Positions 1 to 35,496 of a stretch of DNA of 35,496 nt are shown piece after piece. The stretch lies in IMG/VR virus record IMGVR_UViG_3300048580_000358, positions 1 through 35,496 of that record; one strand, written 5' to 3'. Position 1 is the first letter of the stretch. Each line of letters begins with the position of its first letter. The position numbers were made by a program, and so were the translations under genes. This DNA comes from a virus. Below the pieces are notes generated by a model. It searched no databases, was not told the DNA's origin, and saw nothing but the letters and a program-made list of their open reading frames with translations.

Positions 1-784
1 CGCACTCAAACAACCACTTGAATTGCCGGTAGCTGTAGGGGTAGACCCGATGGCCCGGCACGGCCGGCAGGTGGGGCAGCAGGGCATCAAGGGCCCGGCG
101 GGTGAGCGGCACGCTGCGGGCGCGGTTGGCCTTGGTCTCCCAGAAGGTGACGCGGGCCCGATCCACATCCACATCAGCCCCACGCAGCCGCTCGGCTTCG
201 CCCCACCTGCAGCAGGTCTCGAGAAGGAACACAAAAAGGTCGGCCGCGGCGGGTTGGCCTGCGGCATGGAACCGATCGCAGAACGCTGCGATCTCAGCAT
301 CCGAGAAGATGCGGTCCTTGGTGTTGCGGTTGGTCAGCTGCCGGGGCAGCGGCGGGATGGCTGCCAGGTGCCCATGCAGCACGGCATCGCTGAACATGGC
401 CCGCAGGCAGGACACCTTGGCGTTGACGGTGCCGGGGCGGTTGCCGCCACGGAGCAGCAGCTGCCGCCACTCCTCTACGGCCGGGGCGGTGATGCCCCCC
501 AGCTGGGTGAGCGGGCCGAAGTGATCCACGGCGGCCTGGCTGTAGATCGCAGCGGTCCGCTCAAAGGCCTTGCCGGCCCAGCGGATGCGCAGCGAGAGGG
601 CCCGGGCGTCGGTAATGGTGATGCCCTGGGGTTCACCCGTGCCACGGGCTACCAGGAGCTCCAGCAGCTGGCGCTTGGCCTCGATGGCCTCGGTCTTGGT
701 CTTGCGCTTGGCAGTGCGGCGGGTGCCGCCGATGGTGACATCGGCAATCCAGCCGTCCGCCGTGCGGCGAACTGATCCGGTCAT
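1..784 (-). CDS. int: Tyrosine recombinase (phage integrase), 3' end cut by the window edge
   Basis: Reading leftward from ATG at 784, 261 codons are open to the edge. The N-terminus (GSVRRTADGWIADVTIGGTRR) looks like the short beta-strand arm domain of phage integrases and is followed by a helical core-binding region (about 60-150). The catalytic domain starts near residue 155: Arg193 in ETCCRWGEAERL fits catalytic Arg I, and Lys218 in WETKANRARSVPL fits the beta-hairpin lysine. The HxxR box and the tyrosine would lie beyond the edge. The start is supported by AAAGGA 12 nt upstream, after a pure (ACC)10 tract. It is the last gene of the leftward operon, so the phage is probably temperate. 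Family call is secure; catalytic completeness cannot be judged here. Confidence 0.5.
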   Translation of the reverse strand, partial: MTGSVRRTADGWIADVTIGGTRRTAKRKTKTEAIEAKRQLLELLVARGTGEPQGITITDARALSLRIRWAGKAFERTAAIYSQAAVDHFGPLTQLGGITAPAVEEWRQLLLRGGNRPGTVNAKVSCLRAMFSDAVLHGHLAAIPPLPRQLTNRNTKDRIFSDAEIAAFCDRFHAAGQPAAADLFVFLLETCCRWGEAERLRGADVDVDRARVTFWETKANRARSVPLTRRALDALLPHLPAVPGHRVYPYSYRQFKWLFEC

Positions 785-796
785 GGTGGTTCCTTT

Positions 797-826
797 GGTG
801 GTGGTGGTGGTGGTGGTGGTGGTGGT
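797..826 (-). repeat. (ACC)10 microsatellite in the integrase leader
   Basis: Ten uninterrupted GGT units on the plus strand, (ACC)10 on the coding strand, fill most of the gap between the stop of the upstream regulator gene (831) and the integrase Shine-Dalgarno. It is the longest of six ACC tracts found near start codons in this operon. Confidence 0.5.
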
Positions 827-830
827 GTGA

Positions 831-1148
831 TCAGATCCGCTGCAGCTGCTGGAGCAGCAGCCGCCCCTTAGGGCTCAAGCGGACCAGGAAGCGGCGCCCC
901 TCCTCGGGGTCGCGTTCCACGGTGAGCAGCCGATAGCCGCGGTCGCCGTGGCGGTTGCGATCGCTGAGGGCGGCGACCGATCGGGAGACGCTGGAGTTGG
1001 TCAGGTTTAGGGCCTGCTCCAGGTGCTCGAACGTGGCCGGCTCGTTCAGGGCAACCTCAAGAAACAGCCGTGCATGGTGCAGCGGAAAACGGGTGGGGTC
1101 CTGGGTGGCAAAAGTGCCTAAAGCCAGGGCCAGTGAAGCGAGATCCAT
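831..1148 (-). CDS. Winged-helix (MarR-like) transcriptional regulator
   Basis: A 105-residue protein. Its middle (NEPATFEHLEQALNLTNSSV followed by SRSVAAL) reads as helix-turn-helix with a recognition helix, and RFLVRLSPKGRLLL as the wing and final helix of a MarR-type winged helix. I chose ATG 1148, preceded by CCTAGGACC, over the GTG at 1163, because the ATG has an AGG Shine-Dalgarno at good spacing. A 13-bp palindrome (1154-1166) sits directly upstream of the start and is a natural autoregulatory operator. It is similar in layout to the gene at 1291-1626, from which it is separated by 142 bp, and it lies just before the integrase. A repressor or integrase-control role is inference. Possible alternative: an excisionase-like DNA-binding protein. 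Confidence 0.5.
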   Translation of the reverse strand: MDLASLALALGTFATQDPTRFPLHHARLFLEVALNEPATFEHLEQALNLTNSSVSRSVAALSDRNRHGDRGYRLLTVERDPEEGRRFLVRLSPKGRLLLQQLQRI

Positions 1149-1153
1149 GGTCC

Positions 1154-1166
1154 TAGGTGACACCTA
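1154..1166. promoter_or_regulatory. Palindromic operator candidate TAGGTG-A-CACCTA
   Basis: A perfect 6+1+6 bp palindrome ends five bases before the ATG of the regulator gene at 1148 and overlaps its Shine-Dalgarno region. Binding here would block both transcription and translation start. A partial copy (TAGG-N5-CCTA within TAGGCATCACCTA) is at 5740-5752, upstream of the rightward operon, which would suit one repressor acting at both control points. This is inference from symmetry only. Confidence 0.5.
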
Positions 1167-1207
1167 TCCCCTGGAGTTTGGCACCGCTGCAGAACAAGGC
1201 GGGGCCG

Positions 1208-1276
1208 GCCACCGTGGCGCTCAAGCCACAACGACCACTCAAACCAGCGCCCTGCGATAGGGAACGCCACGGTGGC
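1208..1276. promoter_or_regulatory. Pair of GCCAC[C/G]GTGGC palindromes between the two regulator genes
   Basis: The gap between the two winged-helix genes contains GCCACCGTGGCG (1208-1219) and its exact reverse complement CGCCACGGTGGC (1265-1276). Each core, GCCACNGTGGC, is itself an 11-bp palindrome, so there are two operator-like sites with centres about 57 bp apart. The region presumably also holds a promoter for the downstream regulator and integrase; I see no clear -35/-10 pair. Confidence 0.5.
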
Positions 1277-1290
1277 GAGCAGGCGCACTC

Positions 1291-1626
1291 TCATCCTTCA
1301 GCTAGTCCAAATGTACTAGCAATCAGTTCTCTCCCGTCTGGAGTGAGTTCCAGCTGGAAGCCTGGCCGGTCCGGGTGTTTCGACCGCTGCACCAGCCCCA
1401 GCCGGGACCGGGCCCGCCCCTTCCCGATCCGGCCGCGACCGATCAAGTGAGCGACGTTCCGGTTAGCGGTTTGGCGCACGACGCCCATCCGCCGGCATAG
1501 CTCGGCGCTGCAGTCTGCACCTGTTGCGATGTGCAAAAGCGTCTCAACTGCACTGGCACTGATGGCCTGGTGGTGGTGTCTGATGCCGCGCAGCATGGCT
1601 GCCACGTCTGCAGGGGTGGCGCTCAT
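1291..1626 (-). CDS. Winged-helix DNA-binding protein (MarR-like)
   Basis: A 111-residue basic protein. Residues about 28-62 (ETLLHIATGADCSAELCRRM followed by GVVRQTANRNVAHL) form a helix-turn-helix with recognition helix, and FQLELTPDGRELIAS is the C-terminal wing strand and helix, the same arrangement as in the regulator at 831-1148. It starts at ATG 1626 with a 4-nt ATGA overlap with the upstream small membrane protein, so it is translated within the operon. The 3' end can form a GCTAGT/ACTAGC hairpin (1301-1320) inside the coding sequence. It may be the second member of a repressor/antirepressor pair; that is inference. Confidence 0.5.
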   Translation of the reverse strand: MSATPADVAAMLRGIRHHHQAISASAVETLLHIATGADCSAELCRRMGVVRQTANRNVAHLIGRGRIGKGRARSRLGLVQRSKHPDRPGFQLELTPDGRELIASTFGLAEG

Positions 1627-1769
1627 CGCTTCCCCCTGATCAGCCAGACCGTGCAGAAGCCCAGCAGGGCGAGCCAGGCCAGGGGCAGCACCAGGGGCCA
1701 GCCGGCGAGGATGACCGCGAACAGCAGCGGCACGCGCAGCGGTGTGATGAATCGCAGTAGTCGCCTCAT
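1623..1769 (-). CDS. Small two-helix membrane protein (48 aa)
   Basis: A 48-codon ORF overlapping both neighbours by 4 nt (ATGA at each end), which supports it as a real, coupled gene. The product is MRRLLRFITPLRVPLLFAVI at its N-terminus, then two hydrophobic stretches (about residues 12-27 and 29-43) joined by one proline and ending in RGKR. The positive ends suggest both termini are cytoplasmic. No family is recognised. Its place in the lysogeny operon could suit a membrane accessory role such as superinfection exclusion, but nothing shows this directly. Confidence 0.5.
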   Translation of the reverse strand: MRRLLRFITPLRVPLLFAVILAGWPLVLPLAWLALLGFCTVWLIRGKR

Positions 1770-1954
1770 CGGATCGCCTCCACCTTGGAGAGGGCAGCCC
1801 GGGCGGTCTCTAGCTGGTCCTCGGTGTCGGCCCAGCTGGAATCACCAGGCGGCAGGCATTGGATTTGAGCGGCCAGCAGTTCGCTTAGCGCTGTGACCCT
1901 GGGGCGCAGCAGGGCAGCCAGCAAGGCAGCCTCTGCGGTGTTGATGGTGTGCAT
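1766..1954 (-). CDS. Small helical protein of unknown function (62 aa)
   Basis: Starts MHTINTAEAALLAALLRPRV and is mostly alpha-helical with heptad-like leucine/alanine spacing, ending ETARAALSKVEAIR. No known domain is seen. The start codon follows the two-hairpin leader element at 1974-2009 and an ACCACC stretch. The stop overlaps the next gene by ATGA. Likely a small oligomeric or adaptor protein; function unknown. Confidence 0.5.
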   Translation of the reverse strand: MHTINTAEAALLAALLRPRVTALSELLAAQIQCLPPGDSSWADTEDQLETARAALSKVEAIR

Positions 1955-1973
1955 GGTTGGGGTTGCGGTGGTG

Positions 1974-2009
1974 TGCTGGTGAACCCAGCAGGGAGGGCCG
2001 CAGCCCTCC
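1974..2009 (-). promoter_or_regulatory. Two-hairpin leader element, copy 3
   Basis: On the coding strand, a 7-bp hairpin GGAGGGC-TGCG-GCCCTCC (2009-1992) is followed at once by a 6-bp hairpin TGCTGG-GTTCA-CCAGCA (1990-1974), then CACCACC and, after AACC, the ATG at 1954. It shares the outline CCCGGAG..CTCCCTGCTG..CAGCACACCACC with the elements at 3596-3645 and 4493-4547, but both stems differ in sequence while staying paired. That is the pattern expected of a conserved RNA structure. Confidence 0.5.
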
Positions 2010-2026
2010 GGGATGGGATCAGGCGA

Positions 2027-2638
2027 TCAGGCGGCACGGCAGAGGCCAAGCAGCTTGTCGGCGGTGATCGAGCGCTCCTCGTTGAGCTCGAACCACTGGC
2101 GGCCGATGCGGACAAACCAGGTCACCAGGTCGCCGGTGAGCGGCTCGCCCACGGCGAACAGCTCGAAGGTGCCGTGGTTCGCCCATCTGTAGGGCGGCAA
2201 GCAGTCGAGCATCTCGCCTGCTCGCTCGCTGGTGATCGGCTGCGGCCCCTTGCAGTAGCGCTGCCGGTCGGCCTCGAGCTGCCGGCGCTCTGCCTCGTCC
2301 ATGCTCAGCCGTTCCAGCTGCGCACCTTCCCGCGTGTTGAGCTCGTCGTGACTCAGGCCGGACCACAGGCCCAGGCCGGTGATCGGGTGCACGGCGTCGG
2401 TCGTTTTGCCGGTGGCCGGGTTGAAAAAGGCCTCCTTGATGTCAGTCAGGGAAATGGCCATGGTGTTCTCCTTGGTGGTGGTGGTGGTGTGGTTGTTGAA
2501 CAGCGGACCCAGGGCGCCACCATCGAGGGCCAGCCAGCCCTGAACAGGGCCGGCCAGCTGCTGGGGTGTGGGGCTGTAGTCGCTGGGCTTGGAGCCCGGC
2601 AGGGGCAAGGCCTCCTGCCGGTAGCGGTGGCGCTTCAT
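2027..2638 (-). CDS. DUF1419-like protein fused to a repeated N-terminal module
   Basis: The ORF runs 203 codons from ATG 2638, which overlaps the stop of the ArdC-like gene (ATGA). Residues 1-54 (starting MKRHRYRQEALPLPG and ending ALGPLFNNHTTTTT) are a near copy of the stand-alone protein at 4121-4303. An ACC-encoded Thr run then leads into a second, internal start: ATG 2461 with AAGGAG upstream gives MAISLTDIKEAFF and a 144-residue product. Its C-terminal half (ITSERAGEMLDCLPP, GEPLTGDLVTWFVRIG, WFELNE) resembles DUF1419. It may therefore be made as a fusion, as the short form, or as both. Function unknown; this family sits in mobile-element accessory operons. Confidence 0.5.
   Translation of the reverse strand: MKRHRYRQEALPLPGSKPSDYSPTPQQLAGPVQGWLALDGGALGPLFNNHTTTTTKENTMAISLTDIKEAFFNPATGKTTDAVHPITGLGLWSGLSHDELNTREGAQLERLSMDEAERRQLEADRQRYCKGPQPITSERAGEMLDCLPPYRWANHGTFELFAVGEPLTGDLVTWFVRIGRQWFELNEERSITADKLLGLCRAA
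2474..2488 (-). repeat. (ACC)5 tract at the internal start of the DUF1419-like gene
   Basis: Five ACC codons encode the Thr run of the fusion protein and lie just upstream of AAGGAGAACACC and ATG 2461. Length change in whole units would keep the fusion in frame while altering the spacing to the internal start. Confidence 0.5.
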
Positions 2639-3582
2639 GCCCCCTCCTCGATCGCCTCCGGGGCGATCAGGTCGGCCGCCTTCTTGGCAGCGCCCAGGGC
2701 CTTGAGCACGGCTCGCGGGTCCTCGCGCAGGATCTGACACCAGTCGCCCAGGTAGTCGGCGTGATCCTTGAGCTCTGAGCCGATCTGCAGCCGGCGGCAG
2801 AGGATCGCGCTGCCCATCTCGGCGATGAGCTCCTCCCGGGCGTAGGAGGGTGTGCCGAACTGGCCGGATAGGTTGCGGGCCAGCCGGTCCTTATGGCCGG
2901 TGCTGTGGATCGCTTCATGGGCCCAGGTGGCGGCGAAGTGCTCGCGGCTGTCGAACGCTCGCGGCTCGGGCAGGGAGATCAGATCCAGGGCCGGGCTGTA
3001 GCAAGCCAGGGCGCCCCCGGTGCGGGCCTCCACGGGCCAGGCCTGCAACACGTCCTCGGCGTGGGCCAGGCGTTCCGGCTCGGGCCGGCTCTCAATGTTG
3101 CCGGTCGCCTCGTCGATGCGGCGGGCCAGGGCGGCGGCGCTGTCCTCGTCAACGCCCACCAGGTCGGCGGCATTGAACACGGGCACCAGCTTGTAGACGG
3201 TGAAGCTGCGGGCCTTGCTGCTGATCTCGCCCGGCTGGGCGTTCTCGTCCTCGATGGTGACGGGCCGCGGCTGAGCGATGCGGGCGGCCTTGCTGCCCTT
3301 GGCTGGCATCCAGCCGTTGGCCTTGGCCTGGCCGGCACCCATCCACAGCGGCAGGGTGTTACCCCGGCTCAGGTTGCCGGCCTCCAGCAACAGGGGATTG
3401 CCCCCGCGGTACTGGTGGCCGGTCAGCAGGTTGCGGTGTTCGCCGTTGTGCCCAACCCAGGGCCGGCGCCATGGGTTGATGCCCTGCTCTATCAGGGCGA
3501 TCAGATCGGCGGCCAGCTTCTCCTCTGGGGTGGGCCCGTCGTACTTGCGGGCCTTGGGTTTGGTCTTGGTTGTGCCTGGCAT
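2635..3582 (-). CDS. ArdC-like antirestriction protein with zincin protease motif
   Basis: A 315-residue protein with the ArdC/TraC1 layout: an N-terminal ssDNA-binding domain (about 18-140, with KLAADLIALIEQGINPWRRP, HRNLLTGHQYRGGNPLLL and FTVYKLVPVFNAADLVG) and a C-terminal metallopeptidase domain carrying the HExxH zinc motif in WAHEAIHSTGHKDRL at about residue 222, plus a downstream helix, YAREELIAEMGSAIL, with the likely third ligand. ArdC proteins protect incoming DNA from host restriction, so a role soon after entry or transfer is expected. Start ATG 3582 lies downstream of a two-hairpin leader; no strong Shine-Dalgarno is seen. The stop overlaps the next ATG by 4 nt. Family call is strong; the substrate is unknown. 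Confidence 0.5.
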   Translation of the reverse strand: MPGTTKTKPKARKYDGPTPEEKLAADLIALIEQGINPWRRPWVGHNGEHRNLLTGHQYRGGNPLLLEAGNLSRGNTLPLWMGAGQAKANGWMPAKGSKAARIAQPRPVTIEDENAQPGEISSKARSFTVYKLVPVFNAADLVGVDEDSAAALARRIDEATGNIESRPEPERLAHAEDVLQAWPVEARTGGALACYSPALDLISLPEPRAFDSREHFAATWAHEAIHSTGHKDRLARNLSGQFGTPSYAREELIAEMGSAILCRRLQIGSELKDHADYLGDWCQILREDPRAVLKALGAAKKAADLIAPEAIEEGA

Positions 3583-3595
3583 GGTTGGCTTGGTT

Positions 3596-3645
3596 GGTGG
3601 TGGTGTGCTGCTGAGGGCAGCAGGGAGAGGGCTGGCGCCCCCTCC
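3596..3645 (-). promoter_or_regulatory. Two-hairpin leader element, copy 2, with (ACC)3
   Basis: Coding strand, in order: stem GGAGGG (3645-3640) pairing with CCCTCT (3631-3626), then CTGCTG-CCCT-CAGCAG (3623-3608), then CACACCACCACC and the ATG at 3582. It begins right after the stop of the zinc-finger gene with GACAGCCCGGAG, as does copy 1. There is no U-run, so it does not look like a terminator; control of translation or mRNA stability is more plausible. Confidence 0.5.
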
Positions 3646-3654
3646 GGGCTGTCG

Positions 3655-3951
3655 TCACACCGGCACCAGTCGGCCGGCTTCCTTCCTCCACTTGCGGCGG
3701 CTGCTGTTGCTTCGCTTGATCGGTGCGGAGCGGTGGCCGCGGCCGAGAATCCAGCCGGTGCCGTGGCAGCCGAAACAGACGCCCCCCTGGATGTGCGCAA
3801 ACTCCGGTTTGCGGCCGGTGCCGTTGCATCCCCAGGGGCACGGGTAGGCGTTGTCATCCCCGGGCCATGGGTTGGGCGCCAGTGGTCGCCACCAGTCCGG
3901 GCGGCCATCGGCGCAGCTGCGCCAGATCGGACAGTCGGTGGTGCCTGTCAT
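3655..3951 (-). CDS. Small DnaJ-type zinc-finger protein (98 aa)
   Basis: The 98-codon ORF starts at ATG 3951, overlapping the upstream stop (ATGA). It carries CPWGCNGTG and CFGCHGTG, which look like two arms of the CxxCxGxG zinc-binding motif of DnaJ central domains, though the first has an extra residue (CxxxC). Further Cys pairs precede them (DCPIWRSC). The tail is strongly basic (SNSSRRKWRKEAGR). A nucleic-acid or protein-binding adaptor is likely; no known function can be assigned. Confidence 0.5.
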   Translation of the reverse strand: MTGTTDCPIWRSCADGRPDWWRPLAPNPWPGDDNAYPCPWGCNGTGRKPEFAHIQGGVCFGCHGTGWILGRGHRSAPIKRSNSSRRKWRKEAGRLVPV

Positions 3952-4124
3952 CGGTCGCCCTCCCGCCAGATGGTCGGGCTCCAGATCGGGTCCGGCTGGC
4001 GTGCGTTGGTGCGTTGCTGCCAGGCCCTGAACTCCTGGAGCTCGGGCAGGTGTGGGCAGCCAGCAGGGCATGCCGTCTCCCCGCAATACAGGGAGCGGCA
4101 CCACTGCGGATAGGTGCGGGTCAT
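3948..4124 (-). CDS. Small Cys-rich protein (58 aa), unknown
   Basis: Starts MTRTYPQWCRSLYCGETACP and holds four cysteines in its first 23 residues (C9, C14, C19, C23), which could bind one zinc. The rest is Trp/Arg rich. Both ends overlap neighbours by ATGA, supporting it as a real gene. The ACC tract of the gene before it lies just upstream of its start. No family recognised. Confidence 0.5.
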   Translation of the reverse strand: MTRTYPQWCRSLYCGETACPAGCPHLPELQEFRAWQQRTNARQPDPIWSPTIWREGDR

Positions 4125-4303
4125 CGGTCGGGTTCGGTGGTGGTGGTGGTGGTGTGGTCGTTGAACAGCGGGCCCAGGGCGCCGCCATCGAGGGCCAGCC
4201 AGCCCTGTTGCGGGCCGGCCAGCTCAAGCTCTGGCGGGCTGTAGTCGCGGGGTTGTGCGGCGGGGACCGCTAGGGCCCCCTGCCGGTATCGGTGTTGTTT
4301 CAT
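4121..4303 (-). CDS. Stand-alone copy of the MKxHRYRQ module (60 aa)
   Basis: A 60-residue protein starting MKQHRYRQGALAVPA and ending in a polythreonine tail (NDHTTTTTTEPDR) encoded by (ACC)6 at 4136-4153. It is closely similar, in protein and DNA, to residues 1-54 of the fusion protein at 2027-2638, including the invariant block GWLALDGGALGPLFN. The start shares one base with the stop of the TM-HTH gene (TGATG), and its own stop overlaps the next ATG. It is unclear whether the peptide itself matters or whether the DNA is a duplicated leader cassette that is translated. Confidence 0.5.
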   Translation of the reverse strand: MKQHRYRQGALAVPAAQPRDYSPPELELAGPQQGWLALDGGALGPLFNDHTTTTTTEPDR

Positions 4304-4491
4304 CAGGCCGCGGCGAGCAGTCGGCGCACCGTGGTGCGGCTGCAGCCCAGCCGGGTTGCGATTGCCTGCTGCGTCATCCCGTAGGAGCGCCAACGGCGGG
4401 CTTTCTGCTGCCTGCTCTCGGTGGCCCAGAACAGAACGATCAGGGGCAGCAGGAGCAGGGCAAGCACTAGGGCGGTGAGTGTCGTGGTCAT
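4303..4491 (-). CDS. Membrane-anchored helix-turn-helix miniprotein (62 aa)
   Basis: Residues 4-22 (TLTALVLALLLLPLIVLFW) form one transmembrane helix. They are followed by a basic stretch (SRQQKARRWRSYG) and a compact helix-turn-helix at 38-60 (MTQQAIATRLGCSRTTVRRL), close to the resolvase/IS-type HTH fold. The whole protein is little more than an anchor and a DNA-binding motif. ATG 4491 directly follows an (ACC)6 tract with no Shine-Dalgarno. Possible roles: tethering phage or host DNA to the membrane, or a membrane-controlled regulator. Both are inference. Confidence 0.5.
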   Translation of the reverse strand: MTTTLTALVLALLLLPLIVLFWATESRQQKARRWRSYGMTQQAIATRLGCSRTTVRRLLAAA

Positions 4492-4492
4492 C

Positions 4493-4547
4493 GGTGGTGG
4501 TGGTGGTGGTGTGCTGCTGAGGGCAGCAGGGAGCCGGCAAGGGCTCC
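4493..4547 (-). promoter_or_regulatory. Two-hairpin leader element, copy 1, with (ACC)6
   Basis: Coding strand: GGAGCC-CTTGCC-GGCTCC (4547-4530), then CTGCTG-CCCT-CAGCAG (4529-4514), then CACACC and (ACC)6 (4510-4493), then one G and the ATG at 4491. The second hairpin is identical to copy 2; the first has different paired bases. The element begins next to the stop codon of the upstream gene with the same GACAGCCCGGAG as copy 2. Confidence 0.5.
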
Positions 4548-4556
4548 GGGCTGTCG

Positions 4557-4694
4557 TCAGTGGCTGGCGTGCTGCCAGTGGTGCGGCGTTGCTGGTCGGG
4601 TCACCCCGGGCAGCTCTGGCACTGGTGGCACCAGGGCGGCGGCTGCCATGCCCAGCGCCGCCAGCACCAGGGCCGCGGCAGTCGTGCGGGTCAT
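4557..4694 (-). CDS. Small secreted or membrane peptide (45 aa)
   Basis: Starts MTRTTAAALVLAALGMAAAA, a signal-peptide or single-span membrane helix, followed by a proline-rich tail (PPVPELPGVTRP). The ATG at 4694 overlaps the upstream stop (ATGA); a further in-frame ATG at 4706 would add four residues. No family recognised. Its stop abuts leader element copy 1. Confidence 0.5.
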   Translation of the reverse strand: MTRTTAAALVLAALGMAAAALVPPVPELPGVTRPATPHHWQHASH

Positions 4695-4945
4695 CGTTGC
4701 CCCCATGAGCCGTAGCCGGCCCAGTTCAGGAGCACCACTCCCACAGCTGCAGAGCTGACTAGGTGCGTGTGCATCGCCAGCAGCTGGGCCGCCTCTGTCG
4801 GCCGCGCCAGCCAGTAGCGCCCAACTGCGGCGGCAATGCACGGGTGCGCACGCCCCGCCACAGCTGCAGCGGACAGGCAGAACGCCAGCCGTTGCTCAAG
4901 GTCGCCAGCGCCCAGGGCGGGCGCCGGCGCGGTCGTCGTGGTCAT
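4691..4945 (-). CDS. First gene of the leftward operon, Ala-rich small protein (84 aa)
   Basis: Starts MTTTTAPAPALGAGDLEQRL and is alanine-rich and helical, with a weakly hydrophobic C-terminal segment (HLVSSAAVGVVLLNWAGYG). In-frame starts at 4993 or 4978 would add 16 or 11 residues and would translate through the (ACC)4 tract. I prefer 4945 because the hairpin at 4972-4987 and the ACC tract then form its leader, as in the other leader copies. It is the first gene after the control region. Function unknown. Confidence 0.5.
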   Translation of the reverse strand: MTTTTAPAPALGAGDLEQRLAFCLSAAAVAGRAHPCIAAAVGRYWLARPTEAAQLLAMHTHLVSSAAVGVVLLNWAGYGSWGQR

Positions 4946-4960
4946 CGGTTGTCCAGGTTC

Positions 4961-4987
4961 GGTGGTGGTGGTCTGCATTGCTGCAGA
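4961..4987 (-). promoter_or_regulatory. Hairpin plus (ACC)4 leader at the head of the leftward operon
   Basis: On the coding strand TCTGCA-GCAA-TGCAGA (4987-4972) is a perfect 6-bp stem closed by a GNRA-type tetraloop, followed directly by (ACC)4 (4972-4961) and the start at 4945. It has the hairpin-then-ACC order of the two-hairpin leaders but lacks the first stem. Confidence 0.5.
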
Positions 4988-5048
4988 TGTCACCAGTGTG
5001 GGCCCTGTGGTGCGTGGTTGTGTTGGGTGTGAGGGCGGGGCGTGCCTA

Positions 5049-5066
5049 CCTGTAACAATTCGTAAC
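5049..5066 (-). promoter_or_regulatory. HLR1-like direct repeat (possible RpaB site)
   Basis: The minus strand reads GTTACGAA-TT-GTTACAGG. The HLR1 element bound by the cyanobacterial response regulator RpaB is known as two direct (G/T)TTACA(T/A)(T/A) units separated by two bases; this site matches 13 of the 16 defined positions. It lies about 105 bp upstream of the first leftward start codon. Host-light control of the lysogeny operon would follow if RpaB binds, but it could equally be a site for a phage protein that uses direct repeats. Confidence 0.5.
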
Positions 5067-5198
5067 AGTCAGTCACTCCTATGGGCAGGGCAGGCCAGCG
5101 GGCCCGCTCCAGTTGCCCCAGTCGCCCGCCCTCACCCCACCAGCCCAGCGCAGCGGATCACGCATCCGCAGCAGTGGCCCGCCAGCACTGGCCGGGCA

Positions 5199-5280
5199 GG
5201 CCCCAGGGTGCGCAGCGGCTGCACCAGGGGCAGGCAGGCGGCACCAGGGCGGCCAGCGGCAGCCCCAGGGAGCAGAGCGA
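5199..5280 (+). repeat. Four ~21-bp iteron-like direct repeats
   Basis: The core CCAGGG recurs at 5203, 5224, 5244 and 5265, that is at steps of 21, 20 and 21 bp, two helical turns. The fuller shared pattern is GC(A/C)CCAGGG followed by a GC-rich stretch and, in three of four units, AGCG. A 6-bp GC hairpin (5281-5295) follows directly. This geometry is typical of iterons or multi-site operators; the neighbouring RepL-like gene makes a replication origin possible. Confidence 0.5.
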
Positions 5281-5649
5281 CCCCCCATAGGGGGGAAGCG
5301 GCTGCGCCTCGCGTGGGGGACACCACCAGATCACGCGACCCCAAAACGGGACCTCAGCGGATGACGCGGGATCTGCAGGGACCAGCCCGGGTGTGTGGGG
5401 TGTGATCTGCAGGGGTGCAGGGAGGTGCGGCCACCCCACCGGAGGGCGGGCGTGGGTAGGGAGGGAGTTGTGGTCGTGGCAGGGTGGTAGCCCGGCTGGA
5501 GGTGGGGTGGGGAGGCAACGTGGTGGCAGTGGTCCCCTGTCCTTCTTTCCCCCCTGGCCGTGGGACTGCTTTGGATCTCCAGTAAGAGATCAGAGTGCGT
5601 TTCGGGTGGGCCTGTGGGGGATTGGGCGGCAAACGTGCTAGATACAGAC

Positions 5650-5682
5650 TGCCTTGTTTTTGGCAAGGGTGAATCCCTTGGC
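5650..5682. promoter_or_regulatory. Overlapping inverted repeats CCTTG/CAAGGG/CCCTTG
   Basis: CCTTG (5652-5656) pairs with CAAGG (5664-5668), and CAAGGG (5664-5669) also pairs with CCCTTG (5675-5680), so the central arm can pair with either side. It lies about 125 bp upstream of the first rightward gene in a lower-GC stretch. An operator set or a switchable RNA leader is possible. Confidence 0.5.
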
Positions 5683-5726
5683 ACCACTGGGCTGAACATT
5701 TGTACCACCTGCCCAATTCTCTTTTC

Positions 5727-5752
5727 CCTAGGGGGCCCCTAGGCATCACCTA
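5727..5752. promoter_or_regulatory. 17-bp palindrome plus partial TAGG..CCTA operator
   Basis: CCTAGGGG-G-CCCCTAGG (5727-5743) is perfectly symmetric. Its right end runs into TAGGCATCACCTA (5740-5752), which matches the outer bases of the palindrome at 1154-1166. It is 50-75 bp upstream of the rightward ATG, a good place for repressor control. There is no T-run beside it, so it is not a typical terminator. Confidence 0.5.
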
Positions 5753-5803
5753 TTCGGCAGGAGTACGCCATCGCAGCTATTCCAATTCTTCTGCCCGCCT
5801 AAA

Positions 5804-6199
5804 ATGAGACCCAGAGAGGATGGTTCCGAGAACTTCGTCATGCTGTTCACCGACGAGCTGGCTTCCTGTGCCATCGGTGCCATGGCCGACAAGCGCCTGC
5901 TGCCCCGCGACCTGGCTGTCCTGACTGGCCTGATCGCCAACGTCAACTGGCGCAGCGGTCGGGTCAACGTGACCCAGCGGGCCCTGGCCCAGCAGATGAA
6001 CATCCTTGAGTCGAACTGCTGCACCTCCATCAAGCGCCTGCGGCAGGAGAAGCTGATCGCTCGCGCTGTGGACAAGACCTCCGGCCACACCTACTTCCTG
6101 ATCAACCCCCGGCTGGCATCCGTGGGCAGCACGCAACGCCGCGGCCACCTGTTCCAGCAGTTCGATGAGGCCATAGCGATCCCCAAGGAGCCGGAGTAA
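5804..6199 (+). CDS. RepL-like winged-helix replication/regulatory protein
   Basis: A 131-residue protein, the first rightward gene. Residues about 35-100 form a winged helix: RDLAVLTGLIANVNWRSG, then RVNVTQRALAQQMNILESNC as helix-turn-helix, then IKRLRQEKLIARAVDKTSG, and a wing ending in YFLINPRLASVGSTQRRGHL. The final INPxLA-x-GS-xxRR block is what I associate with RepL-type plasmid replication initiators (the 'firmicute plasmid replication protein' fold), which also occur in phages. With the iteron-like array upstream, an origin-binding role is plausible. A transcription factor for the rightward operon is the main alternative. No Shine-Dalgarno precedes the ATG. Confidence 0.5.
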   Translation: MRPREDGSENFVMLFTDELASCAIGAMADKRLLPRDLAVLTGLIANVNWRSGRVNVTQRALAQQMNILESNCCTSIKRLRQEKLIARAVDKTSGHTYFLINPRLASVGSTQRRGHLFQQFDEAIAIPKEPE

Positions 6200-6227
6200 C
6201 CTGCAGCTGTCCTGCACTGGTGCAGCC

Positions 6228-6551
6228 GTGTCCCGGGCTCGCTCGATGAATGTCTGGCTGGACAGCTGCAAGCGCAGAGAGATCGGCCTGTTCTCCGGCT
6301 CCGTGGTGCCGCTGTGGCGCATCTGGCAGCGGATCGTGGACCTGAACATCACCACTCACCTGTCCCCGATCGTTGATCAACTGAACGCCCGCATCACGGC
6401 GTTGAACGCACTGACCAAGGCGGCATTGGCAACACTGCTGCAGAGCACCTGGGGCGAGACCGTTGACCCGGACGCCTTCACCAAGAACCTGCTGGTCGAG
6501 AAAGTGCTGGCCTACGAAGGGATCTGGGTGGAGCTCGGCTACGGCACTTGA
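6228..6551 (+). CDS. Unknown helical protein (about 101-107 aa)
   Basis: It starts at GTG 6228 or, in frame, ATG 6246 (MNVWLDSCKRREIGLFSGSV); neither has a good Shine-Dalgarno. The sequence is amphipathic helical (NITTHLSPIVDQLNARITAL, then NALTKAALATLLQSTWG) and has no motif I recognise. A compact inverted repeat CTGCAC-TG-GTGCAG lies just upstream at 6212-6225. It sits between the RepL-like gene and the methyltransferase, 3 bp before the latter, so it is surely in the same transcript. Confidence 0.5.
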   Translation: MSRARSMNVWLDSCKRREIGLFSGSVVPLWRIWQRIVDLNITTHLSPIVDQLNARITALNALTKAALATLLQSTWGETVDPDAFTKNLLVEKVLAYEGIWVELGYGT

Positions 6552-6554
6552 GCT

Positions 6555-7496
6555 GTGACAACTGCCCTGCGGATGCTGGATCTGTTCAGCGGCATCGGCG
6601 GGTTCAGCTTGGCCGCTCGCTGGCTTGGCGGCATCGAGACGGTGCAGTTCGTGGAAAAGGAACCCTTCTGCCATCGCGTGCTGGCGAAGCACTGGCCGGG
6701 GGTGCCGATCCATGACGACATCTGCACCTTCACGCCTGCAGCTGGCTCTGCCGATCTCGTTGTCGGGGGATTCCCCTGCCAGGACATCAGCCAGGCCGGG
6801 CGCCGCGCCGGCATTAAGGACGGCACTCGCTCGGGCCTGTTCTACGAACTCATGCGAGTCGTTCGCTTGGTGGGACCGCGATTCGTCGTCCTGGAGAACG
6901 TCGCAGCTATCACTTCTGGGGGGCTGGACATCGTTCTCGGAGAACTGGCCGAAGCAGGGTTTGATGCGGAATGGGCATGTATTCCGGCGTCAGATGTGGG
7001 TGCGTGCCACCGGCGGGATCGGTGGTGGTGCGTTGCCTACGCCAACGGCCATGGATTCGATCGGCAGCCGGCGGGCAACGGCGCGGAAACCGCACTGGAC
7101 CAGCAACCCGGGCACCACGCTGACGGACTGGGCTTGGATGCTGCCGACCCCCAAGGCTTGCGACGGGGAGCGGGGGAGAGATTCGCCAAGGCTCAGGCCC
7201 GATACGAAGAAGAAGGAGCTGGCAACGGTGCTGCGGGATCAGATGCTGCTCACCCCCACCGCCCGCGACTTGAAGGGCGCCTCGAACTTCCAGAACAATG
7301 GGGCCCGGCATGGCCGCCAGAATCTGCCCGACTGTCTCCCGAATGGCGCGGGTATTCATCTCAACCCGTCCTTCGTCGAGGAGATGATGGGCTTTCCGGT
7401 CGGGTGGACCGCTTGAAGGCACTGGGCAATGCCGTGGTGCCTCAGGTGGCGATGGTGCCGCTGGCGAGGGTGCTGGAGCTGGAGGCGGGGGCGTGA
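6555..7496 (+). CDS. Cytosine-C5 DNA methyltransferase with out-of-frame recognition region
   Basis: GTG start, 313 codons. Catalytic motifs are intact: LDLFSGIGG (8-16, SAM binding), FPCQD (73-77, catalytic Cys75), VLENV (112-116) and CHRRDR (151-156). Motif X, LKALGNAVVPQVA, is near 287-299. Between about 7030 and 7410, however, the recognisable target-recognition and C-terminal sequence (ALPTPTAMDS, MLLTPTARDLKGAS, LNPSFVEEMMGFPVGWT) is in the +1 frame, while the annotated frame gives Ala/Gly/Arg-rich sequence. Two compensating single-base changes would restore one frame, the first in or beside a GGTGGTGGT run at 7021-7029. The gene may be decayed, frameshifted in translation, or affected by sequence errors. 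In phages such enzymes usually protect DNA against host restriction. Confidence 0.5.
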   Translation: MTTALRMLDLFSGIGGFSLAARWLGGIETVQFVEKEPFCHRVLAKHWPGVPIHDDICTFTPAAGSADLVVGGFPCQDISQAGRRAGIKDGTRSGLFYELMRVVRLVGPRFVVLENVAAITSGGLDIVLGELAEAGFDAEWACIPASDVGACHRRDRWWCVAYANGHGFDRQPAGNGAETALDQQPGHHADGLGLDAADPQGLRRGAGERFAKAQARYEEEGAGNGAAGSDAAHPHRPRLEGRLELPEQWGPAWPPESARLSPEWRGYSSQPVLRRGDDGLSGRVDRLKALGNAVVPQVAMVPLARVLELEAGA

Positions 7497-7627
7497 GGTA
7501 CGCTGTGGCCACCTTCTGGGGTGGTTCCTGGGAGCCCGCCGAATCCGATGCCGCAGCGAAAGCTCGGAGGGCGTTTCGGTGGTGGTGTGAGGGCCCCTCT
7601 GTTTCGGCAGGGGGGCTCTCTGCATGA
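7493..7627 (+). CDS. Overlapping small ORF (44 aa) between methyltransferase and terminase
   Basis: GTG 7493 overlaps the methyltransferase stop (GTGA), and its TGA at 7625-7627 overlaps the terminase start (ATGA). The product begins VRYAVATFWGGSWEPAESD and continues AAAKARRAFRWWCEGPS. Exact 4-nt overlaps at both ends argue for a real, translationally coupled gene. No family is recognised. A small packaging accessory protein is possible from position alone. Confidence 0.5.
   Translation: MRYAVATFWGGSWEPAESDAAAKARRAFRWWCEGPSVSAGGLSA
7592..7617 (+). promoter_or_regulatory. Ten-bp hairpin just upstream of the terminase start
   Basis: GGCCCCTCTG (7592-7601) pairs with CAGGGGGGCT (7608-7617, two G-U pairs) around a TTTCGG loop. 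It ends 6 nt before the terminase ATG and so covers its ribosome-binding region. There is no U-run, so it is not a standard terminator; it could make terminase translation depend on translation of the 44-codon ORF that runs through it. Confidence 0.5.
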
Positions 7628-9387
7628 GCGTCTACCCCATCCCCCCTGAACTGGGCATCGGCCGGTTCGCCTACTTCTTCTGCTACATCCTCCGCGAGCT
7701 GGGCCTGGCGGATGAACCCACCAAGCAGCAGCTGCGCATCTGCGACTGGGATGAGGTGGGCCCCAACCGCACGGTGACGGTGGGCTTTCGTGGCATCGCC
7801 AAATCCACCATCAGCGGTGCCCGGGCATTGCACCGCCTGCGGATCGACCCGGAAGGGGAGAAGATCCTGATTCCTGGCGCGACCGAAACGAAGGCTGAGG
7901 AGATCACCACCTTCATGGCCCGGTGCATCCGGGAGATTGACCTGCTGCAGTGCCTCCAGCCCAGGGAGAACCAGCGGCAGTCCGTCCTGGCGTTCGACGT
8001 GGGCCCAGCGATCATCGGCGGCGACGGTGCGCCATCGGTGCGGGCGTGCGGAATCCTCAGCCCCTCGCTGACCGGCAAGCGGGCCACGATGATCATCCCC
8101 GACGACATCGAGACCCTCACCAACTCGATCACCCCGCTGAAGCAGGAGCGGCTGTGGGCGGCCACCACTGAGTTCGAGTCGATCCTGTTGCCGGATGCGG
8201 GCCAGCCGCTGCCCCGGCAGATCAGCTTTCGCGGCACGCCGCACCTGGAAACCTCCATGTACTGGCGACTGGTGCGCGAGCGCGGGTACAAGATGCGGAT
8301 GTGGCCGGCCCGCTACCCCAAGCCGGACACCTTCGATGTCTACGACGGCTGCCTCGATCCGCTCATGGTGGAGGAGATCGAGGGCAACCCGCAGCTGGTG
8401 GGCGGCCCAACCGATCCAGAACGGTTTGATGACGAGGAGCTGATTCAGCGGGAGACCGGCAGCACCAAGGCCAGCTGGCAGCTGCAGTACATGCTCAACT
8501 GCCGGCTGAGCACCCTGGACAAGTTCCCCATCCGCCTGGGCGACCTGATCGTGATGCCGCTGGATGGCAAGGCGCTGCCGGAGGTGATCAGCTGGGCATC
8601 CGGCGCAGAGCAGCGGATCAACGAGCTGCCTTGCGTGGGGCTGGGGGCTGATCGCTACTACCACCGGCCGATGATGGTGCAGGGCTGGCTGCCCAGGTCG
8701 GAGAAGTGGCGCAGCGTGCTGGCGATCGACCCCTCTGGCCGCGGCAGTGACGAGCTGGCCTGGGCGGTGGTGGCCGAGCTCAGCGGCAACCTGTTCGTGC
8801 TCGAGAGCGGCGGCACCACCCGGGGGTATGAGGACGATGTGCTGGAGCTGCTGGCGAACGTGGCCAAGCGCTGGCAGGTCAATACCGTCATCCCTGAGCC
8901 CAACTTCGGCGATGGCATGTTCAGCAAGATCCTGCAGCCGGTGATGAAGCGCATCTACCCCTGCTCGATCGAGGAGGCCCCGCGGTCAGCTGGGCAGAAG
9001 GAGCGGCGGATCATTGACGTGCTCGCGCCCCTGGTGCAGCAGCACCGGCTGGTGGTCAACAGCGAGCTGATCCAGAAGGACTGGGAAGGCGCCGAGCGTG
9101 ACCCGGACAACGGCCACCCTCGCTCGCTCATGTACCAGATGAGCCGGATCACCACCGACCGAGGCAGCCTGCTGTTCGACGACCGGATCGACGCCCTGGA
9201 GATCGCTGCAGCCCACTTCGTGGAGGCCGCGGCCCAGGACCAGCGGCGGGTGGCCGCACGCCGCCAGGAGGAGCTGGTGGAGGCCTCCCTGGCGGCCTGG
9301 TTCGATGAGACCGGCGCCAAGCTCGATGCGTTGGCCCTGGGGATCGTCCCGAAGGCCAGCGGGGCCGTGGGTGGCGTCAGGCGGTAG
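7624..9387 (+). CDS. terL: Large terminase subunit (T7 gp19-like DNA packaging ATPase/nuclease)
   Basis: A 587-residue protein of normal length for T7-type large terminases. The Walker A box is GFRGIAKST (54-62), Walker B is MIIPDDIE (156-163), and the C-terminal RNase H-like nuclease has Asp369 in VLAIDPSGRGSDE, Asp430 in NFGDGMF and the acidic cluster FDDRIDALE (519-526). It cuts concatemeric DNA and pumps it into proheads through the portal (32894-34531). It lies on the plus strand with the methyltransferase operon, unlike T7, where it follows the structural genes on the same strand. Its 3' end overlaps the opposing small terminase gene by 11 bp. Confidence 0.5.
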   Translation: MSVYPIPPELGIGRFAYFFCYILRELGLADEPTKQQLRICDWDEVGPNRTVTVGFRGIAKSTISGARALHRLRIDPEGEKILIPGATETKAEEITTFMARCIREIDLLQCLQPRENQRQSVLAFDVGPAIIGGDGAPSVRACGILSPSLTGKRATMIIPDDIETLTNSITPLKQERLWAATTEFESILLPDAGQPLPRQISFRGTPHLETSMYWRLVRERGYKMRMWPARYPKPDTFDVYDGCLDPLMVEEIEGNPQLVGGPTDPERFDDEELIQRETGSTKASWQLQYMLNCRLSTLDKFPIRLGDLIVMPLDGKALPEVISWASGAEQRINELPCVGLGADRYYHRPMMVQGWLPRSEKWRSVLAIDPSGRGSDELAWAVVAELSGNLFVLESGGTTRGYEDDVLELLANVAKRWQVNTVIPEPNFGDGMFSKILQPVMKRIYPCSIEEAPRSAGQKERRIIDVLAPLVQQHRLVVNSELIQKDWEGAERDPDNGHPRSLMYQMSRITTDRGSLLFDDRIDALEIAAAHFVEAAAQDQRRVAARRQEELVEASLAAWFDETGAKLDALALGIVPKASGAVGGVRR

Positions 9388-9679
9388 CCGGCGGCGCCGG
9401 GCGGATCGGCACCACCTTGGCCTTCTCCTCCAGCGATCCGAAGGTGTGGAGCTTGGCCGCCATCCTGGCCATCGCCTCGGTGGCAGTGCCCTCGATCGGT
9501 GCGGCGCTGATGTTGTTCTGCTTCATCAGCTGGGCGAACAACCGCAGGTCGCCATCGCCTGCGTCACCGTTTTCGATCTTCTCGACCAGCTGCTCGACCA
9601 CGGCCTTGTGCCCGCGGTCGTAGAGCTCTCGCAGGTTGGCGTCAGCCACGGTTGCATGGGTGCAGAGTTCTGGTCCCAT
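9377..9679 (-). CDS. Probable small terminase subunit (T7 gp18-like maturase A)
   Basis: 100 residues from ATG 9679 (a longer in-frame start at 9706 is possible). The core ANLRELYDRGHKAVVEQLVE, with IENGDAGDGDLRLFAQLMKQ and NNISAAPI, resembles DNA maturase A proteins, which pair a helical N-terminus with a KxLxxxNI-type second helix. It would recognise phage DNA and hand it to the large subunit. Its ATG and the endolysin ATG on the other strand share CATG (9677-9680), so the two start codons overlap. It ends tail to tail with the large terminase. The call rests on local resemblance and position; moderate confidence. Confidence 0.5.
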   Translation of the reverse strand: MGPELCTHATVADANLRELYDRGHKAVVEQLVEKIENGDAGDGDLRLFAQLMKQNNISAAPIEGTATEAMARMAAKLHTFGSLEEKAKVVPIRPAPPATA

Positions 9680-10289
9680 GATGCCCACCACCAACAAGCC
9701 ATTCACTGATCAGGAGTGGCTGAACTTCTGGGAGCACTACAAGGGCGAGCCGCATCAGAAGGCGGCGGTGCTCACGCTGGGCCGGCACATCCGCCAGGCG
9801 GACCGTGGCCTGCTGCATGACAGCGCCGAGTGGGTCGAAGGCTTCCGCGACACGCCGGTTCAGGCTGCCCAGCCGTTCAAGCCGTCCTCGCCATTCAGCT
9901 ACCAGATCACCCCGAACGTGGCCTACGGGGAGCTGACGCTGCAGTCAGAGGCCCGGCGATTCACCCACCAGCACCAGTGCGAGACGGCCAAGCTGCTGTG
10001 CGGCTTCGTGCAGCAAGCGAGGGATCATTTCGACCGGCCGGCGATCATCACCTCAGGCCACCGGCCGCCCAAGATCAACGCGCAAGTCGGCGGCGCATCG
10101 CGCAGCGAGCACCTCTACGACGCCCCCGACACGGGCGCCGTGGATTTCTACCTCGATGGGATGTCAGTGCTTGAGCTCCAGCGGTGGTGCGATGCTCGCT
10201 GGCCCTACAGCCTCGGCTACGGGGCGCCCATGGGGTTCGTGCATCTGGGCATCCGCCCCGGCCGCCCCAGGGCCCGCTGGGACTATTGA
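9678..10289 (+). CDS. Peptidase M15-type endolysin
   Basis: 203 residues. The C-terminal domain carries the M15 (D,D-carboxypeptidase / L-Ala-D-Glu endopeptidase) zinc site: Ser143-x-His145 in SRSEHLYDAPDTGAVDF, Asp156 in the same block, and His189 in GFVHLGIRPG, preceded by ITSGHRPPKIN. The N-terminal about 75 residues (DQEWLNFWEHYKGEPHQKAA) are a separate helical segment. There is no signal peptide, so release through a holin is expected, and small membrane-protein genes lie just beyond its end on the opposite strand. Start: ATG 9678 or 9681; the TTG at 9636 is unlikely. Its last 126 bp may be overlapped by an opposing gene. Confidence 0.5.
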   Translation: MMPTTNKPFTDQEWLNFWEHYKGEPHQKAAVLTLGRHIRQADRGLLHDSAEWVEGFRDTPVQAAQPFKPSSPFSYQITPNVAYGELTLQSEARRFTHQHQCETAKLLCGFVQQARDHFDRPAIITSGHRPPKINAQVGGASRSEHLYDAPDTGAVDFYLDGMSVLELQRWCDARWPYSLGYGAPMGFVHLGIRPGRPRARWDY

Positions 10290-10478
10290 GCTGCCGGGCG
10301 CATCGGGCAGCGCCCCGCCCAGCATCCGATCCAGCCAGCGGTAAGGCGAGCGGCCGGCCCACACTGCGGCCGGCTTGATGAAAGCCTTGAGGGCGATCAG
10401 CTGCAGCGCAGCGCCCAGCCAGCGGGCCAGCAGACCGCCAACCACGATGTCTGCGACGATGCGGGTGTCGTCAGTCAC
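10164..10478 (-). CDS. Small hydrophobic protein (104 aa), last of the lysis-type cassette
   Basis: GTG 10478 overlaps the upstream stop by 8 nt and gives VTDDTRIVADIVVGGLLARW, with a hydrophobic helix about residues 7-30 and then FIKPAAVWAGRSPYRWLDRM. The C-terminal part runs antisense through 126 bp of the endolysin and has lost plausible composition, so only the first about 60 residues look like a conserved protein. The longer ATG start at 10568 would overlap the preceding gene by 98 bp and is less likely. Possibly a membrane or lysis accessory protein. Confidence 0.5.
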   Translation of the reverse strand: MTDDTRIVADIVVGGLLARWLGAALQLIALKAFIKPAAVWAGRSPYRWLDRMLGGALPDAPGSSIVPAGPGAAGADAQMHEPHGRPVAEAVGPASIAPPLELKH

Positions 10479-10698
10479 GGCTGTCGCTGTCGCCGGTGAA
10501 TCGGCCGCGGCTGTCGCGGCGCCTGGGGCGGTTGTGGCGGGCTGCTGGTTCCCGGCGCTGGAGCTCATACGGGAACAACTCGCTGGCCATGTGCAGCAGC
10601 AGCTGGATCAGCGAGTTGTCCTTGAGCTTGCTCATGCCGATTAGCTCGCTGATGGCAAACAGCGCGAAGCCCAGCAGCGCTTCCTGCTCGATGGTCAT
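10471..10698 (-). CDS. Small membrane-associated protein (75 aa), holin candidate
   Basis: Starts MTIEQEALLGFALFAISELI, an amphipathic to hydrophobic helix. A second helix (SLIQLLLHMASELFPYEL) and a strongly basic tail (RREPAARHNRPRRRDSRGRF) follow. A small size, two weak hydrophobic helices and a charged C-terminus fit class II holins, and it lies near the endolysin. ATG 10698 overlaps the upstream stop (ATGA). The functional call is inference. Confidence 0.5.
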   Translation of the reverse strand: MTIEQEALLGFALFAISELIGMSKLKDNSLIQLLLHMASELFPYELQRREPAARHNRPRRRDSRGRFTGDSDSRD

Positions 10699-10958
10699 GG
10701 GTCGTGCTCCAGTCTGCGGATGCGGTCCTCGTGATCACCGAGCATTTGCTGCATGTTCGCCAGGATGGTGGCAATGCGAGCGTCATGGGCGCCCAAGTTT
10801 TTGGCGATCGCCCACAGCCCCTTGACCCCGCTCCAAAGGCCTCCAACGGCCGCCAGTCCGAGCCCGCCAAGGGCTATGGCTGATCCCGGGTCCACTGGCG
10901 CTGCGCTGCATGGCTGCAGAGTAGCCAACAGGGCCCAGGCAAGCAAAGCCGGGCCCAT
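10695..10958 (-). CDS. Membrane protein with signal/TM segments and a coiled coil (87 aa)
   Basis: Residues 1-20 (MGPALLAWALLATLQPCSAA) look like a signal peptide or first membrane helix. Residues 27-52 (IALGGLGLAAVGGLWSGVKG) form a second, and the C-terminal third (ATILANMQQMLGDHEDRIRR) is a short coiled coil. That layout fits a holin or an inner-membrane spanin-like partner. There is a Shine-Dalgarno-like AGGCG upstream of ATG 10958. It is in the same transcript as its neighbours, with ATGA overlap to the next gene. Confidence 0.5.
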   Translation of the reverse strand: MGPALLAWALLATLQPCSAAPVDPGSAIALGGLGLAAVGGLWSGVKGLWAIAKNLGAHDARIATILANMQQMLGDHEDRIRRLEHDP

Positions 10959-10993
10959 TGACGCGGCGCCTGGCGGGCTGCCATGGGATCAGG

Positions 10994-11140
10994 TTAAAAC
11001 GGCTGCACCAGATCAAACACCACCCAGCCGCAGACGACCGCGACGCCCAGCGCCACTGGAAGGGGCACGGCACTCAGCAGCCAGCCCAGCAGGCCGGCCA
11101 CCAGTGCAACGGCGGCGGTGAAGCGGATCAGGTAGGGCAT
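10994..11140 (-). CDS. Two-span small membrane protein (48 aa)
   Basis: Starts MPYLIRFTAAVALVAGLLGW and continues through a second hydrophobic stretch (VALGVAVVCGWVVFDLV) to TAA. Almost the whole chain is membrane-embedded. The ATG shares one base with the upstream stop (TGATG). Holin-like size and layout, but no family is recognised. It is followed by a 35-bp gap before the next gene. Confidence 0.5.
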   Translation of the reverse strand: MPYLIRFTAAVALVAGLLGWLLSAVPLPVALGVAVVCGWVVFDLVQPF

Positions 11141-11244
11141 CACTCGACCCATCCAATTCGCAGCAGCGCCACCAGTAGCACTGCGACGGCAACGCTGGCC
11201 GGGGCCATCATCACGGCGATCATTGCGACATCAGTCCAGGTCAT
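11140..11244 (-). CDS. Single-span membrane peptide (34 aa)
   Basis: 34 residues beginning MTWTDVAMIAVMMAPASVAV, with one membrane helix to about residue 28 and a short polar tail (RIGWVE). Its start overlaps the adhesin stop by ATGA and its stop overlaps the next ATG by one base, so it is tightly coupled at both ends. This supports a real microprotein, despite its length. Confidence 0.5.
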   Translation of the reverse strand: MTWTDVAMIAVMMAPASVAVAVLLVALLRIGWVE

Positions 11245-12023
11245 GGGATAACAGCTCCGAATGCGTTGATCAGCGTGGTGACGCGGGCATCAAGCAGGGC
11301 GAGGTCCAGGGCCTCGCCGATGCTGTAGAAGGCGAGGCGGGCATCCGAGTATTCAGTGATAGCTGCTCCTTGGCGCCTGTATATGAAAAGATTTTGGTTC
11401 AATGGGGTTTCCGAAGTTACCCCTGTAAAAGAAACAGTTTGGTTGTTTCTCCGAAGGTCAAATGTTGCAGATGAATTGCGAGACGCCCCGGCAAGACACG
11501 GGGCAACAACGGCAGTAGCACTGTTGAATGCCGATCTGTTTACCGTAACTTGAACTTGATCATTGATAAATGTCCGACCTGTTCCGATTGATGTCGCAAC
11601 AAACGGTCGCCCACCACCGCTGCCAATTGAAACGACATAGGCAGCAACGTGCTTACTATTCTGCGGATCAGCATTGTTATTCCTATTGCTATCCAAATAC
11701 TTCGTACTCCCATCCCCCACAAGCCCCGTCTTGCGGTTGTAGTCACCAGCCACGAAATTAAAATTCGTCGGCGCAGTACCCACTACCGGCACCAACGCAC
11801 CGGCCAGCGTGCGAGCGCCGGCCACGATGCCTAAGGCTTTGATCGCTGGCCAGATGCCATCATCCTTACAGCCGACAATGAACGCCTCAATGGCAGACCG
11901 CACATCAGCCTCCAACGCTTGGCCGTCTGCCGCCTCCACCGCCAAGATGTAGGCCGCTGCATCAGGGTCGGTGATGCCGCCCAGACCCCCCAAAAACGCC
12001 AGATCACCCAGCCCCAGCGTCAT
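11241..12023 (-). CDS. Second tail adhesin / receptor-binding protein (260 aa)
   Basis: An N-terminal helical segment (1-75) is followed by a beta-rich domain (about 80-225; GDGSTKYLDSNRNNNADPQN and SGGGRPFVATSIGTGRTFIN) that resembles LamG-like or adhesin modules of phage fibres. The C-terminus (GEALDLALLDARVTTLINAF) is a helical ending I associate with phage tip proteins. GC drops sharply inside the beta-rich part (about 46% in 11341-11460 by hand count), unlike its neighbours, which points to module exchange. It probably contacts the cell surface; the receptor is unknown. ATG 12023 overlaps the upstream stop by 4 nt. Confidence 0.5.
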   Translation of the reverse strand: MTLGLGDLAFLGGLGGITDPDAAAYILAVEAADGQALEADVRSAIEAFIVGCKDDGIWPAIKALGIVAGARTLAGALVPVVGTAPTNFNFVAGDYNRKTGLVGDGSTKYLDSNRNNNADPQNSKHVAAYVVSIGSGGGRPFVATSIGTGRTFINDQVQVTVNRSAFNSATAVVAPCLAGASRNSSATFDLRRNNQTVSFTGVTSETPLNQNLFIYRRQGAAITEYSDARLAFYSIGEALDLALLDARVTTLINAFGAVIP

Positions 12024-12574
12024 GACTGCACCCCCATGCCCGCCACAAACTCAGGCGGTAGGTCGTGGATCACAGCCAGCGCTTGCACGCCGGCAGCCAG
12101 CTCAGGCGTAACCAGGCCAATCGCCGTGGCCTGCTGCCAGGCCCCCAGAAACACCCTGCTGTCCCCGTCAGCCGCCTTGCCCAGCCCGACCTCAAGGCTC
12201 GCCCCTAGCCGCTGAGACACTGATCGGGCAGTTGACAGCAAGGTGTCCACGTCAGCCGGCAGTGCCGCCCAGAAGGGAATCCACCGTGCCGGATGCGTGG
12301 CCCGGTAGTGAGCCTCCTGCTCCTCTGCCGTCAGCTCCACTATCTCCCACTGCTGCAGCCATTCGCCATCCGTCTCGATAGGGGCCACCTCGACCACCCG
12401 CTCGGTCGCGGGGTCAGGCGCAGGCGCATCAGTCGGCTGCACCCTGAACACGCCATAGTGCGCCAGTTCGGCATCACTCGGGTCAGGGGAGAACGACCGC
12501 GAGGGCTCATCCAGCCGGAGCCGATTCAGGCTGTAAGGCCAGCGGGTCGGGTTTAATCGGATCAGTGTGGTCAC
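12020..12574 (-). CDS. Tail-fibre-associated protein with chaperone-like N-terminus (184 aa)
   Basis: GTG 12574 overlaps the upstream stop (GTGA). Residues 1-100 (RLDEPSRSFSPDPSDAELAH, then YGVFRV, ERVVEVAP, WLQQWEIVELTAEEQEA) match the general pattern of small phage proteins found beside tail-fibre genes and thought to assist assembly. The C-terminal part is helical (LLSTARSVSQRLGASLEVGL). It likely works with the fibre or adhesin flanking it. An assembly chaperone role is inference from pattern and position. Confidence 0.5.
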   Translation of the reverse strand: MTTLIRLNPTRWPYSLNRLRLDEPSRSFSPDPSDAELAHYGVFRVQPTDAPAPDPATERVVEVAPIETDGEWLQQWEIVELTAEEQEAHYRATHPARWIPFWAALPADVDTLLSTARSVSQRLGASLEVGLGKAADGDSRVFLGAWQQATAIGLVTPELAAGVQALAVIHDLPPEFVAGMGVQS

Positions 12575-13062
12575 GGCTGGGCGGCGTAGGCGGCGACACA
12601 ATCGGCATCGGCAGTGCCGAAGAAAGTCAGGCTCAGCACGGCGGTTTTGTTGGCCGCCAGGCTCGCCGGCTTGGCAGACACAAACACCCAATCAACCGGG
12701 AAGGTCAGCGTCCTTGTGGATGCCCCAGGCAGTAGCCGCAGCGTTGCCCGCCGGCCAGCGGCACGGTTTGACGTGGTGAAAGTCAGCGCCCCGGTCAACG
12801 TGATCGTCCTCACCTGGCCGTCCAGGGCCGCCAGATCCAGGCTGGTGGTCGCCGCGTAGGCCAGCGCCGCGAACGACGTAGCGGGGGCCAGGCCGGCGTC
12901 GCCAGGCGTCGCCAGCGGCAGCGTTGCGTCTGTGCCCGTGTCCGACGCGAGAACTCGGGTTTCTGCGATGTAGCTCAGGTTGGTACCAGATTCGCCACCA
13001 ACGCCACCGCCATCAGCAACCAAATCCAGGGTCCCGGTGAATGGGTTGAACTTGTATGACAT
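12571..13062 (-). CDS. Fibre/tail accessory structural protein (163 aa)
   Basis: The N-terminus MSYKFNPFTGTLDLVADGGG is a recurrent opening of phage tail-fibre-region proteins (SYKFNPFTGxLDLV). A Gly/Ser-rich linker and a beta-rich C-terminal domain (VRTITLTGALTFTTSNRAAG, ATLRLLPGASTRTLTFPVDW) follow. It is probably a minor fibre or baseplate-like component. It lies between the long fibre and the second adhesin with tight spacing. Confidence 0.5.
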   Translation of the reverse strand: MSYKFNPFTGTLDLVADGGGVGGESGTNLSYIAETRVLASDTGTDATLPLATPGDAGLAPATSFAALAYAATTSLDLAALDGQVRTITLTGALTFTTSNRAAGRRATLRLLPGASTRTLTFPVDWVFVSAKPASLAANKTAVLSLTFFGTADADCVAAYAAQP

Positions 13063-13065
13063 GGC

Positions 13066-13251
13066 TCAGCTCTTTTGCACGGTGGCAACGTTGCCGTTGG
13101 CGTGATAGGTGAACGTCAGCGTGCAGACCACGGTGCCACTGACGCCGCCCGCCTTGAAGGTGAACACCGTGCCGTCGGCATTGCCCTCAACCCGGTCGTG
13201 CTCGGGGATCCCCAGGCCGCGAACGGCAAGCCCATACGGTTCAGTTGCCAT
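13066..13251 (-). CDS. Small beta-rich protein (61 aa), unknown
   Basis: Starts MATEPYGLAVRGLGIPEHDR and has a beta-strand pattern through GVSGTVVCTLTFTYHANGNV. Three bp separate it from the next gene, and its start overlaps the previous gene by 11 bp. Probably a small fibre-region protein; no family recognised. Confidence 0.5.
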   Translation of the reverse strand: MATEPYGLAVRGLGIPEHDRVEGNADGTVFTFKAGGVSGTVVCTLTFTYHANGNVATVQKS

Positions 13252-13465
13252 CAGCCTGCGGCAGCGCTACGGCTTCATTCTGCACGGGTGTAGAGCAGCC
13301 TGCCAGCGGCGCCGGGCGGTTGCGCGTGAACTGCTCAACGAACCAGGCTCTATGGCTGACTGGCCTGGAGGCCGCGGCCATGATCGTCTGGCGCTGCAAT
13401 GGCGTGACCTCATAGAGGGCCAGTAGCCCCAGTGGCTCAGTGGCGGTGGTGGAGTGGCGTGCCAT
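13241..13465 (-). CDS. Small protein (74 aa), unknown
   Basis: Starts MARHSTTATEPLGLLALYEV and includes QRQTIMAAASRPVSHRAWFV and EQFTRNRP. ATG 13465 is immediately beside the stop of the upstream coiled-coil gene. Without a recognisable domain it is supported mainly by its place in a packed operon. Confidence 0.5.
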   Translation of the reverse strand: MARHSTTATEPLGLLALYEVTPLQRQTIMAAASRPVSHRAWFVEQFTRNRPAPLAGCSTPVQNEAVALPQADGN

Positions 13466-13648
13466 TCACCGGCTCCCCGTGTCGCCGCTGCTATTGCCAG
13501 GCAACTCCGGCGCGGCCGGCTGCAGCGCTTCAAGCTGCTGCCTTAGCCCGGCGTTCTCCTCCCGTAGCATCCGTGCGTTGGCCTGGAGGAATGCAACCTG
13601 CAGCCCCAGGTCTCCAATAATGGATGAGATTTCCCTGTTTGCGTCCAT
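13466..13648 (-). CDS. Short coiled-coil protein (60 aa)
   Basis: MDANREISSIIGDLGLQVAF, then LQANARMLREENAGLRQQLE, form a continuous heptad-patterned coiled coil (about residues 8-44), ended by a Pro/Ser-rich tail. It lies 2 bp after the long tail-fibre gene. A trimerising or connector peptide for the fibre is plausible. Confidence 0.5.
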   Translation of the reverse strand: MDANREISSIIGDLGLQVAFLQANARMLREENAGLRQQLEALQPAAPELPGNSSGDTGSR

Positions 13649-13650
13649 GT

Positions 13651-16245
13651 TTAGGCGGCGGTCATTAGCTTTACAAGATTACCAGCATTGTCCCGGATCG
13701 TGATGTACCCGTTATTGGTTACTGGGGTTGCTGTGACAGTGCCAAACCTGAGATGGCCGGCCCCTTTTGGCGCAAGCCACAAATCAACATTGGTGGCGTC
13801 TCCCCTGGCAAGAATGAGAGGTGTCACGCCGCCGTTGGCGTTCGGCGCGATCTGAACTCCGGTTGTTGCGGTAGAAGGGCTTTCGATCTGGAAGGCTGTG
13901 TTGCTGTTGACGAGCGAGCTGACAAGCAGTCCCGAGTCGGTGAATGACAGCTTGGTCCTCATGGCGCCTGTGGATGTCTGGCCGATTTCCGCCAGAGCGC
14001 TGTTGTCTGACGCCTTGTGCCATCTCAGGTGTGCGCCTTCGCCAAAGCCGATAACTCCAGTTCCCTTGGCGGCAAGAAACAGGTCGATGTTTGCGGCGTT
14101 CCCTCTAGCTTGAATCAGTGGTGAGGGGCCGCCATTGGCGTTGGGGACGATCTGAACCCCCGTCGTAGCGTCAGAGGGTATTTCGACCTGGAAGGCTGTG
14201 TTGTTGTTGACGAGCGAGCTGGCAAGCAGTCCCGAGTCGGTGAATGACAGTCTGGGCCTCATGGCGCCTGTGGATGTCTGGCCGATTTCTGCCAGAGCGC
14301 TGTTGTCTGACGCCTTGTGCCATCTCAGGTGTGCGCCTTCGCCAAAGCCGATAACTCCAGTTCCCTTGGCGGCAAGAAACAAGTCGATGTTTGTGGCGTT
14401 CCCTCTAGCTTTAATCAGTGGGGAGGGTCCGCCATTGGCGTTGGGGACGATCTGAACCCCCGTCGTAGCGTCAGAAGGTATTTCGACCTGCAGGGAAACG
14501 TTGCCATTGACTGCCGAGCCAGCCAGAAAACCGAGGCCATTTGACAGGTTGAGCTGAGGCCGCATATCGCCAACGCCGGAATGGATGACTTCCGCCAGCA
14601 GTTGGCCGTCGCCTGGGTTGATCCATTTCAGCCTGGTGCCGCCGTTGAAGCCGAGGCCTCCGGTGCCCTTGCCAGAGAGCATCAGATCAATGTTGGCCGC
14701 AGCACCTCGCGCCAAGATCAGCGGAGCGGATCCGGCATTGGCGTTGGGGGCGATCTGAATGCCAGTTGTGGCAGTGGCGGGGTTCTCAACTTGAAGCGCT
14801 ATGTTGTTGTTGGTAATCGACGAAATTAGAAATCCGACGTCGGTAAATGTGACCCGCGTAGGCTGAACGCCATTTGATGTAGAGCCGATCTCACCAATAA
14901 CCGCATCATCGGCATTGCGAAACCATTTCATAAAATGGCGATTCGCAAAGCCAATCGCGCAACCGTTCCCGCCGGTGCCCTCGAAGCCGTCAACACCTCG
15001 TATTGCAGTGCTGTGGAACAGGATCCCCTTGTCCCAACAGGCGGCCTTGACGGGGCGCGAATCGTTCCTGACAATAGCGATGGCTACCGACGCGATGCCG
15101 GCTTCGGGCTGGACCGTTGGCTGCTGGGTGTACTCGCCGCCTGCCCCAATCCACAGGCCATTTGTCATCCCCGCCTTTGCAATGCGGTGGGGTGTCACTT
15201 CAACTACGGCGCTTCTGTTGAAGATGTCCACCTCCATGCAGTGCGAAATCCCCAGCGGGGTATCGTGCAGCACTGTGGAATAGAAGGGCCAGGCGGTGGT
15301 GTCAGCTGTTGGGTTGTTGTTGTGGATGAAGCTGGAAAACGACAATGCCCCGCTGCCGGTGCCAAAACCGTATGTAATCTCTGACGTTTGTTGTGCGCAG
15401 GAAATGCCAACCGATGTAATCGACGGCCGGATGTTCAGGACCGGGTTGAAATCGAGATAGGTGTAGATCCCGCCCGCAATTGTCGAGACCCACGATTTTG
15501 CGTCACCCAGATGGATCCTTTTGGCCGACGTGGGCCATTTGCCTGCCCCGGTGATCGTCGCGTTGCGGTCGAACACAAACACGCTGTCAGCCGCAAGCGC
15601 TGGTGTCGTGGGGAAGGCGTAGGTCCCTGCAGGGACAAGAATCGCCGGGTTGCCATCTGCTTGTGACGCAGCGACAAACGCGGCAGTGTCGTCAGCTGTC
15701 GTGCCGGCGCCAAAGTCGGTGACGGAAACCAGGCCCTTCTCGATGTTGATGTTGGCCGTCCCGTCGAAAGGCACGCCGTTGATCAACCTTGGTGTCTGCA
15801 GGCGCACCGCTGCGGCGGCGAGCTCGGCCAGGCCTGCGGTGTTCGCGTAGGTGGCAGTGTTCGCGTTGTCGGCCGACCCGGCCAGCGCCGCCCACCTGCT
15901 GCGATCAACAAGCTCCTGCACCAGGTACAGGGCCTGCAGGTCTGCTGTGTTCAGATCCTCGGGGTGGAAGTTGGAGCCGTCAGTCCACGGCACCAGCTGG
16001 GCGCTGTCCGGGGTCTGCCGCAGGATGAACAGCGTGGTGCCAGTCGCCGGTGCTGTCGTCAGCTGGACCCTGGTATTGCTGACCCAGGTGAATCCCGCTG
16101 GGCTGGTCAACTCCTGCTCGATGGTGTTGGCGAAGTAGTCGAACCCATACCCAACCCGAACATGGGATCGGTTGAGGTATGGAAACGGCACGTCGAAGCC
16201 CTTGGTGCTGCCGTTGCCGCTGTAGGAAACGTAGGAGAGGGGCAC
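13651..16245 (-). CDS. Tail fibre with T7 gp17-like N-terminal domain (864 aa)
   Basis: Residues 1-130 (PLSYVSYSGNGSTKGFDVPF, RSHVRVGY, TGTTLFILRQTPD, FHPEDLNTADLQALYLVQEL) match the T7 gp17 virion-attachment domain. Residues about 185-235 (VTDFGAGTTADDTAAFVAAS) match the start of pectate-lyase-like beta-helix spikes. A beta-rich middle follows, and from about 439 there are four repeats of about 100 residues with a KW/RW start (W441, 541, 642, 742), ending in a short tip (NGYITIRDNAGNLVKL). It starts at GTG 16245, inside a 12-bp hairpin arm. It binds the host surface; the receptor and any enzymatic activity are unknown. Confidence 0.5.
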   Translation of the reverse strand: MPLSYVSYSGNGSTKGFDVPFPYLNRSHVRVGYGFDYFANTIEQELTSPAGFTWVSNTRVQLTTAPATGTTLFILRQTPDSAQLVPWTDGSNFHPEDLNTADLQALYLVQELVDRSRWAALAGSADNANTATYANTAGLAELAAAAVRLQTPRLINGVPFDGTANINIEKGLVSVTDFGAGTTADDTAAFVAASQADGNPAILVPAGTYAFPTTPALAADSVFVFDRNATITGAGKWPTSAKRIHLGDAKSWVSTIAGGIYTYLDFNPVLNIRPSITSVGISCAQQTSEITYGFGTGSGALSFSSFIHNNNPTADTTAWPFYSTVLHDTPLGISHCMEVDIFNRSAVVEVTPHRIAKAGMTNGLWIGAGGEYTQQPTVQPEAGIASVAIAIVRNDSRPVKAACWDKGILFHSTAIRGVDGFEGTGGNGCAIGFANRHFMKWFRNADDAVIGEIGSTSNGVQPTRVTFTDVGFLISSITNNNIALQVENPATATTGIQIAPNANAGSAPLILARGAAANIDLMLSGKGTGGLGFNGGTRLKWINPGDGQLLAEVIHSGVGDMRPQLNLSNGLGFLAGSAVNGNVSLQVEIPSDATTGVQIVPNANGGPSPLIKARGNATNIDLFLAAKGTGVIGFGEGAHLRWHKASDNSALAEIGQTSTGAMRPRLSFTDSGLLASSLVNNNTAFQVEIPSDATTGVQIVPNANGGPSPLIQARGNAANIDLFLAAKGTGVIGFGEGAHLRWHKASDNSALAEIGQTSTGAMRTKLSFTDSGLLVSSLVNSNTAFQIESPSTATTGVQIAPNANGGVTPLILARGDATNVDLWLAPKGAGHLRFGTVTATPVTNNGYITIRDNAGNLVKLMTAA
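13720..14935 (-). repeat. Four tandem ~300-bp repeats in the tail fibre gene
   Basis: The tryptophan codons that open each unit are at 14925, 14625, 14322 and 14022, giving steps of 300, 303 and 300 bp. The last two units are nearly identical in DNA (compare 13898-14100 with 14198-14400), while the first two have diverged, so recent duplication or gene conversion is likely. Each unit encodes one beta-rich module with the motif ATTG(V/I)QI(A/V)PNANGG. Confidence 0.5.
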
Positions 16246-16283
16246 TTGCTCTGCACCGTTGCAGATCCATTGTGCCCCTCTCC
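16234..16283 (-). promoter_or_regulatory. 12-bp stem hairpin covering the fibre start codon
   Basis: GGAGAGGGGCAC and its exact reverse complement GTGCCCCTCTCC (16234-16245 and 16272-16283) flank a 26-nt loop that itself contains CTGCA-CCGT-TGCAG (16251-16264). On the mRNA the 3' arm begins with the GTG start codon and next three codons. No U-run follows, so it is unlikely to be a terminator; control of fibre translation or RNase III processing fits better. Confidence 0.5.
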
Positions 16284-16293
16284 AGCGCCAGCG

Positions 16294-19200
16294 CTACCTC
16301 AAGGCGGGCTGGCCCAGGGCCTCCATCAGATCCTGCAGCCGGTTGGTCTGCTGGGTGAACTGCTGCTCGGCGATGGCGCTGCGCTTCTGGCGCCAGTCCT
16401 GGGCGGCCGGGCTGCTGGATGCGTTGAGCTGATCGAGCGTGAGCAGGGAGTAGTGGTCGTAGATGCCCTGGATCATCCGCGATGCGGCCTGCTGCCGGCG
16501 CTGCGATGGCGGCATGTCGCGCACCTCCAGGTCGGAAGTGGTGCCGGGCTGGTCCTGCATCCGCTGGTACACCGGATCGTTGAACAGGCTGGTGAAGGCC
16601 TCCACGATCGTCTTGCCCTTGACGTGCTTGCTCAGGAACGGCCCCAGGTCGATCGTCGCTGAATCGCCCGCCTTGGTCACCACCACACCAGAGCCGGCGA
16701 ACTGGCTGCGGAGGTCGATCGGGATCTCCTTCTTAAAGCTGAAGGTGACGTTGACCTTCCGGCCAGCCAGCTCTGCGCGGGCCTCCAGGGGGATGCTGCC
16801 CTTCACGGTGCCGAAGGTGTCGTTGTACTCCTTCTGCAGCTCTGCAGACATCGCCACGCCCTCCAGCCGGCGGGTGAGCAGCGGCAGCGGCAGCCGCAGC
16901 TGGCCCTGCGCATCGAGCTCGGCATAGACCCGCTGGTTGGCGCGGGGCCACATGCGGGGGTGGAAGCGGCTCTTGAGTGCTTCCTTCCAGTCGGCGCCGA
17001 ACTCGAGCTGGATCGGCTGGCCCAGGAAGTCCTGCTCCTTGCGCGGTGCGCCGCCGGGGAGGCCCAGCAGGGGGATGGTGCCGTAGGCCAGGCCGCGCAG
17101 GGTGCGTTCGGTCTTGGTCTGCCAGTCCTCCTCGCCCAGCCCGTAGCGCTCCTCGCCCAGCGGGTCGCGGTCCTGGTAGAGGTCGGCGCCACCGAAGCCG
17201 GTCACACGCTGCGCATCGCGCATGACGCCGCTGAACGGCAGCTGGCCCTGGCCCAGCCAGCCCACCAGCCGCGGCATTTCGTTCTCCGGGTCGAGCAGTG
17301 CGTCGATCAGCCGCTGCATTTGGCCGAAGCCGGTCTGGCGGATCAGCTGGCTGGTGAGCACCTGGGCGATCCCCCAGAAGGCGTTGTACTGGTCGAAGCT
17401 GGAGTAGTTGCCGCTGACGAAGGTTTCTTTGATGTCCTTCCACAGGAACAGCGTGTTGAGGATCGGCAGGCCGCCCAGGTAGGGGATGCCGGCGATGCTG
17501 TTGGGCTTGCGGCCCTCCAGCAGGAAGGCGCGGCGTGCCTCGGGCGGCAGCGGGCCGTTGCCCTCGATCAGCCCGGCCATGTCCAGCCCAGCGAACAGGC
17601 CCAGCAGCCCGCCCGTGGTGACCCAGCCGGCCTGCACCTTGGCGATCTGCTCCTGGGTGGGGTTCTTGCCGAAGATCACCTCGACCGTCTCGGCCAGCGG
17701 GCCGAAGGTGAGGCGGGTGTCAAACAGGAACTGGTTGAACGGCGCCCGCCAGTAGGGCACCAGCGAGTCGATGGCCCAGTGCTTGCGGGCGGCCATCACC
17801 GCCTCGTCGATGGCGGCAGGCAGCCCACCCTCGGGGGCGCTCTGCATCCGGTTGCGCAGGCTGTAGTCCATGGCGCCCTGGGCCTCGGGCGTGTCGAGCG
17901 TGGGGTAGCCGTAGGTGTTGCGGGCGCGATCGGCCGTGATGATCGAGCGGATCTCGTCGTCGCTGATGTCGCTGCCTTTGAGCTTGTGCTGCCGGCGGAA
18001 GGCCAGCACGTTCTCCTCGGTGGGCGCCAGCTGGTAGAAGGCGTTGTCCAGCTGCTTCTCCACCCACTCCTCGCGGGTGCGCTGGTCGAACAGGCCCAGC
18101 TGCGCACCGTCGCGGCGTGCCTTGACCTCCAGGTCGTTCTTGAGCTTGAACAGGAAGGCGTCGTAGCCCAGCACGCTGTCAGTGGCGCTCATCCCCCGCA
18201 GCGCGGGGGTGAGCAGGTGGTAGTGCTTGCCGCCTGTCCAGTGGAAGGCCAGCAGCCGCTGCGCCGCGTGCAGCCTGTGGACAGTGTTGGCCCAGTTCTC
18301 CGGCCGCAGCGGGCCGCCGGGCAGGTAGGGGGCATTGATCTTGCCCTGCACCTCTGCCAAGAGCTTGTCGTTGCTGGTGGCCCGGGCCCCGTAGGTGTCG
18401 AGGTTGCCGCCGAACGGTGCATCGCCACGGAAGAAGGAATCAGCCGCCAGCTCGCGCCAGGCACGCCGCACCCCGTCGTGGGAGTATTTGGCGCTCTCCC
18501 ACGCCACCCGCAGCCCCTCGCCAAACGCTTCACGGCTGAACCGTGTGCCGTTGGGGGTGAGGCTGCCGATGTTCTCGAACGCCTGGTGGGCGAACCCGTG
18601 GGTGTTGGCCAGCCAGGTGCCGAGCATGTTGGCCCGCACCTGGCTGCCGAAGTTGGTCAGCTGGGCGTCCTTCACCAGCGCATTGCCAAAGCGCATGTGG
18701 GTGTTGGCCCAGCCCTTGCCCAGGGTGGCGTTGGGGTCTATCGAGTCGAGCACCGCCGCGATCCGCAGCTGCGTGATCGCCTCGGCGTCGCCGTTGTCGA
18801 TCGCCTCGATCACCTTGGCGAAGTGCTCATCCGGCTTCACGTCTGCGGCCTTGGCGCCCAGCGTCTGCGCTGCCTCGGCCATGTCGGGCATGAACATCTC
18901 CGGCCGGTCGAAGTCGGTCTGCAGCGACCGCAGTGCCTGGCCGGTGTTGCGCTTGGCGGCGGCCACATGTCGCTCGGCCATCAGCGCGGTCTTGTAGGAG
19001 CTCCAGGCCCGCTGCTTGAGGCCGTCAGGCACCTTGGAGCTGGTGCTGCCCATGAACTGGTGGATCTGATCCAGCGTGCTCAGGTAGCCCTCCTTGGCCA
19101 TGTCGGAGACGAACCGCAGGCGGGTCATCTTCTCGGCCAGGTTCATAAACCCTGCGGTGTTGTTGGCCAGCGATGTGGCGATGGCGTCTGCGTCGATGTA

Positions 19201-19683
19201 GTCCTTGTAGGCATTGGCCACGGTCTCCATCAGCCGGTCGCGGCCCCACACCTCCGTCACCAGGCGGAAGTCCTCGGGCGCCATCTGCTCCCAGGTGCCG
19301 ACCAGCGCCTCGGTGAGCCGCGCCCAGTCCTCGGCATCGCTGATGTTGGCGTTGTCGATCAGCATCCGGTAGTTGACGAACCGTCCATTGCTGCCCACCG
19401 GCTTGGAGCGGTTGCCCAGGCCCCGCTGCACGATCTGGTTGAGCTCGTTGGATTCCAGCCGGTTGGCGAAATCGCTGTAGGCCCGGTCGATGTCGGCATC
19501 CGTGAGCGAACGGACGGAGCCGTCCTGCATCTTGAACACCCACTGCTTCTTCACCTCAGTGCGCAGGAAGGCCTCGCCTGCCTTGCGTGCGGCCTCGGAG
19601 GTGGAGAGCTCCTGCCGCAGCTGAGCGTTCTGCTCCTGCAGCTTCTGGATCTCGTCGAAGTAGTCGTTGCAGTTGTTGGACAT
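16294..19683 (-). CDS. Large internal virion (ejection) protein in the gp16 position (1129 aa)
   Basis: It lies just upstream of the gp17-like fibre, as gp16 does in T7. The N-terminus is a coiled coil (YFDEIQKLQEQNAQLRQELS) and the remainder is mostly helical with conserved-looking aromatic blocks (WANTVHRLHAAQRLLAFHW, SLVPYWRAPFNQFLFDTRL). A hydrophobic segment near 690-712 (AGWVTTGGLLGLFAGLDMAG) could insert into membrane. T7 gp16 forms the ejection channel across the cell envelope; this is the likely role. I see no lysozyme or transglycosylase motif in this protein, in contrast to T7 gp16. Confidence 0.5.
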   Translation of the reverse strand: MSNNCNDYFDEIQKLQEQNAQLRQELSTSEAARKAGEAFLRTEVKKQWVFKMQDGSVRSLTDADIDRAYSDFANRLESNELNQIVQRGLGNRSKPVGSNGRFVNYRMLIDNANISDAEDWARLTEALVGTWEQMAPEDFRLVTEVWGRDRLMETVANAYKDYIDADAIATSLANNTAGFMNLAEKMTRLRFVSDMAKEGYLSTLDQIHQFMGSTSSKVPDGLKQRAWSSYKTALMAERHVAAAKRNTGQALRSLQTDFDRPEMFMPDMAEAAQTLGAKAADVKPDEHFAKVIEAIDNGDAEAITQLRIAAVLDSIDPNATLGKGWANTHMRFGNALVKDAQLTNFGSQVRANMLGTWLANTHGFAHQAFENIGSLTPNGTRFSREAFGEGLRVAWESAKYSHDGVRRAWRELAADSFFRGDAPFGGNLDTYGARATSNDKLLAEVQGKINAPYLPGGPLRPENWANTVHRLHAAQRLLAFHWTGGKHYHLLTPALRGMSATDSVLGYDAFLFKLKNDLEVKARRDGAQLGLFDQRTREEWVEKQLDNAFYQLAPTEENVLAFRRQHKLKGSDISDDEIRSIITADRARNTYGYPTLDTPEAQGAMDYSLRNRMQSAPEGGLPAAIDEAVMAARKHWAIDSLVPYWRAPFNQFLFDTRLTFGPLAETVEVIFGKNPTQEQIAKVQAGWVTTGGLLGLFAGLDMAGLIEGNGPLPPEARRAFLLEGRKPNSIAGIPYLGGLPILNTLFLWKDIKETFVSGNYSSFDQYNAFWGIAQVLTSQLIRQTGFGQMQRLIDALLDPENEMPRLVGWLGQGQLPFSGVMRDAQRVTGFGGADLYQDRDPLGEERYGLGEEDWQTKTERTLRGLAYGTIPLLGLPGGAPRKEQDFLGQPIQLEFGADWKEALKSRFHPRMWPRANQRVYAELDAQGQLRLPLPLLTRRLEGVAMSAELQKEYNDTFGTVKGSIPLEARAELAGRKVNVTFSFKKEIPIDLRSQFAGSGVVVTKAGDSATIDLGPFLSKHVKGKTIVEAFTSLFNDPVYQRMQDQPGTTSDLEVRDMPPSQRRQQAASRMIQGIYDHYSLLTLDQLNASSSPAAQDWRQKRSAIAEQQFTQQTNRLQDLMEALGQPALR

Positions 19684-19685
19684 GA

Positions 19686-22600
19686 TCAGCAGCCCTCCTG
19701 TTGAGCTTTGCGGCGGATCTCAGCCATCCGCTGTTCGTTGGCTTGGATCTGTTGGCGGGCGGCCTGGTCGGCCTTCTTGCTGCGGGGCTTGGGCCGGCCT
19801 CCTTGGGGTTGCTGATCCAGTCCCTCGATCGCCTTCCGCATTTTGTCCGCCAAGCCGATCATCGACCGACGCACCTGCGGGCTGACTTCATCAAGGCCGC
19901 CTGCTTCTGGACTGGCGTAATCGGTTCGGATGTTGCGCTCCAGGGCCTCAAGCTGCTGCTTGCCCATGGGGCCATCAAGGCTCCAGCCCATTTCTCTCAG
20001 CAGGGTTTCGTTCATGTTCTCCAGCTCGGCCCGCTGGGTGGGCGTGAAGCGGATCAGGGCCGTGGGCTCGGGCGGCGGGTCATCGGCCAGCTGCAGCGGC
20101 TCGGGGCGAATGGGGGCGGGGGCCAGCGCCGGGTCCTCCAGCTGATCCAGCTGATCCAGTCCCTCCCGCATCCGCTGCAGCCCTTCGCCCACCCTCCGGT
20201 ACAGCCGCGCATCCGACTGCGCGAGCTCCCTGGACTGCTGCTCGAACATGTCCGCGATGGATGGCCCGGTGTCGCGGGGCATCACCTCAGTGGGCATCAC
20301 CGGCTCGGGGTCATACCCATCCGTCATCCCCAGCGCCTTCTTCTCCTCGAAGGTCTTGAGCTCGTAGCCCATCGCATCCTTAGCGCCCTCCTCGGCGATG
20401 GCCCGCATCTGCGCATCGCGCTCGGCGAACTCAGCCGTCAGCCGGATCTCATCCGCCATGGCCTGCGCAGCAGGGGTGCCGGGCTCCACCTGGCCGCCGC
20501 GGGTCTCCAGATCGGCCCTGGCCAGATCAGGGGTGAGCGCCGGGCCATCGGGCAGCTCGGGGATCGGCGTCTCGGGTGGCCGCACCTCGGCTTCATCCAC
20601 AGCGCGGCGGATCACCTCGATCTGCGCGGCCTGGCGCTGCTCGGGGGTGAGCTCCACCACCTGGGGGGCAGCCTCTGCAGCCTCTGCAGCAGCGGCAGCC
20701 GGGCGTGCGGTGGGCAGGCCCTGCTCGTCCATGGCGCTCCGCACCGCTTCCGCCACCTGCCCGCGGATCCGGTCGGCGATCACCTTGGGCTTGGCACCCT
20801 CTGCAATCTGCCGGGCACCGTCGTTGAGCAGCTCGCCGACTGGGCCCGGGGCGTACTTGAGCCGGTCGAACATGCCGAGCACCTGGCCGGCGTCAGCAGC
20901 GATGGCGCGGCTGTTCTCCACGTTGATGACGTTGCCGCCCTGCTCCAGGCGGCCGGCGCCACGGGCGGCGGTGCCAAACACCCGCTTTTCCTTCAGCAGG
21001 TCGCCACGGATGGCGGTCACCAGATCGGCCTTCTGCCCCATCAGGGACATGGCCTCGGTGTTGCCGAACAGATCCACCTGGCTGCCCTCGACCACCGGGG
21101 CGCTGCGGACCTGCTGGACGATCTCGCTGAACTTGGCATCGCTCATGTCCTTGCCAGAGGACAGCGCCTTGTAGGCCCTCTGCATCTGCGTCTCGTCCAG
21201 CCCGCTGCCGCCGATCGCCGCGGCCTTGCCAACGGACAGCCGGCCATCCACAGCGGCCTGGAAGATGTTGTCGGGCAGCTGGGACAACGCCAGTCCACGG
21301 GCAGCGTGCCCATCGGTCATCGGCGCACCCATCCGCTGCAGCTGCTCGGGGCTGGTGATGCCGGTGTCGCGCATGAACTTGGCGGCATCGAACACCGTGC
21401 CGCGGCCCTCCTTGATGTTCGCCAGCGCCCCCAACGCCCGGGCCTCCTCAGCGGTGGCGGCCGGCAGCTCGCGGGTGGGCAGCGTGGGAATCCCGAGCTG
21501 ATTGGCTCGCGCCAGCCGGTTGTGGCCGTTCACCACATAGGTGGTGTTGTTGGCCGGGTCGGTCCACACATCTAGCGTTCCCTCGGCAACCGTGTCCCAA
21601 CGATCCACCCCGTCCAGGCTGTTGCCGCGCTGCTCGCCGACCTCGTTGACGCCTTGCTTGTACTGGAAGCGCAGCGGGTCGGCTTGGATCTCGCCCGTGA
21701 GGCGGAAGGACTGCTGCCAGTCGCGAACCAGCAGGGCCATGCCGGACCGCTCCCGGTACTTGGCCAGGCCCTCAATGATGTCCGCCTTGGTGAACTGCTC
21801 GAAGTCCCGGCCGGTGATGTCGCCAATCAGCTGCGACAGCTCAGGGTTGTTCTCCGGTGCCGCTACATCGCGCAGCGCATCGAAGTTCATCGCCTCCAGC
21901 GTCTGCTCGTAGGGCATCGGCTGGCCATCAGGGCCGATTCGCTCGGCCACGCTCTCGGCCGGTGCCATCACCCGGCCCTGCTCCAGCTCGGGCCGCACCG
22001 GCATGGCCTCCCTGGCCATGAGCAGCTCGTCAATGCGCGGCACCACCGGGCCGGGCTGGGCCAGCAGGGCCTGCAGATCGGTGTCGTCCAGGTCGCGGAC
22101 GAGGTTGAACACCACATCCGCCTCGGGCAGCTCGGGGTCGTAGATCAGCTCGAACGGGTCGATTTCGACGCCCTCCACCTCCAGCTCGCCGCCGGCAGCA
22201 GGCACCGCGGCCGGTTCGGCGTCGGCCTTGGGTGCCGGGGCTGCCTCAGTCGTGGGGGCGGCATCGGCCGCATCAGCCGGGGGGCGTGCTGGCGTTGCCG
22301 GTTGATCGCCCCGCAGGCCGCCGAACACCGTCTGCGGCTGGTCGGTTTCGCCGATGTCCTCGAAGAACTGGTTGATCCGCGCCTGCTGGCCGGTCGGATC
22401 CGGCTCAGTCGGCTTGAAGGCCGTCGCACCCGTGGCCGGATCGGTCTGGGTGACACCGGCCTGCTGCAGCTGCGTGCGGGCATCCGTGACCTGCGAGACC
22501 GTGCGCCGATCCTTCAGCCAGCGGCGGGTGTTCCTGAAGCCCCCGGCTGCTTCGCCCACGCCACCCAGCGCCAGGCCGGGGATGGCATTGGGGATCAGCG

Positions 22601-23438
22601 ACTTCACCGCCGAGTCGATCCAGTCGTCCTCGCCGACATTCACCGACAGGGGCAGCGGCCGGCCAACGGCCTCGCCCAGGTTGGCCAGGTTGCCGCCACG
22701 GTTGTCATCGAAGAAGGTGCTCAGCACCTCACCAGCCGCAAGCCGCAAGCCGCCGGTCACCACGGCGCCAGCGGCGCCAACACCGATGGCGGGGATGGCC
22801 TTGGCCGCCACGGCGGTGCCGACGATGCCAGCGCCAGTACCGCGGGCGACCGCATCCAGGCCCCGCTCAAACTGGTTCTGCTGCCCTGGCGGGGTGGCGC
22901 CCAGCACCCGGTAGCCGGCATCGCTGATGCGCTCCACCAGGCTGTTTGCCCCGGCGTTCTCCGGGTTGGCCGGCCGGCCGCGGACCTTCTGCGTGAGGGC
23001 GATGCCCAGCTTGGCGGCGTTCTCGGCCGCGCCCACGGTGAGGCCCGCCTGCAGGTTGCGGCCGGTCTTGCCCAGCACCGCTGGCAGGGCGTTCACCACA
23101 TTCACGCCAGGCAGCGCTCTGGTGACCGCCTGGCCAACACTGCGCAGGGGGCCCTGTTGTGCCCGCTGGTTGGTGACCTGCGTCTGGCGGCCCATGTAGC
23201 GCAGCTCGTTGCCGATCACCCCCAGCGGATCGCTGAAGATCGAGCGGTTGAGCTTGCCGCTGCTCTTGAGCTTCCCGAAGGACTTGGGCGACTGCCACCG
23301 CCAATCTGGCCCAGCCCACACCACCTGCCGGCCGCCCAGGATGGACTTGGCGCCGATCGGGCGGTTCTCGTCGGTGTACTTGGCCTGGGGCTGGTCGCGG
23401 ACGACAGGCTGTGCGGGGCCGGTGAGTTTCAGTGGCAT
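19686..23438 (-). CDS. Giant internal virion protein with ParB-like domain (1250 aa)
   Basis: The region about 585-770 (RGNSLDGVDRWDTVAEGTLD, YVVNGHNRLARANQLGIPTL, then EEARALGALANIKEGRGTVF) resembles the ParB/Spo0J N-terminal domain, whose hallmark is GH(N/R)RLxAxxxLG, followed by a helical part (GHAARGLALSQLPDNIFQAA) like its HTH. An Ala/Gly-rich, membrane-tropic stretch is near 205-245. Long Pro/Ala/Glu-rich linkers (about 385-430) and C-terminal coiled coils complete it. Position between the gp15- and gp16-like proteins suggests it is packed in the capsid and ejected. A role on host or phage DNA after entry (defence block or genome handling) is inference. Confidence 0.5.
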   Translation of the reverse strand: MPLKLTGPAQPVVRDQPQAKYTDENRPIGAKSILGGRQVVWAGPDWRWQSPKSFGKLKSSGKLNRSIFSDPLGVIGNELRYMGRQTQVTNQRAQQGPLRSVGQAVTRALPGVNVVNALPAVLGKTGRNLQAGLTVGAAENAAKLGIALTQKVRGRPANPENAGANSLVERISDAGYRVLGATPPGQQNQFERGLDAVARGTGAGIVGTAVAAKAIPAIGVGAAGAVVTGGLRLAAGEVLSTFFDDNRGGNLANLGEAVGRPLPLSVNVGEDDWIDSAVKSLIPNAIPGLALGGVGEAAGGFRNTRRWLKDRRTVSQVTDARTQLQQAGVTQTDPATGATAFKPTEPDPTGQQARINQFFEDIGETDQPQTVFGGLRGDQPATPARPPADAADAAPTTEAAPAPKADAEPAAVPAAGGELEVEGVEIDPFELIYDPELPEADVVFNLVRDLDDTDLQALLAQPGPVVPRIDELLMAREAMPVRPELEQGRVMAPAESVAERIGPDGQPMPYEQTLEAMNFDALRDVAAPENNPELSQLIGDITGRDFEQFTKADIIEGLAKYRERSGMALLVRDWQQSFRLTGEIQADPLRFQYKQGVNEVGEQRGNSLDGVDRWDTVAEGTLDVWTDPANNTTYVVNGHNRLARANQLGIPTLPTRELPAATAEEARALGALANIKEGRGTVFDAAKFMRDTGITSPEQLQRMGAPMTDGHAARGLALSQLPDNIFQAAVDGRLSVGKAAAIGGSGLDETQMQRAYKALSSGKDMSDAKFSEIVQQVRSAPVVEGSQVDLFGNTEAMSLMGQKADLVTAIRGDLLKEKRVFGTAARGAGRLEQGGNVINVENSRAIAADAGQVLGMFDRLKYAPGPVGELLNDGARQIAEGAKPKVIADRIRGQVAEAVRSAMDEQGLPTARPAAAAAEAAEAAPQVVELTPEQRQAAQIEVIRRAVDEAEVRPPETPIPELPDGPALTPDLARADLETRGGQVEPGTPAAQAMADEIRLTAEFAERDAQMRAIAEEGAKDAMGYELKTFEEKKALGMTDGYDPEPVMPTEVMPRDTGPSIADMFEQQSRELAQSDARLYRRVGEGLQRMREGLDQLDQLEDPALAPAPIRPEPLQLADDPPPEPTALIRFTPTQRAELENMNETLLREMGWSLDGPMGKQQLEALERNIRTDYASPEAGGLDEVSPQVRRSMIGLADKMRKAIEGLDQQPQGGRPKPRSKKADQAARQQIQANEQRMAEIRRKAQQEGC

Positions 23439-23441
23439 GGG

Positions 23442-26300
23442 TCAGAGCCTCCCCGCGTTGCGCATGAGGTCGATGGTTGCTTGTCTCAACTTCGCCTTGT
23501 CGGCGTACTGGAGGCCTATCCACTCCTGCTGCAGGCCGCGCATGGTGGCCTCGACATTCCCGCGAACAATCCGCCCGCGGGCCAGCGCGATGAACAGGCG
23601 ATCCTGGACAGCGGGGGTGAACCGCTCCGATGGCGATGCCAGCCCCCTGTCAACCAGGCCTTTCAGCGTGCTGCCGATGATCTGGTACTTGCCGACAGCG
23701 TGAAGGTGCTGGCTCCTTGGCACGCCAGGCGCGAGCTGCCGGCGCTGGATCTCGCCGATGGTCATGCCCGTAAGGCCGGGGTCGATGCCGCTGCCGTGGG
23801 CCGTGTGCCCCTGGTTGCTGCCGCCACGGTTGAAGGCCCCGTAGTTGCCGCCGTAGCTCTCATGCGAGCCGATCAGCTTGGTCAGCGGCGTGCCACCGCC
23901 ACCGCCCCCACCCCGCATCGCCACCTGCCCACCACCGCCAGCACCCACCGCCGACCGCAGCCGGGGCTGGGACTGCGATGCGACAGCTGGCTTGGTGCCC
24001 ATCACCATGTCGAGCATCCAGCCAGCCGCCCGCGCCACCGGGCTGTCCTGTGGCGATCTGGCAGCGGTCTGCGTGGGCTGCGCTGCGCTGCGGGTGGCCT
24101 GCGCCCGCCGGCCGTCGCGCTGCAGCCGGTCGCGTTCTTCTGGTGTCACTCGGATGCCTCCGGGGTAGTAGTCGATGTGCTTGTTGAGCAGGGCGCCTGG
24201 GGTGGTGCCGGCGTCCTTGGCGAACCGCTGCAGCGCTGCGCTGGGTTTGCCGCCCTCGTAGAGGATCCGGTTGGCCTCGGTGACGACCGACTGCGCATCC
24301 AGCACCGGCTCGGATCGCCAGCTGCGCACCCGGCTCTGCCGGTCGGGGATGTTGTCCAGCTGGCCGCTGGGGTACACCGGCTTGGTGGCGGGCCTGGTGC
24401 CAGGTGGCGGGCCCTGCTGCTGGGCGCTGCTCCCTGCTGCTGCTCCCTGCTGCTGCGGCTGGCTGCCGGCAACACCCGGCTGGCCATCGACACCAGGGAA
24501 CAGGTATTTGCGAGCGGCCTGGTCGCTGCGCCCGTATTCATCGACCGCCTGGGTGGCCACGGAAACCGTCTCCGCTGCCGTGAGCGGTGCTCCCTTCTTG
24601 CCCTCGGCCTCCGAGATCCGGTTGCGGACGTGCGCCTGATAGGCCGAATACTGCCGCTGCGCCGACTGCGCGGCGTTGGCATCGCCCAGGCCAGCCATCA
24701 CCTGCTCGATGTTGCCGCCGCGCAGCGCTGCTTCGGTGACCGTGCGGGGGTAGTTGGCGAGCAGGTTGGCCTTGATCTTGCGGTCGATCACCCCGTTGGC
24801 TTCGCGGCTGGTGGGCGATGCCTCGCGGTCGTTGTTGCGGCGGCTGATCGCGGCGAACTGCTGCCGCAGCGCAGGCTTCTGATCCTCCGGAGCCCCGGCC
24901 AGGGCCGCCTCGAACTCGCTGACGGCCTCGCTGGCGTTCCACTGAGTCCCCACCCGGCCGTCCATGTCCTGCAACAGGGCCGCCACCCCATCGGCGCTGC
25001 GGCCCAGGGCCGTCACCTTGTCGATGGTGGTGCTGACGCTCTGCTCGGCCTCCAGCTTCTGGCTCAGCGGCAGCGCCTGGAAGCGTGGGTCGTCCCGCAG
25101 CCTTTCGATCTCCTGCAGCCGGGTCGCGCCATCAGGCAGGTTGTAGGTCTTGTTGATCAGCTCGTCCTGGTACGCCTGGCCCAGCGACTCCTGCTCACGC
25201 TGCTGCCGCTTGTAGAACAGCTCCCCGTACTTGATCTGGGAATCGAGGGTGTCTTCGGTCATGTAGAAGGTCGCCGGCGCCCGGAACCCGTGCTTGTCCG
25301 GCGGGCCAATGGCGACCTGGCTCAGCAGCTCGACCAGCTCGGTGTTGCCGTTCGCATTCGCAATGGCCAGTGCGCCGCGGATGGCCTGGACTTTCATCGG
25401 GACCACTTCGCCGGCAATCCCCAGCTCATCGGCCATGCGGTCAAGCTCGATCGTCCATGCCGCAAGCAGAGCAGTCCGCCACCGGGGGCCCTGCTGAACC
25501 GTGATCCGCTCGCCGTTGAACTCGATGCCAGTGTCCAGGGCCTGCTTGTAGAACCCCAGCAGCTGCGCCTGGGCCGTGCGCCACACCGAGTCCTTGAGGT
25601 AGTCCTGGCGGTCCTTCCACTGCAGCTCCGTGATCTTGTCGCTGGCCTGGTTCAGCTCGGGCAGGAACTTCTGCGCGAACCCCGGGGAGCTCTCATCCAG
25701 CTGGTACTTCTGCACCAGGCCCTGGGTCACCTCGGCCTTGAGCTGCCCCAGCTTCGGGTCGCCGGGATTGAGTAGGTAGGCCCCTTCCATGCTCCGGTAG
25801 GCCGTGAGCATCGCGCCCGGGGCTTCGGCCGCGGCCAGCTCGGTCAACCGCCGCTGCCGCGCTGCTGCGCGGAACGGGTTGACCTGATCCATCATCAGGG
25901 CTGCGATCGGGTCCTGCACCGACAGCTTCCGGTTCTCGGCCGCGTACTCAGCGCCGGACTGGGCTACCTGCTCATCGAGCAGCGCCTTGGCCCGCATCGC
26001 CGCGTTGATCGCGTCAGCGTCGCCCAGCTGGTTCTGCTGCTTGAGGTACAGCGCCAGGCCGGTGCCCGCCAGCCGCGTCAGCTCCTGGTTGAACGGCGCC
26101 AGCGCTGCAGCAGTCCGGGCGAAGTTGTTGGCGCCGCCGATGCTGCCGCCGCTGCCTTGCTGGATCACATTGATCTGCGCCACCCGCGGGATCTCCAGCG
26201 GCCCAGCCGGTGCTGCCACCTGCCGCTGCGCAGGCTGGATGAAGGTGCTCAGCGGCTGCGCCTCGGGGCGGATCTGGTTCAGCGGTAGGTCTCTGCTCAT
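23442..26300 (-). CDS. Internal virion protein with C-terminal lysozyme-like domain (952 aa)
   Basis: It is in the gp15 position. About 600 residues are helical. A low-complexity stretch rich in Gln/Pro/Gly (including QPQQQGAAAGSSAQQQGPPP) and a glycine run (AMRGGGGGGGTPL) lead into a compact domain at about 803-940: LIGSHESYGGNYGAFNRGG, HAVGKYQIIGSTLKGLV, RFTPAVQDRLFIALARGR. This resembles phage lysozyme/transglycosylase folds, with Glu about 813 as likely catalytic acid. It probably opens peptidoglycan during DNA entry, the task of the N-terminus of gp16 in T7. The stop lies 3 bp before the next gene's start. Confidence 0.5.
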   Translation of the reverse strand: MSRDLPLNQIRPEAQPLSTFIQPAQRQVAAPAGPLEIPRVAQINVIQQGSGGSIGGANNFARTAAALAPFNQELTRLAGTGLALYLKQQNQLGDADAINAAMRAKALLDEQVAQSGAEYAAENRKLSVQDPIAALMMDQVNPFRAAARQRRLTELAAAEAPGAMLTAYRSMEGAYLLNPGDPKLGQLKAEVTQGLVQKYQLDESSPGFAQKFLPELNQASDKITELQWKDRQDYLKDSVWRTAQAQLLGFYKQALDTGIEFNGERITVQQGPRWRTALLAAWTIELDRMADELGIAGEVVPMKVQAIRGALAIANANGNTELVELLSQVAIGPPDKHGFRAPATFYMTEDTLDSQIKYGELFYKRQQREQESLGQAYQDELINKTYNLPDGATRLQEIERLRDDPRFQALPLSQKLEAEQSVSTTIDKVTALGRSADGVAALLQDMDGRVGTQWNASEAVSEFEAALAGAPEDQKPALRQQFAAISRRNNDREASPTSREANGVIDRKIKANLLANYPRTVTEAALRGGNIEQVMAGLGDANAAQSAQRQYSAYQAHVRNRISEAEGKKGAPLTAAETVSVATQAVDEYGRSDQAARKYLFPGVDGQPGVAGSQPQQQGAAAGSSAQQQGPPPGTRPATKPVYPSGQLDNIPDRQSRVRSWRSEPVLDAQSVVTEANRILYEGGKPSAALQRFAKDAGTTPGALLNKHIDYYPGGIRVTPEERDRLQRDGRRAQATRSAAQPTQTAARSPQDSPVARAAGWMLDMVMGTKPAVASQSQPRLRSAVGAGGGGQVAMRGGGGGGGTPLTKLIGSHESYGGNYGAFNRGGSNQGHTAHGSGIDPGLTGMTIGEIQRRQLAPGVPRSQHLHAVGKYQIIGSTLKGLVDRGLASPSERFTPAVQDRLFIALARGRIVRGNVEATMRGLQQEWIGLQYADKAKLRQATIDLMRNAGRL

Positions 26301-27115
26301 GCTCCTGCCGCGATGTTGGAGAGGGTGGAGTAGGCGCTGAGGCCGGTGCTCACGCCACCCATCAGGCCGGTCAGCCCGCCCAGCACGCCAGGGCCGCTAC
26401 TCGGCCGCGCACCGGTGAGCGTCGGCGCAGGCGGGGCCAGCAGCGTCGGCAGCGGCTGGAAGGGCCGCATCGGCTCCAGATACGGCTGCTGCTCGTAGAA
26501 CTGCTGGCTGTTGTACCGGCTCAGGAACTGCGTCACCTGCGCGGTCTGCGCCCGCGTGTACTGCCTGCTGCGCAGCCCCTCGTTGATCTGCTGGATCGTG
26601 GCGTAGTCGCCCTGCTGACGGGCGTAGTCGTTGATCAGCCGGTCGATGCTGCCGCCTTCCTGCCCACTGGCCGCCACCGATGCCCGCGCCTTGAGCGCTG
26701 CCACCTGGTACTGCTGGTAGGCCACGGCATCAGCCATTGAGGCCTCGGCGAACTGCTGGCTCAGCGCCTGCGACTGCAGGGCAAAGTCAGCGCCGGCCGC
26801 GGCCCGCGTCTGCCCCACCACTTCGGCCTGAGCGATCGCCTTGCTCAGCTCGAAGTTGCGCAGGCTGTTCACATAGGCCCGCTGCTGGTTGTAGGCCAGC
26901 GTCGATTGCCAGTATTGGTACTGCTGGTTTGCGTCGGTGTAGCGCTTGGTGAACGCCGCCTGCCACTGGGCGAACTGCTGATTGGCGCCCTGCAGCGCTC
27001 GCTGGTTGAGATAGTCCTGCTCGGCGGCGGCCTGCTCCTGCGAAGCGCCAAAGATCCCCAGGCCTGCGTTCAGGCCACCCATCGCCAGGGATAGACCCAT
27101 CAGGGGCGCAACCAT
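26297..27115 (-). CDS. Internal virion protein B (T7 gp14-like, 272 aa)
   Basis: A glycine-rich N-terminal hydrophobic helix (MVAPLMGLSLAMGGLNAGLG) is followed by long Gln/Ala-rich helices (GANQQFAQWQAAFTKRYTDA, QALSQQFAEASMADAVAYQQ) and a Pro-rich, then Gly/Ser-rich, C-terminus. This is the composition and size class of gp14 core/ejection proteins, and the order (gp12, gp13, gp14, then large core proteins) agrees. I use ATG 27115, which shares one base with the upstream stop; GTG 27118 would add one residue. Confidence 0.5.
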   Translation of the reverse strand: MVAPLMGLSLAMGGLNAGLGIFGASQEQAAAEQDYLNQRALQGANQQFAQWQAAFTKRYTDANQQYQYWQSTLAYNQQRAYVNSLRNFELSKAIAQAEVVGQTRAAAGADFALQSQALSQQFAEASMADAVAYQQYQVAALKARASVAASGQEGGSIDRLINDYARQQGDYATIQQINEGLRSRQYTRAQTAQVTQFLSRYNSQQFYEQQPYLEPMRPFQPLPTLLAPPAPTLTGARPSSGPGVLGGLTGLMGGVSTGLSAYSTLSNIAAGA

Positions 27116-27564
27116 CACGCCCTCCTCTCGAAGTAGGCGAACAGCTGCCCGCAGGGCCCGTGCGGCGCAGGCGTGCCGATCTCAAACCCCAGCGACCGCA
27201 GCCACCGCAGGGTGATCACATTGCTGGCCAGTGCCAGGTTCCACAGCGGGCCGGCGCCATCGGCGATCAGCTCATCCACCCAGAGCTTTGCACCCCTGGA
27301 GAACTGCCGGCGATGGGACGGTGTGGCCAGCAGGCCATCGGTGGCCAGCAGCCAGATCCTCCCCCTTGGCGCAATGCCACACAGGCCCACTGGCTCTCCG
27401 CTGTCGCCCTCTATGCAACGGCAATCAGGGCTGTTCTGCCAGCTGGTCATCACAGCTTCCGCCGGTTGCATCCCATTACTGCAGAACACCTCGAAGGCAT
27501 CCTGCTTGCGCAGGTGGCGGGCGATGTGCAGCACCCGCTCTCTTGTCGGCGACGCCCAGTTCAT
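27115..27564 (-). CDS. gp13-like internal protein with GNAT-type fold (149 aa)
   Basis: ATG 27564 overlaps the tail tubular B stop (ATGA), which fixes the start; longer in-frame codons upstream lie inside that gene. The sequence VLHIARHLRKQDAFEVFCSN, then EPVGLCGIAP, IWLLATDGLL and ASNVITLRWLRSLGFEI, follows the strand and helix pattern of GNAT acetyltransferase-like DUF2833 proteins such as T7 gp13. Catalytic activity is not assumed; in T7 this protein helps virion assembly. Confidence 0.5.
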   Translation of the reverse strand: MNWASPTRERVLHIARHLRKQDAFEVFCSNGMQPAEAVMTSWQNSPDCRCIEGDSGEPVGLCGIAPRGRIWLLATDGLLATPSHRRQFSRGAKLWVDELIADGAGPLWNLALASNVITLRWLRSLGFEIGTPAPHGPCGQLFAYFERRA

Positions 27565-30053
27565 CGCATTGCCCTCGCCTTGGTGTGGACCATCCCCACC
27601 CATTCGCAGCTGGCGAAGCGGCACGGGCGGGCGGTGCTGTTGCGCAGCTCGACCACGCACTTCTCACCGTTCGACTGGATCGGCACCGTGAACACCCCCT
27701 CCTGCAGCGAGTCGGCATAGGGCCCCTCCTCCTCGATGCCGACCAGCGAATTGCGCACCGCCAGGGCGCTGTGGGTGAAGGTGTAGACAGCCGGCTCGCG
27801 GCGTTCGGCCAGCACCCAGGCCTCGAAGAACTCGCTGCCGTGGTAGCGGATCTTGGCGTGGCGCACTTGCAGCCGCTCGACATTGCCCGGCACCCGGCCG
27901 CCGCCGGCATCCCGGTATAGCCGGAAGCGGGTGAAGCGGTACAGGAACTCGTAGGCAGCTCCGAACCACACCTCCTTGTTGCGCCAGTCACCCCTGGCCG
28001 TGATGCGTCGGCCGCCCAGCGTCTCGCCAAGCAGGACGCCGCCGGTCTGGCCAGGCGCATAGCCAGACCAGGCCTGCGTCAGGGACTCTGCCCTGTAAGG
28101 CAGGACCCATGTGGTCGTCTTGGCATCGGCGTCGTATTCGCCGTTGCTCACCCTGATGGGGCCAGGGGTCGCAGCCGTCGTGCTGACCATGCGGTCGAGG
28201 AGCATCGGCGAGCGGCCGTTGACTTCTGTGGCGCTGTCCCGTGCCGACAGCTTCTCCAGCCACACCTCACCATCGGGGTACTGGATCACTACATACAGCG
28301 TCTCCTGCACGCACACGATCTGCAGGATTCGCTGCGCACTGGAGAACCGCCAATAGCTCCAGCTGCTTTGCTCGCGCTGCATCCCTTCGCCCACGTTGCG
28401 AGAGAAATACTTGAACACATAAATGTGATTGCGGAAGCCAAACTTCTCGGAGATTGCGAACCACGAATAGCCCGTGTCGTTTGCCGCCAGCCGCAGCACT
28501 TCGTTGGGAACATAGCTGCTTACATAGCTGGTCAGATCGGCAGCATCAGCCACCAAAGCCGTTCCAGCGCCACGGATGCTGAACTCGCGGAACTGCGACC
28601 ACTCGCCGTTTGCCTGGCAGAACACAATCGCGCCAGCAACCGGGATCGGCCTCACATCTGGGTCGATCTCGTACTGCGTGAGCACCGTGATCTGCGCCGT
28701 TGATGGCGTCAGCGCCGCTGCTGATGCGTTAAACCGGAACTGAATCTGATCGGCAAAGATGATCAGCTCGTCTTGATACGGGATCGCATGGCGGAGCAGC
28801 GCCACGCGGGGGTTGGTGGCCGTGATGTCGATGGGGTCGGTGTCCAGAACTGCTGTCGCAGTCTCTGGGAAGAACTCAAAGAAATCCCGCGATCGGCTGA
28901 GAATAATGTTCTCATCCGCCAGGAACCCCAGGCGGTTCTTGAACACGAACACATCTTGAATCGGGTGACCGATGAAGCCCGGGTCGGGCGACGAGTCCAG
29001 ATTGCCTGCTGTGCGCTGCCCCCAGGACGGGATCTCCACTTCTTGCGTGGCCGTGCCATCGGCCGGGCCAAACAAGAAGGTCCCGTTGGGCCTCCGCACC
29101 AGCACATGGGGCATGGTGCTGGGGTCGATCTGGTACGGCACCCCCGGCGCAACGGTTTCTTCCCACTGCCCCTCGCCAAACACACCACTGCGAGGCGCAA
29201 AGGCAACGTGGTAGCCATCGAACTTGTTGCTCGGGTCGCCGACCACCTCCACCTGGTAGCCCCCGGGGGCGATGGTGGGCAGGTCGGTGAACGCCTGCAC
29301 CGTGTTGGTGATCGCGGTGATGTCGCTGTTGGAGCGGGCGTCCGCCGCCTCGATCGTGATAGGCCTGTCGCTGCGGATCCACAGAACTGAGCTGCGGCGG
29401 GCAATCTCCACGTTGTTGACGCCCAACAGACTCTGCCGCAACTCTCTGGCAATCTCGGCGGCCGAGATCCGGTTTTCAGTGACCTTGCCATTGCCATCAA
29501 CCACCACCGCCTGCACGGCGGTCTGCACGCTGACCAGCGTGCCGTTCAGGTTGACCTCGTAGGTCTGCCCGTAGTTCGCCGCCTTAACCCACACCAGGCA
29601 CTCATGGGGAAAGGGTCGCGGCGTGGCTGGCGCCAGGGCGGCCGTCATCGCCGGCTTGACCTTTGTGTTGCTGATGAAGGTGAAGTCCGCAATCGTCGCG
29701 GCTCGCAAGTCTGTGCGAGCGTTCGCGCCTGACGCCAGGTAGCCATAGCCCTCCGGCGCCACCACGGTGCGCTCGGCGCCCGTGAGCTGCTCAAACACCT
29801 GCACCCCTGTCCGGCTGATGACGACCATGTATTGCTCCACCTGGTCGCGCTGGATGTGATGCAGTATCACGTTGCCCAGCGAGTTGTCGCTGATCTTGGC
29901 CAGGGCCTGGCTGCCCTCACGCTTCCGCAGCCCCTCGCTGAGTGAGCTCACCCCATTGATCTGCTCATCGGCCTGGGTGGGCTGGCGCTGAGCATCCGGC
30001 TGCTGGCTGACACCCTGGATCAGGTTTGGGATCAGGTAGCTGATCAGGCTCAC
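27561..30053 (-). CDS. Tail tubular protein B (T7 gp12-like, tail nozzle, 830 aa)
   Basis: The N-terminus SLISYLIPNLIQGVSQQPDA followed by QRQPTQADEQINGVSSLSEG is the signature opening of gp12-type nozzle proteins (I-x-N-L-x-x-G-x-SQQPD). Later blocks (YHVAFAPRSGVFGEGQWEET, LDSSPDPGFIGHPIQDVFVF, NRLGFLADENIILSRSRDFF) also fit. It forms the distal tube of the short tail below protein A. The start is GTG 30053, overlapping the gp11-like stop by GTGA. Length is close to T7 gp12. Confidence 0.5.
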   Translation of the reverse strand: MSLISYLIPNLIQGVSQQPDAQRQPTQADEQINGVSSLSEGLRKREGSQALAKISDNSLGNVILHHIQRDQVEQYMVVISRTGVQVFEQLTGAERTVVAPEGYGYLASGANARTDLRAATIADFTFISNTKVKPAMTAALAPATPRPFPHECLVWVKAANYGQTYEVNLNGTLVSVQTAVQAVVVDGNGKVTENRISAAEIARELRQSLLGVNNVEIARRSSVLWIRSDRPITIEAADARSNSDITAITNTVQAFTDLPTIAPGGYQVEVVGDPSNKFDGYHVAFAPRSGVFGEGQWEETVAPGVPYQIDPSTMPHVLVRRPNGTFLFGPADGTATQEVEIPSWGQRTAGNLDSSPDPGFIGHPIQDVFVFKNRLGFLADENIILSRSRDFFEFFPETATAVLDTDPIDITATNPRVALLRHAIPYQDELIIFADQIQFRFNASAAALTPSTAQITVLTQYEIDPDVRPIPVAGAIVFCQANGEWSQFREFSIRGAGTALVADAADLTSYVSSYVPNEVLRLAANDTGYSWFAISEKFGFRNHIYVFKYFSRNVGEGMQREQSSWSYWRFSSAQRILQIVCVQETLYVVIQYPDGEVWLEKLSARDSATEVNGRSPMLLDRMVSTTAATPGPIRVSNGEYDADAKTTTWVLPYRAESLTQAWSGYAPGQTGGVLLGETLGGRRITARGDWRNKEVWFGAAYEFLYRFTRFRLYRDAGGGRVPGNVERLQVRHAKIRYHGSEFFEAWVLAERREPAVYTFTHSALAVRNSLVGIEEEGPYADSLQEGVFTVPIQSNGEKCVVELRNSTARPCRFASCEWVGMVHTKARAMR

Positions 30054-30691
30054 AGGAACACACCCCCCATGGCCCGATCGGTCAGACCCTCGGCGGGCTG
30101 GAAGGTGGGGAACCGCTTGCGGCCGGTGATCATGTTCGGCGCCTCCTGGGTGTTCTCCACCCGCAGCAGCTCGATCAGCGCCTGCTGCTCATCCGCCAGG
30201 GTGTACTGCACCCCGCTCACATCGCCGATGGTGCGGGCGCTGAACACCCGGGCAGCGCGGATCAGCGACCAGCGGTTGTAAGCCTCGGGGCACTCGTCCC
30301 AGGGCAGCAGCCACACCACATCCGCCTTGAGCTGGGCGACCGGGATCTGGTAGCTGCGGCTCTCCTTGTCGTAGACCCGCTGGCCGCGCAACTGGTAGCG
30401 GTGCTGGAACTCGTAGGGGTCCGGCTGCCAGCTGATCACATTGGCGGGCAGCACGATCTCCCCGCTGCTGCTGCGGGTGAAGGGGTACTCGCGCTCGCTG
30501 TTCCAGCTCCAGCCGCGGGTCTGCCCCTCCTTGTGCATCTCCAGGATGGTGGCCTCTGCGGTGCGGGCCTCCAGCACCTGCTGGTTTTCGAGCGTGGACA
30601 CCGGCTGCTCGCCGATGTTCATCAGCACGATGTTCACCGCCTCCAGCAGGGTGGTGCGGCCTGGCGTTGCCCATTGGTTCGTCAGGCCCAT
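30050..30691 (-). CDS. Tail tubular protein A (T7 gp11-like adaptor, 213 aa)
   Basis: TTLLEAVNIVLMNIGEQPVS, then LENQQVLEARTAEATILEMH and GWSWNSEREYPF, match gp11/gatekeeper proteins (NxxLxxIGExPVSTLE). It connects portal to nozzle. I place the start at ATG 30691; an in-frame ATG at 30730 would lie at the foot of the terminator hairpin and lacks a Shine-Dalgarno. Its 3' end overlaps the nozzle gene by 4 nt. Confidence 0.5.
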   Translation of the reverse strand: MGLTNQWATPGRTTLLEAVNIVLMNIGEQPVSTLENQQVLEARTAEATILEMHKEGQTRGWSWNSEREYPFTRSSSGEIVLPANVISWQPDPYEFQHRYQLRGQRVYDKESRSYQIPVAQLKADVVWLLPWDECPEAYNRWSLIRAARVFSARTIGDVSGVQYTLADEQQALIELLRVENTQEAPNMITGRKRFPTFQPAEGLTDRAMGGVFL

Positions 30692-30731
30692 GTCTCTGCA
30701 GCCATGCAGACCAATGCTATCGGCAGCCATG

Positions 30732-30756
30732 AAAAAGCCCCACCCGAAGGCAGGGC
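30732..30756 (-). terminator. Rho-independent terminator after the capsid gene
   Basis: Coding strand GCCCTGCC-TTCG-GGTGGGGC followed by TTTTT (stem 30756-30749 with 30744-30737, T-run 30736-30732): 8 paired positions, including two G-T wobbles, with a TTCG tetraloop. It lies 28 bp after the capsid stop and before the gp11-like gene, the same place as T-phi in T7, which limits transcription beyond gene 10. Confidence 0.5.
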
Positions 30757-30783
30757 CGTCGAACGCCTCACTCCGAAGGAAGT

Positions 30784-31818
30784 CTACGGGACCTCGACCA
30801 CGGCGGCACACTCGGGGCGGAGAATCCCCATGCCGATAGCCATGCGGGCCACGAACAGCTGCGACTGGTAGACCACGTTGTAGTCACCGCCGGGGGCGGT
30901 CATCTGCAGCTGCGGGCGGCGCAGGGTGAGCACACCGATCGCATCACGGTGGAAGATCAGAGCCCGGCACTTGGTCAGGTTCTGCTGGTAGGCCGCGTTG
31001 CGATCGAAGGACGTGTTGGTGTAGGCCGCCTGGGTGACGTGGTTGCTCCACGTGACCGGGAGCCCCTTCACCCGGCCGATGTTGCCGCCGCCATAGGTGC
31101 CATTGGCCGACCCTTGGTTGAAGTCGGCATTGATCACCTTGCTGCCCTCGTTGAGGAAGTCGTACTCGTCGGGGGGCACGACAACCACCAGGTCATCCGT
31201 GGGGACATCCTTCTTCTGCATGGCGACCTTGATGTCACCGATCACAGAAGCGAGCTCGTCCCCCTTGGCCTGCTTCGAGGCGGTGGCATAGCCGGCGCTG
31301 AGGGTCCGCGCGGTGCCGTTGCGGCCGGCATTGCTGGCCTTGTTCAGCGGCTCGGTGGTGCGCTTGGCCGCGGCATAGAGCACCCGGGCAATCCGGGCGT
31401 CCTTCTCGCGGGCCAGGGCCTCGCCCAGCTGGTGCATCGTGTCCTGCCGATACTGCACGTCCTCCATGAAGTCGTCCAGGTCGTACACGGTGTCGGGCGC
31501 AATCAGCAGACCATCAAGATTGATGATCTCCTCGTTGCGATCCGAAGGTGCGTTGCTGGGGTTGGGGTTGTTGCCGTCCGTGGGGACGTTGGTGATCGGC
31601 GTGCCCGGGGTGTGATACCCAGCGATGCGCCGGCCAGTCACCTTGAACCGAGCACTTTGACCGCCCCGGATGGAGCGCTCTTTGACCCGGCCGGTGAAAA
31701 CGGTTTTGCGATCGAAGGCGGTCAGCACCTCCGACATGCCCAGTTTCAGGAACAGGGCGTAGTTGTCTGCGGCGTTGCCCTTAACTTGGCCAAGCCGCGA
31801 AAGGCTGATAGCGGTCAC
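30784..31818 (-). CDS. Major capsid protein (T7 gp10-like, 344 aa)
   Basis: NAADNYALFLKLGMSEVLTA, then FDRKTVFTGRVKERSIRGGQ, SARFKVTGRRIAGYHTPGTP and INLDGLLIAPDTVYDLDDFM, match the N-terminal arm and E-loop of T7-type HK97-fold capsid proteins. The C-terminal AAYQQNLTKCRALIFHRDAI and VYQSQLFVARMAIGMGILRP also fit. The length equals T7 gp10A. The start is GTG 31818 with no visible Shine-Dalgarno, unusual for the most abundant virion protein. A terminator follows the gene and a 107-bp gap precedes it, where a promoter is expected. Confidence 0.5.
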   Translation of the reverse strand: MTAISLSRLGQVKGNAADNYALFLKLGMSEVLTAFDRKTVFTGRVKERSIRGGQSARFKVTGRRIAGYHTPGTPITNVPTDGNNPNPSNAPSDRNEEIINLDGLLIAPDTVYDLDDFMEDVQYRQDTMHQLGEALAREKDARIARVLYAAAKRTTEPLNKASNAGRNGTARTLSAGYATASKQAKGDELASVIGDIKVAMQKKDVPTDDLVVVVPPDEYDFLNEGSKVINADFNQGSANGTYGGGNIGRVKGLPVTWSNHVTQAAYTNTSFDRNAAYQQNLTKCRALIFHRDAIGVLTLRRPQLQMTAPGGDYNVVYQSQLFVARMAIGMGILRPECAAVVEVP

Positions 31819-31925
31819 TGCAATGTGTGCGGTGAGCCTCTGCTATCTCGACGGGTTCGCGGTCAGGGTGTCGGCCTAGGCCGGCCTGTGCTCTGCGTGA
31901 GTGCAGACGTACTCATGCACACCTT
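31819..31925 (-). other. Scaffold-capsid gap, probable promoter or leader
   Basis: This is the largest gap in the virion operon. It contains a 12-bp perfect palindrome CGGCCTAGGCCG (31872-31883) and a TCTGC-N6-GCAGA hairpin near 31895-31910. In T7 the capsid promoter (phi10) is in this place. I cannot identify -35/-10 boxes or a T7-type phage promoter. Confidence 0.5.
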
Positions 31926-32897
31926 CTACACGAAGATTGGAGACCGTGCAAATTTCGCGTCGATGTAGCGCCGGTACTTCTCGTCCACCAGGTAGCGCTG
32001 CTTGCCGCCTTTGGTGAGCACCTGCTTGGCCTCCATCGCCTCCTCCTCCGTCTCGAACACATCCAGGGCAGGGTTGGCGGTGCCGCCGCTGGCCATCACC
32101 AGGGCCGGCTCCTTGTCCGCCGTGGCGGCCTTGCCCTGCAGCCAGCGCACAGCAGCGCGGGCCGCAGCCGGGTTGCCGGTGTTGACGGCTTCGTTGTAGT
32201 CGGACAGCTCGGCCTCGCTCAGGTTGGCCAGGGCCCACTGGCTGATCTCGGCGAACTTGGCATCGCCGCCCACCTCGACGCGGATCGCCGCGGCGTCCTC
32301 ATCACTCAGGCCGGCGGTGGCGGGCTGGGCCTTGGCCGGGCGATAGGCCGACTCGTAGCGCTCGATCAGCGCCTCGGGCAGGCCCAGGGCCCCGGCCAGC
32401 TTCTGCCGCATGGCGCTGGTGTCCTCGCCCCGCTGCACAGCGGCATCCCACTGCGCCAGGTCGATCCCCTCCTGCTCGGCAGCGGCCACCACGGTCTCGC
32501 CGTAGCCGGCCACGGCCTCCTCGCGGGTGAGCGGCTTGACCTCGACGGGCTCAGGCTCAGCTGTCAAGGATTCCTTGACGGTTGAATCAGTCCGCTGGCC
32601 CAGCTTCTTCTGGAGCTCCAGGTAGGCCTTCTCCAGATCCTCTGCGCTCTTGAACTTCCCGGCCAGGGGGCGCTGCTCGCCCTGCTCCTGCTCGGCCTCC
32701 ACCTCGTCGCCCTGCACCTCCAGGGTGGCGAAGTCAGGCGCTGCAACCGCTGGCGCCGGGGGTTCCAGCGTGCCGGCGGCAAGAGCCCGGTCCTCCTCGG
32801 CAATCTCCTGCAGGAAGCCAGCCAGGGCGTCCTTGTCGTAGCCAGGGCCGGCCAGGGCCAGCTGGTCGGGGGTGGGCTGGATTGGGGTGGCGGTCAT
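31926..32897 (-). CDS. Capsid assembly scaffold (T7 gp9-like, 323 aa)
   Basis: Highly acidic and helical: LAGFLQEIAEEDRALAAGTL, then FKSAEDLEKAYLELQKKLGQ, a motif common in gp9-type scaffolds. The C-terminal part (FETEEEAMEAKQVLTKGGKQ, YLVDEKYRRYIDAKFARSPI) would contact the capsid shell. It lies between portal and capsid as in T7, and its start overlaps the portal stop by ATGA. Confidence 0.5.
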   Translation of the reverse strand: MTATPIQPTPDQLALAGPGYDKDALAGFLQEIAEEDRALAAGTLEPPAPAVAAPDFATLEVQGDEVEAEQEQGEQRPLAGKFKSAEDLEKAYLELQKKLGQRTDSTVKESLTAEPEPVEVKPLTREEAVAGYGETVVAAAEQEGIDLAQWDAAVQRGEDTSAMRQKLAGALGLPEALIERYESAYRPAKAQPATAGLSDEDAAAIRVEVGGDAKFAEISQWALANLSEAELSDYNEAVNTGNPAAARAAVRWLQGKAATADKEPALVMASGGTANPALDVFETEEEAMEAKQVLTKGGKQRYLVDEKYRRYIDAKFARSPIFV

Positions 32898-34531
32898 TGG
32901 GCGGGTTCTTCAGTGGGTTGTTGCATGTCCTGAACGGTGGCCGCGGCGGTGGCCAGCTTCTGCGGATCCGCCGCTGGCGATTGCAGCAGCGCCTGCTGCT
33001 GGGCGGCCTGCTGGGCCGCGGCCTGCTCCTCCTCGATCTGCTGCTGGGTCTTGATCAGCCCCACCGTGTCGATGCCCATCGCTGCTGCCAGCCGGCTGAT
33101 CAGCTCGGTGGGCATCAGGTATTGCAGCGTGCCCTCGGGGGTGATCGTCTGTTGCAGGATCTGCATGAAGCGGGCGTGGCGCTCAAGGTCGTTGCCCCGG
33201 CCCACTGCCGCCAGGCCCACGCTCACCACCGGCTTGATCGAGTCATCCGGCAGCGGCGGCAGGCCGCCGGCCTTGGTGAGCAGGTGCAGCTTGCGGCTGA
33301 TGTAGGGGTACTGGAACTCGGTCGTGAGGATCGAGTAGACGCTGCCCAGGCTGTTCTCGATCTGCTGGGCCTGCAGCCGCACCTCCTCGGCGGTGGTGCG
33401 CTCGCTGTCGCGCACATCGGTGAGCATGAAGGCGGTCGCCAGCCGGGCCTGCACCCGCTGCAGCCGCTGCTCAGCCACGGCCAGGTCGCTGCCCTTGCCC
33501 ACCTGCACGGCGGTGATGTCCTCCGGGTTGCCGGTGAGGCACGCACCGTTGGCCGCCTCGTTGAACTGCTTGGCGGTGACGGCAGCGCCGGGCTTGGCCA
33601 GGAACTTCACCATGGCTGACACCAGCGCTCCCTCGGTCAGGGCCCGGGTGAGGGCGTTCGCGGTCTGCAGGTCCGCCATGCACGCGGCCTCGACATAGCC
33701 AGGGCTGTAGTCCTCGGCGTCGATGCGGAACATGCGCAGCGGGATCCACGGCGCCACGTCGCGGGGTGCGCGGCCCTCACTGCCCTCGATGCGGTGCCCT
33801 TTGAGCTCCTGATACCAGCGGCACTTGTCCTTCTCCCAGCGGATGTGGGTGTAGACCCTGACCATTCGCTCGTCGGGCTGCTCCTCCCGCCCGCCGCCGG
33901 GGAGGTCCTCGTAGGCGGCATCCATCGGCTCGGCCTTGTCGAGGATCTCGCGGGCCGCCTCGGGCAGCTCATCCGCCGGGATCCGCTCGCAGGCGATTGC
34001 TTCGAGCGGCTTGCCCATCGGGTCGCGCCGCAGGACATAGCGGTAGAGGTTGAACACCTTGCACCCTTCCTCGGGCACATAGGCCATGCAGTTGCCGGCC
34101 ACGATCAGGTGCAGCAGGGCCTCATGCAGCGCGGTGCGGTCGTTGCTGGTCTCGATGCTGCGCAGCACCGCCCGTTCCATCAGGCCCAGGGTCTTGTCGA
34201 TCTGGGTCTTGAGCTCAGCGATCTGCTCGGGGCCCATCCCCATTGCTGCGGCTTCCGCCTGCTGGCGGGCAAACTCCATGTCGTCGTGGACGAACCGGAA
34301 GAAGCTCTCGGTGGGCGGCAGCAGGGCCAGCAGCAGCCGGCTGGCGATGTTGTGGACGCCCCGCTGGCCGATGCCATCCCACGGGTGCTGGATCTCCTCC
34401 ATCGACTGCGGTTGGGGTTCGCCATCAGATGGCAGCAGCCAGGGCAGCGTCAGCGCTCCAGCCTTCCGCCCACGGTCGATCCAGTGGTTCCTGGCGGGTT
34501 CGAGCTTTTTGTAGCGGGCTTCTGCTGTCAT
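32894..34531 (-). CDS. Portal / head-tail connector (T7 gp8-like, 545 aa)
   Basis: RYKKLEPARNHWIDRGRKAG, then LPWLLPSDGE, QRGVHNIASRLLLALLPPTE and SFFRFVHDD, are the standard opening of gp8 connectors. RVQARLATAFMLTDVRDSER followed by TTAEEVRLQAQQIENSLGSV is the stem and crown region, and the C-terminus is Gln/Ala rich. It forms the dodecameric DNA channel and the docking point for the terminase. Length agrees with T7 gp8 (536). Overlaps of 4 nt at both ends. Confidence 0.5.
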   Translation of the reverse strand: MTAEARYKKLEPARNHWIDRGRKAGALTLPWLLPSDGEPQPQSMEEIQHPWDGIGQRGVHNIASRLLLALLPPTESFFRFVHDDMEFARQQAEAAAMGMGPEQIAELKTQIDKTLGLMERAVLRSIETSNDRTALHEALLHLIVAGNCMAYVPEEGCKVFNLYRYVLRRDPMGKPLEAIACERIPADELPEAAREILDKAEPMDAAYEDLPGGGREEQPDERMVRVYTHIRWEKDKCRWYQELKGHRIEGSEGRAPRDVAPWIPLRMFRIDAEDYSPGYVEAACMADLQTANALTRALTEGALVSAMVKFLAKPGAAVTAKQFNEAANGACLTGNPEDITAVQVGKGSDLAVAEQRLQRVQARLATAFMLTDVRDSERTTAEEVRLQAQQIENSLGSVYSILTTEFQYPYISRKLHLLTKAGGLPPLPDDSIKPVVSVGLAAVGRGNDLERHARFMQILQQTITPEGTLQYLMPTELISRLAAAMGIDTVGLIKTQQQIEEEQAAAQQAAQQQALLQSPAADPQKLATAAATVQDMQQPTEEPAQ

Positions 34532-34914
34532 GCGCCGATGTTCAGGCCTGCGCCTGCGCGGCTCTGGCCATTGATGGTGAGGCTGGCGCGGCGGGGCGCG
34601 GGTGCCGTTGGCGCCGTTGCCGTGGTCAGCGCTGCGCCGCTGTTGGCTTGCTGGCTCACATCGGTCATGTAGGTCTGGCTGGCAGCAGCTGCGTTGGCCT
34701 GCTGCTGTTCGGTGATGCGCTGCGCCTCAGCGGCTGCAGCAGCAGCGGCCTCGGCCGCGGCGTCGATCTGCGCCTGGAGCTGCGCCTGGAAGTCCTGCTG
34801 CTGGGCGTTCATGTCCTGCTTGACCTCCTTCAGCTCAGCCGTCTGCTGCTTCATTTCCTGCCGGGTCGGCCCTTGCTGGACGACCTTGGGAGGCTGGGGG
34901 GATCCCATGCACAT
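34528..34914 (-). CDS. gp7.3-like virion protein, copy 2 (128 aa)
   Basis: MCMGSPQPPKVVQQGPTRQE, a long Gln/Ala coiled coil (DFQAQLQAQIDAAAEAAAAA), then a C-terminal SLTINGQSRAGAGLNIGA. The C-terminal motif (SLxI..S..GLNIG) recalls the end of T7 gp7.3 (KSLSVARSSGGGINI), a tail/ejection protein encoded just upstream of the connector gene. It is paralogous to the next gene. I use ATG 34914; ATG 34908 is possible. Confidence 0.5.
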   Translation of the reverse strand: MCMGSPQPPKVVQQGPTRQEMKQQTAELKEVKQDMNAQQQDFQAQLQAQIDAAAEAAAAAAAEAQRITEQQQANAAAASQTYMTDVSQQANSGAALTTATAPTAPAPRRASLTINGQSRAGAGLNIGA

Positions 34915-34916
34915 GA

Positions 34917-35318
34917 TCAATACCCTCCGATGTTGAGGCCCGCTGACGCCGACGATCGGGGGCGGGGTTTGCGGTCGATGCGCAGGCTGCGCTTGCCCTC
35001 TGCGGGGTCCATGCCCTGGCGGCTGTCGCCAATCACGGGCGCCTTGGCAGTGGGCTCGGGTGGGGGTGTGCCGATCAATGCGGCCATGCGCTGCGCATCT
35101 GCAGCAGTCGCGTTGGCGGCTGCCTCCTGCGCGGCGAGCAGTTGGGTCTGCGCCGCTTGCTGGCCGGCCAGGGCCTGGTTGAGGGCGTCCTGCGCCATCA
35201 GCGTCTTGCCTTGCATCTTCGATTGCATCAGGCCGATCTGCCGATCTGCCATGCGATCGAAGCGCTCGTAGTCGGGCACGGTGATCGTGGCCCGCGGCGG
35301 CGATGAACCCATGCACAT
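34917..35318 (-). CDS. gp7.3-like virion protein, copy 1 (133 aa)
   Basis: MCMGSSPPRATITVPDYERF, a helical middle (LMAQDALNQALAGQQAAQTQ), and a C-terminus SLRIDRKPRPRSSASAGLNI then GGY. It shares both ends (MCMGS.. and ..AGLNIG) with its neighbour at 34528-34914, while the middles differ. ATG 35318 shares a base with the preceding stop (TGATG). Likely a small virion or tail-assembly protein by comparison with T7 gp7.3. Confidence 0.5.
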   Translation of the reverse strand: MCMGSSPPRATITVPDYERFDRMADRQIGLMQSKMQGKTLMAQDALNQALAGQQAAQTQLLAAQEAAANATAADAQRMAALIGTPPPEPTAKAPVIGDSRQGMDPAEGKRSLRIDRKPRPRSSASAGLNIGGY

Positions 35319-35494
35319 CAACCCAGGCCCCCTTGCTGTTCGGCGTGCCAGCGCTTGATGCAGTCCACGACCGACTGCTCGCCGATCCAGTGGTCGATCT
35401 CCCGATGGCTCATTGAGCGATCAGGCTTTCGGCCAAAGGTGTCGTCCAGCCTGGCAATCAGTTCGTCGGAGACGAGTGGAAACACTGCATCCAT
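35318..35494 (-). CDS. Small podophage protein upstream of the head genes (58 aa), possibly 5' truncated
   Basis: From ATG 35494 the product is MDAVFPLVSDELIARLDDTF followed by GRKPDRSMSHREIDHWIGEQ and SVVDCIKRWHAEQQ. Short proteins with this acidic start and an ERExW...GxxSVVxxLK-type ending are common beside podophage head genes, with no known function. The start is three bases from the window edge, so a longer N-terminus cannot be excluded. Confidence 0.5.
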   Translation of the reverse strand: MDAVFPLVSDELIARLDDTFGRKPDRSMSHREIDHWIGEQSVVDCIKRWHAEQQGGLG

Positions 35495-35496
35495 GC

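Follow-up and report, generated by a model that had tools for sequence, protein, structure and literature searches.

A conserved HLR1-like element in the early-gene control region of a T7-like freshwater cyanophage, a candidate site for host RpaB

We analysed the IMG/VR virus contig IMGVR_UViG_3300048580_000358 over its whole length of 35,496 bases (hereafter, the window). In its early-gene control region lies a short element that we read, with a probability of about one in two, as an HLR1-type site for RpaB of the host of this T7-like phage. RpaB is an OmpR-family response regulator, reported to be strongly conserved across cyanobacteria, and the hli, ftsH and psbA gene classes are its targets in model strains (PMC13421787). 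Judged by its sequence and by alignment, the element is real, conserved and host-like, of the RpaB type. An HLR1/RpaB-type element had been proposed here in an initial annotation of the window; the type of host, the likeness to host sites and the conservation in relatives all favour that proposal, while its minus-strand placement and its prophage and lysogeny part were not supported.

Virus, host and gene map

The window contains genes for terminase (7624–9387, plus strand), nozzle, T7-type tail fibre, portal and capsid, and by this gene content the virus is a T7-like podovirus, very probably one of freshwater Synechococcus/Cyanobium. Among isolates, Synechococcus phage S-SRP02 is closest, its terminase being 61.6% identical to that of the window. 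A relative with an 87% identical terminase and the same site lies on a 5.7-kb contig of genome bin G214, a bin that shares its genus with Cyanobium sp. CH-040. Taken together, the closest isolate and this Cyanobium-genus bin make a freshwater Synechococcus/Cyanobium picocyanobacterium very probably the host, in agreement with the cyanobacterial host on which the initial annotation had made its reading depend. A free phage could have been binned with G214, and the contig is thus not proof of a prophage state.

The same annotation had spoken of a prophage operon and a lysis–lysogeny decision. With regard to a lysogenic control region, an integrase fragment and MarR-like genes are seen, and the record is a T7-like virus contig. 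In published T7-like cyanophages, integration was shown without the formation of stable lysogens (PMC8776855), and this part of the proposal is not supported.

The element is located in the 810-bp intergenic region (4994–5803) between a leftward, early operon and a rightward unit. The features of this part of the window are as follows:

5049–5069, no strand assigned: conserved HLR1-like element of two GTNAC half-sites 10 bp apart, among the two best conserved intergenic stretches
5052–5069, plus strand: preferred HLR1-like reading GTAACAATTCGTAACAGT, pointing rightwards; 13/16 to the consensus, top host-matrix score of the window (20.3)
5049–5066, minus strand: HLR1 reading of the initial annotation, GTTACGAATTGTTACAGG; 13/16 to the consensus, host-matrix score at chance level (11.3)
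4691–4993, minus strand: first ORF of the leftward operon; GTG start at 4993, in-frame ATG at 4978
2635–3582, minus strand: ArdC-type antirestriction protein of the leftward operon (PF08401, PF18818; phrog_7245)
1291–1626, minus strand: MarR-like winged-helix protein of the leftward operon (weak PF12802 match, below cut-off)
831–1163, minus strand: MarR-like winged-helix protein of the leftward operon (53% identity to the S-SRP02 MarR protein)
2–784, minus strand: tyrosine integrase, truncated by the window edge (partial PF00589 match, below cut-off)
5804–6199, plus strand: winged-helix protein whose gene opens the rightward unit (weak RepL/MarR matches)

The first ORF of the leftward operon begins ~55–75 bp from the element, which makes it the nearest gene start. 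Its start region is conserved in relatives, and family searches returned no family match for it. The truncated integrase aligns to the integrase region of S-SRP02. On the other side, the winged-helix protein is 44–100% identical in relatives and is followed by genes for a methyltransferase, terminase and endolysin.

Sequence, scoring and conservation of the element

We compared the element with the HLR1 consensus KTTACAWW-N2-KTTACAWW, which has 16 defined positions (PMC13421787). The motif noticed initially is present: the minus strand of 5066–5049 reads GTTACGAATTGTTACAGG and agrees at 13 positions. The overlapping plus-strand sequence GTAACAATTCGTAACAGT also reaches 13/16, because GTTAC and GTAAC differ in the central base only and GTWAC is almost self-complementary. 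We therefore rejected the direct repeat as a distinguishing feature, and the direct-repeat orientation put forward in support of the motif carries little weight. Matches of at least 13/16 arose in 13.5% of dinucleotide-shuffled windows and, when the 810-bp intergenic region alone was shuffled, in 0.2% of cases. Each of eight host-type genomes held 25–47 matches with up to three mismatches, and these were not commoner than matches to a reversed control pattern; the consensus count alone is therefore weak evidence. What lifts the site above chance, on the sequences compared, is its conservation together with a host-derived matrix.

This matrix was built from 17 Cyanobium sites before hli, ftsH and psbA, with zero phage sequences included. 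We picked the sites from matches and gene neighbourhood, not from experiment, and identified hli and ftsH by inspecting translated N-termini. Cyanobium-type sites of HLR1 form read TTTACAACCTGTTACAAT, TTTACATTGTGTTACGAT, TTTACAGTCTGTTACACT and TTCACATCGCGTTACAAT before hli genes, TTAACATTCCGTTACTTT before a gene with an FtsH-like product and GCAATGTTCTGTTACGTT before psbA. The upstream regions of psaD and psaA, tried as a host yardstick, showed no clear HLR1. The plus-strand reading scores 20.3 and ranks first in the window (next, 11.6), within the range that the host sites before RpaB-type target genes give on leave-one-out (17.2–27.1). In simulated sequence, scores of 10–12 occurred about once per window and none reached 18.

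The minus-strand reading, which had been taken as a direct repeat directed toward the leftward operon, scores only 11.3, and the better-scoring plus strand faces away from that operon. Strand orientation by itself does not rule out control of the leftward operon. The plus-strand site tops the window with every host subset tried; with a matrix from hli sites only, the two strands come closer (16.0 for plus, 13.4 for minus), and for this reason we treat the plus strand as a preference, not as proof. Host hli-type promoters, too, contain half-sites seen in the phages, for example GCAACAAT and GTTGC.

In relatives, where the initial annotation had suggested looking for conservation, the element is found in an unchanged position ahead of the corresponding leftward operon in eight phage contigs (L002, L003, L004, L005, L011, L012, L013 and L190), and a degenerate version stands there in a ninth (L191). 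The plus-strand variants GTAACAATTCGTAACAGT, GTAGCAATTCGTAACAGT, GTAACAATTCGTAACCTA, GTAACAATTCGTTACCTG, GCAACAATTCGTAACAAT and GCAACAAATCGTCACAAA all match the consensus at 12–13 of 16 positions despite their base changes; around the site, which persists with substitutions, the flanking sequence differs among relatives. Averaged over the alignment, the consensus score at the aligned site is 12.7, compared with 4.39 (s.d. 1.43) over all alignment windows. The TT spacer and a flanking CGA are as invariant across relatives as the half-sites, unlike the free N2 spacer of the consensus. When corresponding regions were compared, the site was missing in S-SRP02, in L006 and in two marine fosmid phages; AP013548 and AP013546, both marine relatives, share the gene plan but not the site. 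Outside the lineage, the 19-mer occurs in a single viral contig (L087); the proteins of the window have no homology to this contig, and the match is probably due to chance.

Alternative readings of the element

The main alternative is an operator for a phage repressor, with the winged-helix protein of 5804–6199 or either MarR-like protein in this role. Bound as a dimer to the imperfect palindrome GTNAC-N5-GTNAC, the repressor would then switch the divergent genes. This explanation, which we consider possible but rather unlikely, stays first among the alternatives because the region is flanked by three genes of winged-helix type, a winged-helix gene on one side and two MarR-like genes on the other, and because the arms in L012 (and in L013) form a perfect inverted repeat, GTAAC-N5-GTTAC. 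The invariant centre of the element would suit an operator as well. However, the window, L003, L011 and L191 do not keep the palindrome intact, the window has a single copy of the element whereas phage operators are often multiple, and S-SRP02 encodes winged-helix and MarR homologues yet is without the element.

A core promoter is an unlikely explanation. Here the element would be an extended −10 for host RNA polymerase (TGTAACAAT on the plus strand or TGTTACAGG on the minus strand), and its likeness to HLR1 would arise since host hli and psbA promoters unite both elements. Of the −10-like elements that the window has around the site, TGTAACAAT is the best, and L005, L190 and L012 keep it; Cyanobium psbA promoters carry TGTTACATT with TTCACA upstream. 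Against a promoter, no −35 partner was found at the site, and the hexamer is altered in L003, L011 and L191 though the GTNAC spacing is kept.

Very unlikely, in our view, is a site for another host OmpR-family regulator of the RpaA, SrrA or PhoB type. Tandem half-sites are common to OmpR-family regulators, RpaA and RpaB have target promoters in common (PMC13421787), and genes of other cyanophages are under PhoB control (PMC10976474); the pattern, however, fits host sites at hli, ftsH and psbA, classes that belong to the RpaB targets of model strains, and the Pho consensus TTAA is not present. Chance resemblance with no regulator involved is equally improbable: several relatives are without the site and 13/16 matches are frequent in host genomes and shuffled windows, but chance would account poorly for one conserved place in phages with differing flanks and for the host-matrix score.

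Other identities were rejected. The NtcA box GTAN8TAC does not fit, the window having GTA-N8-TAA and L012 GTA-N9-TAC, and the element departs from the Pho box consensus. As an attachment site, its 22-base conserved core is without an exact match in the genome contigs searched, and the integrase is 4 kb away. A T7-type phage promoter was set aside on the single copy in the window.

Putative RpaB input and a neighbouring box

In model cyanobacteria, HLR1 is bound in low light by phosphorylated RpaB, which loses its phosphate when the light is high; the effect of binding is activation where HLR1 lies upstream of the promoter and repression where HLR1 lies over the transcription start (PMC13421787). 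If the element is such a site, host RpaB would bind the incoming phage DNA upon infection and tune the nearest genes at the level of transcription; these are most likely the genes of the leftward early operon, and early expression would then depend on the light and redox state of the host. The control may be activation or repression, and may act on the leftward or the rightward transcript, with the better-scoring strand facing right. No sigma-70 consensus promoter was found in 4600–5850, and we saw no convincing promoter at a fixed distance from the element, the best −10-like candidates disagreeing between relatives. One such candidate, a hexamer 56 bp downstream, was rejected; it is passable in the window, L003, L005, L012 and L191 and fails in L190 and L011.

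Cyanophage production is light-dependent. To our knowledge, the links known between light and phage depend on photosynthesis genes that the phages carry, and the link known to involve a host regulator concerns phosphate (PhoB). An RpaB site would, if true, connect the host's light and redox sensor directly with the onset of a T7-like infection. Our searches of an open-access library turned up no phage for which RpaB or HLR1 had been described.

The element resembles the HLR1/RpaB sites of cyanobacterial hli, psbA, ftsH and psa genes in its two half-sites, its 10-bp step, its 13/16 match and a matrix score in the Cyanobium range. It differs from them in being located in a phage and in the second half-site of the preferred strand (GTAAC, where host sites nearly always have GTTAC). 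A similar arrangement is found in the host PhoB boxes of cyanomyoviruses (P-SSM2 pstS; S-PM2 genes), in that a host two-component response regulator couples phage transcription to physiology. The cyanomyovirus boxes differ in responding to phosphate, not to light and redox state, and in serving individual metabolic genes, not a T7-like early control region. Cyanomyovirus genes are controlled by host PhoB and binding to their boxes has been demonstrated, in a study whose authors caution that box prediction in phages is unreliable without binding assays (PMC10976474); the RpaB site of the window is putative.

S-SRP02 shares the plan of the window, with a divergent early operon that includes MarR and integrase genes opposite a winged-helix gene and terminase; its gene order is MarR, then integrase, then phage RNA polymerase. 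Its intergenic region is without an HLR1-like site but has a Zur/Fur-type box, TGAGAATGATTCCCATTCTTGTTCTCA, at the corresponding place, which the window lacks. The sequence TGAGAATGGTTCCCATTCCTATTCTCA, or a close variant, adjoins the HLR1-like site in L003, L005, L011, L012 and L013. Coordinates of the box in three of these phages are:

L003, 9267–9293: Zur/Fur-type box
L005, 9182–9208: Zur/Fur-type box
S-SRP02 (L001), 8086–8112: Zur/Fur-type box

The box is not found in window 5070–5100, and is lost in the window, L002 and L004. Its pattern is strongly enriched in Cyanobium-type genomes, with 40 matches compared with 3 for a reversed control. Two of the Cyanobium matches that we examined lie before a CobW-type GTPase gene and before znuA, which points to a Zur-type identity for the adjoining box in relatives. 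Both boxes come and go between closely related phages, which looks like a turnover of inputs from host regulators. We propose, tentatively, that this freshwater lineage of T7-like cyanophages may set RpaB and, in relatives, Zur/Fur sites next to each other in the region that controls its early genes; the photosynthetic and metal status of the host would then gate the initial step of infection, and individual sites would be acquired or dropped among closely related phages.

Several other conserved sequences were seen. Four other viral contigs (L091, L094, L095 and L096), for which tblastn gives no relation to the window's proteins, have in common a different conserved sequence around TGAGAATGATTCCCATTCCCCTTCTCA (CCTTTTGCCTTGGCT...CAGTGAGAC). 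In the host, Cyanobium psbA upstream regions (L192–L196 and L203–L205) contain a strongly conserved GCAAYNTTCTGTTACNTT with TTCACA upstream, and the HLR1-like repeat there coincides with the extended −10. Within the window, a short hairpin at 5153–5169, GCGGAT-N5-ATCCGC, is conserved in relatives including S-SRP02 and L006. The best conserved intergenic stretch, 5318–5350, reads TTTTGGGGTCGCGTGATCTGGTGGTGTCCCC on the minus strand, occurs in a single copy and is recognisable in S-SRP02; it is perhaps related to packaging or a genome end. Finally, CCACCACCACC / ATGACCAC leaders are repeated before several leftward genes (window ~820, 2480, 3600, 4120, 4490 and 4945), and are perhaps a common translation-initiation leader.
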